Shown here: one piece after another, positions 1-64,000 of the stretch
Position numbering within the stretch: position 1 is the first letter of the stretch
Layout of the letters: each line of letters starts with the position of its first letter
IMG/VR virus record: IMGVR_UViG_3300022602_004810
Span: 23,068 to 87,067 of that record
Strand: one strand, 5' to 3'
From: a virus
DNA length: 64,000 nucleotides
Made by a program: the position numbers and the translations under genes
Notes under the pieces: generated by a model
Databases searched by the model: none
What the model was told of the DNA's origin: nothing
What the model saw: the letters and a program-made list of their open reading frames with translations, nothing else

Positions 1-2
1 AC

Positions 3-143
3 GAAGTTGATGCTTGGTTAGAGGCCCATGAGATCAATACTCTTTACGAAGATATGGATTATATCGTCAATGGTAAGTATGAATACCATTTCCTCTGTTT
101 AAAAGAAGAACATGCTACTTTAGCAAAATTGAGGTGGTCATGA
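3..143 (+). CDS. Small LRW-tail protein, C-terminal part (5' end outside window)
   Basis: An open frame runs from the window edge to TGA at 141-143, giving 46 visible residues that end in TLAKLRWS. The ending matches the F/L-x-L-[RK]-[WY]-A tail of the other small proteins in this operon, so it is probably a family member whose start lies outside the window. Its stop overlaps the next ATG as ATGA, and the codons for the tail contain GAGGTGG, a Shine-Dalgarno-like sequence for the next gene. Function is unknown. Confidence 0.6.
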   Translation, partial: EVDAWLEAHEINTLYEDMDYIVNGKYEYHFLCLKEEHATLAKLRWS

Positions 144-343
144 ATCTAAGGAAAATATCTGGCAGTGATCGTGCTGGCATCTATGTAATAAGCCCTCACG
201 AAGATGTCTACGCAGATGACTATAAAAAATTTATCAATTGGTTAGAAGAGCATTGTCCAAATGAATATGAACTAGACCATACCTATTTAACCATCACCGC
301 ACATGCCGAGGTACTGTTGGCATTGACTTTTAACTTTGTTTAG
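140..343 (+). CDS. Small protein of unknown function, LRW-tail family
   Basis: This is a 67-residue acidic protein. ATG at 140 is preferred over the in-frame GTG at 134 because it overlaps the previous stop (ATGA) and lies a few bases after GAGGTGG. It has the length and D/E/Y/W-rich composition of its neighbours, and its C-terminus (LLALTFNFV) is a divergent version of the shared tail. The -35 box of the next promoter lies inside its 3' end. No function is recognised. Confidence 0.6.
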   Translation: MNLRKISGSDRAGIYVISPHEDVYADDYKKFINWLEEHCPNEYELDHTYLTITAHAEVLLALTFNFV

Positions 344-351
344 TGTATAAT
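323..351 (+). promoter_or_regulatory. Sigma70-type promoter, start codon at about +1
   Basis: TTGACT (323-328), a 17-base spacer and TATAAT (346-351) form a near-consensus host-type promoter. The next ATG is at 359, only seven bases after the -10 box, so transcription would begin within a base or two of the start codon. It probably drives the phosphoesterase gene as a leaderless message. Confidence 0.75.
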
Positions 352-358
352 ACAAATT

Positions 359-1252
359 ATGAAAATAGCACTGGGTAGTGACCTACACTTAGAATTTGGT
401 GGAATAGAACTTAAAAACACAGAATCAGCTGACGTACTTGTACTTGCTGGTGATATCTGTGTGGCCCGTGACATTGAATTAGCTAGTGCTAATATGTATG
501 CTCAACGCAAACGTGCTGAACGTTACTTGGCATTCTTTGAACAAGTATCAAAGGAGTTTCCTAAGGTTGTCTACATCATGGGCAATCACGAACACTATCA
601 CGGTGACTTCAAATATACCTACGATATACTTAAAACAGCTTTAGGGCATTTGGAAAACGTCCACGTGTTAGAAAAAGAAACCCTAGTCATTAATGATGTT
701 ACTATCATTGGTGCTACTGTCTGGACTGACATGAATGGTAGTGATCCTACTACCTTGCGTGAAATGCCGCACATGATGAATGACTTCCATGGTGTAGATA
801 ATAGTAATAATATGATACAACGCAAAGTTCCGTTATATCATTATGATGACGAAACTAAGGTTCAAACAGTTACTTCACACAAGTATAAAGACTATCCAAG
901 CAAGTTTAGTCCTAAAGACGCTGTAGAAGATCATGATAAGGCCTTGGATTATATTAGCCATGTGGTTGCCGAACGTGCCGAAGAAAAGTTTGTGGTTGTA
1001 TCACATCACTGTCCAAGTGAGCAGAGTGTACATGACAAATACCGGGCAGATACCATTATGAATGGTGGCTTCCGTAGCGACCTAGATGATTTTATTAGTT
1101 ATCGTCCACAGATTAAACTTTGGTGTCATGGTCATACTCATGAAGAATTTGACTATGTTCTAGGTGAAACACGGGTGGTATGTAACCCACGTGGCTATGT
1201 AGGACATGAGCCTCGTGCTGGTTATTTCCAACTAAAATATCTAGAGGTATAA
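359..1252 (+). CDS. Calcineurin-like metallophosphoesterase
   Basis: A 297-residue protein with the metallophosphoesterase motifs in order: D8-x-H10 in GSDLHLEF, GD at 31-32, GNHEH at 75-79, SHHCP at 215-219 and CHGHTH at 256-261. These bind two metal ions, and family members hydrolyse phosphomono- or diesters; the substrate cannot be told from sequence. A near-consensus sigma70 promoter sits immediately upstream with no room for a leader. Its end (FQLKYLEV) resembles the tails of the small neighbours, and its TAA overlaps the next ATG. Phage enzymes of this type have been proposed to act in nucleotide or nucleic-acid metabolism. Confidence 0.88.
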   Translation: MKIALGSDLHLEFGGIELKNTESADVLVLAGDICVARDIELASANMYAQRKRAERYLAFFEQVSKEFPKVVYIMGNHEHYHGDFKYTYDILKTALGHLENVHVLEKETLVINDVTIIGATVWTDMNGSDPTTLREMPHMMNDFHGVDNSNNMIQRKVPLYHYDDETKVQTVTSHKYKDYPSKFSPKDAVEDHDKALDYISHVVAERAEEKFVVVSHHCPSEQSVHDKYRADTIMNGGFRSDLDDFISYRPQIKLWCHGHTHEEFDYVLGETRVVCNPRGYVGHEPRAGYFQLKYLEV

Positions 1253-1515
1253 TGAAACACACTCTTACCTTGTCAGTTCGTAGTTGGCAAATTCTCCAAG
1301 AGCGGATCCTTGTGGACTATGGTCGCGCTACCTTGCTGATCAGTTGGCGATTAAAGGCTAATCTAGGATTCACTGTGCGCAAGCATACGGACTATGACCA
1401 AGATGGTTGGCAAATTACCACCATTCGACTAGACTTTTACGATGAACAACTACAGACCTTGTTCTTGTTACGCTACGGCGAGTTTGTTAGCAATTATGAA
1501 AATACCCAAGAATAA
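1252..1515 (+). CDS. Small protein of unknown function, LRW-tail family
   Basis: An 87-residue protein whose ATG overlaps the previous stop (TAATG). It has the shared hydrophobic-basic-aromatic motif as LFLLRYG near residue 75, followed by an extra ten residues. The next gene starts inside it at 1496. The start region (KHTLTLSVRSWQ) suggests a beta-strand. No known domain is recognised. Confidence 0.6.
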   Translation: MKHTLTLSVRSWQILQERILVDYGRATLLISWRLKANLGFTVRKHTDYDQDGWQITTIRLDFYDEQLQTLFLLRYGEFVSNYENTQE

Positions 1516-1810
1516 AGCCCTAGAACAATTACACGAAGAAGACATTTGGAGTGATGAGTGGGAAGAATGTGTTTACCGCAGTCAGCAAAATGATTGGAGT
1601 GATTATGACGAACACCCATGGGTTTGGTATATGGAAAAAAGTATACGCATAGGCGAAGGTTGGCATTTAGTTAAGATTAGTCCCGATCACAAAGACGTCA
1701 CAGTTATCTACTATCTTAAATCAATAGATGCTAAATTCAAACATAGTAAAAATGAGTTTTTAATAGAAGATCATCAACACGCAATGATGGTAACATTAAA
1801 GTATGCGTAG
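1496..1810 (+). CDS. Small protein of unknown function, LRW-tail family
   Basis: A 104-residue acidic, tryptophan-rich protein. ATG at 1496 is chosen over the upstream in-frame ATG at 1442 because it overlaps only the tail of the preceding gene and starts the acidic region. The C-terminus (MMVTLKYA) matches the family ending. The stop (TAG) overlaps the next start. Function is unknown. Confidence 0.6.
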   Translation: MKIPKNKALEQLHEEDIWSDEWEECVYRSQQNDWSDYDEHPWVWYMEKSIRIGEGWHLVKISPDHKDVTVIYYLKSIDAKFKHSKNEFLIEDHQHAMMVTLKYA

Positions 1811-2141
1811 AGTCATGGCCAGGGGAAGACAAGTGGGTAAATCAACATTAAGTTTAGCAGATCAGATGCTACAACATCAATCACAGTTGATGCAGCGTAG
1901 TATTGATCGTATGGTCATGGATGAGATTTGGTCTTTATACAAATACCGTGTAAGCAAATCATGGACTGATCGTAGGGGCCGCAAGATGCATCGTATAGCT
2001 GCCAATGATGAAGTACGCAAATGGTTAGACACAGAACACAGTCAATACGGTGTAAGTAACCCTGAGTGGTGGAAGTTTGAGAAACAAATTAACATCACTG
2101 ACAAATTATTCACACTATTGGTCTTAAGGTTTGCTGAATGA
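1803..2141 (+). CDS. Small basic protein of unknown function, LRW-tail family
   Basis: A 112-residue protein with a basic N-terminus; the second ATG at 1815 is an alternative start. The GRQVGKSTL stretch looks superficially like a P-loop but lacks the spacing and context of a real Walker A motif. The end (TLLVLRFAE) is a family tail, and AAGGTTTG in its codons precedes the overlapping start of the next gene. Function is unknown. Confidence 0.55.
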   Translation: MRRVMARGRQVGKSTLSLADQMLQHQSQLMQRSIDRMVMDEIWSLYKYRVSKSWTDRRGRKMHRIAANDEVRKWLDTEHSQYGVSNPEWWKFEKQINITDKLFTLLVLRFAE

Positions 2142-2347
2142 CTCCGTGGTTATATTTAAATGGTCTAATTAGTTCAGATCGCGCACCAGAGCACAATGAA
2201 GTATGGATGACTGCTAAGTTACAGGCTAAGTGGCCCGGTGATTATACTGTAGTTAAAGATATAGACTACCAATGGCATTATGTTGAATATAAAATGGTAT
2301 TCGACAATCCCGCAGACGAAACAATGTTTAGGTTAAAATACGCATGA
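2138..2347 (+). CDS. Small protein of unknown function, LRW-tail family
   Basis: A 69-residue acidic protein joined to both neighbours by ATGA overlaps. The C-terminus DETMFRLKYA is the clearest form of the K/Y variant of the shared tail and matches the ETYFRLKYA of the protein at 61566-61763. No enzyme motif is visible. Confidence 0.65.
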   Translation: MTPWLYLNGLISSDRAPEHNEVWMTAKLQAKWPGDYTVVKDIDYQWHYVEYKMVFDNPADETMFRLKYA

Positions 2348-2622
2348 GAGCGGCACCAGTAGAGCGACAACAAGTAGAACAACGGTTACTCAACGAAGGG
2401 TGGCAGGCTGTTCGCATACCCAAAGTGGAAGGTGATAACACGTGGAGCATTTACAATATGACGACGTGGTGCGAGCATACTCTTGGGCTAGGCAGACCAG
2501 AACCAGGCATTATTGGGCTCGGTTTGGGGGATGTTTGGTATGCGTTTAATTGGTTTGGATATTATAATTTTTACTTTAAACATGCCAAAGATGCCACAGC
2601 ATTCGCCCTGAGGTGGGCATGA
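2344..2622 (+). CDS. Small protein of unknown function, LRW-tail family
   Basis: A 92-residue protein rich in Trp and Gly, starting at an ATGA overlap. It ends DATAFALRWA, the R/W form of the family tail. The nucleotides for that ending contain GAGGTGGGC followed by the overlapping ATG of the next gene, so tail and ribosome-binding signal coincide. Function is unknown. Confidence 0.65.
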   Translation: MRAAPVERQQVEQRLLNEGWQAVRIPKVEGDNTWSIYNMTTWCEHTLGLGRPEPGIIGLGLGDVWYAFNWFGYYNFYFKHAKDATAFALRWA

Positions 2623-2855
2623 GTATATTAGATGGCGCTAATGGACGTAAGTTTATAGCATCAGGACCGTTTGATCACGAGATGCCCTATTACTATATAG
2701 TAATAGCCGACATTAGTCATTGGATGAAGAATGAAAAGGCCATATATGCGTGGATGGATGAGAATTTACCCAGAGGTAGACTTCATCAAGAAGGTATGAC
2801 TCTGGCATTAGAAACAGAAGAACAACTAACAGCATTTTTATTAAGGTGGGCATAA
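2619..2855 (+). CDS. Small protein of unknown function, LRW-tail family
   Basis: A 78-residue protein. ATG at 2619 overlaps the previous TGA and is preferred to the in-frame GTG at 2613. It ends QLTAFLLRWA. Its 3' codons contain AAGGTGGG immediately before the TAATG overlap with the nucleotidase gene, as in the neighbours. No function is recognised. Confidence 0.65.
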   Translation: MSILDGANGRKFIASGPFDHEMPYYYIVIADISHWMKNEKAIYAWMDENLPRGRLHQEGMTLALETEEQLTAFLLRWA

Positions 2856-3346
2856 TGAAGACAATATTTTTAGACATGGATGGAGTAGTAAGTGACTTTG
2901 ATGCTTACGCTGAACCACTAGTGGGATTTAGAACACCAGGCGGTGTTAGGTATGATCAGGAAGGTTGGGAAAAGATTTCTGCAGAACCTAGATTATATAG
3001 TAAGCTAGAAACATGTCCTGGTGCTGATCGATTGGTAACTACTGTTCAAGATCTAGCAGAAGAATTTGGCTACGATGTTAAGTTTTTAACTGCTATCCCT
3101 AGACAAAATGATGTGCCTTGGGCATTTCATGATAAAACAGAATGGATCAAAGCACGCTGGCCTAATATCCCTGTATGGTTTGGTCCTTACAGCAATGACA
3201 AGCAACAACACTGTCGCCCAGGTGATATTTTAATTGACGACCGTCCTAGTAACATCGATGAATGGAATGCCGCAGGTGGTATTGGAATATTACACGTTAA
3301 TTATAACGTAGATGAAACGCTAGTTAAACTATCTAGTGTAGTGTAG
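2855..3346 (+). CDS. HAD-family 5'(3')-deoxyribonucleotidase-like phosphatase
   Basis: A 163-residue protein starting with a HAD motif I (FLDMDGVVSDFD, nucleophile D7 and D9), a possible motif II in FLTAIP, and a late acidic motif (LIDDRPSNIDEW). Length and motif order fit the phage nucleotidase-like HAD group, which removes phosphate from (deoxy)nucleoside monophosphates. ATG at 2855 is chosen because it follows AAGGTGGG and overlaps the previous TAA. Its 3' end overlaps the convergent gene at 3333 by 14 bases. A role in nucleotide turnover beside the nrd genes is an inference. Confidence 0.75.
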   Translation: MKTIFLDMDGVVSDFDAYAEPLVGFRTPGGVRYDQEGWEKISAEPRLYSKLETCPGADRLVTTVQDLAEEFGYDVKFLTAIPRQNDVPWAFHDKTEWIKARWPNIPVWFGPYSNDKQQHCRPGDILIDDRPSNIDEWNAAGGIGILHVNYNVDETLVKLSSVV

Positions 3347-3575
3347 CGTTTGCTGGACGAATATTTTCAGCGGATAGTTTAACTAAGAAGTTGATAATAT
3401 CTTCTATGTTAGGATTAACTTCATCATCGTCTCCTAGAGTTTCTGGAAAACTAATGCCTTTAAGTTGACCTTCAGAGTTTATAACAAAAACAAAATCTTC
3501 TGGCTGTATATCATTAAGAACATCGTATTCATCTAGTTCTACTTCTATATCTAGTTCTTCTGTAGTTTTTGCCAT
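3333..3575 (-). CDS. Small acidic protein of unknown function
   Basis: An 80-residue, very acidic protein (MAKTTEELDIEVELDEYD at the start). The start is placed at 3575 because AAGGAG lies eight bases upstream; the longer open frame would run into the preceding gene. It contains a short beta-type segment (FVFVINSEGQLKGISFP). It ends in TAG and overlaps the convergent nucleotidase gene. No family is recognised. Confidence 0.65.
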   Translation of the reverse strand: MAKTTEELDIEVELDEYDVLNDIQPEDFVFVINSEGQLKGISFPETLGDDDEVNPNIEDIINFLVKLSAENIRPANATLH

Positions 3576-3585
3576 TACAATCTCC

Positions 3586-5841
3586 TTATCCCAATCCTTG
3601 TGGGCTCTTGCCACTCATTTGTGAATCTAATTCTGCTTTCATTTGAGGTAAAGCCTGTAATATTGTATACGCTGACTGTGTAGGATCGGACGAATTCGGA
3701 TTAGCCTTAACTGTAGCATAAACAACATCGTAGGTGCCTGTAAACATTACCGCATAAGGTCCCCATCCATGGGATGAAGCTTCGCTACCATTTATTATTC
3801 GCCACAGATTATCAGTAGATGAATTAGCTATAGCTTCTATGGTTACTGTACCACCACTGGTACGTTGGAAATCTCTAGAAACTGTAATTGGATATGCCAC
3901 ATTTGTTGCGCCTGGTTCGGGTGGTGGCGGAGTAGTCTGTACTGGAGGAATACCGTTATCAGCAAGTAGTTTATTATTCTTACCTTCTGCTAGACTGGCT
4001 TTAATTGCTTCTCCACCAGGAGTTGCTGTATTAGCTAAATTATGCAGTATATCAGAAACGCCGCTACCGCTGGTGTCTGCCCCAAATTTATGCAGACTTT
4101 TAGCAAAGCTCATCGAAGTTCCGAGCGTATTTGGTGGCGGGCTAGTTAAATCAACACCTGCAACATTCGTTATCAGGTTTACCGCTCCTGCAATCGATGT
4201 AGATAGCAATGCTATAGCACTTGCTGCATCAGTTGTAACAGTTTTTAAAAAACTAGTAATACTAGGACCACCTGCTAGATGCTGAGTAAAGTCAGTCATA
4301 TTAGGTAATCCCAATGGACCACTACCAGAGCCTGTCATTACATTTAGTGTAGGTTGATTTTTTGTTATTAAACTGTTTAAACTAGGAAAGGCCGCTGTGT
4401 GTAATGGTGTCTGAACTGACTGGATTTGATTAAATAATGACCCAGCGGCACCTGCATCTTTTAATGTTCCTGCACCTATATCTGTTAGATGTGATGTTAA
4501 CCCACTAACACCTCCCGTTAATCCAGCAATTGCAGATGGATCAGCTAGTTTAGTCGGATCACCTAAATCTTTAAGATTTTGAATGCCGCCTGTTAATGAA
4601 GGTAAACTTTGTCCAGGCGATAGTGATGCTCCCATGGCTGTACTAGGTGTACTAAAACCAGTAGTAGTAAGACTATCTGCCGCAGATGTACTATTGCCTA
4701 GAACCAGTGTGCCTGCTTGCGAAGCAAACAAGTTCTTTTGTGTTTTACCAGCATTGGTTAAATCAGTACTAGCAGCATTTGCAGAATTTAATGCTGATTC
4801 AACGTCATTATTTCTAAAATTAACTAACTGTAGTTTAACAGCATCATCAGGTAACGGTGATATTTCATTTTTAGAAATGTTATTTGCATCTGTAAAACAT
4901 TGTTGGAAATCTTGATATTCGGGTCCTAATATTGTAGGTTTAATTGCTGTATATTCTGCAAGACTTGTAGTACTTTGTATGAGAGGAATAGCCGTACCGT
5001 GTACCCAATCTACCCAGTTGTTTGCTCTAGTAATAATATCCTGTAGTTCAGCTAGAATAGCATCAGCATTACTATCCCCTGTAGATTCAGTAGCGGCTAT
5101 CTCGGGTGCTACATCAAATTGGTCAGCTACAACACTTAAAGCACTAGGGTCAGTAATGCCGCTCATTACTTGATTAATCTTGTCTGCGTATATAGGATTA
5201 TCTAGATCATCTATAGGCACACCTGCATCAGCTAATCTTCTATTAACACCTGTGGCATTGGCTAGTTTATTATCAGTTAACGATTTAACTAATCCAAGAC
5301 TACTACCAAAATCCTTAACATCGCCACCATTGTACATAGTGCCTGTGGCCTGCATAAGTGCGCCAGCCGCTGGCAAACTACCTAAAGCATTTGACATGCC
5401 ACGATCTGCAGCACTGCCCATGTCAGTAATACCTGGGCCAAGATCACTATAGTTCATGTTAGCCATAAAGTCAGATGCTTTACGTAGCTCTTGCGAATCT
5501 TGTATATGACCATGAAGTTGACTAAAGAAACTACCAAAAGCCGCATGATTTGGCGAACTACCAAATCCCATGCTAGTATGAAATGAAGTTAAACTAGACA
5601 GTGTAGCTGTTGCAGCCGCACTATTTGCATCAGCTACGTTTGCTGATATTGTCTGTAACTGTGCTACTACATTGGCCACAGACGGTGCTAAACAAAGTGC
5701 TGAACCTTGATTAATTCCAATCATTGCGGTTAATGTAGCAGGCGTTAGGGCCGATGCAGCTTGCCCTAACGTAGTTTTTTGATTTTCAGCTATTACAGTG
5801 CTAGCTTGCCCTGTAACAAGGCTTATATCGTGTTCAGACAT
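3586..5841 (-). CDS. Large Ala/Ser/Thr-rich protein, probably virion-associated
   Basis: A 751-residue protein rich in Ala, Ser, Thr, Gly and Asn, with no membrane segment or enzyme motif that I recognise. Two short related segments occur far apart: NRRLADAGVPID near residue 205 and NKLLADNGIPPV near residue 620, followed by a proline run. The last ~100 residues look like a separate globular domain (ITVSRDFQRTSGGTVTIEAI). Size and composition suggest a structural, baseplate- or tail-associated protein, but this is inference only. It is coupled to the Sm-like gene upstream. Confidence 0.65.
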   Translation of the reverse strand: MSEHDISLVTGQASTVIAENQKTTLGQAASALTPATLTAMIGINQGSALCLAPSVANVVAQLQTISANVADANSAAATATLSSLTSFHTSMGFGSSPNHAAFGSFFSQLHGHIQDSQELRKASDFMANMNYSDLGPGITDMGSAADRGMSNALGSLPAAGALMQATGTMYNGGDVKDFGSSLGLVKSLTDNKLANATGVNRRLADAGVPIDDLDNPIYADKINQVMSGITDPSALSVVADQFDVAPEIAATESTGDSNADAILAELQDIITRANNWVDWVHGTAIPLIQSTTSLAEYTAIKPTILGPEYQDFQQCFTDANNISKNEISPLPDDAVKLQLVNFRNNDVESALNSANAASTDLTNAGKTQKNLFASQAGTLVLGNSTSAADSLTTTGFSTPSTAMGASLSPGQSLPSLTGGIQNLKDLGDPTKLADPSAIAGLTGGVSGLTSHLTDIGAGTLKDAGAAGSLFNQIQSVQTPLHTAAFPSLNSLITKNQPTLNVMTGSGSGPLGLPNMTDFTQHLAGGPSITSFLKTVTTDAASAIALLSTSIAGAVNLITNVAGVDLTSPPPNTLGTSMSFAKSLHKFGADTSGSGVSDILHNLANTATPGGEAIKASLAEGKNNKLLADNGIPPVQTTPPPPEPGATNVAYPITVSRDFQRTSGGTVTIEAIANSSTDNLWRIINGSEASSHGWGPYAVMFTGTYDVVYATVKANPNSSDPTQSAYTILQALPQMKAELDSQMSGKSPQGLG

Positions 5842-5850
5842 TGTTTATTC

Positions 5851-6162
5851 CTAGGTAATAATGCCACTAGCTGCCGCAGGTTTAATGCCTGTTGTAGTTT
5901 GGATGTAGTGATTTTCTACATCTTTAATTGTTGGCGAGTGTAACATCACATGACCTTTGTCAACGGTCATACTCTTATTTAAGTCACTTGTGAATAGGCT
6001 TTGAATCAAACCAATGCCATTGGCACTTGGAATTACAGTGCATGGTCTGCTGACTGTAAAACTAGTTGGTGTATCTTCTACAATTTTAGCGACGATTTCG
6101 TCACCGTTTACTAATTTGAAACTTACTATTGTATCTTTATCATATGGTTTATTTGTTAACAT
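5851..6162 (-). CDS. Sm-like small beta protein, conserved in T4-like phages
   Basis: A 103-residue protein whose N-terminal half (VSFKLVNGDEIVAKIVED, about residues 13-30) reads like the first strands of an LSm fold. Similar small proteins are common in marine T4-like phages. Sm-like folds usually bind RNA or mediate oligomerisation; no function is established here. It overlaps the start of the 3' end of the glutaredoxin gene by 14 bases and ends in TAG. Confidence 0.6.
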   Translation of the reverse strand: MLTNKPYDKDTIVSFKLVNGDEIVAKIVEDTPTSFTVSRPCTVIPSANGIGLIQSLFTSDLNKSMTVDKGHVMLHSPTIKDVENHYIQTTTGIKPAAASGIIT

Positions 6163-6412
6163 CAGTCGCTCCTATGCGTTCTTGAATTTGATCAGCGTTT
6201 AATCGCGCCAATCCTTGATATCCACCTTCCACTAACAATTTACCATTGTTGTAGATCTGTGGGGCTGTGCGGTGACCTTCATTGATCAACCATTCACGTG
6301 CTTCTGGATTCTCATCGATTTTAATTTCTTCGAATTCAAATCCGTTAGTCTTTAGATAATGCTTGGCTTTGTCACAAAACGGACAATTGTTTTTTGAATA
6401 TACTGTTAACAT
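6149..6412 (-). CDS. Glutaredoxin
   Basis: An 87-residue thioredoxin-fold protein with the redox motif CPFC (C10, C13), a TAPQIY cis-proline segment and a GGYQGL glutathione-binding turn, all typical of glutaredoxins. Start at 6412 is chosen because GAGAGAAAAG precedes it and the longer frame would enter nrdB. It lies directly downstream of nrdB and nrdA, so it is the likely electron donor that re-reduces ribonucleotide reductase using host glutathione. Confidence 0.9.
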   Translation of the reverse strand: MLTVYSKNNCPFCDKAKHYLKTNGFEFEEIKIDENPEAREWLINEGHRTAPQIYNNGKLLVEGGYQGLARLNADQIQERIGATDVNK

Positions 6413-6422
6413 CTTTTCTCTC

Positions 6423-7523
6423 TTATAAACTTGGTAATGCGTCATAGTCAATACTATCGCCCATTACACCAATGACGTAGTTAGTTGACTCTGATTCTTG
6501 TAGGGCTGTTTGTTTTTTGCTGGTATCGCTGTGCTTGTTAAACCAAGGAATAGGTGTAGTCTTTGGCGCTGGGCTTTGATATTTAATGCCTACAGCTTTT
6601 AAGGCATCTACGGCTGTATAATCAACAAAATCCTTTAAAATATTGGCATTTAACCCAATAACTGGACCTTTTTGGAACAGATAATCGGCCCAATCTTTTT
6701 CTTCCTTGATAACGCTCAAATACATCTGATATACTTCTGCTTCACATTCTACTTTAACAGCAGCAAAACGTGGATCTTCTTTGACCACTTGATTGATCAA
6801 GAACGCTGTCCACTCTTTGTGTAGTAACTCGTCTTGTAGAATCAAGCTGATAATGTTACCGTTACCAATAAAGATCTTGTTTTCAACCATGGCCAAACTG
6901 GTAGCAAATGATACCATAAAGCGGAATGCTTCTAGGCCGTAGCTGGCATGTAGGGCTAACCAAATAGCTTTGATGTGATCACGTTCTGCCACAGTTTCGC
7001 CCATTTCTTTGCGACAGTTAATAACATGTAAGGCATCATAATAATCACCAATATTACTAGCCATACCCACAATTTCTTCAGTATCGTGTATAGTATTAAA
7101 CACATCTTTAGGCACATTATAGATATTACGAATAATATGACTATAGCTCTTACTGTGAATGTTAGTTTCGAAGAAACTCCAGTTACTGATCAGTGCTTCT
7201 AGTTCCGGAATACTTACTACAGGGCCAAATACTTGATTAGGTGCGCGACCTTGTAGGCTGTCTAGAGCTGTTTGACGTAATAAGTTACTGGTAAAGATAT
7301 GTCGCACTGCTTCACTAGCATCTTTAAAATCGTTAGCATCTTTAGTTAGACTAACTTCTTCTGGTTGCCAAAAGAATCCTCTGGCTGTGGTTTCAAAGTT
7401 AGCAATCTTATTATACTTAACTTCTTCAAAGCGTTGGATAGTTACAGGACCTGCTGGGTCAAGGAACATCTTACGTTGTAAATAGTTTGTTTTAGTACTT
7501 AAATTATATTGTTCTTTACTCAT
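6423..7523 (-). CDS. nrdB: Ribonucleotide reductase class Ia, small (radical) subunit NrdB
   Basis: A 366-residue R2 protein. It carries the diiron and tyrosyl-radical region WSFFETNIHSKSYSHI (E119, H123, Y127) and the later ligand motif DELLH (231-235). It generates the radical used by NrdA to reduce ribonucleoside diphosphates. One oddity is that E119 and H123 are separated by three residues, whereas the E. coli and T4 proteins have E-T-I-H. Its ATG overlaps the nrdA stop (ATGA), and glutaredoxin follows, forming an nrdA-nrdB-grx operon. Confidence 0.95.
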   Translation of the reverse strand: MSKEQYNLSTKTNYLQRKMFLDPAGPVTIQRFEEVKYNKIANFETTARGFFWQPEEVSLTKDANDFKDASEAVRHIFTSNLLRQTALDSLQGRAPNQVFGPVVSIPELEALISNWSFFETNIHSKSYSHIIRNIYNVPKDVFNTIHDTEEIVGMASNIGDYYDALHVINCRKEMGETVAERDHIKAIWLALHASYGLEAFRFMVSFATSLAMVENKIFIGNGNIISLILQDELLHKEWTAFLINQVVKEDPRFAAVKVECEAEVYQMYLSVIKEEKDWADYLFQKGPVIGLNANILKDFVDYTAVDALKAVGIKYQSPAPKTTPIPWFNKHSDTSKKQTALQESESTNYVIGVMGDSIDYDALPSL

Positions 7524-9838
7524 AGTTTACAGCTCTCGCAATCTTCTTCGATATATTCTTCTACTTGCACAGTTTGTGCTGGTGTTTCTTCTGCTACCGC
7601 TTTACTACCTTGTTTGTTAATCAAGCTATAATAAAATGTTTTAATACCCCATAATTGTGCCTGCATTAAATTTTTAGCAATTAGCGTAGTTGGTACTTTA
7701 CGATCAGCCCAATGTGCTGGATTATAGAATGTATTAGTACTAATACTTTGGTCAACGTAAGCTGCAATAACAGCCGCTGTCTTTAAATATGCGTCACAAT
7801 CTTTTTGTTCCCACATCAATTGATATTTGTTTTTTAGTTTATTATATTCTGGAACAACTTGAATAAACGATCCTGCTTTTGATTCTTTAACACTGATTAG
7901 GCTCATTGGCATTTCAATACCGTTAGTTGAGTTAATAACAACACTTGAGCTTTCAACTGGTGCTACTGCCATTAGGGTAGCGTTACGTACACCATATTGC
8001 TTCATATCAGTACGTAGAGTTTCCCAATCTAACTCTGGTGTAAAGTCTGCTAGTTCATTAGCACCCTTGGCACGTAATTCCCAAGGAAACACACCTTGTC
8101 CATAACGTGTTTTTGCTGAATCTTTACAAGCACCGCGTTCTCGAGCTAACTCAACTGTGGCTTCTGTTAGGTAAAATGCCTGATGCTCCATCCATGATTT
8201 AACTTCTTGTAGGGCATCCTTTTCACCATACTTAAAACTACGTTTTGCGTGCCAATAAGCAAGGTTAGTAATACCAATGCCCAAAGGTTGTATTTCATCG
8301 TTAGACAATTTACTTTGAATACTTAAGAAATCCTGGTAGTCAAGTATATTACACAAACTGCGCTGAAGAATGCGACAAGCTCTGCGCATATCTTCGGGGT
8401 TTCTGAACGCTCCCCAATTGATAGACCCAAGCGTACACAAAGCGATACGACCATTATCATCATCCAAACGCTTGAATGGCTTAGTAGGTAATAGAATTTC
8501 ACAGCATAAATTTGACTGATAAATTGTGTGGTATTCTGGATCAAATGGTCCTTGGTTCATTACGTTGTCAATAAACACAAGATAGATACGTCCAGTATCA
8601 GTTCTCTCCTTGAGTATGCCACCTTTGAATACTTCTTCTGCACTCATTACTTTTTTACGTAGATCTCGACGACGTTCATACTTAACATAAAGCTCTTCGA
8701 ATAGTTCTGCATTGCTATAGAATGCTTCATATAATTCTGGTACTTCGTTAGGATCAAAGAATGTAATGTTTTCTTTGTTCTTAAATCTACGCCAGAAGAA
8801 GCTAGATAACACTACGCCATAGTCCATATGACGAACACGGGTTTCTTCTGTTCCTTGATTGTTTTTCAACACAATTAAATCATCAAACTGATGATGCCAG
8901 ATAGGGTAAAACACAGTAGCTGATGCATTACGTATGCCGCCTTGACTGCATGAACGTAAATCACCAAACCACTTCTTAAGGAAAGGAATCATACCCGTGT
9001 GCATGATCTCTCCGCCTCGTATAGGACTCCCTAAGGGGCGCAAACGACCTATTTCTAAACCAATACCAGCACGCTTACTTGCGTACTTGGCCATCATTTC
9101 TCCAGAAGCGAAGATGCTATCCAAGTCGTCATCACTGCGAATAAGCACGCAGCTACTGAATTGTTTAGTCGGAGTGCCAAGTCCAGCAAGTACAGGAGTA
9201 GCAAGAGTAAAAAGACCATCGCTAGCCGCATTATAATATTCCTTGATAAATTTTAAACGTTGACTAGGGTTTTCACTGTGGAAAACTGTAGCGGCAGCTA
9301 CTATATAACGTATTTGTGGTGTTTCGTAAATTTCTTTGGTGGCACGGTTACGTACTAGATATTTTTCAATTAGTTGTTCAATAGCTGCGTATGAATATTG
9401 CTCATCTTTTTCATGCTCGAGCATATCATTCATTTTGTTCCATTCTTCTTCTGTATACCAAGTAAGCAACTCTGGTGTATACAAGCCAACGTCAACATTT
9501 TTCTTAACAATATCTAATAGATGTGGCACTTGATAGTCACCGTATACATCCTTACGTAGCATTGATAGGCGTTGTTTGCCTGCTACATACTGATAATTAG
9601 TATGGCCAACATCAGGATCGTGTTCTATATCAATTAGGTCTACGGTAGCACGTAGGGTTAATTCATCAATTTCTCTAGTACTGATCCCATCGTAGAAGTG
9701 TGGCTGTGCTTTGATCTCGATCATCGATTGACTTACGTCTGCAATTCCTGCACATACTTTACTTACTTGGGCTTGCCATTTACTTACGTCTAACGGGACG
9801 ATGGCTCCGCTGCGTTTTTTGACTTGAATGTTGCTCAC
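7520..9838 (-). CDS. nrdA: Ribonucleotide reductase class Ia, large (catalytic) subunit NrdA
   Basis: A 772-residue R1 protein. Catalytic signatures are FSSCVLIRSD (first redox Cys), SNLCCEILLPT (Asn, thiyl-radical Cys and Glu), RIALCTLGSINWG (second redox Cys), VESSSVVINSTNGIEMP, and the C-terminal CESCKL thiol pair that exchanges with glutaredoxin. An ATP-cone-like N-terminal region (VKKRSGAIVPLDVSKW) suggests allosteric activity control. It converts ribonucleoside diphosphates to deoxy forms for phage DNA synthesis. Confidence 0.96.
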   Translation of the reverse strand: MSNIQVKKRSGAIVPLDVSKWQAQVSKVCAGIADVSQSMIEIKAQPHFYDGISTREIDELTLRATVDLIDIEHDPDVGHTNYQYVAGKQRLSMLRKDVYGDYQVPHLLDIVKKNVDVGLYTPELLTWYTEEEWNKMNDMLEHEKDEQYSYAAIEQLIEKYLVRNRATKEIYETPQIRYIVAAATVFHSENPSQRLKFIKEYYNAASDGLFTLATPVLAGLGTPTKQFSSCVLIRSDDDLDSIFASGEMMAKYASKRAGIGLEIGRLRPLGSPIRGGEIMHTGMIPFLKKWFGDLRSCSQGGIRNASATVFYPIWHHQFDDLIVLKNNQGTEETRVRHMDYGVVLSSFFWRRFKNKENITFFDPNEVPELYEAFYSNAELFEELYVKYERRRDLRKKVMSAEEVFKGGILKERTDTGRIYLVFIDNVMNQGPFDPEYHTIYQSNLCCEILLPTKPFKRLDDDNGRIALCTLGSINWGAFRNPEDMRRACRILQRSLCNILDYQDFLSIQSKLSNDEIQPLGIGITNLAYWHAKRSFKYGEKDALQEVKSWMEHQAFYLTEATVELARERGACKDSAKTRYGQGVFPWELRAKGANELADFTPELDWETLRTDMKQYGVRNATLMAVAPVESSSVVINSTNGIEMPMSLISVKESKAGSFIQVVPEYNKLKNKYQLMWEQKDCDAYLKTAAVIAAYVDQSISTNTFYNPAHWADRKVPTTLIAKNLMQAQLWGIKTFYYSLINKQGSKAVAEETPAQTVQVEEYIEEDCESCKL

Positions 9839-9852
9839 TTGATTGCCTCTTT

Positions 9853-10314
9853 TTAATACTTGTCTAATTGTAAATCTTTACTTGAATATTGATACAACAA
9901 ATCTAACTTTGACTCTTCAATCTGTTTTGTATTTACTATCTCAAACGGATAGTAATTAAGAATATATTTCCCACCATCGATCCATGCTAAATTGTATCTA
10001 TTCTTTTCTTTGTAATCATAATAGGTGCGGAACTCTACATCAACTGATTTATGACCAGTAAAATATATAGTATATATGATTCCTAATGCTTTAGCAATGT
10101 CGCAATAGTAGTTTTCGGCTAATAAAGTCCAAGGATCCGGCCAGATAGAAGGATTACTAGGATCTAAGTAGTAAGTAACAAATGGAGCTGTACTCCACAT
10201 TTGGTTTAATTCAAGAATAGCTGTGGGTAGTGGTAGATCGCTTAAATGGTGGCGAATGTCTTTCCACTGCGCCAGTCTATCATTAACTCGCAGATTCCAA
10301 AAATTTGTCCACAT
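9853..10314 (-). CDS. Phage protein of unknown function (WPDPW motif)
   Basis: A 153-residue protein rich in Trp and Tyr (MWTNFWNLRV start; WPDPWTLLAENYYCDIAKALG near residues 58-78). I do not recognise a named domain. A Cys in a helix after a WPDPW turn is slightly reminiscent of transglutaminase/papain-like folds, but the His and Asp partners are not evident. It sits two bases after a fibre-like gene, so a structural or tail-assembly role is possible. Confidence 0.6.
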   Translation of the reverse strand: MWTNFWNLRVNDRLAQWKDIRHHLSDLPLPTAILELNQMWSTAPFVTYYLDPSNPSIWPDPWTLLAENYYCDIAKALGIIYTIYFTGHKSVDVEFRTYYDYKEKNRYNLAWIDGGKYILNYYPFEIVNTKQIEESKLDLLYQYSSKDLQLDKY

Positions 10315-10316
10315 AA

Positions 10317-10907
10317 TTAAAGGGCTGTATAACTGTAAGTAAAATTACCAGTAAACCCAGTGCTGGTTGTTGTATATCCTAATACAGCAACATTAGTCAC
10401 TGTATTTCCTGTGAAGTATAAAGAAACACCAGTAGCTGATGTTTCAGAATAATTATCTTCGTATTGAATGGTAGTACCTAAATAATTTGAAACTTTAATT
10501 ACACCGGTACGTACAGCGGTATTTCTTGATATATTATAGTTAATAATTTGGCCAGTTAATGAAGCTATAGAAACATTGCCAATATTAGCAATACTAGATT
10601 GGTTATCTAATAGCGATACAGTAGCTGGTTCTAAGTTACCAACAATAGAAGCTATATTAGATACAAATGAATTTAAGTTAGCAATGTTGGCACTTAGAGC
10701 TGCAATACTAACACCAATAGCACCTGCACTATATTCAGTTAAAATTTCAGTAACACCAGTAATTGGGGCTCCTTCTTGTAGAGTGCCTTTACCAATGAAT
10801 AAACGTTGACTATCAACACACCAACCAAATTCACCTGTGTCTAGAGCTGGTAGGTCTTCGGTAAGACCACTGCGTACTTGTATTTTGCTAACGGTTATAA
10901 CTGCCAT
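10317..10907 (-). CDS. Tail-fibre-like structural protein with fibre N-terminal domain
   Basis: A 196-residue protein. The N-terminal 40 residues (KIQVRSGLTEDLPALDTGEF, then RLFIGKG) match the small attachment domain at the start of many phage fibre and tropism-determinant proteins; the giant fibre at 26765-32800 has a related start. The remainder is Ser/Asn/Ile-rich with a helical repeat (IAALSANIANLNSFVSNIAS) and a beta-rich end. A TATAAATA box lies 25 bases upstream, consistent with late expression. Confidence 0.7.
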   Translation of the reverse strand: MAVITVSKIQVRSGLTEDLPALDTGEFGWCVDSQRLFIGKGTLQEGAPITGVTEILTEYSAGAIGVSIAALSANIANLNSFVSNIASIVGNLEPATVSLLDNQSSIANIGNVSIASLTGQIINYNISRNTAVRTGVIKVSNYLGTTIQYEDNYSETSATGVSLYFTGNTVTNVAVLGYTTTSTGFTGNFTYSYTAL

Positions 10908-10931
10908 AACTTTACCTTAGATATATTCTTA

Positions 10932-10939
10932 TATTTATA
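10932..10939 (-). promoter_or_regulatory. T4-type late promoter box TATAAATA
   Basis: The minus strand reads TATAAATA here, the T4 late -10 element, 24 bases before the start of the fibre-like gene at 10907 and overlapping the stop codon of the upstream nuclease gene. Confidence 0.65.
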
Positions 10940-11633
10940 CTAATTTATAATACTGTTCAACTCTTTCTAACCACTTATTAGTCCAATGTTCCCAATCTGC
11001 ACCTTCTACAGTCCATGTTTGATATTGTACATCCTCGTTGGGTTTAGGGGCCACTGCCATTAGGATAACACCTTGTTGTATATCAGTTCCGTAGGTTTCA
11101 TTGTGTGCTAGACCGTATGCCGCTAACTGGAGAAAATAGTCTTCAATCCATTCGGTTTTCTTAGGTTTATTGGTCTGTTTGTAGTCTAAAATGGCAGGTT
11201 TTGACTTGTAAACTCCGCAGGCGTCAGTAGTACCAGCGTAGAGACCGCTAACGTATAAAGGAACCTCAATACCCCAAATTTCGTCAACATGTACCAGACC
11301 TTCGTTAATAACAGCTTTGGCCATGCGATGTGCCTGTTGACTGTAGGGATTGGTTCCTGGATCATTTAATATTCGATTGTTCTGTACATAATCCTCTAAA
11401 AACTTGTGCATACGTGTGCCACGACCGGCGGCTTCGGTGGTAATTTCCTGTGCTTTCTTTTCGCCAACTGACTTACGCCAATTGTTAAGTGCTTCACGTT
11501 TTTCTTGGGGTTTAGTACGGTCTAGAATAGTAGTAACGCTTGGAACCTTACTACCGTCTGGTAAGCAATAGTGACGTTTGCCATCTACTGTTTCTCTGTT
11601 TATGGGGGTGTAGTCGTATCGTTTAATTAGCAT
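10935..11633 (-). CDS. PD-(D/E)XK exonuclease, Cas4/RecB-like
   Basis: A 232-residue nuclease-like protein. GRGTRMHKFLEDY (about 69-81) matches the first conserved helix of RecB/Cas4-type nucleases, GTTDACG carries the PD-(D/E)XK Asp, and AILDYKQTNKP gives the D-x-K catalytic pair, followed by LQLAAYGLA (Q-x-x-x-Y motif). No Fe-S cysteine cluster is present. Such exonucleases act in phage recombination or host DNA degradation. Transcription probably starts at or next to its ATG from the promoter at 11640-11668. Confidence 0.85.
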   Translation of the reverse strand: MLIKRYDYTPINRETVDGKRHYCLPDGSKVPSVTTILDRTKPQEKREALNNWRKSVGEKKAQEITTEAAGRGTRMHKFLEDYVQNNRILNDPGTNPYSQQAHRMAKAVINEGLVHVDEIWGIEVPLYVSGLYAGTTDACGVYKSKPAILDYKQTNKPKKTEWIEDYFLQLAAYGLAHNETYGTDIQQGVILMAVAPKPNEDVQYQTWTVEGADWEHWTNKWLERVEQYYKLV

Positions 11634-11639
11634 ATTATT

Positions 11640-11668
11640 AGTATATATGCTAGTTAAACATTAGTCAA
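11640..11668 (-). promoter_or_regulatory. Sigma70-type promoter, start codon at about +1
   Basis: On the minus strand TTGACT (11663-11668), 17 bases and TATACT (11640-11645). The ATG of the exonuclease begins six bases further on, so the message would be leaderless or nearly so. Confidence 0.7.
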
Positions 11669-11671
11669 CTT

Positions 11672-11998
11672 TTATACAGCAAATGATGATCCGCAACCGC
11701 ATGTACTTTGAGCATTTGGATTTTTAATACTAAAGTTACTACCAGCCAGGGTTTCAACATAGTCAATCTCAGCGCCTTGTAGATATTGACTGCTCATGCT
11801 ATCCACTAACACAGCGATATCTTCAATTTGAATTTCAAAATCTTCTTCGTTTTTTTGATCATCAATAGTAAAGCCATAGCTGAATCCACTACAGCCACCA
11901 CCTTGTACAAATACTCGTAAGCGACTTGTACTAGGTTCGTCACTCATAATTTCTTTAATTTTCTTAACTGCGTTTGGTTGTATATTAATTAGTTCCAT
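11672..11998 (-). CDS. iscA: A-type Fe-S cluster carrier (IscA/ErpA family)
   Basis: A 108-residue A-type carrier with the three conserved cysteines: C36 in [11 protein letters not shown] and C100/C102 in the CGCGSSF end. The family accepts Fe-S clusters from scaffold proteins and passes them to apo-enzymes. It overlaps the 3' end of iscU by 14 bases, so both are made together. A phage copy beside iscU and three radical SAM genes points to cluster supply for phage-encoded enzymes. Confidence 0.92.
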
Positions 11999-12371
11999 TT
12001 TGTTTTTTCCTATAATCTTCTATTGCTGATTTAATTGCATCTTCTGCTAATACACTACAGTGTATCTTTACCGGCGGTAACGCAAGTTCTTCAGCAATCT
12101 CACTATTCTTAATCGCTTGAGCTTGGTCAAGCGTGCGGCCCTTAAGCCATTCAGTGACGAGGCTCGAACTAGCAATCGCACTTCCGCATCCGTAAGTTTT
12201 AAACTTTGCATCAGTGATAATGCCATCATCTACCTCTATTTGTAATTTCATAACATCACCACAAGCTGGCGCACCTACCATACCAGTGCCCACTTTGGGT
12301 GAATTTTTGTCTAAGCTACCTACATTTCTAGGATTTTCGTAATGTTCTAATACCTGCGCTGAATAGGCCAT
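11985..12371 (-). CDS. iscU: Fe-S cluster scaffold protein IscU
   Basis: A 128-residue full-length IscU. Cluster ligands C37 (with D39 in PACGD), C62 (YGCGSA) and C105 ([12 protein letters not shown]) are all present, as is the LPPVK loop (98-102) recognised by the HscA chaperone. It therefore probably works with host IscS and HscAB. TTGGAG precedes the ATG, and a sigma70-type promoter lies at 12397-12425. The TAG of the upstream radical SAM gene is in frame with this gene and no other stop lies between. Confidence 0.95.
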
Positions 12372-12396
12372 ACTAAATCTCCAATAGTTGACTAAT

Positions 12397-12425
12397 ATAC
12401 TACACTATTTATTATTCGTTGTCAA
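12397..12425 (-). promoter_or_regulatory. Sigma70-type promoter upstream of iscU
   Basis: The minus strand reads TTGACA (12420-12425), 17 bases and TAGTAT (12397-12402), about 25 bases before the iscU ATG. The -35 box lies inside the last codons of the radical SAM gene. Confidence 0.6.
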
Positions 12426-13256
12426 CCAGTGTGCAGGAAATCGTACTTGATCTAACTCTTCTTCTTTAATTTCTTTAATTTCAAATACAGGTTTGGACAT
12501 TTCTTTATATTCACCTATTGCAGAATGCCATGTTAAATCTTGTGGGCAGAACTCACACTGTAGAATGTTTTCATCTTTGGTTGCAACAAAATCTTGCAGG
12601 TCCTCTTCAGAACAATCTGCTGTTAAAGGTCTGTAACTATATAGTAATTCACGTTGTCTATCATCCAATCTAAGGTCAAATTGTTTATCAAATTCAGGAA
12701 GGCCGCTCATGGCAGGGCATTTATACAATTTACCATTATACATAGTATGATCATGTTTCATATCACAGGCATTAAATGCGTTTATAGCATTACTATTGTG
12801 CAGGATCCAATGATCATCTTGTTTAATCACGGTACTTTGATGGAAAGTAAATGCTTCTATCGGTCCTGCTAGGGATTTCCATTGTTCTTTTAAAGCATCT
12901 GCTGTTTCTGGATTATGCAGACTTAGCCCAAATCCAACAGCATATTCATCCCATAATTTTTTATATTGAGGTTTGAAGTACGTACCGTTTGTTTGTATCA
13001 TAATCACAGCATTAGGCCATAGTCTGCGCAGATTAGCACACCATTTTTCTAAGTCAGGATTAAGGGTAGGTTCACCACCTATAATAGTAATACGTGGTAA
13101 ATCTAATCGTTTACTCCATGCTTCGTATTCAGCTGCATGATCATCCCAATATTGATGGCCCTTAAAGTGCAAATCATTGAAACGATTGCATCCACGACAG
13201 GCGAGATTACATACATTGGTTATATAGAATTCTACTACAGGAAATATCTTGATCAT
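12405..13256 (-). CDS. Radical SAM enzyme 1 (SPASM/twitch-like)
   Basis: A 283-residue protein with the radical SAM triad C16-x3-C20-x2-C23 (CNLACRGC) and the SAM-binding IIGGEPTLNPDL (about 58-69). C-terminal cysteines (ACDMKH, KLYKCPAM, ADCSEED, LQCEFCPQ) are spaced like an auxiliary Fe-S domain. Such enzymes modify peptides, nucleotides or sugars by radical chemistry; the substrate is not evident. It lies directly upstream of iscU. Its 5' region has TAAATACTAG immediately before the ATG. Confidence 0.88.
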   Translation of the reverse strand: MIKIFPVVEFYITNVCNLACRGCNRFNDLHFKGHQYWDDHAAEYEAWSKRLDLPRITIIGGEPTLNPDLEKWCANLRRLWPNAVIMIQTNGTYFKPQYKKLWDEYAVGFGLSLHNPETADALKEQWKSLAGPIEAFTFHQSTVIKQDDHWILHNSNAINAFNACDMKHDHTMYNGKLYKCPAMSGLPEFDKQFDLRLDDRQRELLYSYRPLTADCSEEDLQDFVATKDENILQCEFCPQDLTWHSAIGEYKEMSKPVFEIKEIKEEELDQVRFPAHWLTTNNK

Positions 13257-13269
13257 CTAGTATTTAATA

Positions 13270-13659
13270 CTAGAATATACTCGAGTCGCGTTTTTTACCA
13301 GCACGCTTAGCCATATCACTTACAGTGTCTACTGGTGCTTGGGTAGGATCACCTTCATTAGGTGGAATTGTTGTAGTTGCTTCGTCGTCTTCTTGGTCTG
13401 CGTCAGGACGAAGCTCTACATAGTCTTTATTATAACTCTTAATTAGATTTTTTACCGCTGGATTGTCTTCGCTAGCAGCTACTAGCGCATCATAGTTAAA
13501 AGTCTTATCAGTGTTTAGAACCATGTTAATAAGACTTTGTGTACTAATCTTTGCTAGTTTGCTTTGATCTTTATAACGATTACGAATTAACTCCAGAGCT
13601 GTTGTTAAGTTAGCTTCTGGAGTGTTTACTGGACTATGTAATAATTCGTTAATTTTCAC
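13270..13659 (-). CDS. Unknown protein, candidate virion-internal (MKINEL N-terminus)
   Basis: A 129-residue protein beginning MKINELLHSP, one of several consecutive genes that start M-K/Q-[IL]-x-E-[hydrophobic]. The first 75 residues are helical, followed by an acidic Pro/Thr-rich linker (DADQEDDEATTTIPPNEGD) and a basic C-terminus (MAKRAGKKRDS). No enzyme motif is present. Placement in a virion-related block suggests a packaged or scaffold role, which is inference. Confidence 0.6.
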   Translation of the reverse strand: MKINELLHSPVNTPEANLTTALELIRNRYKDQSKLAKISTQSLINMVLNTDKTFNYDALVAASEDNPAVKNLIKSYNKDYVELRPDADQEDDEATTTIPPNEGDPTQAPVDTVSDMAKRAGKKRDSSIF

Positions 13660-13661
13660 GA

Positions 13662-14348
13662 TTAGCGACGTTCACGACCAAGTTCTTCTGCGCCGCCTAC
13701 AGCAGCATCAGTTGCAGCAAAGCCGTCTGACTCAGGTTCTTCTTGATCGAAGTCGCTTGGTGGAGGCAATTCTCCGCCCATTTCTCCGCCCATATCTGGT
13801 TCGCCACCTAAATCCATTGGCTGCGGAGCTTGACCTGTTAAAATACCTACGCCACTATCAACACCTTCGCGTGCAGCTTGTAGATTTTGCATTAATTGAT
13901 CTAGCGTACTACCGACCGCTTGTTTAAAGCTATCAGCTTGCTCATTGCCAATTTGGTCACGGATGCTGTCAAGCAATTGTGGAAGTTGTTCATTTTGCAT
14001 TTTACCAACTTTCTCAATTGTATCTTGAATACTGTCAACCATATCTTTAGCAGCTAGTAATACTTCAGCATTACCAACTTCACCTTCGTTTAATTGGCGG
14101 CGACTTTGTTCTAACCATGCTGAAAGTCCCTCACGAACAGTTAGTAATTCCATATAACGTGGATTACGTTCTGCTGTGTGTAGGTTTGAGCTATGACGAA
14201 TCTTGTTTAAGTTAGCTTCAATCGTTTCACTTAAACGTTCTGCTTTTTCAACAGTCAATTTATCAAAATTAATAGAAAAACCAAAACGGCTTTCCATTAG
14301 TTTGTTAATCTTTTTAGGCGATTTAGATGCCATTTCTGATAGTTTCAT
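13662..14348 (-). CDS. Helical, acidic-tailed protein; candidate scaffold or internal virion protein
   Basis: A 228-residue protein starting MKLSEMASKSPKK. Residues 30-155 are predicted long helices (AERLSETIEANLNKIR, DQLMQNLQAAREGVD), and the C-terminus is low-complexity and acidic with PDMGGEMGGELPPPSDFDQE. An LME|S sequence near residue 19 fits the T4 prohead protease consensus ([LI]-x-E before a small residue). Helical, acidic proteins with such sites are typical of prohead core components, but the identity is unproven. A CTAAATATAT box lies ~25 bases upstream. Confidence 0.6.
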   Translation of the reverse strand: MKLSEMASKSPKKINKLMESRFGFSINFDKLTVEKAERLSETIEANLNKIRHSSNLHTAERNPRYMELLTVREGLSAWLEQSRRQLNEGEVGNAEVLLAAKDMVDSIQDTIEKVGKMQNEQLPQLLDSIRDQIGNEQADSFKQAVGSTLDQLMQNLQAAREGVDSGVGILTGQAPQPMDLGGEPDMGGEMGGELPPPSDFDQEEPESDGFAATDAAVGGAEELGRERR

Positions 14349-14364
14349 GGGTAATAGGTCCTAA

Positions 14365-14862
14365 TTACAGTTTTATATATTTAGCCAGATTTAGATTTTT
14401 CTTGATTTCTTTCTTTGCCTGGGCAACTCTATTCATTGTTTCTTGGTAACGAGTACTATAAAATTCCTCGCCCCATTGATCTTCATTTTGCTGTGCTTTT
14501 TTATAGCGAATACGATATAAGGCCGCATCAAACTCTAATCTATTTAGTAGACTATCTGCCTCTTTAATATTATGTGCTAGTTGGTATTGTTGCTTATGTA
14601 GTGCTATGCAATAGAATATAGCATCTTTGCGATTAAAGAAATTAAATAATTGCGAACTACCATCCATAACTTGCCAGGTTTGTTCGTTGATTTTTACCAC
14701 ACGATAACGACCCACCAGGACATCTGTGCCAATCTGATAGCATAAAGGTAAGTCACTAGATACTGTTGTGATCTTTTCAAGTTCTTGTTGGGTAAAGCGT
14801 TTGATTTTTTCTACATCAAACGTTTCATTAGCGGATTCGTTTTTTGTAGTAGATTTTGCCAT
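14365..14862 (-). CDS. Conserved phage protein of unknown function
   Basis: A 165-residue protein starting MAKSTTKNESANE; this ATG is chosen over one eight codons upstream since both lie inside the preceding gene. The middle reads like a small beta domain (DVLVGRYRVVKINEQTWQV) followed by helical, Gln/Lys-rich segments (ALYRIRYKKAQQNEDQW). It overlaps the upstream gene by 35 bases. No named family is recognised. Confidence 0.6.
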   Translation of the reverse strand: MAKSTTKNESANETFDVEKIKRFTQQELEKITTVSSDLPLCYQIGTDVLVGRYRVVKINEQTWQVMDGSSQLFNFFNRKDAIFYCIALHKQQYQLAHNIKEADSLLNRLEFDAALYRIRYKKAQQNEDQWGEEFYSTRYQETMNRVAQAKKEIKKNLNLAKYIKL

Positions 14863-15037
14863 TTTCGTTGGTGCGTAGTAGAACATCTTTATTTGTTAAT
14901 TGATTAGCCAGCACCTGCTCACGTTCATCTAAGTGAGATTTGGCAATAGGGGTATCACCAACAAAACGTTCAAGCAATGTTGCTTCTTCGTTATTGATGG
15001 GTAATTGTATGTTGTTGATCAGTTCTACTATCTTCAT
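14828..15037 (-). CDS. Small protein with MKIVEL N-terminus
   Basis: A 69-residue protein starting MKIVELINNIQLPINNEE. The start at 15037 is preferred to the longer open frame because it removes an unlikely N-terminus and shares the M-K-I-x-E-L pattern of nearby genes. AATAAATACTACT lies directly in front of the ATG, leaving no room for a ribosome-binding site. Function is unknown. Confidence 0.6.
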   Translation of the reverse strand: MKIVELINNIQLPINNEEATLLERFVGDTPIAKSHLDEREQVLANQLTNKDVLLRTNENGKIYYKKRIR

Positions 15038-15042
15038 AGTAG

Positions 15043-15050
15043 TATTTATT
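15043..15050 (-). promoter_or_regulatory. Late-promoter-like box AATAAATA
   Basis: The minus strand reads AATAAATA, ending five bases before the ATG at 15037. If it works as a T4 late box, the transcript would start at the start codon. Confidence 0.4.
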
Positions 15051-15312
15051 ACTTGAGAAACTCGTGGCCAAGATAACCAAGGAGTGCTGAAAGGAGTACG
15101 CCAAGAATAGTAACTGTCCAACCCATAACATTTGTGCTACGGTTTTCTAGTTTAGTTTCAAGACTGTCTTTAATATTGATAAGATACATTTCCATCTTAT
15201 CCATACGTTGTTCAAGGTTGTTTAGTTTCGTATCCAAAGCGCCGTACCTCACAGCACATATTTCAACGTGGGCTTCTAAACTCTTCTTCTCAATATTTGT
15301 AGGTGTGGTCAC
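15049..15312 (-). CDS. Small coiled-coil membrane protein, XhlA/holin-like
   Basis: An 87-residue protein. GTG at 15312 is chosen because GAGGAG lies eight bases upstream. Residues ~28-60 form a coiled coil (LNNLEQRMDKMEMYLINIKD), and the C-terminal ~20 residues are one membrane span (TVTILGVLLSALLGYLG) followed by HEFLK. This is the layout of XhlA-type holin-associated proteins, which anchor in the inner membrane. A lysis role is plausible but not proven; other tail-anchored proteins look similar. Confidence 0.6.
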   Translation of the reverse strand: MTTPTNIEKKSLEAHVEICAVRYGALDTKLNNLEQRMDKMEMYLINIKDSLETKLENRSTNVMGWTVTILGVLLSALLGYLGHEFLK

Positions 15313-15340
15313 CGCTCGTCTCCTCAACGATGCCGTCTAC

Positions 15341-15379
15341 TATGCCTTGATATTATGCCTTAATATGTGCCTTAATGAA
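15341..15379 (+). repeat. Short tandem repeat, about 13 bases x 3
   Basis: Three consecutive 13-base units (TATGCCTTGATAT, TATGCCTTAATAT, GTGCCTTAATGAA) and a partial fourth lie between the holin-like gene and the gene upstream, after a late-promoter-like box. They lie in the leader of the holin-like gene. Confidence 0.6.
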
Positions 15380-15398
15380 TGCCTGTAGCATCAAGTAA

Positions 15399-15406
15399 TA
15401 TTTATT
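15399..15406 (-). promoter_or_regulatory. Late-promoter-like box AATAAATA
   Basis: The minus strand reads AATAAATA just beyond the stop of the gene at 15409-15831. It would drive the holin-like gene with a leader containing the 13-base repeats. Confidence 0.4.
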
Positions 15407-15408
15407 AA

Positions 15409-15831
15409 TTACAGCAAAGTTTTAAAGTATATGTTATTCCAAGGACCTTTGGGATAGAAAAAAGGGCGTTCTGGTTTGGCTGTTTCTGTTAGACCCAGGA
15501 TAATAGGAGTAATGTTAAAATCATATTTAACAAGTCCAAACTTATCAGGCCCTTCTTGATAGATATCAGAATATTCTACTGAGAATTTAAATGTCCAAAT
15601 ACTGTGCTGTCCGCTATAATTAATTCCAAAATTATAGCCATTAGTAACATCATCTTTAAGTTGCCATGTGCTGATAATTGTAGGTTGAGTGCGTAGGCTT
15701 AGAATCTGTTGTACAGTTTCCCAATTGCGCTGTTGATTGCGCTCTAGCGCACGTTCAGCGGTATGATTAGTTACCCCTGTTGGAGTAACGTCAATTAACG
15801 TAAAACCTTGATATAGATATTGATTAGTCAC
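15409..15831 (-). CDS. Unknown protein, probably structural
   Basis: A 140-residue protein. The open frame runs back through a terminator hairpin, so the start is placed at GTG 15831, after the hairpin and four bases after a TATAAATA box. The sequence is beta-rich with aromatic residues (YNFGINYSGQHSIWTFKFSVEY, in two pieces either side of the Gln). It is located among virion genes and has its own late box, so a virion component is likely. No family is recognised. Confidence 0.6.
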   Translation of the reverse strand: MTNQYLYQGFTLIDVTPTGVTNHTAERALERNQQRNWETVQQILSLRTQPTIISTWQLKDDVTNGYNFGINYSGQHSIWTFKFSVEYSDIYQEGPDKFGLVKYDFNITPIILGLTETAKPERPFFYPKGPWNNIYFKTLL

Positions 15832-15835
15832 TAGG

Positions 15836-15843
15836 TATTTATA
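15836..15843 (-). promoter_or_regulatory. T4-type late promoter box TATAAATA
   Basis: A perfect TATAAATA on the minus strand, between the terminator at 15851-15877 and the GTG start at 15831. The expected transcript start falls within the start codon. Confidence 0.6.
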
Positions 15844-15850
15844 GACAATA

Positions 15851-15877
15851 AAAAAGCCCTTATAAAAAGGGCTTTTT
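15851..15877 (-). terminator. Rho-independent terminator
   Basis: AAAAAGCCCT (15851-15860) pairs perfectly with AGGGCTTTTT (15868-15877) around a seven-base loop. A T run on each side makes it usable in both directions; here it ends the structural gene at 15902-16285. Confidence 0.88.
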
Positions 15878-15901
15878 CTATTCAATAACTAATTGTTTAG
15901 A

Positions 15902-16285
15902 TTAGTATGTGAATGCTGTTATAGTTGCACCTGCTACACCAGAACCATTGATTACAGTGTTAGCGTATGCTTGTAAGCTGTAAGCACCTGTTGAAGCTGC
16001 TGGAGCTGCACCAGATAACGCTACGTGGAATAAGTTACCTGATTGCGGAGCACCTAAAAGCTCAATAGAACCAACTTGCTCAATAGCTAAAACTAATTTT
16101 TCATAGTCTGAACCAGCTGCTAAGTAGTTTAAGTTTGTACCGTTACCATATGTGTATAATGAAGCTGATGTAACTGTGTAGTGTGTAAGTTGACGACCTG
16201 TGATCTGAGCATTACCTGCTGAAGAACCGTCTGCTGGACGTGAACCACCGTTTACACGGCTAATTGTTGTTGCTGAAGCTACCAT
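15902..16285 (-). CDS. Small abundant-type structural protein
   Basis: A 127-residue Ala/Gly/Ser/Thr-rich protein (MVASATTISRVNGGS start, VSIELLGAPQSG-like middle, ATITAFTY end) with no charged clusters. It is a single gene with a strong AGGAG ribosome-binding site and its own terminator at 15851-15877. That arrangement suggests high expression, as for a capsid decoration or tail component. I do not recognise the family. Confidence 0.65.
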   Translation of the reverse strand: MVASATTISRVNGGSRPADGSSAGNAQITGRQLTHYTVTSASLYTYGNGTNLNYLAAGSDYEKLVLAIEQVGSIELLGAPQSGNLFHVALSGAAPAASTGAYSLQAYANTVINGSGVAGATITAFTY

Positions 16286-16331
16286 AATATTTCTCCTAAA
16301 ATAATTTTACGCTTATTGCGCTTAATATTAT

Positions 16332-17573
16332 TTAGCCTTTTGATAAAAAATTAGTTCTAGAGAAGGTTAAACGATCAACTAATTTAACAGCGCCACCATT
16401 GTGACCTATAGCCACAAATCCCTCTGGCGCTGTTACTCGATAACCGTCTGTGGTCTTTTGGAATGTACCAATACCTTCAACTTGATTTAGTTTGTGTATT
16501 AGCATGAGTTTTAATTCAATGATGCGTTTGTATGTAGCAATAACACCTAATAGGTTATTACTGTTGTCTGCGATCCAATCTTCACGTGCTTTGATCTTAG
16601 CTACACGAGCCTGTGCCGCACGACCTTCTAAACCGCCACTTAATTGTTCGATACCTTTCATCATTTCTAATTCATAATGCTTAATAAAGTTCTTTAAGAA
16701 CTGCAAAGGTTCACCTACATGACTGCCACTGCGTATCTGCTGATTAATGAAAGGTTTAATCATACGACTAAATTCTTTATCTTGTAGAACAATATCAAAA
16801 CGTTGTTGGCCTAATTTGTTCATTGTGTCAAGTGTAGCATCTAGATTGCGTTGTATCTTAGTATTTTCACTAGGAGTTAGACTTGCTACACCTGTGTAGT
16901 CTTTGTAGGTAGCATCATCAAACCATACGTTTTTAGTTTGTGTAAATCCGCCGACATTAACTCCAAACTCTGCAGTCATTGTGTCAATTGATTCACCTGT
17001 ATAGCTAGTATGGAATATAATACCAATCTGTGCGGCAGCAATGCGCTGCCCTAGATGGCTTTTAACTGGCACCGCATAGGTAATTGTATTTGGAGTAAAC
17101 ACATAGCAATCTTCTTCGTTAACATTAACTACTGTAAGATCTCCCGGAGTGAACATTAGGTCACCTTGCACAACTCCGCCAATACGTAATTCGCGTAGAT
17201 ATTTTAATGCGGCTTCCAACATTGCTGATAGTGTAGGTTCGTGGCCATACCATTGTTCAATATCTTTGGTTGATTTACAGCGTTTAGGTTGTGCTTTGGA
17301 AAATACTGACTTAGTGCCAACAAAGAAACGACCATCTTCTGGATCTGTGCCACAGATAATTGCTGGGCTACCGTCCCATTTAACCGTTAGCTGTGTTGTT
17401 GTACCTGTGCCTTCTGCTAGCATCTGACGTAGACTGTCGATATAATTTAGTGCTTCTTGTGCGCCTGCCCATCCCTTGTTAAAGATAAGATCTTCAAGAT
17501 GCTCAAGGTGTGTGTTCTTACTTTCTGTAAGTAACCATTGTGGGGTTTGTTTCTTAATTTCGTATAGTTGCAT
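16332..17573 (-). CDS. DNA/RNA ligase-like nucleotidyltransferase, candidate packaged protein
   Basis: A 413-residue protein. LTVKWDGSPAIICG (about 62-75) has the K-x-D-G motif I of ligases and capping enzymes, with K as the expected adenylylated residue. VVQGDLMF resembles motif III, and EGFVAIGHNGGAVKLVDR near the C-terminus resembles motifs IV-V. The N-terminus MQLYEIKKQTPQWLLTE precedes Ser, giving an LTE|S site of the prohead-protease type. Related proteins occur in other aquatic T4-like phages, but the reaction is unproven. It is coupled to the gene upstream. Confidence 0.65.
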   Translation of the reverse strand: MQLYEIKKQTPQWLLTESKNTHLEHLEDLIFNKGWAGAQEALNYIDSLRQMLAEGTGTTTQLTVKWDGSPAIICGTDPEDGRFFVGTKSVFSKAQPKRCKSTKDIEQWYGHEPTLSAMLEAALKYLRELRIGGVVQGDLMFTPGDLTVVNVNEEDCYVFTPNTITYAVPVKSHLGQRIAAAQIGIIFHTSYTGESIDTMTAEFGVNVGGFTQTKNVWFDDATYKDYTGVASLTPSENTKIQRNLDATLDTMNKLGQQRFDIVLQDKEFSRMIKPFINQQIRSGSHVGEPLQFLKNFIKHYELEMMKGIEQLSGGLEGRAAQARVAKIKAREDWIADNSNNLLGVIATYKRIIELKLMLIHKLNQVEGIGTFQKTTDGYRVTAPEGFVAIGHNGGAVKLVDRLTFSRTNFLSKG

Positions 17574-18442
17574 TATTTTGTTGCTTGTTGTTGTTGCTGT
17601 AATAGTGCTTCGAGATGCGGTACGTCTGCATCTACTACAAATCCATCGCTACCTTGTTCGTCGGGTGTAGTCCATTGCCCGTCACTCCATTTGTCTGCTT
17701 TAATACCTCGTGGAGTAGTTACTGTTGCGATTTTAGTAGCATCAGTTGGTATATTTTGATTTGTTTTTTTAATTTGCGTAGGTTGATTAAAAGATGTGCC
17801 TGTTAATGCGCCTGCTTGTTGGTCTAAGAATGCTGATGTTGACTGTGGTGGCATTTTACCAGTTTTTTGACTTACCCACTCACCTCGATCATTTAAACCG
17901 TAGTCTTTACCTTGATATTTAAGAATGATAGGTTCTTGACTAACTAGAGTAACACCGGGTGCCGCATTAGCTTGTGGCTGTTGTTGGTTATTTTGGGCGG
18001 CTTGTTGTGTTGGATTTGCTTGTCTTTTTGCAATTTCTGCACCAAGCTCTTTTTGTCCATAAGTCCCGCCACTCTTTGCGGCTAATTTAGCAGCATTGGA
18101 TAATTCGTCATCTGACATTTTACTAAAATCCGGCTTACGTCTGGTTGCCATAAAATTTAGTTGTTGTTGTACAGATTTTGGAGCAGGAACAGTTTTACCA
18201 GTGGCCGGATTAACTAGGCCCCATTGTTGACCTAACCATTGATACTCATTGCCTTTATATTTAATATTACCAGCTTTGCTTGGCTTAAGATTGTTGGCTT
18301 GCTTAAATGATTTTTTGATGTCATCTACTGCACCAGGAGCAACAAAGTCTGCAGCACCCTTAAATACACCTTGGCCTACACCCTTGGCCATATTACCAAC
18401 GTTTTTCCAAAAACCTTCAATGATTACTTCTTTAATCTTCAT
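17573..18442 (-). CDS. Gln/Ala-rich protein with capsid-targeting-like N-terminus
   Basis: A 289-residue protein starting MKIKEVIIEGFWKN. The first nine residues ending IIE before Gly mirror the T4 internal-protein propeptide MKTYQEFIAE, which is cut by the prohead protease. Residues 15-50 are amphipathic helix-like, and the middle has a Gln run (AAQNNQQQPQANA). Two similar short modules contain YKGNEYQWLGQQWG and YQGKDYGLNDRGEW. It ends in QQQQQATK. A role as an internal, possibly ejected, virion protein is inferred. Confidence 0.6.
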   Translation of the reverse strand: MKIKEVIIEGFWKNVGNMAKGVGQGVFKGAADFVAPGAVDDIKKSFKQANNLKPSKAGNIKYKGNEYQWLGQQWGLVNPATGKTVPAPKSVQQQLNFMATRRKPDFSKMSDDELSNAAKLAAKSGGTYGQKELGAEIAKRQANPTQQAAQNNQQQPQANAAPGVTLVSQEPIILKYQGKDYGLNDRGEWVSQKTGKMPPQSTSAFLDQQAGALTGTSFNQPTQIKKTNQNIPTDATKIATVTTPRGIKADKWSDGQWTTPDEQGSDGFVVDADVPHLEALLQQQQQATK

Positions 18443-18680
18443 CTCTTAATTTCCTAACGCCGCGAGCAAATTTACTAGGATCTTGTCCTTTGATAGCATT
18501 AAGAAGACGGCGTTCTAATTCGCCAGCTGTATCTGCTTCGTAATTTTCGCGAATATACTTAATTAAGTTAATTGCGCCATTGATAATATTGTTAGCACGA
18601 CTTTCTAGGAGATTATCCTTGTCCTTATGTGTTAACAATTCATCCAGTTCTGAAAGAATGCTACGAGTGCGCTTTTGCAC
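18432..18680 (-). CDS. Small helical protein of unknown function
   Basis: An 82-residue, charged, all-helical protein (ILSELDELLTHKDKDNLLES). The start is GTG at 18680, preceded by TTGGAG and, 21 bases upstream, an AATAAATA box. It overlaps the next gene by 11 bases, so it is co-expressed with the internal-protein candidates. Confidence 0.6.
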   Translation of the reverse strand: MQKRTRSILSELDELLTHKDKDNLLESRANNIINGAINLIKYIRENYEADTAGELERRLLNAIKGQDPSKFARGVRKLRDED

Positions 18681-18701
18681 AATAATTACTCCAATTTAGT
18701 A

Positions 18702-18709
18702 TATTTATT
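18702..18709 (-). promoter_or_regulatory. Late-promoter-like box AATAAATA
   Basis: The minus strand reads AATAAATA 21 bases before the GTG start at 18680, overlapping the stop codon of the radical SAM gene upstream. Confidence 0.45.
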
Positions 18710-19703
18710 CAAAACCGCAGTTGTCATCGCAGACAACCAATCTGCCAGATTCGAAATCATTTATGGACCATGAACTTTCGATTTGTGTGAACCATTCAAT
18801 ACAATTTTCTAAAGAATAATCTAAAGCATTATTACTGCTAATAAGTGGAGATATTTGAGCATTAACTGCCTGAAGATATTCACCGTGACCATATGTTTTA
18901 GGACTGAAACCAGTATAACAACAAGGGTAAACATCACCTGTTGCACTTATATAAATCGACTTTCTTTTCTTAGTCTCGCAACTAATTTTAGATTTGCGTA
19001 CTAGTGTTATATCTTCTAATAATACTAAGTCTGTTTTCTTTTTATTAAAGAGAATATCAAAATTAGTTTCACCTCGATAATATCCCAACACATGCGTTAA
19101 TTTTCCATGTTTATCAAATACAGGTCCTGCGTTCCTTCCATAGTCTACCAGATCAAACCTCATACCCATTTCTTCTGCCATAGCACGACATTGTTCTATT
19201 TGGTGTTCATTGAAATTAAATTTAATCATTTTCCACACAGCATACCCGCCAGCATCAATGAAAATCCGAGCATTATTTACAATGGTAGACCAACTAGTGT
19301 TTTGTCTGTATAAATGATGTGTGTCTTCTAATCCATCTAAACAAAATGAAACCATAACTCCAGCTTTTGCTATTCGTTGCCAAAATTGAGCATCTCTAGC
19401 AGATCCGTTGGTGCTTATTTCTAACGTCAGTTCGGAATTACAAGATCTGAAATATTCAACAATGTCTGGAGTTTCTGGATTCATAACAGCATCACCAAAA
19501 TTGCCATTAATCCATAATCGATTTAATTGTTTAAGAAAATCTGGTTTAAAAATTGTCTTACATTGTTCCAAGGTTAAATTTGTTTCAGTATATCCGTCAT
19601 TATATGGATAACCTCGAAAGTTTCTAGGGCACAAAGGACATCTAGCATTACACAGTGAAGAGATTTCTAGATGTACATCTCTAATTTCACTATAACCTAT
19701 CAT
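18705..19703 (-). CDS. Radical SAM enzyme 2 (SPASM-like)
   Basis: A 332-residue protein with C18-x3-C22-x2-C25 (CNARCPLC) and radical SAM core strands (LWINGNFGDAVMNP, LEISTNGSA, VSFCLDGLEDTH). Auxiliary cysteines follow (ISCETK, YPCCYTGF, NCIEWF, VVCDDNCGF), fitting a SPASM-type domain with extra Fe-S clusters. Its ATG overlaps the helicase stop (ATGA), so it is translationally coupled to a replication gene. Substrate is unknown. Confidence 0.88.
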   Translation of the reverse strand: MIGYSEIRDVHLEISSLCNARCPLCPRNFRGYPYNDGYTETNLTLEQCKTIFKPDFLKQLNRLWINGNFGDAVMNPETPDIVEYFRSCNSELTLEISTNGSARDAQFWQRIAKAGVMVSFCLDGLEDTHHLYRQNTSWSTIVNNARIFIDAGGYAVWKMIKFNFNEHQIEQCRAMAEEMGMRFDLVDYGRNAGPVFDKHGKLTHVLGYYRGETNFDILFNKKKTDLVLLEDITLVRKSKISCETKKRKSIYISATGDVYPCCYTGFSPKTYGHGEYLQAVNAQISPLISSNNALDYSLENCIEWFTQIESSWSINDFESGRLVVCDDNCGFE

Positions 19704-21082
19704 TCTGACTTCTTCAAGCCGGCTAACATACTCTTGAGTTTACTACTGTCAACAGTGGCATTCACTTTTGGAGCATCTGTAGATTCCTTAACTGTACTAC
19801 CTGTCTTAATTTGGCTTAGGATGTTTGCAACTCCACCATTCCCGGCATCATCACTGGCACCACTGTCCGTAATGCGCATAGTATCGATATCATAATCTAA
19901 GTCAATTTTCTGACCCACACCAGTTGAACTACGTGACTTCATACACTGAATTTGATAACGTCCACGTTCACGCATTGCACGTGACGTAAAGATACCGAAC
20001 ACATTATCTGCTGTATTAATTTTACTTAGACCACCAGCAATATGACTGTGATCAAATTCAATTTCTTCCACAGCACCGCGATTAAGTTGTGATGCGGTTA
20101 CAAATAACACATTAAGTTCTTTTGCTAGATTACGCAATTCTTCACTTACATATTTGTCCTTAACAAACAAGTCATTTGGACTAACTTTAGCACTTACAGG
20201 CATGACCAAATCCAAGTAGTCTACCATAACAAAATCAACTCGTTTACCAGTTTGAATCTGATATTCTTTCAAATATGCTCTAATGTCGTTGACGTTTGAC
20301 TGTGCTGGGAACCCTTTAATTTGATAGTTACCCGCTTTCTTACTTACTAGGCGCACTTTCATTGTAGTTGTGTCAATATCTTTACGGATATCTTTTGTGC
20401 CCATGCCTGTAAGCATAGCATCTGTTCTAAGTGCGCAAAGTTCTTCACTCAACTCTAAACTTACATACACTCCACTCAAACCCTGTTGTAACCAGCTAAG
20501 TGCAATGTTCATCATAACTAATGACTTACCAGAACCAGAGCCACCAGCAAAGATGTTTAGTTCACCGCGACTAAATCCACCATATAATAGCTTATCAAGT
20601 TGTGGCCAACCTGTTGATACCTGGCCACCGCTGTTGTAATACTTTTCAATACGTAGTTTAGGATCAGCAAAGTAATCTGTACCCATGTCTTTGGTCAAGC
20701 TAATTTGTACAGCATCTTTGATTAATTTTTCTACAGGATTGTAATCACCCTTTTCCAACATGTCTGCGGCTTTAAGAATAGCACGTTCAAGTTCTTGACG
20801 TTTAGTAAATCCCTCAAACTCATTCATAAACCATTCATAATGGCTTTCATTTAAATCTGGTACATGTTTTAGATCAGTGCCAGTAACTGCCTTGACCTGT
20901 TCAATAGTAGGCATGGCTCTGTGCTGATCTGTATGTTCTTTGATAAATTTAGCCACTTCACGTAGACTGCGATCAAAGTTTTCTGGATTGTAGATGTTCT
21001 GTACACGCACATAGCTCTGTGCGTCTTGTAGCATCATTTCAATAAAAAGTTTTTGTAAATCTAGTGAATAGTCTTTGCTCAT
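19700..21082 (-). CDS. 41: Replicative DNA helicase, DnaB/T4 gp41 type
   Basis: A 460-residue RecA-fold helicase. Walker A is GGSGSGKS (about 180-187), Walker B lies in VDFVMVDYLDLV, and FVTASQLNRGAVEE and GLSKINTADNVFGI match the later DnaB-family motifs. The N-terminal helical region (EKLIKDAVQ) would contact primase. It unwinds DNA as a ring hexamer at the fork. ATG at 21082 is chosen because it overlaps the TGA of the upstream radical SAM gene and follows GCGGAAAAGT. Confidence 0.93.
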   Translation of the reverse strand: MSKDYSLDLQKLFIEMMLQDAQSYVRVQNIYNPENFDRSLREVAKFIKEHTDQHRAMPTIEQVKAVTGTDLKHVPDLNESHYEWFMNEFEGFTKRQELERAILKAADMLEKGDYNPVEKLIKDAVQISLTKDMGTDYFADPKLRIEKYYNSGGQVSTGWPQLDKLLYGGFSRGELNIFAGGSGSGKSLVMMNIALSWLQQGLSGVYVSLELSEELCALRTDAMLTGMGTKDIRKDIDTTTMKVRLVSKKAGNYQIKGFPAQSNVNDIRAYLKEYQIQTGKRVDFVMVDYLDLVMPVSAKVSPNDLFVKDKYVSEELRNLAKELNVLFVTASQLNRGAVEEIEFDHSHIAGGLSKINTADNVFGIFTSRAMRERGRYQIQCMKSRSSTGVGQKIDLDYDIDTMRITDSGASDDAGNGGVANILSQIKTGSTVKESTDAPKVNATVDSSKLKSMLAGLKKSE

Positions 21083-22056
21083 ACTTTTCCGCAATTAAAC
21101 GTGCAATATACTGGTTTAGTTTCTTCTAATGTTTCAAAAAAGTTAACGGTTTTTGGTTCAGTTAAAATTTTTGATAGTGTAGTTTTACTTATATCATACA
21201 AATCTTTATTTTTATAAAAATCACTTTTATAATAAAAACGGTAATCTCCTGCCCAACAACAGGGAGAATAAAACCCTCTAGCAGATACAAAATGCATCGA
21301 ATTTGATACTTTACATATCGGACGAATATCTAATGTTGAACCACTTAGCCAATTTTTTTTAGATTCATTTCTGTTTCCGACATGAGCTCCATTATACAAC
21401 ACCTCGGTAACTGAATTATTTAACAACTTGATCTCAGAATCATTATGAAATTCAACAAAAGATGATGGTTTAAGCCAATCATCTTTTACCCATCTATCAC
21501 TATTAATTAACATAAAATCATCCATGCCCAATTGAATGCTTAGTTCTTTGGCTTCATTGATTGTACTTTCATTATAACTGAAAAGAATACATTTCCAAAC
21601 AACTTTGGCTGAACCGTTAACTAATACATTTATGCCATTTTTAATACTATCCCAATTTGCATTTATTCGATAGTTTGTAAAGTTATCTGGAGTTCCATCA
21701 ATTGAAAAAGAAACTATATCGTTACAATCTAATAACTCATTGAGCTGTTCCCACCAATCAACAGTTTTATGGCTGCCATTGGTATGTATATTAACTATTG
21801 CCCCCGATGTTTTTAAAAATTTTATTAATTCGATTAGTTGTGGGTAATATATAGGATCACCGTCATTGCCAATTAAACTTACCAAAACCCCAGTAAGATC
21901 TATATCTAAGAATTTTTTTAATTGCTCTAAATCTAAATTTTGATTAGTCCATTTATTTGGAAATTGATTAATAAACTCAGTACGACTGCATCGTGGACAC
22001 TTTAAGGTACACATGTTTGTAGTCTCGATATGTATCCCCCGCAATTTATCAAGCAT
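21079..22056 (-). CDS. Radical SAM enzyme 3 (SPASM-like)
   Basis: A 325-residue protein with C16-x3-C20-x2-C23 (CTLKCPRC), a LIGNDGDPIYYP substrate/SAM region, VNIHTNGSHK and VSFSIDGTPDN strands. C-terminal cysteines (RPICKVSN, YSPCCWAGD, VYCTFNCGKV) parallel those of radical SAM enzyme 2, so the two are probably paralogs. It overlaps the primase gene by eight bases and the helicase by four, so it sits inside the replication operon. Substrate is unknown. Confidence 0.88.
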   Translation of the reverse strand: MLDKLRGIHIETTNMCTLKCPRCSRTEFINQFPNKWTNQNLDLEQLKKFLDIDLTGVLVSLIGNDGDPIYYPQLIELIKFLKTSGAIVNIHTNGSHKTVDWWEQLNELLDCNDIVSFSIDGTPDNFTNYRINANWDSIKNGINVLVNGSAKVVWKCILFSYNESTINEAKELSIQLGMDDFMLINSDRWVKDDWLKPSSFVEFHNDSEIKLLNNSVTEVLYNGAHVGNRNESKKNWLSGSTLDIRPICKVSNSMHFVSARGFYSPCCWAGDYRFYYKSDFYKNKDLYDISKTTLSKILTEPKTVNFFETLEETKPVYCTFNCGKV

Positions 22057-23083
22057 GTAACTTTTTCCTCATTAGTTCAATTTTTAACTTACTTGATTCT
22101 CTAGCATCTAAAATGCTCTTAAGCACAAATAGTTTACCATATTTAACCACAGCTTCATTAATATCTTTACAGGTCTCTTGCCATACAGGAAAGCTAGCCG
22201 ACCAGCCATATTCCATTGCGTTTTGTAGTAATTTTGCACCCGCCTTATCACGATCTGCCACTACAATAACTTCTTTGCCTAAGCTCTCAATGATTTCAGC
22301 TTGAGTTTCACTACACTCATTGCTCATGACTGCAACACCATCTACTGACATCGCATCAAATGGGCCTTCACAGACTATGACAAACTTACTATCAGGTAGT
22401 TGATTGTTTATGTTGAACACAAAGTTAGGTTCATAGTTGCTATAGTATTTAGGCTTAACGCCATCTACAAACGCACGGCTAGTGTAGCCAATGGTCCGAC
22501 CTTCCCAAATCATAGGAATGATCACACGTTGATGCAGGCTGTGTTCTGTGCTATCAGTCCAATAAAAGTCATACTTATCGTAGTTCATTTTACGACTGTT
22601 TGTGTAGTCAACAGCTGAGTTTAGTAGTGGGGGTACATTTTTAAAATCACTCAATGTGTAAAATGATATGAATTGCTGAAAGCTAAGTGCATCTTTGGGC
22701 AGTTCTCTGACCTTAAACTCAATCTTTTCTTCAGCTTCAGCTTTAACTTCTTCTGGGTTAACTAGTTCACGGATACGAATAGCTTCAATAACTAGGCGTT
22801 TAATGTCGTTTTCATCAGCACCTAACCAACGTAAGAGTTTACGGAATTTGAATGTTAAGTGACGACCTGGTTGATAACTAGCTTTGAAGTTACAATTGAA
22901 ACACGAATATGAGATACTCCCGTCAGCATTAGCCGTAAGTCCGCCTCTGCCTCTAGTGTCGGCTGTTTCGCCGTTGTGTACGCAACATGGAGCATTTCCT
23001 GAAATCCAGCCAGATGGACTAGACTTTGTTTTGCGTCCAGTTTTCCATAAGGCTACAGTAAAATCTGATATTATTTTAATCAA
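22049..23083 (-). CDS. 61: DNA primase, DnaG/TOPRIM type
   Basis: A 344-residue primase. An N-terminal zinc-binding region has CCVH (33-36) and CFNC (61-64). A TOPRIM core follows with FVIVCEGPFDAMS (catalytic Glu) and VVADRDKAG (D-x-D). It would make RNA primers with the helicase encoded just downstream. The size and gene order match the primase of aquatic T4-like phages. It overlaps the GIY-YIG gene by eight bases. Confidence 0.9.
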   Translation of the reverse strand: MIKIISDFTVALWKTGRKTKSSPSGWISGNAPCCVHNGETADTRGRGGLTANADGSISYSCFNCNFKASYQPGRHLTFKFRKLLRWLGADENDIKRLVIEAIRIRELVNPEEVKAEAEEKIEFKVRELPKDALSFQQFISFYTLSDFKNVPPLLNSAVDYTNSRKMNYDKYDFYWTDSTEHSLHQRVIIPMIWEGRTIGYTSRAFVDGVKPKYYSNYEPNFVFNINNQLPDSKFVIVCEGPFDAMSVDGVAVMSNECSETQAEIIESLGKEVIVVADRDKAGAKLLQNAMEYGWSASFPVWQETCKDINEAVVKYGKLFVLKSILDARESSKLKIELMRKKLHA

Positions 23084-23735
23084 TGCGTTTTACTTTCCAG
23101 TGATTATTATCTTTACGGGTACGAGTAGTAACAGTATTATTATAACACTTTCTGTATGCACCGAACAACTGCCAATAGCCTATTTTTAATTCGTTTTCGT
23201 GTAATTTGGCAAAATCTTTTAACCCCAAGTCAGTCTCCCAAATTCTACCGTCTGGGGATTCTATTAAATATTTGCCTTTGTGAGCATCACTTTTTCGTTT
23301 CTTTGTCTCTTCTGAATCCGGTGTTGTAGCATAGCGTTGTTTTTGTCCCACACTACAATTAGCACTTCGTTGTGCTTTTTTCTCTGGGCTCATAGTTCTG
23401 TGATGCTTTGTGGCTAAATCTCTAGCAAGAGCAGAGTCTACACCATCACCACCTATAGTCATATTATAACCTTCATTAATAGAATTGTAGTGTTGTATCC
23501 AATGTATTTCTCTCTCGTTTAATTGTTCTTTTGTCCAAGCATCATCTTGTTCAATAATTTCAAATTTCATATTTTGCCAACCATACTTTTTAATAGCATT
23601 GGCTACTTTTCTATCTGTTTTATCGTATTTTTCTAATCTGAGGTACCATCTTTCTTTTTCTTCAACCGATACTGTAGATTGTCCTACATAGACTTTAGAT
23701 GAGGGTGATGTAATAAGGTAAATGAATTTTGACAT
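23076..23735 (-). CDS. GIY-YIG homing endonuclease
   Basis: A 219-residue protein with a GIY-YIG fold start (FIYLITSPSSKVYVGQS), REIHWIQHYNS and GYNMTIGGDG, all characteristic of Seg-type free-standing homing endonucleases. The C-terminus has a basic DNA-binding region (RKSDAHKGKY). ATG at 23735 is chosen because the signature begins there; a CATAAATA box lies five bases upstream. It sits between fibre and replication genes, as homing enzymes often do. Confidence 0.88.
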   Translation of the reverse strand: MSKFIYLITSPSSKVYVGQSTVSVEEKERWYLRLEKYDKTDRKVANAIKKYGWQNMKFEIIEQDDAWTKEQLNEREIHWIQHYNSINEGYNMTIGGDGVDSALARDLATKHHRTMSPEKKAQRSANCSVGQKQRYATTPDSEETKKRKSDAHKGKYLIESPDGRIWETDLGLKDFAKLHENELKIGYWQLFGAYRKCYNNTVTTRTRKDNNHWKVKRID

Positions 23736-23740
23736 ATAAG

Positions 23741-23748
23741 TATTTATG
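23741..23748 (-). promoter_or_regulatory. Late-promoter-like box CATAAATA
   Basis: The minus strand reads CATAAATACTTAT directly before the ATG at 23735, the same close spacing as at 15037 and 15831. Confidence 0.4.
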
Positions 23749-23777
23749 TCAATTAGCAATTAAAGCAAATGATTTGA

Positions 23778-24116
23778 TTAGAACGAAGTGGTTATGCTAC
23801 TGCGAACCCAAGTATTAGCCGCTGTACATACGTACATATAGCTACTATCTACAGCAACTTGTCCAATTACTCCAGAACTATTGCTGTGCGTTGGTGGAAT
23901 ATTAACTAAACTTAATCCTTGAAATCCGATAATGTCGTTAACAGTTAGAATAATATTACCAGTGCGACCAGCTACACTAGTTACACTATTTGACAGGGCA
24001 TTTACGTTGTTTTTAACAATTTGAAAGTTATTATTAATTATACTAAATGCTGAGCGTAATGGATCCCCATCGCCTGCGCTAGGGCCTGAACCAATGTTAA
24101 CGTTTGCTAATATCAT
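23778..24116 (-). CDS. Small fibre-associated structural protein
   Basis: A 112-residue protein whose N-terminal part (DPLRSAFSIINNNFQIVKNN) and VTSVAGRTGNIILTVNDI segment resemble repeats found at the ends of phage tail-fibre proteins. It is the last gene of the fibre block and has its own TATAAATA late box. It may be a fibre tip or attachment component; no named family is assigned. Confidence 0.65.
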   Translation of the reverse strand: MILANVNIGSGPSAGDGDPLRSAFSIINNNFQIVKNNVNALSNSVTSVAGRTGNIILTVNDIIGFQGLSLVNIPPTHSNSSGVIGQVAVDSSYMYVCTAANTWVRSSITTSF

Positions 24117-24136
24117 ATTTGTTCTCTGTTATTGTA

Positions 24137-24144
24137 TATTTATA
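24137..24144 (-). promoter_or_regulatory. T4-type late promoter box TATAAATA
   Basis: A perfect TATAAATA on the minus strand, 20 bases before the ATG at 24116 and overlapping the end of the glycine-rich fibre gene. Confidence 0.65.
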
Positions 24145-25297
24145 GTTTTACGATACTAATATAACCTGCGGTGTTATTATAAAATCCTAGGTTGGTAATG
24201 CTTGCACCATTAAATGTGCCGCTTAGATCAAACTGTCCGTCGCTGGTTGCCACTGATGTAGCATTAGCATCAATATAACTACCGCCACCGCCGCCTGAGT
24301 CAATGGTTGGAGCAATTCCGCCATATGCACCACCACCACCTGAGTAGCCACCACCACCGCCCCCAGTGATAGGACCAGATCCACCACCGCCACCAAATCC
24401 ACCAAAACTTGTGCTAGGTGGTACATAACTAGTAGAATATATAGCACCGTTTGCGCCAAATTGGAAACTATTACCGCCGCCACCATATGAGCCACCAACA
24501 GCCACCTGAGTATTATTTGACCAAGTGGTAGTTGCTGTTATAAATGAGCCATTGCCTGACCATCCGCCGCCACCACCACCATCGTAGGTGTTGGTACTAG
24601 TTGTACCTATGACGTTGACGTGTGTGTTACCGCCTTGCCCAGCAACACCACCAGGAGCACCAAAGCGTAGAGTGGTTGTAGTAGCACCAAGGTTACCAGC
24701 ACTGTTACCACCACGACGAGTGGTCACACCATAGCCACCTGGTAATATATTTGTGTTACTTGTCCAGGCGCCAGGTCCGCCGCCGCCACCTGCTATGATC
24801 AGCGGACTAACATTAGCAAAACCTTGAGCTATATTGCCTAAGGCGACAAAACTACCACCACCACCACCAGGACTAGAATAGGTACTAGGCTGTGTAGTAT
24901 TAGCACTAGGTTGTCCTACTACCAGAGTAATTTTTTGTCCGCGTCGTAGATTAAACACGCCTTGTATTACAGCGCCGCGACCGTGTGCATTACCGTAGGT
25001 AGTGTTTCCAGCAAAAGTACTAATCACTCCACTGCGACTGCCAGCCGCTGTAATACGATACGGACCTGTATGCGGTACTGTCCATACTTGATATCCTTGC
25101 CAAGCGCCTGGTACTGTAAAGAAGTTTGTATTAGTTAACCAAGTATTACCTGCGTTACTGTATGTATTGTATAAATTACCTAGTGTAGGTCCGTATTGTC
25201 CTACAATATTTGAGGTAAAGTTAAACATAGAGAATGCGTATAGATCAGTTAGATCGTATACAGTACCACCTATAATTGTTCCACCTAATATTATCAT
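24140..25297 (-). CDS. Glycine-rich fibre or adhesin protein
   Basis: A 385-residue protein. Residues ~95-370 contain many polyglycine tracts (SSPGGGGGSF, IIAGGGGGPG, TYDGGGGGGW) separated by short beta segments, like the glycine-rich domain of phage adhesins in which polyglycine helices pack together and bind receptors. The N-terminal 90 residues may attach to the fibre. It abuts the lectin-like gene upstream, and the block is probably one receptor-binding complex. Confidence 0.72.
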   Translation of the reverse strand: MIILGGTIIGGTVYDLTDLYAFSMFNFTSNIVGQYGPTLGNLYNTYSNAGNTWLTNTNFFTVPGAWQGYQVWTVPHTGPYRITAAGSRSGVISTFAGNTTYGNAHGRGAVIQGVFNLRRGQKITLVVGQPSANTTQPSTYSSPGGGGGSFVALGNIAQGFANVSPLIIAGGGGGPGAWTSNTNILPGGYGVTTRRGGNSAGNLGATTTTLRFGAPGGVAGQGGNTHVNVIGTTSTNTYDGGGGGGWSGNGSFITATTTWSNNTQVAVGGSYGGGGNSFQFGANGAIYSTSYVPPSTSFGGFGGGGGSGPITGGGGGGYSGGGGAYGGIAPTIDSGGGGGSYIDANATSVATSDGQFDLSGTFNGASITNLGFYNNTAGYISIVKL

Positions 25298-26019
25298 TAT
25301 ATTCCAAACCTTGAACGAACTGCTTGATAGTTTTGATTGATCTGTGTATTACCAAAGGCAGTGTTGTAAATGCGGACAACACCTAGTCCACCACCCCAAT
25401 AATCACCAAGGTCCCAACGACGCATCAACACTATACCACTTTGTGAACTGGTAGATGAACCCGTGTAGGCAAGTGTGCTGACCTGCGTATTATTTACAAA
25501 CAGTTTAATTGTCGTGCCATCATAGGTACCCACAATGTGATTCCAAGTATTAGTAGTCAATGAATAAGCTGGAGTAGCATGCCAACTACCGTCCCAGAAT
25601 CCGTTTTGTAAGCCACCAGAAACATCAACGCCAAGGCTAAAGTTAATCCTACTAGTAACCCCAGGATACTGTTCTGTGACGATACAAGGATCTGCCCCTG
25701 TGTTAGTACCAGTGTAGTAGTGCCATGTTTCCACAGTCCAGCTTGGTAAATTACCAAAACTTTGATTTGGACTATAAGCGTATTGACTGCTAGCTGGTAC
25801 GAAATTAATATATCCACCGTTGTTGGTACTGAATGTAGGACTGCCGCTTAGAGTAAATGATAAGCCGTTGACCGTATCACGCCAAGTGGTGTTACCAGAG
25901 AAACTACTGGTCAGGCCAGCATCTAAGTTCATCACAAGGTTAGCTGTGATATAGCCAATGGTGCTAACAATGTTTATCCCACCACCTATAGTAATTCCTG
26001 ATCCTATTGTTAATGCCAT
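25297..26019 (-). CDS. Concanavalin/LamG-like lectin-domain protein
   Basis: A 240-residue protein with a LamG/concanavalin A-like core: WTVETWHYYTG, NTWNHIVGTYDGTTIKLFVN and a final VVRIYNTAF-NQNYQAVRSRFG repeat-like end. Such jelly-roll domains bind carbohydrate. ATG at 26019 overlaps the previous stop. It is a diverged paralog of the next gene upstream (26021-26761), sharing the ending (N-Q-N-[FY]-x-A-x-R). Confidence 0.75.
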   Translation of the reverse strand: MALTIGSGITIGGGINIVSTIGYITANLVMNLDAGLTSSFSGNTTWRDTVNGLSFTLSGSPTFSTNNGGYINFVPASSQYAYSPNQSFGNLPSWTVETWHYYTGTNTGADPCIVTEQYPGVTSRINFSLGVDVSGGLQNGFWDGSWHATPAYSLTTNTWNHIVGTYDGTTIKLFVNNTQVSTLAYTGSSTSSQSGIVLMRRWDLGDYWGGGLGVVRIYNTAFGNTQINQNYQAVRSRFGI

Positions 26020-26020
26020 A

Positions 26021-26761
26021 TTATACACTATACCTAAATCGTAATGCGCTGAAATTTTGATTGACTTCTAAAGCTGACAAGGCGCGATTGTAGATCTTCC
26101 AAGCACCAATGTAACCATTGAAGTATGGAAAGCCATTGATACCTATGTAGTCATTACCAGGGAAGCCCATGCTTAAAAACGTACTACCAGGATTGCCTTT
26201 TGCGCCATCTGTTGATCCTGCGAATGCCCCATTGACATAGGTTTTAAGTGTTGGACTAACTGTGACATCATAGGACATCACAATGTGATACCAATTGGTT
26301 GATGTCCAACCAGGACCTGTGACATATCCAGTATTGTATAGGCCCATATTGATCGTACCGTTGGTAAAGCCCATTTGGTTATCAGTCCAGCCACCGTAAT
26401 TGTATCCAGGATCCCATTGACCCCATTCTGCTATCAGTGTACCTGGTGAGCCCGCACTTAAATTTCGTGCCCATACATCAAATGTAAATGCTGAGTCTAA
26501 ATCTGCGCCATAACCAACACCACCAACATAGCCAAAGTATTGACTACTGGCGCTGGCTAATTGTAACACTGTAAATCCGTTGACTTTGGCTGTACTAGGA
26601 CTATTAAACAAGGTAGCATCATAACCATTACCACTGCTGTCAGCAAGAGTACTACCACTGATGCCCGTGGCGGCATCGTAGTTGGCATATAGTCCCGCAG
26701 TGACGATATTAAAATGGTCTACTATGTAAGTGCCTGTGAGTGTTACCCCTTGTATGATCAT
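26021..26761 (-). CDS. Concanavalin/LamG-like lectin-domain protein
   Basis: A 246-residue protein with LamG-type landmarks: FTFDVWARNLS, NWYHIVMSYDVT, KTYVNGAFAGSTDG and IGAWKIYNRALSALEVNQNF. The N-terminal ~20 residues (MIIQGVTLTGTYIVDHFN) may be an attachment segment shared in style with its neighbours. Four bases separate it from the giant fibre gene. It is probably a carbohydrate-binding tip protein. Confidence 0.75.
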   Translation of the reverse strand: MIIQGVTLTGTYIVDHFNIVTAGLYANYDAATGISGSTLADSSGNGYDATLFNSPSTAKVNGFTVLQLASASSQYFGYVGGVGYGADLDSAFTFDVWARNLSAGSPGTLIAEWGQWDPGYNYGGWTDNQMGFTNGTINMGLYNTGYVTGPGWTSTNWYHIVMSYDVTVSPTLKTYVNGAFAGSTDGAKGNPGSTFLSMGFPGNDYIGINGFPYFNGYIGAWKIYNRALSALEVNQNFSALRFRYSV

Positions 26762-26764
26762 AAT

Positions 26765-29700
26765 TTACCAGTCAATTCTCAATTGACGCACCCACATTTG
26801 AGCAGTGCTGCCGCCTGTGTAGGCCGCTACTCCATAGTAGTTACCTGACGGAGTCCAAGTGCCAATATTCACAGCGCCTTGGTATGCTTCATTTAGATAT
26901 ACTTCCAACATACGAGCACCGTTTTGTATTTTACGTATTTTCAATGTCAAGTTATAGAAACTTGTATAAGATGCGTTCCAAACAGTGATACCGCTTGGAT
27001 TATATGAACTAGATCCTTCTAATATAAATGGAATGTTAGTCTGTGTGCCGTTAACGTAAACTTCAAATTGATTTGCTCCAGAATAGAAGTGGTTAAAAAC
27101 TGCTATGCCGCCAAAACTATTAGTATTACCTGGATTACCTGAGACCACAGCATTGGCACCAAAATAAATCCATTGTCCGTCAGCACCAGTACCACCACTG
27201 GCACCAATACTTGCCGTAATGGTCATGTCATAGATATAGTTAACTGTGCTACTGTTCCAGCTGATATAACCGCTTTGTGAAGTAGTAGTGGTAGTTAGTT
27301 TCAACCCGTATGCTTGAGTGCTATCCCATGTAGCATTACCGCCAATGGTACCACTTGGTGTAAATGCTGACAATGCTGAGGTGGTGTTGGCCTGCCAAGT
27401 GTCCCACAAGAAACGTGTCTGCGGTCCACTGCTGCCACCAGCCGTGATGTTACCTGTGTATGAGGCTGTGGTACCATAACTGTTACCATATTGTGTAGCA
27501 ACTATGCCACCGGCTGTGACGTTACCAGTGTAGGTAGCTGTTGTACCAACAGTATTGCCAATGAAGTATCCAGTGCCTGAGGTTGATACACTGTTGTTCA
27601 CAGTCATATTCAAGTTGCCAGCTACAGTCAGCTGCATCTGAGCACTGCCATTGTTGTAGAAGCTCAATGGCAAGTATGTGCCTGCGCCGTTGATGCCTGA
27701 TACTAGTTGGACATCTGTTGTACCATTGGTAGCAATCAAGATCTTACTTGCGGCTGTTAGGTTACCACTGTTGGCCGCTTGCCAACTTGCTGATGTGGCT
27801 GTACCACTTGGAACTGCATAGATACCTGGACTGGCATTGGCCGCTGTAGGAGCAAATATCGTTCTGCTGTTTACAGTAGCATTACTAAAGTCACCCAAGA
27901 TATAAGAATTAGAAGGGAATATTACATTGCCTGCCAATGTTAGATTACCGTCGATGCCAAACGTATAGAGGGCTGTACCTGTAAAGGTACCAACCCTGTT
28001 AGGACTGTAATTTTGTAGAACAAATGAATTACCGGCTATGCCTCCTGGCACAGATATAACATCACCATTCTTATATCCAGTACCAGAATTATATATAGTC
28101 AAGGTAGAGATGTAACCACCTGTGGCACTATAGTTTGCTGTCATGCCTGTTCCACTACCACCTATCACTGGTTGGTTAGCGTAAGGAGGGCTGTTGAATC
28201 CGCCATTGCTGGTTATACTAGTAGCAATGTTATATTGTCCATTGGCACGTAATGTTAAATTGTAGGTATTAGATCCGATCTGACCGCCAAAGAATACGTT
28301 ACCAGTGGCAGTAGCAGTAGTTCCTATAGTTACAGTAGTTGCGACACCGCCCATGTTGATAGTTGTACCAACACCGTTAAATACAGCTATTGTAGATTGG
28401 TTGGTAACCAATCCTGAAGCACTTTGTATAGTTACAGGACCACTACTGACAAGCCCAGCATTGTTGTATAGACTCATACCAGCTGTGCTCAATGACATGT
28501 ATAGACTAGTAGCACCTGTGTATCCTGTAGCGACATTGGCAGTTACAGCACCTCCAGTGGCATACCAGTTCAGACTAGTAGGGCCATTTATCAAATCTGC
28601 CGCACCAGTTTGTGTATTACGGAAACGCATCACACCATTGGCATCAAAGTAAATGTTATTTCCAATGTGTGTTGCATAACCAAAGGTCGGAACAGCGCCA
28701 GAATTGACAATGGCAGTGTTGGCACCTAAGAACAATGAAGTTGCGCTGGCTTGTAGATTGGATATAGTGCCAATGTTACTATTAATAAAGGTTGCTGAGC
28801 TGTTAGCTAAGAACGTAGCAACTTGTACATTACTGTAACTACTGCCACTTGCTGTAGTCTGTGTTGTACCGTCTGGGAATGTTAGTACTCCGCTTACACC
28901 AAGTCTAATATTAGCGATATTACCTGAGTAAGTTGGCAAGTATGTTGCTACTTGAACGTTACTATAACTACCGCCACTGGCTACAATACCAGTTAAGAAC
29001 GCACCATTACCGTAGAAGTAGCCTGCGGTTTGTATGTTACCAGCTGTGAATAATTGTGGAACATTTACATTGCCTAGATTGTCAAAGACTGAAGTGTATA
29101 CGCCAGCTTGTAAGGTCACATTAGGTTGTAGACCTGTTACATTACCTATAACATTAATATTACCAGTTACATAAGTTGCTGTAATATTACCTGTGGTGTT
29201 GATTGTAGCTGTGTTCAAATATGTTTGAACAGCGGTATTACTATAAGCAGTGGTTTGTTGTGAACTATCTGGGAATACTACACCACCTGGTAGACCAAGA
29301 TAACCACTGTTGCCAAATGTATACTGTACGCTACCACCATTGGTATTAATAGCAAACTGATATGGTACTAAGATTTCGCTGTTTAAGCTGTTAACTTCAA
29401 AGAACTGTGTGCCGTACGGAAATGCTATACTGCTAGCGCCAAGTGTTACGTTGCCAATATTGCCAAAGTAAGTAGGCAAGTATGCGGCTACCTGTACATT
29501 GCTGTAGTTACTGCTGCTAGCAATACCAGTTAGTAGCGCACCGTTACCTATGAAGTAACGTGCTGTGACGTTGCCTGCTACTGATACGTTGGCAATATTG
29601 CCATACTGTAGATATTGTGCTACATTAGCGTTGCCATACGCACTACCTGTAGCTGCCGTAGTCATTGTAGTACCATCAGCAAAGGTTAATACTCCACTGG

Positions 29701-32700
29701 CACCTAAACGAACGTTAGCAATGTTACCACTGTATGTTGGCAAATAGCTGGCCACGTTACTGTTACCATAACTGCTACCACCGCCACCACCTGATGCTAC
29801 AATACCTGTTAAGAACGCACCGTTACCAAATAGATAACCGCCTGTGCTGATATTGCCAAAAGCTGTGATCTGTACTGGATAAGCTGTGTTACCAAATGCC
29901 ACGTTACCTGTGATGTCGTAGGTAGTTGAGTAGCTGTTGCTTACTAAAACTACGTTAGGGCTTGTACCGATGATGTTGTTTACCCCAACGTTACCTGTGT
30001 GTGTTGGCAAGTAACTAGTTACGTTAGCATTGGCATAGGCACTGTTAGTGTTTACATAACCGTTGGTAATTAAATATGAAGCTACGTTACTGTTAGCATA
30101 GGCACTGTTTGTATTAACATAACCATTTGTAATCAGGTAGCTAGCTACGTTACCATTGCCATAACTGCTACCGCCACTGCCAAATGTTGCTAGGTAAGCG
30201 GCTACGTTTACGTTTGAATAGTTAGTGTAGCCCATAGTCTGTGTATAGGCCGCAGTGTTAACGTTGCTGTAGTTAGTATAACTTGTGCCTGCTAGATACG
30301 CGGCTACGTTTACGTTTGAATATAAGTTATAACCTTGTGTGTTTAAATAAGCGGCTACGTTTACATTACCATAGTTACTGCCGCTACCTGTTGCAGCAGT
30401 GGTCATTGTTGTGCCGTCAGCAAATGTCAGTTGACCACTAACCCCTAAACGAATGTTAGCAATATTACCAGTATATGTTGGTAAGTATGTGGCCACTTGT
30501 ACGTTGCTATATCCAGCTGGTAAACCTGTAAGTTGGCTACCATTACCAACAAAGTAGTTAGCTGTGATATAGTTAGCACCACTGATGTTACCGCTAGAAC
30601 CTGTTGTGGTAATATTAGCTACATAGAATGCACCACTGGTAAACACATTACCAGCTGTAATATTACCAGTTGTGGTAATAGTAGCCGTAGTCAAGTAGAC
30701 TGCTACGTTGACGTTTGAATATAAGTTATAACCTTGTGTGTTTAAGTAAGCGGCTACGTTAACGTTTGAGTAGTTAGTGCCACCACTGCTAGCCACAATA
30801 CCAGTTAAGAAATAACCATTGCCTACAAAGTAAGTGGCATTAACGTTGCCCGCAATGTTTACATTGGCACCAGTGATATAAGCACCAGTGTTACCGATTG
30901 TTGGCGCATATACCGCACCAGTTGACACATAGTTAGTTGCGTAAATATAGTTGGCATTGATGTTGCCTGCGCCAACATTACCTGTGTATGTTGGTAAGTA
31001 TGTGGCCACTTGGACGTTGCTGTAATTACTGCTAGCGGCTATACCAGTTAAGAGAGCGCCGTTACCAATGAAATACGTAGCTGTTACGTTACCTGCTACT
31101 GAGATGTTGGCAATGTTGCCCACTTGTAGATAAGTTGCTACACGAGCATTACTGTAGAATGTTTGGCTGTTAACGTAGCCTAGCATGCCAACGTTGGCTG
31201 AGGTAACGTTAGCTGACCAAGCATAGTTAGCCAAGTTAGCTGTGGCTGTAGTTAGATAATTGTTAGTCGACAAGTAAGCCGCTACGTTAACGTTTGAATA
31301 TAAGTTATAACCTTGTGTGTTTAAGTAAGCCGCTACGTTTACATTGCTGTATTGTGTAGGTAATCCCGTTAGGAACTGTCCACTACCAACAAAATTAACG
31401 GCTGTGACGTTACCTGTGGATGTGATGTTACCAGTTACTTGGAATGCGTTAGCTGATTGATTAAAGCGACCAATTTGATTAGCTGAACCTTGCCCGTTTA
31501 CTGAGAACACTATGTCTTTGTTTAGAGCTGTTGATAGTAATAGGTTACCGCCACCTGTTGTAGGGTTGCCATAGACATACAAGTAGCCATCGCCAGGGTA
31601 GTTTAATTCGTTGCCTGCGCCACTTGAGAATTGGCTGCTGTTGATCCCCATGTCAACGTAACCAACAGTAGCATTACCATTGTCCATGGTAACCACTATG
31701 TCACCACTGGCACTAGCACCTGAGTTGATATTTTGTAGATTTAGTTGGCTGTATCCATTAAAGTTGCTGGCTAGTTCTAATATAGTCTGTGCTTGTATTG
31801 AATATCCAGAAGCTATACCACCATATAGTGCACCAAAGCCAGCAGAGCCTCCAAAGAACTGTCCAGTGTTACCTGTAACTGTGGTCAACACCTGTGTGAC
31901 ATTACCAATGGCAGTGATGTTACCATAGACTGTCAAGTTACCACCAATGATAACATTACCGCTGGCACTAATGTTTGAGAAGTAGGCCGCTCCGTGATAA
32001 GTTGGCAAGTAACTGGCCACTTGAATGTTGCTGTATCCCACAGGTAAGCCAGTTAATAAACTACCATTACCTTGGAAATATTGTGCTGTTACGAAACTAT
32101 TACTGGTGATATTACCAGCAACTATTTCATTGTGTTGAACTATTTCTGAATTAACTGTGGTAATGTTACCCTGCACTGTTAGGTTACCAATGGTAACCGT
32201 GCCTGCTAGATAGTTAGCTAGTGCAACATTACTAAATGCTGTGGTTTGTATGGTGTTATCTGGGAATGTAAAATTGCCAGCAGTGTCAAATGCCCAATAG
32301 GCATCGTGGCCAGGGGTAATAGCTTCAACGTGGAATCCACCATTGTCAACATAGACCCAGGTGGTTGATCCCGTCCAATCACTATTAGGATCAACTGTGT
32401 TAGAATTTGCCGACCATTGCATCTGTACAAAAGTATTCGATGCTAGATTGATTGCGCCTGCTCCGTTGTCTGGAGCACGTATTAAACCAACATTAGCTAG
32501 GTTTAATGCACCATAGGCATCAAGGCTTACTATATTAGTGCCATTAATTAAACTATTAGATGATATATTTGCTACATTAGCATTGATTAGGTTAATTTCG
32601 TCTTGTAGAGCTGTGATATTACCTGTAATTGCTGCAACATTAATAGTAGTAGCGTGACCACCAATGGTAGATCCATCATGAACATATAATGTCCAATCAT

Positions 32701-32800
32701 CAGTGTTAATAATAAGTTCACCAGGAAAACCGACATAGGATCCAATCGCTGCGGTATTGCCTCTTCTAAACTGTAAATGTCTTGGGACTGGATATGCCAT
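26765..32800 (-). CDS. Giant modular tail-fibre protein
   Basis: A 2011-residue fibre. The N-terminus (RHLQFRRGNTAAIG, then PGELIINTDDWTLYVHDG) is a fibre attachment domain like that of the protein at 10317. The shaft is built of repeats, with at least eight copies of G-N-G-x-x-L-T-G-[IL], many copies of YSNVNVAAYL, and F-[AP]-D-G-T-T-x-T-T-A motifs. The last ~230 residues look like a jelly-roll binding domain ending MWVRQLRIDW. It is probably a long fibre that contacts the host surface. Confidence 0.85.
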   Translation of the reverse strand: MAYPVPRHLQFRRGNTAAIGSYVGFPGELIINTDDWTLYVHDGSTIGGHATTINVAAITGNITALQDEINLINANVANISSNSLINGTNIVSLDAYGALNLANVGLIRAPDNGAGAINLASNTFVQMQWSANSNTVDPNSDWTGSTTWVYVDNGGFHVEAITPGHDAYWAFDTAGNFTFPDNTIQTTAFSNVALANYLAGTVTIGNLTVQGNITTVNSEIVQHNEIVAGNITSNSFVTAQYFQGNGSLLTGLPVGYSNIQVASYLPTYHGAAYFSNISASGNVIIGGNLTVYGNITAIGNVTQVLTTVTGNTGQFFGGSAGFGALYGGIASGYSIQAQTILELASNFNGYSQLNLQNINSGASASGDIVVTMDNGNATVGYVDMGINSSQFSSGAGNELNYPGDGYLYVYGNPTTGGGNLLLSTALNKDIVFSVNGQGSANQIGRFNQSANAFQVTGNITSTGNVTAVNFVGSGQFLTGLPTQYSNVNVAAYLNTQGYNLYSNVNVAAYLSTNNYLTTATANLANYAWSANVTSANVGMLGYVNSQTFYSNARVATYLQVGNIANISVAGNVTATYFIGNGALLTGIAASSNYSNVQVATYLPTYTGNVGAGNINANYIYATNYVSTGAVYAPTIGNTGAYITGANVNIAGNVNATYFVGNGYFLTGIVASSGGTNYSNVNVAAYLNTQGYNLYSNVNVAVYLTTATITTTGNITAGNVFTSGAFYVANITTTGSSGNISGANYITANYFVGNGSQLTGLPAGYSNVQVATYLPTYTGNIANIRLGVSGQLTFADGTTMTTAATGSGSNYGNVNVAAYLNTQGYNLYSNVNVAAYLAGTSYTNYSNVNTAAYTQTMGYTNYSNVNVAAYLATFGSGGSSYGNGNVASYLITNGYVNTNSAYANSNVASYLITNGYVNTNSAYANANVTSYLPTHTGNVGVNNIIGTSPNVVLVSNSYSTTYDITGNVAFGNTAYPVQITAFGNISTGGYLFGNGAFLTGIVASGGGGGSSYGNSNVASYLPTYSGNIANVRLGASGVLTFADGTTMTTAATGSAYGNANVAQYLQYGNIANVSVAGNVTARYFIGNGALLTGIASSSNYSNVQVAAYLPTYFGNIGNVTLGASSIAFPYGTQFFEVNSLNSEILVPYQFAINTNGGSVQYTFGNSGYLGLPGGVVFPDSSQQTTAYSNTAVQTYLNTATINTTGNITATYVTGNINVIGNVTGLQPNVTLQAGVYTSVFDNLGNVNVPQLFTAGNIQTAGYFYGNGAFLTGIVASGGSYSNVQVATYLPTYSGNIANIRLGVSGVLTFPDGTTQTTASGSSYSNVQVATFLANSSATFINSNIGTISNLQASATSLFLGANTAIVNSGAVPTFGYATHIGNNIYFDANGVMRFRNTQTGAADLINGPTSLNWYATGGAVTANVATGYTGATSLYMSLSTAGMSLYNNAGLVSSGPVTIQSASGLVTNQSTIAVFNGVGTTINMGGVATTVTIGTTATATGNVFFGGQIGSNTYNLTLRANGQYNIATSITSNGGFNSPPYANQPVIGGSGTGMTANYSATGGYISTLTIYNSGTGYKNGDVISVPGGIAGNSFVLQNYSPNRVGTFTGTALYTFGIDGNLTLAGNVIFPSNSYILGDFSNATVNSRTIFAPTAANASPGIYAVPSGTATSASWQAANSGNLTAASKILIATNGTTDVQLVSGINGAGTYLPLSFYNNGSAQMQLTVAGNLNMTVNNSVSTSGTGYFIGNTVGTTATYTGNVTAGGIVATQYGNSYGTTASYTGNITAGGSSGPQTRFLWDTWQANTTSALSAFTPSGTIGGNATWDSTQAYGLKLTTTTTSQSGYISWNSSTVNYIYDMTITASIGASGGTGADGQWIYFGANAVVSGNPGNTNSFGGIAVFNHFYSGANQFEVYVNGTQTNIPFILEGSSSYNPSGITVWNASYTSFYNLTLKIRKIQNGARMLEVYLNEAYQGAVNIGTWTPSGNYYGVAAYTGGSTAQMWVRQLRIDW
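30301..31345 (-). repeat. Near-identical DNA repeats inside the fibre gene
   Basis: A stretch of about 34 bases (ACGTTTGAATATAAGTTATA and onward, plus strand) occurs almost unchanged starting near 30312, 30712 and 31289. It encodes the YNLYSNVNV shaft repeat. Base-level identity beyond the protein repeat suggests recent duplication or gene conversion. Confidence 0.75.
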
Positions 32801-32801
32801 T

Positions 32802-33302
32802 CTATAAGGTACCTAAATCAACATCACCACTGTAGTCTGTGGTGCTAGTAGTAAACATGTCTGTGTTGTATGCTGGATTAATATTAAGTTCAGCATAGAC
32901 TTTAAAATTATCATCACTATAAACAGGAGTATTAAATGTGCCATCATTGGCTAGGAACGCTAGCTTATATTTGTTTTGTGGAAGTGTATTTAAGAATTCA
33001 TCTCTGAGCATAATATTAGCCGTTGCCGTAGTAACATTGCTGACTGTTACACTTACGTTAGCTACTACATTTCCCTTTAAATAGTCAATAATATAACCTT
33101 CAAAGCTCAGGCCTGCAATGTTAGCAGCTTTTTGATCTTGGTTTTTGAACTTGATAGTTACTGGATTGTCTGCTCCGCGATAGATTTCAATTGGTCTCTG
33201 ATACACGACACGGTTCCTTATATTTTGTATGTCAGGGTTCTCATAGTCCAGAAGTTGAACAGTGAAAATATTTTGATATAAATAACTTGTGATTAGTGGC
33301 AC
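32802..33302 (-). CDS. Tail/baseplate-type structural protein
   Basis: A 166-residue beta-rich protein (IEIYRGADNPVTIKFKNQD, FEGYIIDYLKGN). The pattern of a charged strand before VTIKFK-NQDQKA resembles small phage proteins placed before fibre genes and, loosely, BppU-like N-domains. The start is GTG at 33302 with AAAGGGA upstream and a GATAAATA box 21 bases before it. It is likely to connect or support the fibre; exact identity is not recognised. Confidence 0.65.
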   Translation of the reverse strand: MPLITSYLYQNIFTVQLLDYENPDIQNIRNRVVYQRPIEIYRGADNPVTIKFKNQDQKAANIAGLSFEGYIIDYLKGNVVANVSVTVSNVTTATANIMLRDEFLNTLPQNKYKLAFLANDGTFNTPVYSDDNFKVYAELNINPAYNTDMFTTSTTDYSGDVDLGTL

Positions 33303-33323
33303 TTTTCGTTAATCCCTTTAGTA

Positions 33324-33331
33324 TATTTATC
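33324..33331 (-). promoter_or_regulatory. Late-promoter-like box GATAAATA
   Basis: The minus strand reads GATAAATA 21 bases upstream of the GTG start at 33302, at the head of the tail-fibre block. Confidence 0.45.
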
Positions 33332-33340
33332 GCGGTACGT

Positions 33341-33715
33341 ATGGAAGACAATATCAAGCATCTATTAGATCAATACCCATTTTTAAGCTTCGTAACCTAC
33401 GGCGGAAACGACTATATTGGCATCATTCAGAATTCGGACGAATTAATTACAACTATCTATGACTATGCCCTACTTAAAGGCATGGATCAGAAAGAAAAGT
33501 TCTTAGATCTAGCTGATCAGTGGTGGTGGGAGAGTAATAGACTAGTGCCTATTAATGTGTTTTTAAAGCAAGACTGGGTAGAATTCAGGATCTGTTTGAA
33601 AACATTCAACAGTAAGGACGTTATAATACAGCACGGTCCTTATGTAAGTTTAAAAGAAATAGCCAGTAAACGTAGTAAACGTCGTAGTATTACACTTGTT
33701 CGTCGAGTAAATTAA
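33341..33715 (+). CDS. Unknown protein, lone plus-strand gene
   Basis: A 124-residue protein starting MEDNIKHLLDQYPFLSFVTY; the longer frame from 33296 would overlap the opposing gene's start. Its codon pattern and composition (ADQWWWESNRLVPI, VFLKQDWVEFRI) look like a real gene. It diverges from the 32802 gene and converges with the 33690 gene, overlapping that by 26 bases. It has no clear promoter or ribosome-binding site. Function is unknown. Confidence 0.65.
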   Translation: MEDNIKHLLDQYPFLSFVTYGGNDYIGIIQNSDELITTIYDYALLKGMDQKEKFLDLADQWWWESNRLVPINVFLKQDWVEFRICLKTFNSKDVIIQHGPYVSLKEIASKRSKRRSITLVRRVN

Positions 33716-34262
33716 GATTTACCACAACCAATTGAGCATAAGCAATCGCATGTGCTTTTTTGAAACTGTACTCGCCTTCAACCTTATCCCAAACAGTTTC
33801 ACTAACTTCCTTCCAAGTCTTACCTATCAAATGTCGTTTACCCGGACGTATGACAGCCAGGAACATAGCTAGTCTAGGAATAGTATCCACAGCTTCTGGC
33901 ATCTTAATCAAGGTATCGTAGTGATTGTTGATGTGAATTAACTGTGAACATATTGCAGGATCATAAAGTTTAGCCCAATCAGGTTCCTTCATTAAGTCAA
34001 GCAAGTGATCTTCACTCTTAACCTGCTTGTATAGATTAACATTAAGAAAGTCTAGTTTAACATATCCGCGACGTTCTGCGTTATTATATTCGATACTGGC
34101 TATACCTGAGAATGGATCCACAGGTATCTCTGTGGCATATACGCCTGTGTTGTGTTTGATCAAATTACCATCACGCATGATACTAGCAGGAGTAACATCA
34201 AGTAATGATAATATCTCTTCGCGGTCTGCAAAATCGATGTCAATATCACTGGTAAATTTCAT
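33690..34262 (-). CDS. DNA polymerase III alpha-like mini-protein
   Basis: A 190-residue protein. It starts with SDIDIDFADREEIL, resembling the P-D-[IF]-D-[IL]-D-F catalytic motif region of bacterial DnaE/PolC polymerases. It ends with SFKKAHAIAYAQL, resembling the F-N-K-S-H-A-x-A-Y-A helix of the same enzymes. The ~1000 residues of a full C-family polymerase are absent, so it cannot be a complete polymerase. Its ATG overlaps the zinc-finger gene, and it sits in the replication block, so a role in replication is inferred. Confidence 0.6.
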   Translation of the reverse strand: MKFTSDIDIDFADREEILSLLDVTPASIMRDGNLIKHNTGVYATEIPVDPFSGIASIEYNNAERRGYVKLDFLNVNLYKQVKSEDHLLDLMKEPDWAKLYDPAICSQLIHINNHYDTLIKMPEAVDTIPRLAMFLAVIRPGKRHLIGKTWKEVSETVWDKVEGEYSFKKAHAIAYAQLVVVNLNLLDEQV

Positions 34263-34960
34263 AGTCTAGCCTCTTTAAGTATCATTTTAACCCATTCAGT
34301 ATCTGCTACATAGTCAACAAATTTACGTTGCCAATAATCTGGATCTATCCACGGTAAGATCATAGCAATTTGTTCTTCAGTGAGAGACTCAAGAAACCCT
34401 ACTCCTGAATCACAGTTAAATACAATCCAAGGACTAATCCTACCATTAGTAATATGGTGGCAGATACGGTTACTACTACCATATCTAAAATAATCAACAA
34501 ATCCGTTTTTAAATTCAGGATGTTCATCTGCATAGTCCTGCATTTCTGTTAATGCTCGTTCCAATGCGTCCTGTACAGCTTCCTTCTTTAGGTAAGCATG
34601 TAGATATTCTAGATAAACTTGTTCATGAGTCCAATGATCAAGTTTTTTGTTTTCTTTGATTACATAGTCAATAAACATACGTGGGTTAACAGCACGTATA
34701 GCAACCATATGGCGACCAAACTTAACAAAAGCACTGTAGTAAGGACTATCTACAAAATCACCATAACTTTTAAGTTTAGCACTACCTTGTGTTAGTTCAA
34801 AGAAACGTAAGTATGCCTGTAGGGCAAACTGTACACCTATTTCTTTTTCCTGTTGCCAACGTCGCTTGCTTTCACACAGATGCGCCGCAAGTGTTGATTC
34901 TTTGCGGAACTCTTTGGCACAATAACGACACTTAAAGCTCTGATTTGATGCGCTTGTCAT
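34259..34960 (-). CDS. Zinc-finger protein of unknown function, replication block
   Basis: A 233-residue protein with an N-terminal C2H2-like finger (CRYCAKEFRKESTLAAHLC; the second pair is H-x-C) followed by a long helical region ending DPDYWQRKFVDYVADTEW. ATG at 34960 is chosen, although an in-frame ATG at 35005 is possible; both overlap the preceding gene. Such zinc-finger proteins occur beside clamp-loader genes in aquatic T4-like phages. A DNA-binding role is likely, but the specific function is not known. Confidence 0.65.
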   Translation of the reverse strand: MTSASNQSFKCRYCAKEFRKESTLAAHLCESKRRWQQEKEIGVQFALQAYLRFFELTQGSAKLKSYGDFVDSPYYSAFVKFGRHMVAIRAVNPRMFIDYVIKENKKLDHWTHEQVYLEYLHAYLKKEAVQDALERALTEMQDYADEHPEFKNGFVDYFRYGSSNRICHHITNGRISPWIVFNCDSGVGFLESLTEEQIAMILPWIDPDYWQRKFVDYVADTEWVKMILKEARL

Positions 34961-35405
34961 CCCAGCCGAGTTTTCGTGCCATGTCTGTAAGATCTCGTTT
35001 ATCATTAATAGCCGCTAGTAGTTTGATTTCATCGTCTTTAAGTTCTGGATGTAGTGCTGTTAAAAATTTAACAGCCTTGTTGTTAGTTTCTTTCTTCTTG
35101 CTGCCTTGCCAATAGTGATGTTGTTTGCCCATACCAGGACTAACTGAAGTACACATTAGCCATTGTAGTTTAGGATGTTTATTTAGATCAAAAAAGTACT
35201 TGTTTACATTTTCATTTGTTGCTAACAAATAATAAGCCTGCAGGTCTGCATTACCTTGTACACTAGCACCATATCTCAGCATTAGATATGTACTAAACTG
35301 TTTGCGTTCTTCATCAGTGAATTTGTCATAATAGGCACGATCTTTGCGATCAAACGCTAACATTTCATTGCCAATATATAAGGGACTGTTAAAGTCTGTG
35401 GCCAT
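34932..35405 (-). CDS. 62: Probable sliding-clamp loader small subunit (gp62-like)
   Basis: A 157-residue helical protein. LMLRYGASVQGNADLQAYYL, ATNENVNKYFFDL, KHPKLQW and VSPGMGKQHHYW match in style the gp62 clamp-loader subunits of T4-like cyanophages, which work with gp44 ATPase to load the gp45 clamp. The match is from memory of the family pattern, and no gp44 or gp45 is in this window. It starts at a TAATG overlap. Confidence 0.5.
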   Translation of the reverse strand: MATDFNSPLYIGNEMLAFDRKDRAYYDKFTDEERKQFSTYLMLRYGASVQGNADLQAYYLLATNENVNKYFFDLNKHPKLQWLMCTSVSPGMGKQHHYWQGSKKKETNNKAVKFLTALHPELKDDEIKLLAAINDKRDLTDMARKLGWDDKRIKSEL

Positions 35406-35644
35406 TATCTACCTCTACGTAATACGCCAATGATTTGTTCTACACTCTGTTGTATGTCACGATATTTACTTTTCATTAGAGAAACTTCCTCTGATAGAAA
35501 TCTTACCTTTTCTTCAAGAGCCATAATCACATCTTTTTGCTCGCGGATAACCTTATCATGCGACATCAGGTTAGGTCTAGGAGGTGCATTTGGATCTACT
35601 GCACGTTTTTTCTTTTGTTTAAATTGTCTAGGATCAAATGCCAT
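35405..35644 (-). CDS. Small coiled-coil protein
   Basis: A 79-residue basic protein. The N-terminus is Lys/Pro-rich (KQKKKRAVDPNAPPRPN) and residues 30-72 form a coiled coil (KDVIMALEEKVRFLSEEVSL). The position between clamp-loader-like and other replication genes suggests an accessory or late-transcription role, but no family is identified. Confidence 0.55.
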   Translation of the reverse strand: MAFDPRQFKQKKKRAVDPNAPPRPNLMSHDKVIREQKDVIMALEEKVRFLSEEVSLMKSKYRDIQQSVEQIIGVLRRGR

Positions 35645-35882
35645 CTTTATATTCCTTGCTTAACTTATATATCATTATAACATGATCTAGTGCTTCTTGT
35701 AAAGTGGAATTGGTCTCGGCGGCATTGCGTATTTCTCTCCACAGCAATTCTTCTTCTATACCTCTATTTAATTTGTAGTCTCGGCCAATTTCAAATCTAT
35801 CAGTAGATCCTGCTTTACGAGCGTATATTACATCATCAACTCGCTCATATATGTAGGTTGCGCCAGGTTCCAGTGTGCCCAT
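35634..35882 (-). CDS. Conserved small phage protein
   Basis: An 82-residue protein with YIYERVDDVIYARKAGSTDR followed by a helical C-terminal half. Similar small proteins are frequent in T4-like cyanophages and their relatives. It overlaps its neighbours at both ends (11 and 38 bases). Function is unknown. Confidence 0.65.
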   Translation of the reverse strand: MGTLEPGATYIYERVDDVIYARKAGSTDRFEIGRDYKLNRGIEEELLWREIRNAAETNSTLQEALDHVIMIYKLSKEYKDGI

Positions 35883-36723
35883 ATATTTCTACCCATTTTT
35901 TGTATAATTTTTCTGCCCATAATCTATGACTTTGTACCCCGTAATGTGTATTATCTTCAGCAACGTCTACTACAGTACCCACATGGCTACAGAATTCGTT
36001 ATATTGATGCAAATATTCTAAACATTTTAAATCATAATCATTTTCGTAATTGCAGGTAAACGTAATTAAAAATTTACTACCGTTCTCTCGTAACCTATTT
36101 AAGGTTCTTAGCACAATTTGTTGAAAATTAAAAAATAAATTTTCTTCACTTAATAAAAAATTATATTTTGATTCTCTATCTATTAATCTATGTATCGCGT
36201 CTGATTTAATATTATTACTATTATCAGAATATCTAATTCTATACATATCAGTAAATTGAACAACCACAGTAGCACGCTCTAGATTATAACAATTCATCAA
36301 ATCTTCAATATCATAATTACTTTTTCCTGGCATACCCAGATTTATATAGTCAGTATTTAATAATTTAGATAAAACGCTAGGATATACAGTTGATTTATCA
36401 CTGTGGCCGTCACCATATGTATGACTACATCCAAAGTATAACATTTGAGATTCTTGTTTTCTATTGTTGTTAACCACCTCTGTTAAATTATGTTCTAATT
36501 CAGCTTGACGAATTCGAACTATATAATTATCATGATCTTTTAAAAAAACAATTTCATCAAATTGCTCAAACAATGATTGTGTAAATGCAAAGCCTGCTTG
36601 TACCGGACAAATGGCATAACTTATTCCAGGTAAAATAGTCGAGCCTGGTCCGGCAATCCACCCTCCGAGATTAACCTTTTTTTGTCTAGCTACAGGTCGC
36701 GCATCTTCAAATCCGCTAATCAT
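35845..36723 (-). CDS. SGNH/GDSL-type hydrolase
   Basis: A 292-residue protein. FGCSHTYGDGH near residue 95 carries the nucleophile Ser in a G-x-S-H block I, INLGMPGKSNYDI resembles block II (Gly), and DNTHYGVQSHRLWAEKL at the C-terminus has the D-x-x-H catalytic pair. SGNH enzymes remove acyl groups, often O-acetyl from glycans. ATG at 36723 is used because it starts the compact protein. It is more AT-rich than flanking genes, suggesting later acquisition. Confidence 0.75.
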   Translation of the reverse strand: MISGFEDARPVARQKKVNLGGWIAGPGSTILPGISYAICPVQAGFAFTQSLFEQFDEIVFLKDHDNYIVRIRQAELEHNLTEVVNNNRKQESQMLYFGCSHTYGDGHSDKSTVYPSVLSKLLNTDYINLGMPGKSNYDIEDLMNCYNLERATVVVQFTDMYRIRYSDNSNNIKSDAIHRLIDRESKYNFLLSEENLFFNFQQIVLRTLNRLRENGSKFLITFTCNYENDYDLKCLEYLHQYNEFCSHVGTVVDVAEDNTHYGVQSHRLWAEKLYKKWVEIYGHTGTWRNLHI

Positions 36724-36740
36724 ATTTACTACAAAAAGTA

Positions 36741-37241
36741 TTACCATATTTTACCGTAGTCTACTACTTCGCTCTGGCGACTAATATCTTTAACAAAGTA
36801 AGCACATAGTGGACGCTCACCTTCCGCGATAGGCACCGCTAGCATCTGTCCAGGTTTAAGTTTAGGAAAATACCATTTAACATCTTGATAAATGTCAATA
36901 ATTTCTACAGGATGAAATTCTGGTTTGAAACTTTCCAGTGGATTAAATGTATAAGCACTAAATCCTCGGTCGTTAATTGATGTTAGAGGGATAACTTCTA
37001 GGTCACCAAAGTCTGGTTCACCAATTAAGATCTGCCAATCTGCGGGCATCTTAACTATATTGCCGCCGATGCTTAAGACCAATGCCGGACTGTTAAAACT
37101 TTCTAAAAAGATCAAAGGAATAAAGAAATAATCTGGATTCTTTGGATCACTGTTGTCTAATATCGCAAAACGTAGATCCTCTACTTCATCGGGGATTTCG
37201 TTCATTTCATATGCGGTATTTTCTAAAGTTAAGATGTACAT
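36741..37241 (-). CDS. Conserved phage protein of unknown function
   Basis: A 166-residue acidic, beta-rich protein (YFFIPLIFLESFNSPALVLS, IVKMPADWQILIGEPDFGDLE in two adjoining strands). Similar proteins lie near uvsW in other aquatic T4-like phages. It overlaps the methyltransferase-like gene by one base. No catalytic motif is seen. Confidence 0.6.
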   Translation of the reverse strand: MYILTLENTAYEMNEIPDEVEDLRFAILDNSDPKNPDYFFIPLIFLESFNSPALVLSIGGNIVKMPADWQILIGEPDFGDLEVIPLTSINDRGFSAYTFNPLESFKPEFHPVEIIDIYQDVKWYFPKLKPGQMLAVPIAEGERPLCAYFVKDISRQSEVVDYGKIW

Positions 37242-37849
37242 TAATTTCCTTTATTTTGATTTTGTAGAATAATGCCTTGGCCAGGAATTATATCTAAAAT
37301 TTTATATTGATTAGCCAATAAATAGGTCACAATTGGGCCACCTTTACCAGTAAAAACATTATCTTCTCTCTGATATGTATCATCTAATACTACTATCCCA
37401 TCTGAAGACATATAAGGCATTATTCCGATCATTTGTTTCATATGTTCTACTTGACAATCCATATTATTCATATTGATATTATATTTTCGCTTGTACCAAT
37501 CAATTTGATTGTATATATGATCAATTTTTTCACTTGGATTCCAATTCCAATCGTAGTTATCTAAATACACACATTTGATTTTTACTCCAAGGGTCGGCAA
37601 AACTTCTTTAACAAATTGACTTCCCATCATATGATAAAATTCAATAGCACTAGATTCTATTTGTTTATACTGTTGATTAAACATAGTATCATCTATATCA
37701 ACAGTTATTAATTTGGTTTTAAATTTTTCAGCGCGATAAAGGAAATATTCTGTTGATTTTTCTCCTTTGTCAGTGCCTATTTCTAATATTATTTCATTTT
37801 CAGAAACGTTTATTAAATGATTATCTAGTAAATTAAAAGGTGATCCCAC
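37241..37849 (-). CDS. Class I SAM-dependent methyltransferase-like protein
   Basis: A 202-residue protein with a Rossmann start (ILEIGTDKGEKSTEYFL), an acidic second strand (LITVDIDDTMF) and later strands CVYLDNYDW and GIVVLDDTY. This fits the methyltransferase-24-like fold. The substrate is unknown. It starts with GTG immediately after the uvsW stop (TAA) and has lower GC than uvsW. Confidence 0.6.
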   Translation of the reverse strand: MGSPFNLLDNHLINVSENEIILEIGTDKGEKSTEYFLYRAEKFKTKLITVDIDDTMFNQQYKQIESSAIEFYHMMGSQFVKEVLPTLGVKIKCVYLDNYDWNWNPSEKIDHIYNQIDWYKRKYNINMNNMDCQVEHMKQMIGIMPYMSSDGIVVLDDTYQREDNVFTGKGGPIVTYLLANQYKILDIIPGQGIILQNQNKGN

Positions 37850-39307
37850 TTAGCGCCACTCCACTTTTTCTACCACAAACGGGTAATTTGCTTCTGTATA
37901 AAATTTCTTACGAGTTGTTATATGCCGTTTGGCAAACTTACAATTTGATGTTACGTCCCAGATCTGTACGAAGTCTTTGTCTTCCGCTTTACGAATGCCA
38001 CGCCCGATACTTTGGATGACCCTGACAAACGATTTGCCAGGCTCGATAAGCACAAGATTAAAAATACGAGGAATGTTAATACCAACAGCCGCAACGCCAT
38101 AAGTGGCAATAGCAACCACGTCATCATTCGAAGCAAATTCATCATAACTTTCTTTGCGATCATCTGCTTTGGTTCCTCCGGATACAAACACTGCTCCTGG
38201 GATCTTTTCTAATAGGGCTTTACCCGGAGCAATGCGATCAATTAAGATTAAGGTATTACCTGATTTACGTATGTTGTCAATTAAACTAGCAATGTAGTCT
38301 AGTCTAGCATCTGTTTCTAACAGATATCTTAGCTCACTTTGGTAGTCTTTGTATTCTACATGATCTATTAGCTGTAAGATATTTACATGACAATTGGCCA
38401 AGACACCTTGGTCTTGAAGTTCACTGGCACTTAGTTTACCAACTACAGGTCCTAGACTACACAGTAGACTAACCTGCTCATATGCTTCTTTTGGTATAGT
38501 TCCTGTTAGTCCCCAACGTATCGGCACTTGGCTCATTACACCTGTTAACAAGGTCTTTAGCGCATCTGCTTTAGCCATGTGTACTTCGTCAACCATAACA
38601 CATACAACATCTTCTAAGAATTCCATGATAGTGATGTCTGCTTCGCCACCTTTGGTATTCTTTAATAGAATGTTAAGACTTTGCCACGTACAGATAGTAT
38701 GTGTACGACCAAACTCTTTGCGATCACCAAAGTACACACCCACATCTAAGCCCAAATTGATGTAGTCTGCTTCTGTTTGTGTTACTAATGATTTGTTTGG
38801 AACAATAACAATAGTTCTGCCATACTGTTCACAGCAATAACTAAGACCTGCTGTCATCAGAGTCTTACCAGCACCTGTGGCAATCTCTTGGATACACTGT
38901 GGGTTTTCTAGGAACTTGTTGATAATTTCAATTTGATAGTCACGCAGGACCACAGGCTGTCCTGCCATTGGGTGTTTCTCTGGCCAAGTCTTATGAGCAA
39001 ACGTCGCTTCACTGACCTGAGAAAACTCAAACTGTGTGCGATAATCTCTAACATCCTCTAATTCAAGATTATATCCTTGTTTTTCTAAGTAAGGAATAAT
39101 CTCTGGTAGTAGATTAATATAAGTGCTACCACCCATTTGAAAGTATGCTACCTTGCCATCCCAACGGCCTAGGCGAACAGCAGGCAAGTAGCGAGCACCT
39201 GGGATTTCATATTTGAACTTATTACTAAGTTCTTTTCGTTCACGTAGATCAAGTCCTTCTATCTTTACGTTAACTTCATCTTTAATCAGTAATCTAGCTG
39301 TTGCCAT
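37850..39307 (-). CDS. uvsW: UvsW-type superfamily 2 helicase
   Basis: A 485-residue SF2 helicase. Walker A IATGAGKT, the DEVH box (VCVMVDEVHMAKAD), RWGLTGTIP (motif III) and QSIGRGIRK (motif VI) are in order. The N-terminal ~100 residues (YEIPGARYLPAVRLGRWDG) match the UvsW DNA-binding domain. UvsW resolves R-loops and branched DNA and helps switch replication modes. ATG at 39307 is chosen because it overlaps the previous TAA. Confidence 0.92.
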   Translation of the reverse strand: MATARLLIKDEVNVKIEGLDLRERKELSNKFKYEIPGARYLPAVRLGRWDGKVAYFQMGGSTYINLLPEIIPYLEKQGYNLELEDVRDYRTQFEFSQVSEATFAHKTWPEKHPMAGQPVVLRDYQIEIINKFLENPQCIQEIATGAGKTLMTAGLSYCCEQYGRTIVIVPNKSLVTQTEADYINLGLDVGVYFGDRKEFGRTHTICTWQSLNILLKNTKGGEADITIMEFLEDVVCVMVDEVHMAKADALKTLLTGVMSQVPIRWGLTGTIPKEAYEQVSLLCSLGPVVGKLSASELQDQGVLANCHVNILQLIDHVEYKDYQSELRYLLETDARLDYIASLIDNIRKSGNTLILIDRIAPGKALLEKIPGAVFVSGGTKADDRKESYDEFASNDDVVAIATYGVAAVGINIPRIFNLVLIEPGKSFVRVIQSIGRGIRKAEDKDFVQIWDVTSNCKFAKRHITTRKKFYTEANYPFVVEKVEWR

Positions 39308-40440
39308 TAATTTTCTCTTATTATTGTCGCTGTCCAATAGACAATCTTTTCAGCGCGGTTCAACCAATCTAGTTTACGTCCACCAAACATCATGTTGTGT
39401 GTGCTGACTAGTAGTGGCACAGGAAATTCCCAATTCTGCGGAAGTTTCTTAGCATATACTACTTTAACATTATATGGATCATAATCGCTAGTGTTAGTCT
39501 TGCCGTTTTGATCAAAGCGTACTATATCAGACTCACTGAACCGTGATAGATCTAAGTCATAGGTCAAGCCTGGATCATATATACAAATAGGATAACGATT
39601 AGTTAATTCGGCGTAGTCTAGCAACCAATCCCACAGATTAGGTTCTGTGGGTGACAAGTGGGCAACATGCCTGGTACCCAAATATTCTAAAGACTGTCCA
39701 TAATCATTACTAGCTTCATGTAGTATGTCAGCATCTACACTATATCCTAAGATGCCTGCGTGATCAATTAGTTTAACAATGTCATTATTGCCAATGTGTT
39801 CGGCTATATATTCTTTAAGGCTGTCTGCGGCATTAGTTACTTCATAGCCTAGATCGGTTTTGACCAATTTGATTTCATATGGTTGACTTTCACATACTAA
39901 TATCTGCTCAAACAGGTCAATGATTTTGGAATCAATGTTAAATTCTCTACTATCGCCCCACGTGACAATAAAGTTAACATTATATTCACTGACGCCCAAA
40001 ACCCAAACTTTAGTTTCGTTATCCCATTGACTACGTCCTTGCCCTGTTTCTTTAAGCTGACGCATTTCCTCAATCCAAGTTTGATTATAAGGGAACTTAA
40101 CTAGAATATTATCGCCTTCCAACCAAATGCGCCGTTCACGATCAATTTTACGTAGAGGTTTACGCCACTGTGGTGTTTCAACTGGGCTAACGTCTATGTC
40201 AAATTTGGCAAATTGACGTTTATATTTCAGTGCTAGTTTTATAGCCAACTCACCTTGACGGTCAGTAAGTGCTTCGACACCCCACAAGGTAGTATTGGCC
40301 ATGCTTTCTACAATTTGAACATCGTATCGAGCCAAGCTGAACTTATACTTGCTGTTATTAAACAGTATGTTATTAGAATTAGCCGGATCGTAGCCAGCCA
40401 GTAGTTCTATATAGTCTTCGACGTATTGAAATTGTAACAT
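39307..40440 (-). CDS. Conserved phage protein with HARP-like segment, next to uvsW
   Basis: A 377-residue protein. RRIWLEGDNILVKFPYNQTW then MRQL, and a SQWDNETKVWVLGVSEYN segment, resemble the HARP/annealing module found N-terminal to some SF2 helicases, where an aromatic strand contacts ssDNA. The rest is unassigned. It overlaps uvsW (TAATG), so the two products may act together. A sigma70-type promoter directly precedes its ATG. Confidence 0.6.
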   Translation of the reverse strand: MLQFQYVEDYIELLAGYDPANSNNILFNNSKYKFSLARYDVQIVESMANTTLWGVEALTDRQGELAIKLALKYKRQFAKFDIDVSPVETPQWRKPLRKIDRERRIWLEGDNILVKFPYNQTWIEEMRQLKETGQGRSQWDNETKVWVLGVSEYNVNFIVTWGDSREFNIDSKIIDLFEQILVCESQPYEIKLVKTDLGYEVTNAADSLKEYIAEHIGNNDIVKLIDHAGILGYSVDADILHEASNDYGQSLEYLGTRHVAHLSPTEPNLWDWLLDYAELTNRYPICIYDPGLTYDLDLSRFSESDIVRFDQNGKTNTSDYDPYNVKVVYAKKLPQNWEFPVPLLVSTHNMMFGGRKLDWLNRAEKIVYWTATIIREN

Positions 40441-40446
40441 ATAATT

Positions 40447-40475
40447 AGTATATGATATTTAATCCTGAATAGCAA
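40447..40475 (-). promoter_or_regulatory. Sigma70-type promoter, start codon at about +1
   Basis: The minus strand reads TTGCTA (40470-40475), 17 bases and TATACT (40447-40452), then six bases to ATG at 40440. TATACT-AATTAT-ATG nearly repeats the TATACT-AATAAT-ATG arrangement of the exonuclease gene. Confidence 0.6.
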
Positions 40476-40484
40476 GAGAAAAAG

Positions 40485-40510
40485 AAGCCCAAATGTTTCC
40501 ACTTGGGCTT
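40485..40510 (-). terminator. Rho-independent terminator
   Basis: AAGCCCAA (40485-40492) and TTGGGCTT (40503-40510) form an eight-base stem with a ten-base loop. On the minus strand it is followed by CTTTTTCT. It ends the operon running through the formate-tetrahydrofolate ligase gene and the small membrane gene. Confidence 0.82.
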
Positions 40511-40515
40511 TAAGG

Positions 40516-40553
40516 CTATCACACTAGGAGCTAGACAATAGAAAGTGTGATAG
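40516..40553 (-). repeat. Perfect inverted repeat, 10-base stem
   Basis: CTATCACACT (40516-40525) and AGTGTGATAG (40544-40553) flank an 18-base loop, just after the stop of the gene at 40559. It lies upstream of the terminator in transcription order and could be an RNA-processing or protective hairpin, or an operator. Confidence 0.7.
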
Positions 40554-40558
40554 AATGA

Positions 40559-40759
40559 CTATTTAAGTTGATCTTTTTGATCTAACAGTTGATTAATTTC
40601 TTCAATACCTTCATCGAACTTGGTACTGCGTTCGTTTATTGCAGATTCAATGTCACCCAATGATTTCTTTAGTGCCCTTAAGGCTAGTAAAGCAATAGCA
40701 ATTACCGGTACAATGCCTATGACCATAACTGCGGCCATTACAATTAGTGTTTCTGTCAT
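40559..40759 (-). CDS. Small single-span membrane protein with coiled coil
   Basis: A 66-residue protein. Residues 5-28 form a membrane span (IVMAAVMVIGIVPVIAIALL), followed by a basic residue pair and a coiled coil (DEGIEEINQLLDQKDQ). It shares one base with the ligase gene upstream. Function is unknown; an inner-membrane accessory is likely. Confidence 0.65.
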   Translation of the reverse strand: MTETLIVMAAVMVIGIVPVIAIALLALRALKKSLGDIESAINERSTKFDEGIEEINQLLDQKDQLK

Positions 40760-42378
40760 TAGTCTAATCCTTCAATACGACCTTGCTTGTCAATACCAAT
40801 ACGTTCAGCGTTTGGTGTTTCTGGTAGGCCTGGCATGGTCATGATGTTGCCACATACTGCTACAATAAATTCAGCACCTGTACATAATCTTAATTCACGC
40901 ACTGTTAGCACATGACGTTCTGTTGCGGCTAGTTTGTTAGCAGGATCATCACTGAAACTACTCTGTGTTTTAGCAATACAAATTGGATAATGTCCGTGGT
41001 CTTTCTGTAGTTCTTCTAAGCGACGTGCTACTTTAGCATCCATTTGTACTTCATAGGCATTGTAAATTCTCGTGGCTACAGCATTAAGTTTCCAGTACAA
41101 TGTTTCATTATCTTCGTAGGTAAATTCCATAGTTTTATTGCTTTCATCTATGGCCATAACAACTTCGTGTGCTAGTTCTTGTGCGCCAATGCCACCGTCT
41201 GCCCAAGAGTGATTTACCACTGCTTCAATTTTGAATGTGTCCCAGACGTGCTGTTGTAAATCTTTGATATCTTGTTCTGTGTCGCCTTTAAACTTGTTAA
41301 TAGCAACTACACAAGGCAAGTTGTACCATGTTGTAATGTTGGCAATATGCTTGTCTAGGTTATCGTAGTTACCCCAATGTTTAATTGCTCTGACCGTAGC
41401 AACTAATACCACTACGTCAGGCTTTAATCCACTCTTACGACACTTAATGTTAATAAATTTCTCAGCACCTAGGTCAGCACCAAAGCCTGCTTCTGTTACT
41501 ACATAGTCAGCTAGTTTCATGCCTAGCTTAGTAGCTATAACACTGTTACAGCCATGTGCTATGTTAGCAAAGGGACCGCCGTGTATCAGCGCAGGAGTAC
41601 CTTCTAGGGTCTGTACTAGGTTAGGTTTAACAGCATCTTTTAGTAATGCGGCCATAGCACCATGTGCCTTTAATTGTTTAGCTGTAATAGGCTTACCGTC
41701 TCTAGTATAGCCCACAGTAATCTTACCTAGACGTTTCTTAAGGTCTTTAAAGTCATCAGCTAGACATAGAATGGCCATTACTTCACTTGCTACTACAATG
41801 TCAAATCCTGTCTGACGGGTAACACTATTATGTGCGCCCAGACCTACACAAACGTCGCGTAACGCACGATCGTTCATGTCACTAACTCTACGCCATGTGA
41901 TGTTATTAGTGTCTAAATTGAGCTTGTTACCCCAGTGTAGATGGTTGTCAATTAAACTAGCTAATAAGTTATGTGCCGAAGCAACTGCGTGGAAGTCACC
42001 TGTGAAGTGTAGGTTAATATCTTCCATGGGATATACCTGAGCATACCCGCCCCCAGTGGCGCCACCTTTCATACCAAATACAGGACCTAATGCGGGTTCA
42101 CGTAGGCATACAATGGCATTGTAGTCTAGTTTACGTAGGCCGTCTGCGAGTCCAATGGTTGTTGTGGTCTTACCTTCACCTGAGGGCGTTGGGGTTATGG
42201 CTGTTACTAAGATTAGTTTACTATCACGTTTTGGACGGTCAGCAAGTTGGTCAATATTAATTTTAGCTTTGTTTCGACCGTATAGGTCAATCTGATCGTC
42301 GAATAAGTTGATAGTACCAGCAACGACGCTGATAGGTAATACTTCCGCCGACTGATTTATTTTGATGTCTGATTTCAT
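40759..42378 (-). CDS. fhs: Formate-tetrahydrofolate ligase (10-formyl-THF synthetase)
   Basis: A 539-residue, near full-length enzyme. The P-loop [16 protein letters not shown] (63-78), [29 protein letters not shown] and [15 protein letters not shown] are hallmarks of the family. It joins formate to tetrahydrofolate with ATP, supplying one-carbon units for purines and fMet and, after reduction, for dTMP. It is an auxiliary metabolic gene rarely seen in phages. Its ATG overlaps the small upstream gene (ATGA). Confidence 0.95.
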
Positions 42379-42566
42379 TTGTATTCTTTACGTAGTTGCC
42401 ACCAGATAAAGTCCTCATCTGACAGCACAGCTTTATATTCAACTAACTCGTTTTCTGACTCTTTGTAGCATTTCCAATAATATGTTAACCAAATGTATTC
42501 TCGCCGATCTTTTCTGGAACTTTTAACAGGCCACCAAGCAAATCGTTTTGTATTTTGCCATTCCAT
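42375..42566 (-). CDS. Small Trp-rich protein of unknown function
   Basis: A 63-residue basic protein rich in Trp, Lys and Tyr ([33 protein letters not shown]). The ending resembles a shifted LRW-type tail. It overlaps the ligase start by four bases. No function is recognised. Confidence 0.6.
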
Positions 42567-42588
42567 ATACAGTTATTTACTGATGGAC

Positions 42589-42864
42589 TTATGGGGTAGT
42601 GTAGAACACATAATATTTGCCAAGACGCAAGTGCCATTCTTTACGGGCAACTACTTGTTCAATTAACCCCACAGGAACAGCATCGCCCTCAACATGACTT
42701 GGATTCCATACGGAATTAATTGAGCTGTCTACGACCACAAAACCAAACTGAAAAATATTAAAACGGATTTTTTCAGCATCGTCAGGTCCTGAGAATATCT
42801 TAAAGACAATTTTGTTCCCTATTACCACTGCTAATATGATTTCTAAAAATGTTAATAATGACAT
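42589..42864 (-). CDS. Small membrane-anchored protein
   Basis: A 91-residue protein. An N-terminal hydrophobic span (LLTFLEIILAVVIGNKIVFK) anchors a soluble part with FQFGFVVVDSS and a C-terminal HLRLGKYYVFYTT strand. Function is unknown. Confidence 0.6.
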   Translation of the reverse strand: MSLLTFLEIILAVVIGNKIVFKIFSGPDDAEKIRFNIFQFGFVVVDSSINSVWNPSHVEGDAVPVGLIEQVVARKEWHLRLGKYYVFYTTP

Positions 42865-42880
42865 TATATGCCCCTTTTAG

Positions 42881-43030
42881 TTATTTACAGATTGCGGCAA
42901 TGTCGGTAGAATTTTTACCTGCTTGTAATGCGGCAATACGGCATTCGGTCTTGTTGTGTTCTTCTAAGGCTAACTCCGCATACATACCTAATATTGTTAC
43001 TATCACAACAATTGATAACGATTTCTCCAT
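42881..43030 (-). CDS. Small secreted or membrane protein
   Basis: A 49-residue protein. It begins MEKSLSIVVIVTILGMYAEL, a signal-like hydrophobic segment, followed by a charged part with two Cys (TECRIAALQ, AAICK). GGAGAG precedes the ATG. The two cysteines may form a disulphide in the periplasm. Function is unknown. Confidence 0.55.
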   Translation of the reverse strand: MEKSLSIVVIVTILGMYAELALEEHNKTECRIAALQAGKNSTDIAAICK

Positions 43031-43031
43031 G

Positions 43032-43151
43032 TTACTCTCCATCTATTAATGGAACTGTTTGCCACTCTGACCAAACTTTTTTAATCAGAGTTCGATACTG
43101 TAGGGTTTTAGCACCACTCTGCCAAACCCAACGAAGTTCAATATTTTCCAT
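43032..43151 (-). CDS. Very small protein of unknown function
   Basis: A 39-residue basic, Trp-rich protein (MENIELRWVWQSGAKTLQYR) starting at a TAATG overlap with the gene upstream and ending one base before the next. The coupling at both ends supports it as a real gene. The pattern ELRWVW may form beta strands. Confidence 0.5.
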   Translation of the reverse strand: MENIELRWVWQSGAKTLQYRTLIKKVWSEWQTVPLIDGE

Positions 43152-43312
43152 TATTTCTTCTCTGGAAATACATCACGTGCGATGTCTGCCAGCATCCACC
43201 CAAAAGCCAGCATGCCTAATAGACGTTGAGCTGTTGGATTCCAAATGCCTACTACACCCACGACAACGATGCCTGCTGCAATGAATAAAATTTGTTTTGT
43301 AAGTTGTGACAT
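43151..43312 (-). CDS. Small membrane protein
   Basis: A 53-residue protein with one clear membrane span (ILFIAAGIVVVGVVGIW) and a second weak one (LLGMLAFGWMLADI). AAGGAG lies before the ATG. It overlaps the next gene (TAATG). Function is unknown. Confidence 0.6.
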   Translation of the reverse strand: MSQLTKQILFIAAGIVVVGVVGIWNPTAQRLLGMLAFGWMLADIARDVFPEKK

Positions 43313-43322
43313 ATATTACTCC

Positions 43323-43454
43323 TTAATCTCGACCGCTTGCTAAAAAGAACACAGTGAATAGAAACCACCATGCACTCCAACCTTGCCATCCTACTAGCCA
43401 AGCGGTGCCACCTAGTAGAATTAAATTATAAATCATTGCTAATAGTAATTTCAT
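43323..43454 (-). CDS. Very small membrane protein
   Basis: A 43-residue protein that is almost entirely hydrophobic and Trp-rich (LILLGGTAWLVGWQGW, AWWFLFTVFFLAS). Its ATG overlaps the upstream TGA. It probably has two spans or a hairpin in the inner membrane. Function is unknown. Confidence 0.55.
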   Translation of the reverse strand: MKLLLAMIYNLILLGGTAWLVGWQGWSAWWFLFTVFFLASGRD

Positions 43455-43705
43455 TGTATGCCTTCGGTGCTTAAAGTAGCCCACATAAAATCTTTTTCTT
43501 CCTGTATAACTCTACGCCATTGACGGTATTGATGTACAGCACACACAGCATTAATAGTGCCAAAGAATGTGCTTAATGCCATACCCCACCATTCGTGTTT
43601 GGACCAATGACCCCAAGCAAATACTAATTGTAGCACAACAATCAAGACATTCGCAATAGTAAAGAATAAAAATAATCTACTCCACTTCTGATAAAATGCG
43701 CCCAT
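43451..43705 (-). CDS. Small two-span membrane protein
   Basis: An 84-residue protein with hydrophobic segments LFLFFTIANVLIVVLQLVFA and WWGMALSTFFGTINAVCAV, then a charged tail. TTGGAG before ATG 43705 fixes the start. Function is unknown. Confidence 0.62.
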   Translation of the reverse strand: MGAFYQKWSRLFLFFTIANVLIVVLQLVFAWGHWSKHEWWGMALSTFFGTINAVCAVHQYRQWRRVIQEEKDFMWATLSTEGIQ

Positions 43706-43706
43706 G

Positions 43707-43973
43707 CTATGCTCCAAACTTTAATATTGCCATGGTTAATAATTGCTCTGCTGTTTCACGATTATTATACTTCCACTTAGTACCATATCGTAGGCCACGA
43801 TTACCACCAGGGTCAAAGTGCTTGCGCATATCTTCTAAGGTGTAGTTAGTCATGCCACTTAGTCTATGAGCATTAATACTAATTTCATAGTGCTTACGAC
43901 CTGTAGTAGGGCTCGTAATGCTGTTTAAATTAAACCAGCGACCTTCTAGTACTCTACGCTTGCGATGTCTCAT
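43707..43973 (-). CDS. Small basic protein, LRW-tail family
   Basis: An 88-residue basic protein (MRHRKRRVLEGRWFNL start) ending QLLTMAILKFGA, a variant of the tail seen in the operon at 1-2855. ATG 43973 overlaps the previous TAA and follows AAGGTGG. Function is unknown. Confidence 0.62.
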   Translation of the reverse strand: MRHRKRRVLEGRWFNLNSITSPTTGRKHYEISINAHRLSGMTNYTLEDMRKHFDPGGNRGLRYGTKWKYNNRETAEQLLTMAILKFGA

Positions 43974-44212
43974 TACGGCCACCTTAACACTAACATTGTA
44001 TAGTTTTTTTCAGCAAGGTCTTGATCTGTAAATCTATACTGAAATCTTACTTTTTTAATAAACAAATTCCTGTCAGGGTCTAACATATCTCGAATTTCTT
44101 CCAATTGATCATGAAGATTTACAGATTTATATGTTATTCTGTAATAGGTTTTATTCTTTTGAACTTCTTGCGCAAGCGTAAAATTTCTACTGCTAGCTAA
44201 TAGTGTTTTCAT
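43973..44212 (-). CDS. Small protein, LRW-tail family
   Basis: A 79-residue protein ending KNYTMLVLRWP. The codons for LRWP read AAGGTGGCCG followed by TAATG, so the tail again carries the ribosome-binding signal of the next gene. The middle contains a repeated basic-aromatic pattern (KVRFQYRFTDQD). Function is unknown. Confidence 0.62.
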   Translation of the reverse strand: MKTLLASSRNFTLAQEVQKNKTYYRITYKSVNLHDQLEEIRDMLDPDRNLFIKKVRFQYRFTDQDLAEKNYTMLVLRWP

Positions 44213-44435
44213 TTCGAGCAATCGCTTCTTTGGCTTGATCTAGGTTAATTTCCAACTCACGATCTAGACTGTTGTAACCTAATAGGTACAAGGTCCAAAT
44301 TAAGCCAACCCCCCATAGATTACCCCAATCATAGTGTCCATTTTCCCAACCGAGAAGTATTTGAGAAAATACCAGTAAGTAAAAGATTACATTCCATTGG
44401 TTTACATATTTGAAATACTGTTTAATTGCGTTCAT
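44193..44435 (-). CDS. Small two-span membrane protein
   Basis: An 80-residue protein with spans VIFYLLVFSQILLGW and LWGVGLIWTLYLLGY, followed by an acidic helix (RELEINLDQAKEAIA). It overlaps the next gene by 20 bases. Function is unknown. Confidence 0.62.
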   Translation of the reverse strand: MNAIKQYFKYVNQWNVIFYLLVFSQILLGWENGHYDWGNLWGVGLIWTLYLLGYNSLDRELEINLDQAKEAIARNENTIS

Positions 44436-44439
44436 TTGT

Positions 44440-44616
44440 CTACTCCTTAGGTCGTGCTACAAAATAGTTGCCGCGTCGTTCAATGCGTTGCTGTGTTAAT
44501 TGTTCATTAAGATGTTCTAAGTCGTTATTCAACTTTTTGTTAAGTTGGTAGATTAGCAACCCTGGGGCTGCTAATGCTACTGCTAACAATACAACTAAGC
44601 CAATTAAGATAATCAT
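44440..44616 (-). CDS. Small single-span membrane protein
   Basis: A 58-residue protein. ATG at 44616 is fixed by AAGGAG seven bases upstream. It has one membrane span (IILIGLVVLLAVALAAPGLL) and a coiled-coil segment (LNNDLEHLNEQLTQQ). It resembles the 40559 gene in layout. Function is unknown. Confidence 0.62.
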   Translation of the reverse strand: MIILIGLVVLLAVALAAPGLLIYQLNKKLNNDLEHLNEQLTQQRIERRGNYFVARPKE

Positions 44617-44627
44617 TTGCCTACTCC

Positions 44628-44810
44628 TTATTCGGTAATTAATGTGCATGCTTCAAGCACATATTCTTCAGTTTCTGGATACGGTGGGTTTACCTTAGCC
44701 GTTGCCAACGCTGTTTTAGCCAGAGCAAGACTAGCATAATAACCCACGATACGGTGATGCCCGTAACCTGTCCAGTCTAATCCTTTTACAATATAAACTT
44801 TAGTTGTCAT
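44628..44810 (-). CDS. Small soluble protein of unknown function
   Basis: A 60-residue protein (VYIVKGLDWTGYGHHRIVG, SLALAKTALATAK) with a beta-alpha layout. GGAGCAGGCAGT precedes the ATG. Such short proteins with a final Glu-rich stretch are common in T4-like phages. Function is unknown. Confidence 0.6.
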   Translation of the reverse strand: MTTKVYIVKGLDWTGYGHHRIVGYYASLALAKTALATAKVNPPYPETEEYVLEACTLITE

Positions 44811-44843
44811 ACTGCCTGCTCCTTTCTTTAGTTTATGTTAGTA

Positions 44844-45863
44844 TTAACTACCTGACTTCATACAAGTTGTCTTAGCCATAGCTTCCCAGTTATTAGGAAA
44901 GCTCTTATACAACTGGCCTATTTTGATGGCCATTCTGAGCGACAGTTCGCGAAGTTTGTTCTTGTTAGCATCCATAAAATCAATAATAATCTCTTGTCCG
45001 ATGCTGCCAATACCCAAGTCCTCAAACAGTGCTCCATCTTTAGCAATCTGTTTAATGCGTAAGATCTTATCGCGTTGTGTGTCTAAAGTTAAATCTAGAT
45101 AGTGACAACGACTTTGTAGTGCTTCTAAGTGATCTTTAAGTTTTGAGCTTTTAACTTGATCAAACTTCAAATTTGTTAGGAAAATTACAGCACCCTTAAA
45201 GTTAAAACTATTAGGAATATCTTCGTTCTTTAAGATACGACTTTCAAGTAACCAGTTAATCTTACGATTTTTGCCGCTGTCTAGAGCACCTTTAAGCAAG
45301 TTCAACGACACTTCGTCAAACAAAATACTGTCTACGTCATCTAGAACTAACACAGAACCCTCGTCACTGTATTCGTATAATTTCTTATACAAGCCAATAG
45401 CACTCGCACTACCTTTAACTACTTCGTGTTTAGGTTTAACATTAGCAACCTGCTGAAATAAGTTTGCTCGTTCAATTTGATGTTCTACAGTAAAGCTCTT
45501 ACCAACACCAGGCGGCCCTGAAACTATCAGTGCCCTAATATCCCCATTTAGTGCAGCCTTAGTCATTGTATCTAGCATTTCAAATCGCATTGCGATATCT
45601 GCTATTCTTTCCTCATCGCTCTGCTCATTATGCTCGTTTTGTGTAGCCACTTCACCTGTGTATTCTGTTGCGTCTACCAGTTCATACTCTGTAGGACTAG
45701 CAATAGTAACACGTATTTTATCTTTACCAAAACGACCAGTGCCGTCTACTGTGATAAAACCACCTTTACTGCCTAATTGAAATTGTTTTACTAGAGGAAA
45801 TACTTCGTTAGTAATTGTTTGATTACGATAACTACCATTTTTAATTTTTACAAAACCAGTCAT
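44844..45863 (-). CDS. AAA+ ATPase
   Basis: A 339-residue protein. After a ~85-residue N-terminal beta domain (FVKIKNGSYRNQTITNEVF), the AAA+ core has Walker A SGPPGVGKS, Walker B SVLVLDDVDSI and sensor-1-like GAVIFLTNLKF. It is similar to a single-copy ATPase of aquatic T4-like phages whose role is not settled. It is preceded by a consensus sigma70 promoter and AAGGAG, implying strong early expression. Confidence 0.85.
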   Translation of the reverse strand: MTGFVKIKNGSYRNQTITNEVFPLVKQFQLGSKGGFITVDGTGRFGKDKIRVTIASPTEYELVDATEYTGEVATQNEHNEQSDEERIADIAMRFEMLDTMTKAALNGDIRALIVSGPPGVGKSFTVEHQIERANLFQQVANVKPKHEVVKGSASAIGLYKKLYEYSDEGSVLVLDDVDSILFDEVSLNLLKGALDSGKNRKINWLLESRILKNEDIPNSFNFKGAVIFLTNLKFDQVKSSKLKDHLEALQSRCHYLDLTLDTQRDKILRIKQIAKDGALFEDLGIGSIGQEIIIDFMDANKNKLRELSLRMAIKIGQLYKSFPNNWEAMAKTTCMKSGS

Positions 45864-45893
45864 TGTCTAATGCTCCTTTGTTATTGTTTCGTA

Positions 45894-45922
45894 ATTATAG
45901 CACCTCTGCCTGTGCTTGTCAA
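45894..45922 (-). promoter_or_regulatory. Consensus sigma70 promoter
   Basis: On the minus strand TTGACA (45917-45922), exactly 17 bases and TATAAT (45894-45899): a perfect match, 31 bases before the AAA+ ATPase ATG. Confidence 0.9.
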
Positions 45923-45929
45923 CCTCTTT

Positions 45930-46136
45930 TTAAATAAAATCGTAAGCGTATTCGCCAGTGTCGCCAATTGCGTTCATCTCCACGGCGCCTACTTTTTCAA
46001 TTAAAACGTGTAGAACTGCTGTGGCTTCTTGCTCTGTAATAGTGCGAACAAACAAGGTGCCTGAGAAGAATTCTGTTTTAACTCTGATGCTGTTTAATGT
46101 AATTAAAACATACTGTTTTACGCAAGTTTCAAACAT
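45930..46136 (-). CDS. Small protein of unknown function
   Basis: A 68-residue protein with beta-type strands (KQYVLITLNSIRVKTEFF, GTLFVRTITEQEA) and an acidic end. It is a single gene between two consensus promoters, so it is probably expressed early and strongly. Function is unknown. Confidence 0.62.
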   Translation of the reverse strand: MFETCVKQYVLITLNSIRVKTEFFSGTLFVRTITEQEATAVLHVLIEKVGAVEMNAIGDTGEYAYDFI

Positions 46137-46170
46137 ATTATTCTTCCCGTGTTGTTAGTGTATGTGTAGC

Positions 46171-46199
46171 ATTATACACTCATTTTGATAAAATGTCAA
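46171..46199 (-). promoter_or_regulatory. Consensus sigma70 promoter
   Basis: Minus strand TTGACA (46194-46199), 17 bases, TATAAT (46171-46176): a perfect match, upstream of the gene starting at 46136. The -35 box overlaps the stop of the preceding gene. Confidence 0.9.
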
Positions 46200-46501
46200 T
46201 GACTAAATGGGTTAGTTGATCCATAACACCACCAAGCATCAACTTGGTATTTCTCTGCTAATTTATCGCAAGCAGCTACTACACCCATGTCATGGTACAA
46301 ACAAACTACGTTTGTGTAATGTGCTTGTGCTTGGATAGGATCAGCAAAAGCATCTCGCATTGTGTCATGAAGTTTTGCTAATTCTGCTAATAGATTCAGA
46401 TCTTTTCTACGTTCTGAGATCTTAGCAAATTCTGTAGGATCTTCTATTAGCCTGCTTAGTGCTTTAGATTCTTTATTAGTTTGTGGTGCCCAGAAACTCA
46501 T
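46196..46501 (-). CDS. Small helical protein of unknown function
   Basis: A 101-residue, mostly helical protein (ALSRLIEDPTEFAKISERRK, AHYTNVVCLYHDMGVVAACD) with a Trp-rich end. AAGGAG precedes the ATG and a strong promoter lies at 46527-46555. No family is recognised. Confidence 0.65.
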   Translation of the reverse strand: MSFWAPQTNKESKALSRLIEDPTEFAKISERRKDLNLLAELAKLHDTMRDAFADPIQAQAHYTNVVCLYHDMGVVAACDKLAEKYQVDAWWCYGSTNPFSH

Positions 46502-46526
46502 AATTGCTCCTTAACTGTTAAACGCT

Positions 46527-46555
46527 AGTATACTGTCATTTAACCAAAATGTCAA
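46527..46555 (-). promoter_or_regulatory. Near-consensus sigma70 promoter
   Basis: Minus strand TTGACA (46550-46555), 17 bases, TATACT (46527-46532), 26 bases before the ATG at 46501. Confidence 0.85.
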
Positions 46556-46763
46556 CCTCTTTAAATGGACTTTCTTTCATAGGAACTTTGACAAACTTGC
46601 GGCCACGCTTGTCTAGTTTTTGTTTTGTAGTGTAGTAGATAGGAGCACCTTCGCCCCATTTTTGATATCCTACAGCTCGTTCACCCTTCATTAGGTATGT
46701 GTGGTTTGGCTGGCGATAGTCTACCTCCCAAACCGTTACTTCTCGAATAACTTCTAGGGCCAT
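46536..46763 (-). CDS. Small conserved phage protein
   Basis: A 75-residue basic protein of beta character (VTVWEVDYRQPNHTYLM, YYTTKQKLDKRGRKFVKVPM). Similar short proteins occur in related phages. It is one base after the preceding gene and its end contains the -35 box of the next promoter. Function is unknown. Confidence 0.65.
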   Translation of the reverse strand: MALEVIREVTVWEVDYRQPNHTYLMKGERAVGYQKWGEGAPIYYTTKQKLDKRGRKFVKVPMKESPFKEVDILVK

Positions 46764-46764
46764 G

Positions 46765-46965
46765 TTAGTTCCTAATTAGATTTAAGATTGATTGTTGGAG
46801 TTCTGCTACTTCATCATTAGGTACATAGAAGTCTGTAGTTGGATCCCAATATTCGCCGGCCTTGGCATCGTAGTATAGGACACGACCGTTTGGATAATGA
46901 AATGGGCCTTCTAAGCCTTTGCGACTACCGTATTCTTTACCGTGTTGGAAAACTGCATAGCCCAT
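46765..46965 (-). CDS. Small protein of unknown function
   Basis: A 66-residue protein (GYAVFQHGKEYGSRKGLEGP, NGRVLYYDAKAGEYWDPTTD) that looks like a compact beta domain. ATG at 46965 is fixed by AAGGAG. It is first gene after a perfect consensus promoter. Function is unknown. Confidence 0.65.
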   Translation of the reverse strand: MGYAVFQHGKEYGSRKGLEGPFHYPNGRVLYYDAKAGEYWDPTTDFYVPNDEVAELQQSILNLIRN

Positions 46966-46997
46966 AACTTGCACTCCTTATTAACTAAACAAGTGCC

Positions 46998-47026
46998 ATT
47001 ATAGACTATTTTGAGCTAGTTGTCAA
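46998..47026 (-). promoter_or_regulatory. Consensus sigma70 promoter
   Basis: Minus strand TTGACA (47021-47026), 17 bases, TATAAT (46998-47003): a perfect match, 33 bases before the ATG at 46965, overlapping the stop of the glycan gene upstream. Confidence 0.9.
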
Positions 47027-48123
47027 CCGTTTTTTGCTAAAAAGTGGTTGGAAAACCACTCAATTGGATGACATTCAGTACCAAACTCATGGCCATGTGC
47101 TCGCATTGGTATTCTAGCCATAGCCACAAAAGCCGCATCACGTGCTTGTTGTAGTAGATAAATGTCTTGATCTGGATTTACATCTAGTTCGCTGATATGC
47201 CCTTTCCAGAATAAGGGAATATCTTCTACACACCAGCGTGCTTCTACCCCATTGGGGTCTATGCTGTATAATCGCTCAGCGGCAGCATACAAGTTAGTCC
47301 AACCTTCCTTGCGTTCTGGATAACCAATACGCACCTTCATGGTCTTGTCAAAGAAACCTGGAGGTACACAAAGTGGAGGAGCAATAGGGTTTAGCATTTT
47401 ACCTACATGACTGTAACCATCATAGTGGCGTGTTAGTTCACGTGTAGGACTATAAACTGTACCTGGTATCTTGTATCCGTATTGCCAACCCAGAGGGTCT
47501 GAGCGATACATGTTATCTTCACCACAGTCTGTTTCAAACCAGTAACGTTTAAATCTGCTGGCCTTCATCATGATTAGTGAGTCTACTGTGTCCCAGGTGA
47601 ACTTGATAAAATTCTTATCCTCAGTTAGTTCGCCATTCTGCGCTATAGTCATGCGCATCTGCTCGGGCCAATGACTGTAATACATAACAGCGTTAGGATC
47701 CGGGTCTGCATTTACAAGTTTAATACCAGCTGAAATTACTTCCAGGTCAGTGTCAATAAAGATATGGTCATCGTTGCCTTCATACCAAACTAGCTCATTG
47801 TCATCAGTAAAACGTTCTGTACACATTTCACGCCAAGTTCTGGTACGATCAATTCTATGCCAATTGACTTCTAGTTTATCTTCTGGGAAGATGCTTAACA
47901 TGTAAGCATATAGTTCTTCTTGACGTGGCGCAAACTCTGCTAGGTCAATGTAGAATACAAACTTGTCTACCACGGGTGCCATAACTGCACGACTAGCAAG
48001 ACAGTATTTGAATATGTCAAATCTGTTGCTTACTGGTAGCCAACTAGCGCGATCATAGACTGTGCCAGCATATGGCCAAGTCATTTTAATGTCTGTGATT
48101 TTTACGTTAAAGAAAACTATCAT
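47023..48123 (-). CDS. Glycosyltransferase-like protein, tandem paralog A
   Basis: A 366-residue protein, about half identical by eye to the next gene upstream. Both share FVFYIDLAE, EGNDDHIFID (a D-D-H motif like the nucleotide-sugar site of GT-A enzymes), MYYSHWPEQMR and RHYDGYSHVG. No named family is assigned, but the context of sugar genes and the acidic site suggest a glycosyltransferase. The upstream paralog ends in TAG and lies in the same frame with only two codons between. Confidence 0.65.
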   Translation of the reverse strand: MIVFFNVKITDIKMTWPYAGTVYDRASWLPVSNRFDIFKYCLASRAVMAPVVDKFVFYIDLAEFAPRQEELYAYMLSIFPEDKLEVNWHRIDRTRTWREMCTERFTDDNELVWYEGNDDHIFIDTDLEVISAGIKLVNADPDPNAVMYYSHWPEQMRMTIAQNGELTEDKNFIKFTWDTVDSLIMMKASRFKRYWFETDCGEDNMYRSDPLGWQYGYKIPGTVYSPTRELTRHYDGYSHVGKMLNPIAPPLCVPPGFFDKTMKVRIGYPERKEGWTNLYAAAERLYSIDPNGVEARWCVEDIPLFWKGHISELDVNPDQDIYLLQQARDAAFVAMARIPMRAHGHEFGTECHPIEWFSNHFLAKNG

Positions 48124-48129
48124 GTTATT

Positions 48130-49206
48130 CTACTCTTTGTATATAAAGTGTTTTTGGAACCAAGTTTCTGGATGACCTTCATCGCTGGTAAATTGGTGTC
48201 CATATGGATTCATTGGCACACGGGTCATGGCTATCATAGCACGATCACGTGCTTGGTGTAGTTCTTCTTGGGTAACTTCTGAGTTAGTCGCAATAGCCTT
48301 GATGCGACCTTGCCAGAATAGGGGAATGTCTTCTTCTACCCAACGATAGTCTGTGCCATTCTTGTCAGCATTGTATAACCATTCAGCCACGGGGTTAAAG
48401 TTAGTCCAACCTTCTTTGCGATCACTAAAGCCAATGCGTATCTGCATCTCACCTTCAAAGAAGCCAGGTGGAATATACAAGGGTGGTGCTACGTTTACAC
48501 AGCCAAGTCCCACATGACTATATCCGTCATAGTGACGTACTAGTTCTTTAGTTGGAGAATATACATTATGCTGTATCTTAAGCCCATATTGATTAAGGAA
48601 GTCTGATCTGTAGACTACATCACTGCCGCAGTCTGTGTCAAACCAATACTTCTTAAATCTACCAGCTTTCATTAGGTGGATAGCATCAAAGTTCTCCCAA
48701 TGGAACTTGATAAAATTACCATCTTCAGTTAGCTCGCCGCCCCAACGTAGACTGTTACGCATCTGTTCAGGCCAATGACTATAGTACATGATAGCATTGG
48801 GATCAGGATCCGCATTAAGTGTGGCTATGGCCGCACGTATCATATCTAAGTTACTGTCTATAAAGATATGATCGTCATTACCTGAATACCAAATTAGCTC
48901 ATTGTCGTCAGCGAACTTAGCAGCAGCTTCGCGCCATTCATTAGTGTGATTAAGACGATGCCACGTGACTTCTAATTTTTCTTCAGGAAAGATTGACAGC
49001 ATGTAAGCATATAGTTCTTCACGACGAGGATCTAATTCTGCCAGGTCAATATAAAATACAAATTTGTCTACTAAGGGTTCTAGTACAGCGTGACTAGCAA
49101 GACAATACTTAAAGATATCAAACCTGCCAGAGTCTGGATACCACTCGCCACGGTGATAAGTACCAAGGCGATGATCAGTGACTTTTACACTTTTGAGGAC
49201 TATCAT
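48130..49206 (-). CDS. Glycosyltransferase-like protein, tandem paralog B
   Basis: A 358-residue paralog of the 47023 gene, with SGNDDHIFIDSNLD and the same conserved segments, so the pair arose by tandem duplication. It ends TAG, AAT, AAC, then the next ATG in the same frame. It starts within one base of the aldolase-like gene, so it is part of the sugar operon that begins at 52665. Confidence 0.65.
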   Translation of the reverse strand: MIVLKSVKVTDHRLGTYHRGEWYPDSGRFDIFKYCLASHAVLEPLVDKFVFYIDLAELDPRREELYAYMLSIFPEEKLEVTWHRLNHTNEWREAAAKFADDNELIWYSGNDDHIFIDSNLDMIRAAIATLNADPDPNAIMYYSHWPEQMRNSLRWGGELTEDGNFIKFHWENFDAIHLMKAGRFKKYWFDTDCGSDVVYRSDFLNQYGLKIQHNVYSPTKELVRHYDGYSHVGLGCVNVAPPLYIPPGFFEGEMQIRIGFSDRKEGWTNFNPVAEWLYNADKNGTDYRWVEEDIPLFWQGRIKAIATNSEVTQEELHQARDRAMIAMTRVPMNPYGHQFTSDEGHPETWFQKHFIYKE

Positions 49207-50192
49207 TAGAACTGTAGATTAGTGGTATATGTGTCAAAAACTTGCCATAGTGCTTTTTGTACTTCATCATCCCAATCAGCGTGTTGACTTAGTTTAGATA
49301 AAATATCGCGATACTCTGGACTATTGAAACAGTAGTGTCCAGCAACGATGACCTTTTGATCATCTTCTTCGCTGTCAGTCCATTTAGTCCAACGATTACT
49401 TGCTAATACTATTTTACTAAACGCTGTCCATTCTGTTTGACCTACACGACCTAGGCAAAGTTCTTTTAATAGTTTAGTCTGTACTACACCTAATTGTGGA
49501 GCAATGTTCATAGCATGAACCCCTGCTGCACGACGTAGTTGTACCTGATTTGGTGTTAGATAATCAGCATTATGTTCTTTCAATTTAACACCATTGTCGT
49601 TGGCCACTTTAACTAAGTCACGCACTGTGTCTATTTCAAATGTACCAGCTTGGTGATCTTCATGGCATAGGCTACCTGTTTGAGCTACAACAAATTCCAA
49701 GTTTGGCATGTTCTTAGCAAAGGCTACATCTTCTTTGTATTTGATTGCGCCTGCGGCTACACCTACGTTTTCTTCTGTGCCAAATTCAAAGCGCACGTTA
49801 AGATTCAAGTCGTGTGCAAATTTAAATAACTCTTCAGCAATACCATAGGTATCATCTACACGACTAGTGTCAATGTGTATTAGGTCAAAGCCCTGTTCAA
49901 TGTCGTAGGCAATGGTTTTCTTAGTTGCTTCTACAGCTTTCTTTAGGTCAAGTCCTTTTTCACTGTCTAAGAAGTAGGGACCACAATGATCACGGCACAT
50001 CCACACATAACTAGTTGGTAATGTATCCAATAATTTACGTAGTTCTGGTGTAGTCATTACATAGCCACTGTCTGCATCAACTTGATTGCGACTAGCAATG
50101 ATCATCAAAGGACGTTTAGTGTCTTGTGTATAATTACAAATTGCCTTAATTGCTTCTGGACTCATTGGTCCAAATCCTAATCTAAAATCCAT
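49206..50192 (-). CDS. GatZ/KbaZ-like sugar-bisphosphate aldolase family protein
   Basis: A 328-residue TIM-barrel-like protein. IASRNQVDADSGYVMTTPEL, CRDHCGPYF, GFDLIHIDTSRVDD and RFEFGTEENVG match in order the landmarks of the GatZ/KbaZ subunits of class II tagatose-bisphosphate aldolase. In bacteria these stabilise or assist the catalytic subunit; some relatives act in sugar biosynthesis. ATG at 50192 is used; the longer frame lacks a ribosome-binding site. No catalytic GatY partner is in the window. Confidence 0.7.
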   Translation of the reverse strand: MDFRLGFGPMSPEAIKAICNYTQDTKRPLMIIASRNQVDADSGYVMTTPELRKLLDTLPTSYVWMCRDHCGPYFLDSEKGLDLKKAVEATKKTIAYDIEQGFDLIHIDTSRVDDTYGIAEELFKFAHDLNLNVRFEFGTEENVGVAAGAIKYKEDVAFAKNMPNLEFVVAQTGSLCHEDHQAGTFEIDTVRDLVKVANDNGVKLKEHNADYLTPNQVQLRRAAGVHAMNIAPQLGVVQTKLLKELCLGRVGQTEWTAFSKIVLASNRWTKWTDSEEDDQKVIVAGHYCFNSPEYRDILSKLSQHADWDDEVQKALWQVFDTYTTNLQF

Positions 50193-50652
50193 GTTTAATT
50201 CCCATCCTATCCATAATATATACACAGGCATCCATTACAGCGCCTTGTCCGCCTTCTCGTCTTGTTACAATTGTAGCTGCATTGATAGCTGTGCGCCATG
50301 CCTGCGCTGGTGCAATACTTAATCCTACATGTGGGAAAATCTTAGCATCATATGGACCATCCCCCATGAAGATTGTTTCTTTGGGATCACCTTTGGCCAG
50401 TATCCAATCTAATCGGTCCGCTTCTTTAACCAAGGTCAAAGGAAACTTCATATGATCAACAATGCGACTATGAGTTACAGGCCATCCTGCACCATCTGCT
50501 GAGATAAACTCAATACTAATATGGTCACGTAGCATACGTAGTCCATCGTGGTCATAGTTGCCAAAGGCCTTGAATGCTTTACCATCCTTGTCCCAATAGA
50601 GCTTGCCATCATTTAGTACACCATCTACATCTAATATAAATCTCTTGTACAT
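50182..50652 (-). CDS. KdsC/YrbI-type HAD phosphatase
   Basis: A 156-residue C0-type HAD protein with no cap: FILDVDGVLNDG (motif I), EFISADGAG, a Lys in FPLTLVKEADRL, and FMGDGPYDAKIF (motif III). It has the compact size of KdsC-type 8-phosphatases for 3-deoxy sugars. It probably removes phosphate from a sugar-phosphate intermediate made by the adjacent enzymes. It ends by overlapping the aldolase-like gene. Confidence 0.82.
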   Translation of the reverse strand: MYKRFILDVDGVLNDGKLYWDKDGKAFKAFGNYDHDGLRMLRDHISIEFISADGAGWPVTHSRIVDHMKFPLTLVKEADRLDWILAKGDPKETIFMGDGPYDAKIFPHVGLSIAPAQAWRTAINAATIVTRREGGQGAVMDACVYIMDRMGIKHGF

Positions 50653-52202
50653 TATAATACCTTGCTGAAATGTAATTGAGCAAGTGATACAAGGAACTTA
50701 TCAAATGGTGCTTCGTGTAGGGGACTCATGTTCAAGTAGATAATTGGCATGATCAATTTAACTTTCTTCCAATCTAGGCCATTTGCATCTACCCAGTCTT
50801 TTAGCACTGACTCATATAGTTTAGCATCATTGACACTAGGAATGTCAAGTGTCGCATAGTCATTAGATTCTTTGTAACCATAATTTTCACTCTTGATGTC
50901 TTTGTAGCTTAACCATAGACCGCCTAGCATTTTTGCCAGGTCATAATATTGGTCACCGTATAGTTCGCCACCAAAGTCAGTACGCCAATCAATGGCAGTA
51001 AACTTACCTGTTTTTGGATCATAAATGGTGTTGTCGAAGTGTAGGTCACCGTGGATATATTTCCAAGATACTTCTGTACATAAGTAACCCCAATCAACTT
51101 GATCTAAATAATGATCAATTGTATCTACTTCAACTCCGTTGACTACACATGCTTCACTCCACGATGGATATTTGGCACGGAACATGTTCACACGTTCTAG
51201 GGTTTTTTCATAGTAGAATTTCTTACAGATATTAAGCTGAACAATATCAGCATTTTCTTCTGGTGGTGCATCTATCCATAGAGTACTTTGACACCAGTCT
51301 AGCATCTTATGGAATAGATCTAAATTGTATTGATCGTAGACAATGTCACCTTCGGCATAGTCATGAATTAGGAACGGGCCGCTACGGCGAACATTACTTG
51401 GCATAGCCTTAGGATTACATAGGGCACGCTGTACACGTTTTTCTGCTGATTTAGGATTTGGCCAAAACTTAATAATTTGATGATTATCACTATAGAATAG
51501 TTCATTTGGTTTAGGGAAACTTACGTCAACTAATTCTGCACTTAGTTCTTCCCACTTACTATAAGTACCAAAGTCTTTCCAACCTCTGACAGTATGTGCT
51601 TTGAGATCTAAGCCTGCAAAGCCTTCTGGAGTTTCTTTTGCGTTGACTGAAAATAAGTTATCTAGGTAGTCGTCATTGTGCGCATACATTAGGCCAATGA
51701 ACGCATCAACAGCGTGCTTACTGGCTACTTTGTTGTATACTTGTGTAATAGCTTCGCCATCACGTTCTACCCAGCAATAGTCTTGACTAATAGTGCTGTC
51801 AACAGGATGTACTCCAATCCAGCTGTGGTCTAGTTTATCTGTAATATCAAAATCAAATAAGGTATCACAGGTAATCCAAAGGAAGCCGCCACGAATATGA
51901 TCAGCACAGGTTTGGATAGTAGTAGCAGGCCCTGTGTTACCTTCTGCGTAATTTTCAATGTCAACAAATACTATGTTCTTTTCCTTGTGTACTTCTGTTA
52001 CATAGTCTTTGATCAACTGTCCCATGTGTCCACAGGCAATAACAAACTTAGTGGTTGTAGCATCAAACTTAGCCATGATATGACTGATTAGGGGTTTATT
52101 GTCATAGGGTACAAGTGCTTTAGGTACCATACGGCTGAATGTGCCCATACGGCGTCCATAGCCTGCGGCTAAGATTAATACTGTTAAATTAGTGTTGGTC
52201 AT
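50652..52202 (-). CDS. Sugar nucleotidyltransferase fused to choline/APH-type kinase
   Basis: A 516-residue two-domain protein. The first ~230 residues are an NTP-transferase (LILAAGYGRRMGTFS, PKALVPYDNKPLISHI, WITCDTLFDFD). The second half is a choline-kinase/aminoglycoside-phosphotransferase fold (YIHGDLHFDNTIYD catalytic loop, TAIDWRTDFGGELYGD metal site). The fusion could activate and phosphorylate one sugar or alcohol in sequence, as in LicC/LicA phosphocholine chemistry. Start at ATG 52202 is preferred, though 52223 or 52229 are possible. Confidence 0.85.
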   Translation of the reverse strand: MTNTNLTVLILAAGYGRRMGTFSRMVPKALVPYDNKPLISHIMAKFDATTTKFVIACGHMGQLIKDYVTEVHKEKNIVFVDIENYAEGNTGPATTIQTCADHIRGGFLWITCDTLFDFDITDKLDHSWIGVHPVDSTISQDYCWVERDGEAITQVYNKVASKHAVDAFIGLMYAHNDDYLDNLFSVNAKETPEGFAGLDLKAHTVRGWKDFGTYSKWEELSAELVDVSFPKPNELFYSDNHQIIKFWPNPKSAEKRVQRALCNPKAMPSNVRRSGPFLIHDYAEGDIVYDQYNLDLFHKMLDWCQSTLWIDAPPEENADIVQLNICKKFYYEKTLERVNMFRAKYPSWSEACVVNGVEVDTIDHYLDQVDWGYLCTEVSWKYIHGDLHFDNTIYDPKTGKFTAIDWRTDFGGELYGDQYYDLAKMLGGLWLSYKDIKSENYGYKESNDYATLDIPSVNDAKLYESVLKDWVDANGLDWKKVKLIMPIIYLNMSPLHEAPFDKFLVSLAQLHFSKVL

Positions 52203-52665
52203 GTTCTGCGTCGATCCTTCCATGTCCACGGTTAGCTGAATCTTCTAAGCGGATCACGTCATCTAGTTGTGTAGTGCTGGCTTCTGTGTAGTGTAAGTCA
52301 TCATAGGCAATCATACGATGTATTGTGCATGGCGGAGTATGGAATACTGCACCCGGTGCTAGTTCCTGTGTGATCAATTGACTTTTAATATGTTCAATAT
52401 CTTCAGGTGTATAACCACCTGCTAGGTAACGTTCACAGTCAAAAGGACGAGGATGGTAAATTAATGCTCCGTTACCTTGATGTAAATGAATACTTTCTGA
52501 TTTAAATTGGTGTACTTGTAGGCTAGTAACAAAACCAGCTTTGAGGACGAGTTCTTTTAGTGCGAATGGGTAAACATCGCTACCCCCTTGTAACCAAGTT
52601 TCTTGACCCCAAGGTTTGTGAACAACATGACATTGTTCAAGTGTTTGAAAATCTACAGTCATCAT
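52189..52665 (-). CDS. Cupin-type sugar isomerase/epimerase-like protein
   Basis: A 158-residue cupin: HKPWGQETWLQGG, LQVHQFKSESIHLHQGNGAL in part, a metal-binding HxH-type region and PPCTIHRMIAYDD. This is the layout of the C-terminal half of mannose-6-phosphate isomerase/GDP-mannose enzymes. It may isomerise a hexose phosphate or act as a sensor. It is the first gene after the sigma70 promoter at 52686-52714 and leads the sugar operon. Confidence 0.75.
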   Translation of the reverse strand: MMTVDFQTLEQCHVVHKPWGQETWLQGGSDVYPFALKELVLKAGFVTSLQVHQFKSESIHLHQGNGALIYHPRPFDCERYLAGGYTPEDIEHIKSQLITQELAPGAVFHTPPCTIHRMIAYDDLHYTEASTTQLDDVIRLEDSANRGHGRIDAEHDQH

Positions 52666-52685
52666 TGACCCCTAATTGATAATAC

Positions 52686-52714
52686 ATTCTACAATATTTA
52701 TCAGGTGGTGTCAA
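52686..52714 (-). promoter_or_regulatory. Sigma70-type promoter for the sugar operon
   Basis: Minus strand TTGACA (52709-52714), 17 bases, TAGAAT (52686-52691), 21 bases before the ATG. A GATAAATA box (52695-52702) lies inside the spacer, so early and late signals may overlap. Confidence 0.75.
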
Positions 52715-52734
52715 TGGTAAAGTTTAATTATGGT

Positions 52735-52872
52735 TTAATCGCAGTCTGAAAATGCCTGTACCAAACGTTGTATACACTCTTTATCTTCTGGTTTACAAAC
52801 AAATGGTTTTTCTTGAGTTTCTTGATAAGGATGTTGCGGAACTACTTGTTCTACTAATAAGTCTTCTGACAT
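52735..52872 (-). CDS. Very small Cys-containing acidic protein
   Basis: A 45-residue protein (MSEDLLVEQVVPQHPYQETQ, then FVCKPEDKECIQRLVQ) with three Cys (C26, C33, C44). It has AAAGGCG before the ATG, and both a sigma70-type promoter and a TATAAATA box upstream. Two cysteines seven residues apart could bind a metal. Function is unknown. Confidence 0.6.
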   Translation of the reverse strand: MSEDLLVEQVVPQHPYQETQEKPFVCKPEDKECIQRLVQAFSDCD

Positions 52873-52927
52873 TTTGTGTCGCCTTTGTATAAAATAAATG
52901 TGCAAAGAATTTTGTCCTTCGCACGAT

Positions 52928-52935
52928 TATTTATA
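52928..52935 (-). promoter_or_regulatory. T4-type late promoter box TATAAATA
   Basis: A perfect TATAAATA on the minus strand, immediately after the -10 box of the sigma70 promoter at 52935-52963, so this small gene may be read both early and late. Confidence 0.55.
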
Positions 52936-52963
52936 CTATACAGCCTTTTTAGCGACTTGTCAA
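52935..52963 (-). promoter_or_regulatory. Sigma70-type promoter
   Basis: Minus strand TTGACA (52958-52963), 17 bases, TATAGT (52935-52940), 62 bases before the ATG at 52872. It overlaps the end of the hydrolase gene. Confidence 0.75.
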
Positions 52964-53470
52964 GACCTGACGGTCAGTGTAGAACACGTGATTACCTATA
53001 CGGGCAATTTTTAGTAGTCGCCAATTTGGATTTACACTGGTATTATGGAAATATAAGGCCTGTGCCATGACATCATTGTCTAAGCGTAGACCATTATACA
53101 TAACTTCGGTGGCTATGGCTAGACTTTCGTTCCATCGATCACTTACATAACGAATACCGGCAGGTGGGTTACATACCCACGCAAACTGACATACTGTTTT
53201 GGTCACAGGTTTGGCCTGTTGAACTACAACTACCTGTGTTTTTTGATTAACTACTCCGCAAACGGTTCCCGGAAAGTTTCCTGTACCAGCACGGTTAATA
53301 GTAACTTGTGCTACTGCTATCATTCCATCGCGGGTTTCTAACCCAGCTTCGTAGTAGATATTTTTGGCCAAGCATAGTAGTTGATTGTCTACCTGTGGTT
53401 GTTTTGCTAGTGCTACATTGCACTGTAGAATTGCCAAGGACATTATTGCCCAGGTAACTAGTATTCTCAT
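52949..53470 (-). CDS. SleB-type cell-wall hydrolase (endolysin candidate)
   Basis: A 173-residue protein with an N-terminal hydrophobic signal (VTWAIMSLAILQCNVALAK) and a Hydrolase_2/SleB core: LCLAKNIYYEAGLETRDG with the catalytic Glu, VAQVTINRAG, FPGTVCGVV, FAWVCNPP and ALYFHNTSV. Family members cut peptidoglycan. Export by the host Sec system and action at the cell wall suggest an endolysin. It lies inside the sugar cluster rather than next to a clear holin. Confidence 0.88.
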   Translation of the reverse strand: MRILVTWAIMSLAILQCNVALAKQPQVDNQLLCLAKNIYYEAGLETRDGMIAVAQVTINRAGTGNFPGTVCGVVNQKTQVVVVQQAKPVTKTVCQFAWVCNPPAGIRYVSDRWNESLAIATEVMYNGLRLDNDVMAQALYFHNTSVNPNWRLLKIARIGNHVFYTDRQVLTSR

Positions 53471-53506
53471 ACTTTTCCTCCTGTTAGTGTTGTCTTGCTC
53501 GTTGAT

Positions 53507-53710
53507 TTATTTTGCTGGTGCTAGACCTGTTGCTTGATTGCGGTCTATAAAAAATTGACAGGGCTTTGGTAATTCTCTAACCATTACTAGATCGTAATCG
53601 TTAAAGTCTGCGTTATTCACCGACATGCTGCTAGTGTGTCTATGGCATGTATCTCGTTTATCGCATGCTCGCCCCGCACAGTAATACTTCTCCTGTGTAG
53701 TTTGTGTCAT
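53507..53710 (-). CDS. Small Cys/His-rich protein
   Basis: A 67-residue protein (YYCAGRACDKRDTCHRH then KPCQFFIDRNQ) with four Cys and several His, suggesting a zinc-binding fold. GGAGGA precedes the ATG. Related small Cys-rich proteins occur in other phages. Function is unknown. Confidence 0.62.
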   Translation of the reverse strand: MTQTTQEKYYCAGRACDKRDTCHRHTSSMSVNNADFNDYDLVMVRELPKPCQFFIDRNQATGLAPAK

Positions 53711-53726
53711 TCTGATTCCTCCGAAC

Positions 53727-53772
53727 GTTAAGTATGTATGCTAGGAATTTCTCCTTTTAGTGCATACTTAAC
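53727..53772 (-). repeat. Inverted repeat upstream of the Cys-rich gene
   Basis: GTTAAGTATG (53727-53736) and CATACTTAAC (53763-53772) are perfect 10-base arms around 26 bases that contain a smaller AGGA/TCCT hairpin. No T run follows, so it is more likely an operator or a 5' RNA hairpin than a terminator. Confidence 0.55.
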
Positions 53773-53791
53773 TGTGAGTTATTTGGGATAA

Positions 53792-54625
53792 CTACTCCAA
53801 GTTTAAAATTCCCGGATTTCGTTGTATAAACGATTGTCTTAACTGATTCCAAACATTAAAAAGATCGTCTCTTCCGTAGTCATTTATGATCATTTTCAGG
53901 TCTGAAAATGCCTGAATCTCAGCAATATATGGTCTATATTTGGCCGGTAATGTCATTGGTGTATGTTCAAATGGTAATACGTCCAATAAATTCAAATCCA
54001 TATATGTACTAACTAATCGTTCATTTAAAAACGGAAACATTGGCAAGGTTTTATTTAGATTGTAGTTACTTAATCCTTCACCAAATACCTTATGTTTAAA
54101 TATAGCATCTTTTTCAGCTATTGTAAAGATCTGACGTGTTAGGGCCATATAACCATCCCAGAATTTTCTGTTAGCTACAAAGTATGTGGCAAATCCCATG
54201 CGTTCTCGGTCTAATAATAGTTCCTTAACATCATAATCTTCAATGCCTGTGCGTGCTAGGAAATCATTGGCAATATCACTTAGTCCAGGATGCCAATGAT
54301 CTCCTTGCTCCCATCCGTTGGCCCATACTGCTTCGTTTAAGATAGCAGGATTAAACAGATAAACATCATGTCCTGGATTAGCATTAACGTAGTCTAACAT
54401 AGTCTGGCCAGAGATGCCCATTTTGTCATGAAACTTCCAACTGACAAATCCCCACTGATCAATGCCTTGATCCACGCACTGTTGATACATTTTATCCCAT
54501 ATCAACCATTCTTGAATAGCCGGATCTGGATTACTTGTATTATCGTAGGGTGTGAATGCTGGATCTAAATGATCACGTTGTTCACTTTTGTAGTAGATTT
54601 GAAAAACTTTCGTGTTTGTTGACAT
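53792..54625 (-). CDS. Glycosyltransferase-like protein
   Basis: A 277-residue protein. QWGFVSWKFHDKMGI, FNPAILNEAVWANG and WDGYMALTRQIF resemble a family of capsule/LPS glycosyltransferase-like proteins seen beside GT2 genes, although no classic D-x-D motif is clear. It overlaps the next GT gene by 44 bases, showing co-expression. The function is inferred from context. Confidence 0.6.
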   Translation of the reverse strand: MSTNTKVFQIYYKSEQRDHLDPAFTPYDNTSNPDPAIQEWLIWDKMYQQCVDQGIDQWGFVSWKFHDKMGISGQTMLDYVNANPGHDVYLFNPAILNEAVWANGWEQGDHWHPGLSDIANDFLARTGIEDYDVKELLLDRERMGFATYFVANRKFWDGYMALTRQIFTIAEKDAIFKHKVFGEGLSNYNLNKTLPMFPFLNERLVSTYMDLNLLDVLPFEHTPMTLPAKYRPYIAEIQAFSDLKMIINDYGRDDLFNVWNQLRQSFIQRNPGILNLE

Positions 54626-55370
54626 AGTATTCTGTTTCTTCCTTTAGGCTTCTTGAACGAGGCATAAATTCTTTTGTTAAACGCCATTCGAGTGTTTCTT
54701 TGTTAGTGATATGATGGAATCCCCAATTGCGTTGACGATCAACCCAGGGTATTTGTGTTTGTACCTGTAGCTTACGAGCCAAGCCACCTTCATCCATTGG
54801 ACACCAACCATAGTAGAATATAACTAGTTCTTTAGTAGTATAACTTTCATAATGACGACCAGGTACAGGATACTGCACATTCATATTGTGTAGACTGCGT
54901 GCTCGACGTTCGCGGAAGTTTTCTGTATATCTGCCGTTGAAAGTATATCCGCCCTCAAAGCTAAAGCCATCTGTCTTTTGTTTGTATAGAGGAATACCAG
55001 GGTCTACTAGGCGCTCTCTATCACAGTCAACATAAAACATAGTAGGCAATAGTAGTTGCTGGTTAGCCACATCATTCATTAGGCTGTAGTCACCTATCAT
55101 TAGCTCTGTTACGTTAAGACAAATGCGCCAACCTTCAATGCCACGCTCAATGTCCATAACTTCATAGTCAATATTGTCTGCCTGGAAGTCAGGATTGCGG
55201 CTAGTTACAATATCCCAAGTTGGGCATAGTTCTTTGACGATTTCTGTACTGCGATCAGTACTATGGTAGTCAATGATAATACCGTGATCAAATATCTGCT
55301 TGTGATGGTTAAGGAACCACGGTAATAGATATTCTTCATTGTAGATATGACAGATAATAGTTTTCTTCAA
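54582..55370 (-). CDS. GT2-like glycosyltransferase, paralog 1 of 3
   Basis: A 262-residue GT-A-type protein. ICHIYNEEYLLPWFLNHH, GIIIDYHSTDRSTEIV and FYVDCDRERL form the NEE-D-H-S-T-D pattern of Glyco_tranf_2_4-like enzymes, which move sugars from nucleotide donors. The start is TTG, overlapping the TGA of the gene upstream. Two paralogs follow upstream. It lacks their closing Q-E-[WF] segment. Confidence 0.78.
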   Translation of the reverse strand: MKKTIICHIYNEEYLLPWFLNHHKQIFDHGIIIDYHSTDRSTEIVKELCPTWDIVTSRNPDFQADNIDYEVMDIERGIEGWRICLNVTELMIGDYSLMNDVANQQLLLPTMFYVDCDRERLVDPGIPLYKQKTDGFSFEGGYTFNGRYTENFRERRARSLHNMNVQYPVPGRHYESYTTKELVIFYYGWCPMDEGGLARKLQVQTQIPWVDRQRNWGFHHITNKETLEWRLTKEFMPRSRSLKEETEYYVNKHESFSNLLQK

Positions 55371-56173
55371 AATTCTTGTCCTGTAATGCGTCTGTTGTGT
55401 TCTAAGATATGTGCAATTTCCTGTCTAAGATCTTTGCTTTTTGGTTGATGGTGATCTCTTTGTAGTCTTAAGTGTAGCTCTGCATCAGAAAAATGCGGAT
55501 TGATTCCACCCTTTTCCGCAGCAATCTGTGTTTTTCTTTTAATGCCTTCTTCTGATGTGCTGTACCATCCATAGTAGAATAAGACTAGATCATCAAAGGA
55601 TTTAGCACGGCCTCCGCCAAAGTGACGGCCAATTTCATATTCTACCGGATAATTGTGTACGCTGCGATTCATCCTGCCCATGATAGTACCATGTGAACTG
55701 CCCCAGTTTTCAAATTCATCATAACCCCAATAACGTTGTTCGTGTAAGGGTATGTCATGTGATAAGGATACTGGCCCTTTACCTGGATCTTCCATGTCAA
55801 CAAATACATAGTTGCCTATTAGGTATTGTGTATGCTCAGGTCTATCATCAAGATGATCTGTGTTGCCATACAAGAATTCAGTGATGTTCAAGGTCATGCG
55901 CCAGCCATCAAGGCCGTGCTCAATTGACATAACTTCTTGATCTATCCAATGCGAATCTAAAAAATCTTGATTGTGTGTATCAACTGAAGCATCGCGAGGA
56001 ACATGTGTACGTATTTCCCATGTAGGGCATAGTTCTTTAATTATTTCAACACTGCGATCAGTGCTATGATAGTCAATCATAATGCCATGATCAAACACGG
56101 CTCTATGATGTTTTAACCACCACGGTAGTAGATATTCTTCGTTATAGAAATGAGAAACAACGGTCTTTTTCAC
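55367..56173 (-). CDS. GT2-like glycosyltransferase, paralog 2 of 3
   Basis: A 268-residue paralog of its neighbours (VVSHFYNEEYLLPWWLKHH, IMIDYHSTDRSVEI, YVFVDMEDPGKG). The start is GTG, directly after the TAG of paralog 3 and in the same frame, with AGGAG six bases before it. The ending ITGQEF matches the CTGQEW of paralog 3, so the two are closest to each other. Confidence 0.78.
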   Translation of the reverse strand: MKKTVVSHFYNEEYLLPWWLKHHRAVFDHGIMIDYHSTDRSVEIIKELCPTWEIRTHVPRDASVDTHNQDFLDSHWIDQEVMSIEHGLDGWRMTLNITEFLYGNTDHLDDRPEHTQYLIGNYVFVDMEDPGKGPVSLSHDIPLHEQRYWGYDEFENWGSSHGTIMGRMNRSVHNYPVEYEIGRHFGGGRAKSFDDLVLFYYGWYSTSEEGIKRKTQIAAEKGGINPHFSDAELHLRLQRDHHQPKSKDLRQEIAHILEHNRRITGQEF

Positions 56174-57337
56174 CTACCACTCCTGCCCTGTACATCTATG
56201 ATGATGTGCTAGTATGCTGGCAATTTGTGGACGTAGGTCAGTGCTTACAGGCTGTTGGTGATGTCTATACATGTTTATATACTCATCTCGTTCGTGTGTA
56301 TGAATTCCAGTCATACCATCGTGAATTCTAGCACGTATCTGTGTTTTTCTTGCTAGTCCACGCTCGCCAATATCTGCCCAACCATAGTAGAATAAGACTA
56401 GATCATCAAAGGTATAGTCTGTTCTTGGATAGTGTCGTCCACCTGTGTACTGCACTGGATGGTTATGTAGACTACGGTTTAAACGACTCCACTCACCTTT
56501 GCCGGGGCCATAAGCAATACCAGGATCTCTATTAGTATCGTAGTCATGGAATCCCCAATAACGTTGTTCGTGTAAGGGGCGATCATATGTTAACTCTGGA
56601 CATTTAGCTGGATCTTCCATATCAACAAACACATAATTTGTGATCATGTACTGTGTTGGGTTTGTAGTATTTGTTAGATGATCGAGATTGCCGTATAACA
56701 TTTCGGTAATGTTCATTGCCATGCGCCAGCCATCTAGGCCACGTTCAATATCCATGATTTCTTCATCAACTGCGTTGCCATTAAAGTGTTCGTTACGACT
56801 AGGAACTATTTCCCAAGTAGGGCAAATCTCACGGATAATATCTCTAGTGCGATCAGTACTAGCATAGTCTACAATAATACCATGATCATAGACATGTTTG
56901 TGATGTTTTAACCACCATGGCAATAAGAACTCTTCGTTGTAACACTGTGCTACCACTGTTCTTTTAGCTCTGCCCTGTGATATGTATGCGTCTGGTATAG
57001 GTTCTGGTATAGGCAGTGCTGGTTCAATTGGTTGTGGTAGACTATCAATGTCTTGTTGAGCTACCCCAAATGTATTTTTTAATTCTATTAATTCGCTATT
57101 TAGATGATCAACTTGATTCATCAAGTCAATGACGCCTTGTGCTTTTCTAACAACATCTTCAAGAGCGGCAATGCGCTGTGCTAGGTCAGTTTGTATGGCT
57201 TTTACTGATTCAAGTGTAGTCTGAGTAGGTTGCGTAGAGTCTATTAGACTAGCATGATCATTTAAATGTTGTGCAAGTGCAGCTAATAGCTCTGCATTAC
57301 GTCTTAGTTCTGCTGGATCTTGTATTGGTGCTGACAT
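56174..57337 (-). CDS. GT2-like glycosyltransferase, paralog 3 of 3, with coiled-coil N-terminus
   Basis: A 387-residue protein. The first ~115 residues form a helical/coiled-coil extension (IAALEDVVRKAQGVIDLMNQ) ending in a Pro-rich linker. The rest is the GT2-like domain (VVAQCYNEEFLLPWWLKHH, IIVDYASTDRTRDI, YVFVDMEDPAKC). The extension may oligomerise or tether the enzyme. Its TATAAATA box at 57362-57369 suggests late expression. It ends in TAG followed at once by paralog 2. Confidence 0.8.
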   Translation of the reverse strand: MSAPIQDPAELRRNAELLAALAQHLNDHASLIDSTQPTQTTLESVKAIQTDLAQRIAALEDVVRKAQGVIDLMNQVDHLNSELIELKNTFGVAQQDIDSLPQPIEPALPIPEPIPDAYISQGRAKRTVVAQCYNEEFLLPWWLKHHKHVYDHGIIVDYASTDRTRDIIREICPTWEIVPSRNEHFNGNAVDEEIMDIERGLDGWRMAMNITEMLYGNLDHLTNTTNPTQYMITNYVFVDMEDPAKCPELTYDRPLHEQRYWGFHDYDTNRDPGIAYGPGKGEWSRLNRSLHNHPVQYTGGRHYPRTDYTFDDLVLFYYGWADIGERGLARKTQIRARIHDGMTGIHTHERDEYINMYRHHQQPVSTDLRPQIASILAHHHRCTGQEW

Positions 57338-57353
57338 TATATACCCTTATATA

Positions 57354-58574
57354 TTATTCAATATTTATAGTAGGGAAATAGCGTACAAATACATCCTCTG
57401 GATTATCACGTCTGGCCTTGATGTTACGTTTAATTTCATCAAAGAAGTTCCAGGCTAACGGAACAAATGCAATAGTTTCATCTTGCAGACTATCTAATGC
57501 ATCAATTGATGTAATAGGTGTGTGCATACCTGGAGTATACAGGCCGTGTTTTAAGGGATTGTCGTCAATGATAAAGTCTAGGTTAAACTTGCCAAAGTTC
57601 AATAAAGTATTACCTTTAGCAGCTGCACCATAACCCACAACTTTAAATCCTAGTGTACGATAAGCTACAATTGCTTGGTCTAGATCTTTAACTACCTGTA
57701 GGCAACGACGTGTGTATTCTTCGTAGGTTGCAGTGTTCTGTAGGCCAAATGCACGTTCTTCAGCAAGCACCTGTTGAACAGTAGTATCATTGCCTGGTAC
57801 TTTGCTAAACATAAACACATAGCTGTTACCATGGATAGGTGTCTTGCGTACATCTAACAAGTGCAGGCCAGCACGACGAGCTAGTTCGTTCATGCTGTTG
57901 ACATTAAAGAAACTAATATGCTCATGATATACAGTGTCAAATTGGTTTTCTTTAACCATATCAGCTTGGCTAGTTTGAATAAACAGTACACTATCATCAC
58001 GCATGATGTCACGACACTGTTCTAAGAACTCCAATGGATAGCTGTTATGTGCTAGAACGTTCTGTGCTGAGATAATATCTACCTTACCTTTGAACAATTC
58101 AACATGTTCCTGTTTAAAGTAATCACATACTACTTCATGTTCTACTGAACTTAGTTTATGTAGGTTCTCAGCTGGGTCTACACCATAGGTCTTCAAACCC
58201 ATGTCCTTGTAGACGTTTAACTGTGTGCCGTCGTTACAGGCAATCTCTAGTACGTTCTCTGGCCTGCGACTGTTACGCTGTTCAAACTCTGAGATATTGT
58301 ATTCAGCAAACCATTTAAAGTACTCTAGTAGAGTACGACTCGTCCCACTTACATACAAATAGTTTTTAAACAACAGGTCTGGATTTACAGCATGACTTAA
58401 CTGTAAGTGACTGCAAGATTTACAACGATTTAAGGCCAATGGGAATGTTGGTTCAACTTCGTTGAGATCTTTAAGATAACTGTTAGCCAGTGGCTGTTCA
58501 TTTAGGTCTAGGGTTAAGGCCAAGTCTGTGCTGCCACAGCATAGGCATTCTTTTAATTCTTTAGCGTCTGTCAT
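57354..58574 (-). CDS. Sugar C-methyltransferase (zinc-binding N-terminus)
   Basis: A 406-residue three-domain protein. The N-terminal zinc site has CLCCGS and RCKSCSHLQ, the Rossmann core has LEIACNDGTQLNVYKDMGLK in part, and the C-terminal domain has VVGYGAAAKGNTLLNF and FIIDDNPLKHG. This is the Methyltransf_13/11/14 layout of NovU/TylC3-type enzymes that C-methylate dTDP-keto-sugars. It pairs with the 4,6-dehydratase encoded at 60233. Confidence 0.88.
   Translation of the reverse strand: MTDAKELKECLCCGSTDLALTLDLNEQPLANSYLKDLNEVEPTFPLALNRCKSCSHLQLSHAVNPDLLFKNYLYVSGTSRTLLEYFKWFAEYNISEFEQRNSRRPENVLEIACNDGTQLNVYKDMGLKTYGVDPAENLHKLSSVEHEVVCDYFKQEHVELFKGKVDIISAQNVLAHNSYPLEFLEQCRDIMRDDSVLFIQTSQADMVKENQFDTVYHEHISFFNVNSMNELARRAGLHLLDVRKTPIHGNSYVFMFSKVPGNDTTVQQVLAEERAFGLQNTATYEEYTRRCLQVVKDLDQAIVAYRTLGFKVVGYGAAAKGNTLLNFGKFNLDFIIDDNPLKHGLYTPGMHTPITSIDALDSLQDETIAFVPLAWNFFDEIKRNIKARRDNPEDVFVRYFPTINIE
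57362..57369 (-). promoter_or_regulatory. T4-type late promoter box TATAAATA
   Basis: A perfect TATAAATA on the minus strand within the last codons of the methyltransferase gene, 24 bases before the ATG at 57337, which has AAGGG upstream. Confidence 0.6.
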
Positions 58575-59484
58575 GTTTTTCCCATTGATATGTCATGTAA
58601 TTATCGCGGCGTTCAATGTGTGACTCCGCGTATCTTTCTTTAAGGCTATTAACTATTGTACTAGGTGTTTCTTGGAATGTAAAGTTAAAGGTTTCTTGGA
58701 ATAAGGTAGTATCAATGCCAAAGTCGTAGGCATTAGCTGTGGTACCTTGATCTTCAATTGGTACATTTAATTGCTCTGATACAGCCTTGGCAATTTCTTC
58801 TACAGTTGTGTTAAAACTTGCTAGATTGTAAATACCAGGCACTGGTTGTTCAATACAAGTAATCATAGCACGGCATAGATCTTCAATACCTAGTAGGGCA
58901 CGACCAATATGTTTATTAGACACTACAATTTTATTACTCTGTAGGGCAGTATGATACATGCTGTTGATCATTACATCAACTCTAAGGTTGGGACTCCAAC
59001 CATTTACTGTGCCAAAGCGTAGCCCAATAATATTACGCCCCTGTGCCATAGCAATCTCTGCTTGTAGATCACCTACGTATTTTGTGATATCATAGTTATT
59101 AACAGGATTAAACTGTACAATCTCTTCTGTGTGATACTTGCCTGGTAAGCTATTACCATACACGCTAGCACTACTAGCATAGATTACCAAGGTCTCTTTA
59201 GGTAATTTACCCAATAGATCAATAAAGTTAGTAATGTTGTTCAACCAAGGTGATTTAATATCGCCGTCACAGGGTCTAACACCTGCATGTGCTGCCAGCA
59301 CAATTACCACTTGATATTTAGATACATCATCCTCTGAGAGATTATGATAGTCTGTTCTACGACTAGTTTCATCGTGGTTATACCAACAGCAATCAACACT
59401 ATCTACATCATATTGCTGAGCAAGTACTTGACGCAGTCTTGATCCTACGTAGCCGTTACCACCAATAACAAGTACATTTTTCAT
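58561..59484 (-). CDS. NAD-dependent sugar epimerase/dehydratase (SDR)
   Basis: A 307-residue extended SDR protein: GGNGYVGSRL (NAD-binding), LAAHAGVRP, YASSASVYG and YDITKYVGDL (Y-x-x-x-K catalytic pair), then GLRFGTVNG. It probably epimerises or dehydrates a nucleotide-linked sugar made by the 4,6-dehydratase. It overlaps the methyltransferase gene by 14 bases and the upstream gene by one. Confidence 0.88.
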   Translation of the reverse strand: MKNVLVIGGNGYVGSRLRQVLAQQYDVDSVDCCWYNHDETSRRTDYHNLSEDDVSKYQVVIVLAAHAGVRPCDGDIKSPWLNNITNFIDLLGKLPKETLVIYASSASVYGNSLPGKYHTEEIVQFNPVNNYDITKYVGDLQAEIAMAQGRNIIGLRFGTVNGWSPNLRVDVMINSMYHTALQSNKIVVSNKHIGRALLGIEDLCRAMITCIEQPVPGIYNLASFNTTVEEIAKAVSEQLNVPIEDQGTTANAYDFGIDTTLFQETFNFTFQETPSTIVNSLKERYAESHIERRDNYMTYQWEKHDRR

Positions 59485-60224
59485 TAATCAATTACCATCA
59501 TTCCATTTGGTGCAATATTACCCATTAGGCCAACTACTTCTAACTCCACAAGTTGATCTTTAGGAATAAACTTGCTCATTGAATGTTCGTTGTCAATGTA
59601 TTTTTGACTATTAAATAAGTTGATCATGTTTTCAATAATCTTTTGATACACAGCAATTGTTTCTTCAAGCATGTCTGGACCAAATGACCATAGACGTGTT
59701 TGTAGTAAGGTAGTTACACCGGTGTCAGCTGATGGAATCCAAGCAGGCTGTGCCTTTTTAAACACATACTTGCCTTTGGTATCTGCATTGTCAAATTTCT
59801 TAATGTCGAACTTGTCTGTAACTTGGTAACGTCCGCTTAGTTTGAACACACGATCAGCTGACTCTAACTCTGCTTTCATTTCAGGTTCACTGTAGATATA
59901 AGTCAGTGCTTTGTGTAGGCCCATAGCTTCCATAGCATTTTTACCAATGTCATAGTTACTTACATTGTTGTGGAAGTATTGAACGTCAGCATCATCGCTG
60001 TTGTCAATGTAGTAGTCTACTAGATCAATTAACTCATTGATTTCATCGCTGTCATCATTTTGTACATCAACTTTACTGTTGTCTACTAGAACAACCACAG
60101 CACCGGGGATATATTTCTTAGCACTTTTAGCTGTTTCTAAGGTCTGTTGAATACGTTGCTTAGGATCATAGATACCATAGTTGGTATATAGCGCACTTGT
60201 TAGTAATACAATATTTTTAGCCAT
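59484..60224 (-). CDS. Glycosyltransferase-like protein of unknown family
   Basis: A 246-residue protein. VLLTSALYTNYGIY, VVLVDNSKVDVQND and ESADRVFKLSGRYQVTDKFD resemble WavE-like and related transferases that have a strand-D-N-S loop and a KLSGRY segment. It lies between the epimerase and the dehydratase, so a sugar-transfer or sugar-synthesis role is likely. The family is not certain. Confidence 0.65.
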   Translation of the reverse strand: MAKNIVLLTSALYTNYGIYDPKQRIQQTLETAKSAKKYIPGAVVVLVDNSKVDVQNDDSDEINELIDLVDYYIDNSDDADVQYFHNNVSNYDIGKNAMEAMGLHKALTYIYSEPEMKAELESADRVFKLSGRYQVTDKFDIKKFDNADTKGKYVFKKAQPAWIPSADTGVTTLLQTRLWSFGPDMLEETIAVYQKIIENMINLFNSQKYIDNEHSMSKFIPKDQLVELEVVGLMGNIAPNGMMVID

Positions 60225-60232
60225 GTTAGTCC

Positions 60233-61264
60233 TTATACTCTCAACCAGCGTTCATTAGCCAGTGTCCATTCAACTACCTGTGTGATACGCTCGCTTAGAG
60301 CAATTTTAGGCTCCCAGCCTAGACTACGCATATAATCACCACTTAGGCTATAACGTAGATCATGCCCTGGGCGCGAGCTATGGAAGTCTACCATTTCATA
60401 GTTAAGTGGTTTACCCTGTGCGCGAGCAATAATGTTAGCTAGGTCTAAGTTGTTGATTTCTTCTTTACCAACTAAGTTAAATTTAGGACATTTAGCATCG
60501 CCGTAGTCACGAGCAAACTTAGTAGTTGGATCTAGGTTCAATAAGAACAACATAGCATCAGCTACGTCTGCGGCATGGATATAATGTCTACTACCTGGAA
60601 TAGTTTTACTTGCATCACTGTGGATAGTAATAGTGTCACCGTCGTTGATCTTACGAATACACATAGGAATGAACTTCTCTGGGTGTTGACGTTGACCAAA
60701 CACATTCATAGTGTGTGTTACAAAGATCGGCATGTTGTAGGTATTTTCAAACGCTACAGCTAGTTCTTCGCCGCCGGCTTTGGTAGCTGAATATGGATTA
60801 CCGCTATTGTAACGAGCACGTTCTTCATAGTTTACACCAACTGGTGCTGGGCCAAATACTTCATCTGTTGAAAAGTAAATGAAACGTTCCAAGTTAGGTA
60901 GTTTGCGAGCAAACTCTAAGATGTGGCCTGTACCAACAACGTTGTCCCAAACGAATTCCATCGGATATTCAATACTACGATCAACGTGTGATCCTGCCGC
61001 TAGATGTAGAACATAGTTTACATCGCCACATTCACGTTGTACTAAAGGATTTAGTTCTGCACGTAGATCGTGGAATACCACACGTAGGCGTTTACGTACA
61101 TCAGGACCTAAATCCTGTGCCATATCATGTAAACGGTTTAGGTTACCTGAGAAGTCTAATCGGTCTAGGCTTACTACATTCCAATCAGTTTCACGCAGGA
61201 TTTTTTCAATAACGTGGTGTGCTACAAAGCCAGCACCACCTGTCACTAGGACGGTCTTTGACAT
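60233..61264 (-). CDS. rfbB: dTDP-glucose 4,6-dehydratase-like SDR enzyme
   Basis: A 343-residue SDR protein: TGGAGFVAHHVIEKIL, HLAAGSHVDRSIEYP, YFSTDEVFG (Thr-Asp-Glu catalytic triad) and NPYSATKAGGEELA (Y-x-x-x-K). These are the signature segments of RmlB-type dehydratases, which make the 4-keto-6-deoxy intermediate for deoxy sugars. ATG at 61264 has TTGGAG upstream, and an AATAAATA box lies at 61303-61310. Confidence 0.9.
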   Translation of the reverse strand: MSKTVLVTGGAGFVAHHVIEKILRETDWNVVSLDRLDFSGNLNRLHDMAQDLGPDVRKRLRVVFHDLRAELNPLVQRECGDVNYVLHLAAGSHVDRSIEYPMEFVWDNVVGTGHILEFARKLPNLERFIYFSTDEVFGPAPVGVNYEERARYNSGNPYSATKAGGEELAVAFENTYNMPIFVTHTMNVFGQRQHPEKFIPMCIRKINDGDTITIHSDASKTIPGSRHYIHAADVADAMLFLLNLDPTTKFARDYGDAKCPKFNLVGKEEINNLDLANIIARAQGKPLNYEMVDFHSSRPGHDLRYSLSGDYMRSLGWEPKIALSERITQVVEWTLANERWLRV

Positions 61265-61302
61265 CGAAATCTCCAATTTTTGTTGAATTTACTGCTATAA
61301 CG

Positions 61303-61310
61303 TATTTATT
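61303..61310 (-). promoter_or_regulatory. Late-promoter-like box AATAAATA
   Basis: The minus strand reads AATAAATA 38 bases before the dehydratase ATG at 61264. Confidence 0.45.
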
Positions 61311-61331
61311 TTTGCAAAAACCAGACAAAAA

Positions 61332-61487
61332 TTATGCTGTTTGTGTTGCTTTAGCGTCTACGTATTCTTTAATGAATTTAATAGCTTTACGTGGAGTGTC
61401 AAATACATACTCTAGATTATCTTCTTCTGTGTTTAGTACAACAACAAAGCCATTGGCTACTTTACGAATTTCAATTGAATCAAACAT
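61332..61487 (-). CDS. Very small conserved-type protein
   Basis: A 51-residue protein (MFDSIEIRKVANGFVVVLNT, EYVFDTPRKAIKFIKEYVDA) with a beta-beta-alpha layout. AAGGA precedes the ATG, and the promoter at 61535-61563 lies upstream. Similar tiny proteins occur in T4-like cyanophages. Function is unknown. Confidence 0.7.
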   Translation of the reverse strand: MFDSIEIRKVANGFVVVLNTEEDNLEYVFDTPRKAIKFIKEYVDAKATQTA

Positions 61488-61534
61488 TGTTTGTATTTCC
61501 TTATATAAGTTATGATACGAGTGTTAACTGTATT

Positions 61535-61563
61535 ACTTTAACAGAAACACTCATATCTGTCAA
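61535..61563 (-). promoter_or_regulatory. Sigma70-type promoter
   Basis: Minus strand TTGACA (61558-61563), 17 bases, TAAAGT (61535-61540), 47 bases before the ATG at 61487. Confidence 0.65.
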
Positions 61564-61565
61564 CC

Positions 61566-61763
61566 TCAATTGGATAAATCTGCATACTTTAGTCTAAAGT
61601 AAGTTTCAGTTGGACCAGATTCTAAAATATCTATAGTGTAACCTATATTACCACCATTCTGATAGCTACGACTTTTGCGAAACGGCCCATGCTTGATGTT
61701 ATTATCTTTGATGATCTGCTGAAACTCACGTAGTTCGTCGAACTTAATAAAGATCGTCAGCAT
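61566..61763 (-). CDS. Small protein, LRW-tail family
   Basis: A 65-residue protein (MLTIFIKFDELREFQQIIKD) ending ETYFRLKYADLSN, close to the ETMFRLKYA tail of the gene at 2138-2347. It overlaps the gene upstream by 20 bases. Function is unknown. Confidence 0.65.
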   Translation of the reverse strand: MLTIFIKFDELREFQQIIKDNNIKHGPFRKSRSYQNGGNIGYTIDILESGPTETYFRLKYADLSN

Positions 61764-62322
61764 CGTCTAGATCCTCGTCTTCATACTCCCAAATTTCTTG
61801 ACCGCTGGCATAGTCAAAGTAATATTTTTCGTTAGGTACTAACAAGCGGAATTGACCAGCATACTTAAGAGCCGCAATAAGTGCTTCATTTTTATCTGTT
61901 AGGTCACAGATAATAAAACTACTACCACAGCCACCGTGGACATGTTTGATTTCACTGTGTTGAAATTCACCTGCTAGTAGGGCATTGTGAAAATTTCCAC
62001 GATTGCCGGCAATGATACGATTGGCAATGAAGGGATGCGGTAAACGACGATCTAATAGACCTAACTTGCTGAGTGTGGCATTGTTATCGCGGTCAATACT
62101 TAGCTTACAGTCTTTGAATTTTAGGGAGCCTTTTGTATGCGGATTGTCACTCGTTTCCTTTGTGCTCCAAGGAATAGCAGCATCCACATGGTTGACATAT
62201 AGAGTTACCCCGTGTGCTTTTAACACCCACATAGGCACAGATGGATCCTCTAAATGTTTTTTGTTGAAGTGAAAAACAACGGTGTCGCATTTATACTCTA
62301 ATACATTATCAATCTATTTCAT
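61744..62322 (-). CDS. Conserved phage protein with in-frame TAG at codon 3
   Basis: The uninterrupted frame from GTG 62238 gives 164 residues (SVPMWVLKAHGVTLYVNH, PWSTKETSDNPHTKGSL, LIAALKYAGQFRLL). Reading upstream in the same frame gives plausible protein (DNVLEYKCDTVVFHFNKKHL) back to ATG at 62322, which has AAAAGGA eight bases before it, but codon 3 (62314-62316) is TAG. From 62322 the product would be 192 residues with the amber position. GTG 62238 also has AGAGGA upstream and is the conservative start. Function is unknown; the family seems present in related phages. Confidence 0.55.
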
Positions 62323-62387
62323 TTTATTTTTCCTTTTAGTTTCGCTAATTCTGCGTTTAGTTTCTTCAAACATAGGTCCTTTGTATT

Positions 62388-62463
62388 TGGAGGGCATGGG
62401 GTGAATCTAACAACCCCTCTTACCGTTTGCCGCGGTACGCATGTGACACTCTGCTACATGCCC
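62388..62463 (-). tRNA. tRNA-Cys(GCA)-like gene, unusual
   Basis: The minus strand folds into a cloverleaf: acceptor GGGCATG/CATGCCC, discriminator U with encoded CCA, anticodon stem TACCG/CGGTA and loop CGGCAAA with anticodon GCA. The U73 discriminator and GCA anticodon mark a cysteine tRNA. Oddities are G instead of U at position 33, a one-base bulge in the T stem (GGGTTG/CACCC) and A at position 56. It may be weak, decayed or specialised. It lies three bases from the next tRNA. Confidence 0.55.
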
Positions 62464-62466
62464 ATT

Positions 62467-62540
62467 TGGTGCGATTACTGAGAATTGAACTCAGGAACGG
62501 AGGTTTAGAATCTCCTGTTTTACCACTAAACTATAATCGC
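62467..62540 (-). tRNA. tRNA with CUA anticodon (amber suppressor type), best fold
   Basis: A 74-base cloverleaf with encoded CCA: acceptor GCGATTA/TAATCGC, D stem GTTT/AAAC, T stem CTGAG/CTCAG with loop TTCAATT, four-base variable loop and discriminator A. The anticodon stem is GGAGA/CCTCC with an A-C mismatch next to the loop TTCTAAA, which puts CUA at 34-36 after U33. An Arg UCU register would need a stem that does not pair. The amino acid is not predictable from sequence. Confidence 0.7.
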
Positions 62541-63257
62541 CTGTTTGGCTAATACATCTTTAGCCCATATATAATATCCACCACCACCAACAAATCCCAT
62601 AAGTTTTAATGATTTGTTGATACTTTTGTGAATATTGTATAATTCTATAAATTCAGTTTCTTTTCCGTACAAGACTGTATTTTCTACTTTGTAGTGATTG
62701 GCGTTTTTATATGCTATTTTACATTCATCACTACAATATGAAACACTGTTTCTTTTAACTGATATCTTTTTTAATATTACTGTGCCGCAATATTTACATT
62801 TACGGTTAGTTTTAAGTAGTCTACCTTTTTCCCACCCTTTAGGTATAGCATCTGTTATTTTTATTTTTTTATTAGTATTTTCTAATCTATTACAAATCCA
62901 CATAGTATTATGTTGTGAAGTTTTTTCTCCCACTAAAGTTTTTAAGTAATCTGCTCTAACAACTTTCAGTGTTTCGTATTTTTTTGATGTTATATATCTA
63001 TTTTGGTTATTAGATTTGGTTAACATCATTAAAAATGCAAATATCATTTTATGATATTCATTGCTATTTTTTTCGTAAATCTTTGTTAATAATAAGTGAC
63101 ATATAAAATGTTCTTTAGCAGAAAGATTTACTAAATTTTCAAGAGCATCACTACCACCTAACGATTTAGGAATAATATGATGCCGTTCTGTATATCCATT
63201 ATACCTATTATTTTTTCTATTTGCTACAATATTATCGTAGATTCTTTTGTAATTCAT
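62526..63257 (-). CDS. HNH homing endonuclease
   Basis: A 243-residue protein with the HNH core ERHHIIPKSLGGSDALENLV and LSAKEHFICHLLL, plus a zinc ribbon (CKYCG, YCSDECK) and a C-terminal DNA-binding helix. It is free-standing and more AT-rich than its surroundings, typical of a homing gene. Its last codons run into the tRNA gene, ending at TAG in the tRNA D-arm (62526-62528). Confidence 0.88.
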   Translation of the reverse strand: MNYKRIYDNIVANRKNNRYNGYTERHHIIPKSLGGSDALENLVNLSAKEHFICHLLLTKIYEKNSNEYHKMIFAFLMMLTKSNNQNRYITSKKYETLKVVRADYLKTLVGEKTSQHNTMWICNRLENTNKKIKITDAIPKGWEKGRLLKTNRKCKYCGTVILKKISVKRNSVSYCSDECKIAYKNANHYKVENTVLYGKETEFIELYNIHKSINKSLKLMGFVGGGGYYIWAKDVLAKQAIIV

Positions 63258-63372
63258 TTCTAAACTCTCTAACTATAATAGTATTTAGTTAGAATACCCG
63301 TTACCAGGAGTTTTAGAAGCTCTTGCTATGTCGATCAGCTTCAAGCGCATAACATATATTATATGGTCAAAC

Positions 63373-63396
63373 AAAAAGGCCTGTCAAGGCCTTTTT
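63373..63396 (-). terminator. Rho-independent terminator
   Basis: AAAAAGGCCT (63373-63382) and AGGCCTTTTT (63387-63396) form a perfect 10-base stem with a GTCA loop. On the minus strand it ends the outer-membrane protein gene. The ~115 bases from here to the HNH gene hold a TAAATACTAT late-like sequence and nothing else I can support. Confidence 0.9.
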
Positions 63397-63415
63397 GGAC
63401 AAATTCAAATAATAA

Positions 63416-64000
63416 TTATTTGAATGAGTATGTGTAGTTAACACCAACTGTATCGTATGTGCTATCACCACGTTCCATAGCATACTTAATACCTACAGCA
63501 TGCTCTGGAGTAATTGCGTATTTCGCACCAATTGAAGTTTCCCAAGTTTTGTAACCATAACCTGTATGGCCATCTAGGTTTTCATTGAATGGTGTACGTA
63601 GACGTTCTTGAACAAACGCAGTTAAGCCAGGCATAACTGTGTATTTTGCGCCTACATCAGCACGGTAGTAGATAAAGTTTGTAGTTGATTTATCTTTCTC
63701 ACCAACTGCTAGACCTGCGTATGGAGTAACACCATACCATGTACCGATATCTTTAACTGCGCCAATCTGTACTAGACCTTCATGTGCGCCGCCGTTAACA
63801 GTTTCATCTTCCATACGTCCTTCAACTTTTAAACCGTTACCAAAATCATGGCCTAAAGTAATACCATAAACTGTATGGTTGTTTGTTGAATTAACTTTGT
63901 CTTTGAAGTCAATTGATGGTGAAGCATAGTTATATGCTCCGTCAGCAAATGCTGTTGCTGATGCTACTGTTAATAATAAAGCTACTAAAAATTTACTCAT
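63416..64000 (-). CDS. Outer-membrane beta-barrel protein (porin/OmpW-like)
   Basis: A 194-residue protein starting at the window edge with a Sec signal peptide (MSKFLVALLLTVASATAFA before Asp). The mature part has alternating strands (TVYGITLGHDFGNGLKVEGR, WYGVTPYAGLAVG, TAFVQERLRTP, HAVGIKYAMERG, VGVNYTYSFK), typical of a small beta barrel. The end SFK is near the aromatic C-terminus used by the BAM machine. It has its own terminator. A phage copy could block superinfection or change the host surface. Confidence 0.82.
   Translation of the reverse strand: MSKFLVALLLTVASATAFADGAYNYASPSIDFKDKVNSTNNHTVYGITLGHDFGNGLKVEGRMEDETVNGGAHEGLVQIGAVKDIGTWYGVTPYAGLAVGEKDKSTTNFIYYRADVGAKYTVMPGLTAFVQERLRTPFNENLDGHTGYGYKTWETSIGAKYAITPEHAVGIKYAMERGDSTYDTVGVNYTYSFK

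Follow-up and report, generated by a model that had tools for sequence, protein, structure and literature searches.

Comparative evidence for a proposed suppressor tRNA-licensed translational gate on a phage operon

In RF2 (prfB) autoregulation, an early in-frame UGA gates a translation-related gene by way of frameshifting. In code 15 phages (crAss-like, Lak), TAG occurs in frame across many genes and is abandoned as a stop; a role in the timing of gene expression has been proposed for its suppression in these phages (Borges et al., 2022, as cited in PMC10879173). An engineered feed-forward 'leak dampener', functional in E. coli with amber as well as opal stops, cuts leak (PMC7969014). Orphan suppressor tRNAs with CUA or UCA anticodons have been reported from phages not described as recoded: Atu_ph07 (PMC6102473), XacN1 (PMC5852040), Summit (PMC9022506), RsoM2USA (PMC8504454) and AP-J-162 (PMC11242549). 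Targets remained unidentified for XacN1 and Summit and a guess for RsoM2USA and Atu_ph07; in the latter, a UCA tRNA is the sole suppressor among 33 tRNAs and its targets were given as unspecified 'potential genes' (PMC6102473).

The locus analysed here lies in a 64,000-nucleotide stretch of IMG/VR virus record IMGVR_UViG_3300022602_004810 (positions 23,068 to 87,067), referred to as the window. Like the code 15 phages it pairs a phage CUA suppressor tRNA with an in-frame TAG; unlike them, one gate per module was found, always shortly after the start codon, and TAG continues to serve as a normal stop. Whereas RF2 uses frameshifting, the phage gate would use a dedicated cognate tRNA and stay in the same frame. 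Readthrough of the regulated gene in the engineered circuit likewise needs a suppressor tRNA; that circuit is synthetic, and the phage module, in which the gate has a fixed place at the gene start, would be its counterpart in nature. In comparison with the orphan tRNA reports, a specific target is named here for Agrobacterium phage Atu_ph07, Sinorhizobium phage Phosso and Rhizobium phage RHph_I1_18. A literature search that did not reach most subscription papers found no description of a stop-gated gene with a dedicated suppressor tRNA.

Features of the locus are given in Table 1. On the same strand as the tRNA and 3' of it, the leader reads AAAGGAAAAATAAA-ATG(62322)-AAA-TAG(62316-62314)-ATT-GAT-AAT and the frame is open to TAA at 61744. 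The 25 open codons between the TAG and GTG 62238 include no ATG, GTG or TTG. A preliminary description of this DNA had proposed a coding extension above the first usable start, reaching back to an ATG with a Shine-Dalgarno and broken by TAG at codon 3, and both the sequence and the homologs bear this out. Its choice of ATG 62322 as the start is likewise supported by homologs; not mentioned there is another in-frame ATG, 17 codons upstream (62373), which also has a Shine-Dalgarno. A 65-aa ORF without a Pfam match (window 61566-61763, minus strand), which shares its strand and 20 nt with the 3' end of the gated gene, is possibly a further coupled gene.

Table 1. Features of the gated locus in window coordinates
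Feature	Position	Strand	Remarks
Promoter, sigma70-type	63358..63387	-	12/12 match, TTGACA-18-TATAAT
HNH endonuclease ORF	62526..63257	-	Pfam HNH 21.9 bits
tRNA, CUA anticodon (amber-decoding)	62467..62540	-	CCA encoded, A73, 31-39 mismatch
tRNA-Cys(GCA)-like gene	62388..62463	-	ARAGORN only; similar neighbour in L033
Shine-Dalgarno AAGGA	62331..62335	-	8 nt 5' of ATG 62322; relatives share layout
Amber-gated gene	61744..62322	-	192 residues with TAG decoded; true stop TAA
Gate	62314..62316	-	In-frame TAG at codon 3, next base A
Conserved FHFNK domain	62065..62289	-	Without Pfam/PHROG family
C-terminal alpha/beta domain	61747..62064	-	Function not assigned, acidic tail

The anticodon of the tRNA was called as CTA by ARAGORN, whose label 'Pyl' stands for a CUA anticodon and nothing more. 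The gene, with its encoded CCA, scored 63.6 bits against the Rfam tRNA model (cut-off 29 bits) and was the sole Rfam match in the whole window. Its fold is a cloverleaf in which a 4-bp anticodon stem closes a 9-nt loop that has CUA at its centre. The CUA anticodon inferred in the preliminary description was confirmed by the ARAGORN call and this fold; a UCU anticodon or a pseudogene call, named there as refuting outcomes, was not obtained. UCU is ruled out, as the anticodon stem would not form. The last codons and the TAG stop of the HNH ORF lie inside the tRNA gene. This ORF resembles a homing insertion at the 5' side of the tRNA and is probably, by inference, a mobile insertion outside the mechanism. 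The Cys-tRNA-like gene beside the tRNA(CUA), both here and in L033 (5873-5945), has an unusual D arm. The promoter likely starts a transcript running HNH - tRNA(CUA) - tRNA(Cys) - gated gene, co-transcription being inferred.

The first eight relatives of the window gene, obtained by tblastn against IMG/VR, all start SD-ATG-(1-2 sense codons)-TAG-ATT. A search with the domain alignment returned 383 relatives, the best 80 of which were read, together with 62, 25 and 12 from other queries. Of the 82 loci examined with the domain search, 79 had an in-frame TAG near the start. In nearly all FHFNK relatives read, the TAG stands at codon 3 to 10 and the sense codons before it vary. The codon after TAG is ATT in 48 of 59 distinct window-type cases; ATC, ATA and AAA also occur in window-type genes, AAC in RHph_I1_18, and GTT, GAA and CAA elsewhere. 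The complete window-type genes (n = 57) end in TAA (39) or TGA (18) and never in TAG. Over the nine codons after TAG, compared across 74 distinct sequences, the pairwise difference by codon position was 0.19/0.14/0.43 and pN/pS was 0.20, a pattern expected of coding sequence; codon 9 is Val in 74/74, with 4 different codons used. The frame then reaches the near-invariant segment VFHFNKxHL...PMW. The FHFNK segment is embedded in longer proteins of jumbo phages; it forms the C-terminal part in Phosso and Atu_ph07, and the domain stands alone in RHph_I1_18. A scan for SD-ATG-(<25 codons)-TAG followed by a long ORF gave 151 candidates, with the window gene as the only large recurrent family; no other notable family was found except the PTH2-like gene described below, internal TAGs in long genes not being exhaustively covered. 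No FHFNK relatives were found in bacterial or archaeal genomes or plasmids, and no DNA-level relatives were found in cultured phages.

In approximately 125 distinct phage modules, a (SD)-ATG and 1-9 sense codons precede an in-frame stop, and a conserved protein follows the stop without a usable start between. TAG gates the FHFNK gene in 89 of these and the PTH2 gene in 35, and TGA gates the PTH2 gene in one; both genes were gated in none. The tally's 'none' class included L137 (gated on reading), L096 and L194/L195 (in which the TAG is present and an ATG follows further on) and L171 (whose motif match is unrelated). Where the FHFNK gene begins with an ordinary ATG (L020, L061, L120, L129, L136, L137, L139 and L147), a gated PTH2-type gene lies upstream, starting ATG TTG TAG ATT in L020 and ATG AAA TAG ATT in L061. 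Gated PTH2-like genes were likewise present upstream in L149 (with L120) and L139-L140. Alignment searches with PTH2 gave 37 loci, every one with an in-frame stop (36 TAG, 1 TGA). In jumbo phages, 20-35 start-less codons lie between the stop and the domain. Only L026 is without an identified gate, though a CUA tRNA is present. A PTH2 search found none in the 136-kb record of L026 and none in the window's own record, the latter search lacking a positive control from the same record. Some 95 bases 5' of the gated PTH2-like gene of L020, at 5223-5240, stands a second copy of ATGTTGTAGATTAA with no long frame behind it.

Judged by sequence profiles and a predicted structure, the partner gene has a PTH2 (peptidyl-tRNA hydrolase) domain or fold. 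PF01981 (PTH2) scored 24.9-73.9 bits in five of the six tested; the sixth, L120, fell below the cut-off, and so, outside this set, did L020 and L061. The AF2 model of the product matches PTH2 structures 2zv3, 1q7s and 3erj with E values of 2.5e-7 to 4.8e-7. By alignment, the catalytic Lys is present in Phosso and Atu_ph07 and apparently absent from the L020, L061, L120 and L129 groups. For distant PTH2 relatives in phiM12, SCTP-2, RAS14, XacN1 and Baka, the annotated gene begins at an ordinary start and includes the domain. The PTH2 stop and the FHFNK ATG overlap in L129, L139 and L147, and the three genes in Phosso overlap by 4 nt. Because of these overlaps it is inferred that a single gate can control both PTH2 and FHFNK by translational coupling.

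A CUA tRNA was found on the same strand in the examined flank of 102 of the 124 amber modules, and all 144 CUA tRNA matches were co-oriented with the gene. The examined flank had none in the other 22, some flanks being short; searching the wider record of three tRNA-less modules located a CUA tRNA for L095 and L116 and none for L096. The 53 distinct CUA tRNAs share G1-C72, C2-G71 and an encoded CCA; the anticodon loop is CUCUAAA or UUCUAAA in 49, and the 31-39 pair is mismatched in 43. They have the CUA anticodon in common with tRNA-Pyl, which is characterised by G73, a 3-nt variable loop and a long anticodon stem, whereas the phage tRNAs have A73 (50/53), a 4-bp stem, ordinary arms and a variable loop unlike that of tRNA-Pyl; they lack the tRNA-Pyl architecture. 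Stop-codon reading has been linked to a shortened anticodon stem in other tRNAs, although in those it is the top pair that opens (PMC13092985). Of 79 distinct tRNAs, 42 have a promoter-like site with at least 10/12 matches no more than 80 nt 5' of them; the expectation derived from shuffled sequence was 1.5. At a relaxed threshold, tRNA-Cys (gca, 29 calls) and tRNA-Met (cat, 55 calls) genes were called near modules. Two other RNAs were observed: a tmRNA gene (L080 4700-5089, Rfam beta_tmRNA 152.6 bits) on a viral contig ~0.9 kb upstream of the gated gene, and a freshwater-2 RNA motif (L017 5558-5636, 67.8 bits) directly 5' of the CUA tRNA and on the other strand.

Three cultured phages carry the arrangement. 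In RHph_I1_18 the TAG is at codon 6, a CUA tRNA lies 12 nt downstream and the gated gene is absent from the annotation. The Phosso PTH2 gene begins ATG AAG TAT TAG GTT (TAG at codon 4) and is annotated from an internal Met; the phage has CUA tRNAs, one of them ~4.5 kb upstream of this gene. The PTH2 gene of Atu_ph07 begins ATG ATT GGC GAA CAC TTT TGA ATT, with TGA at codon 7, and in this analysis a UCA tRNA was found in that phage and a CUA tRNA was not. Such genes were missed earlier because gene callers start after the stop. With the stop read through, the Pfam PTH2 score rises from 60.6 to 72.9 bits in Phosso and from 59.2 to 73.9 bits in Atu_ph07; the gain comes from the first strand of the fold, whose codons lie between stop and annotated Met. 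Sequence comparison shows that gate codon and tRNA anticodon changed together in Atu_ph07 (TGA/UCA), in a single event that is hard to explain without suppression. In XacN1 (AP018399 ~243741, plus strand; L237), MK-TAG-TIKAMKLTAQ... precedes a 283-aa frame with an ATG five codons later; as an amber gate for the two CUA tRNAs of this phage it is a weak, unproven lead.

TAG ends 15 of the 78 window ORFs, in agreement with the earlier view that it is a normal stop in other genes here and that suppression is local rather than a full code change. As other window genes still end normally in TAG, the genome is not recoded; genome-wide recoding was rejected on this count and because the scan, not exhaustive for internal TAGs in long genes, showed no other large gated family besides the PTH2-like gene. 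With TAG still serving as a stop in those 15 ORFs, efficient suppression would extend other proteins. Three in-frame adjacent gene pairs on the minus strand of the window are split by TAG and would be fused by suppression, at 55367-57337 (glycosyltransferase-like), 47023-49206 (no Pfam match) and 11985-13256 (radical SAM + NifU_N). Pfam found no domain spanning the TAG in any of the three.

The FHFNK protein gave no Pfam or PHROG match and no notable match to PDB sequences. Its fold had no significant PDB match, and one unnamed homolog (A0A6J7WMG8, 160 aa) was found in BFVD. Comparison of the window protein with PTH2 by hhalign gave a probability of 0.3%, i.e. no homology. Because of the PTH2 partner gene, the protein is inferred to be probably translation- or tRNA-related.

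A tRNA-licensed translational gate on a translation-related phage operon is, with considerable confidence, taken as the best explanation. In the proposed mechanism, a stop a few codons after the start would block the first gene of the operon, either FHFNK itself, as in the window, or the upstream PTH2-fold gene. The same phage encodes the cognate suppressor tRNA, in most cases upstream and on that strand, with a strong sigma70-type promoter often in front of it; tRNA and gene would share one transcript that starts at an early, host-type promoter. After infection the early transcript would yield only an aborted short peptide until processed, charged tRNA accumulates; once there is enough, ribosomes would read through and the operon would be expressed. 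Expression would thereby be delayed and subject to a leak-proof AND switch, in the form of a coherent feed-forward loop, with TAG not reassigned genome-wide. Readthrough by the phage tRNA is strongly supported as an inference from comparison, and with it the suggestion of the preliminary description that local suppression controls the full-length protein: the gate is conserved, the tRNA co-oriented and the post-TAG codons constrained, the gate shifts between genes, and the TGA/UCA pair is found. The elements of a feed-forward gate, an early in-frame stop and a cognate tRNA under linked control, are present at the sequence level; tRNA-dependent expression is inferred, as are co-transcription, the timing role and the function of the FHFNK protein. 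Points against the gate are the 22 amber modules without a CUA tRNA in the examined flank, of which L096 has none even in the wider record, L026, where no gate was identified, the continued use of TAG as a stop in 15 window ORFs, and the occurrence of the TGA/UCA change as a single event. The model rests on comparison and is without expression data: there is no peptide across the stop and no RNA mapping.

Other readings of the early stop were weighed. That the window gene is a pseudogene, or a normal gene with GTG 62238 as its start, is scarcely tenable. GTG 62238 is the first start listed for the gene, and the 160-aa BFVD homolog may be annotated from a downstream start; starting there would, however, remove VFHFNKKHLEDP, near-invariant across relatives, many homologs have no equivalent GTG at all, and purifying selection directly after the TAG is strong. 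The preliminary description had counted this GTG as counter-evidence, which fails on the first two of these points, and had held that homologs all starting at the GTG/ATG near 62238 would refute the extension; they keep the ATG-TAG start. It is very unlikely that no readthrough occurs, with ATG-N-TAG acting as a leader minigene and re-initiation at a non-canonical codon after TAG (e.g. AUU). The prevalence of ATT after TAG in window-type genes fits such a start, but the variety of other post-stop codons and the long start-less stretches of the jumbo phages do not, and this reading would account for neither the TGA/UCA switch nor the association with the tRNA. The two-codon minigene ATG-AAA-TAG, considered in the preliminary description, finds no support either, with TAG ranging from codon 3 to 10 behind varying sense codons and a post-TAG peptide without another start. 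The minigene/AUU-start reading was accordingly rejected on TAG position, next-codon variation, start-less stretches and the codon/anticodon switch.

More room is left for functional readings that accept readthrough. PTH2 acts on peptidyl-tRNA, and very short peptidyl-tRNAs are the kind of substrate that peptidyl-tRNA hydrolases handle. The gate might then be a termination sensor, its readthrough gauging release factor (RF1; RF2 in Atu_ph07) against suppressor tRNA, with PTH2 or FHFNK feeding back on termination or peptidyl-tRNA as in RF2 autoregulation. The PTH2 fold of the partner fits, as does a gate so early that termination or drop-off gives very short peptides or peptidyl-tRNAs; for FHFNK, however, no relationship to release factors or to PTH2 could be detected, and several PTH2-like members apparently lack the catalytic Lys in alignment. 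This remains a possibility, albeit an unlikely one. More doubtful still is a sensor of tRNA integrity or defence, in which the gate would open only if the phage tRNA survives host defences that cleave or acylate tRNA, and PTH2 would detoxify acylated tRNAs. A Pth that detoxifies the action of a tRNA-acetylating toxin has been reported (PMC9241777), and tRNA-Cys and tRNA-Met genes are often near modules, but no defence-linked gene was seen beside the module in the window.

On the tRNA-licensed gate as the preferred reading, the suppressor tRNAs of standard-code phages now have a named gene target, three cultured phages included, and their role becomes directly testable. If true, the arrangement is a natural version of a circuit designed by synthetic biologists. 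We lean, without firm conviction, towards a widespread natural class of suppressor-tRNA-licensed operons in standard-code phages, in which a movable stop gate on a PTH2 + FHFNK translation-takeover module may be the general reason for the 'orphan' suppressor tRNAs of many large phages.
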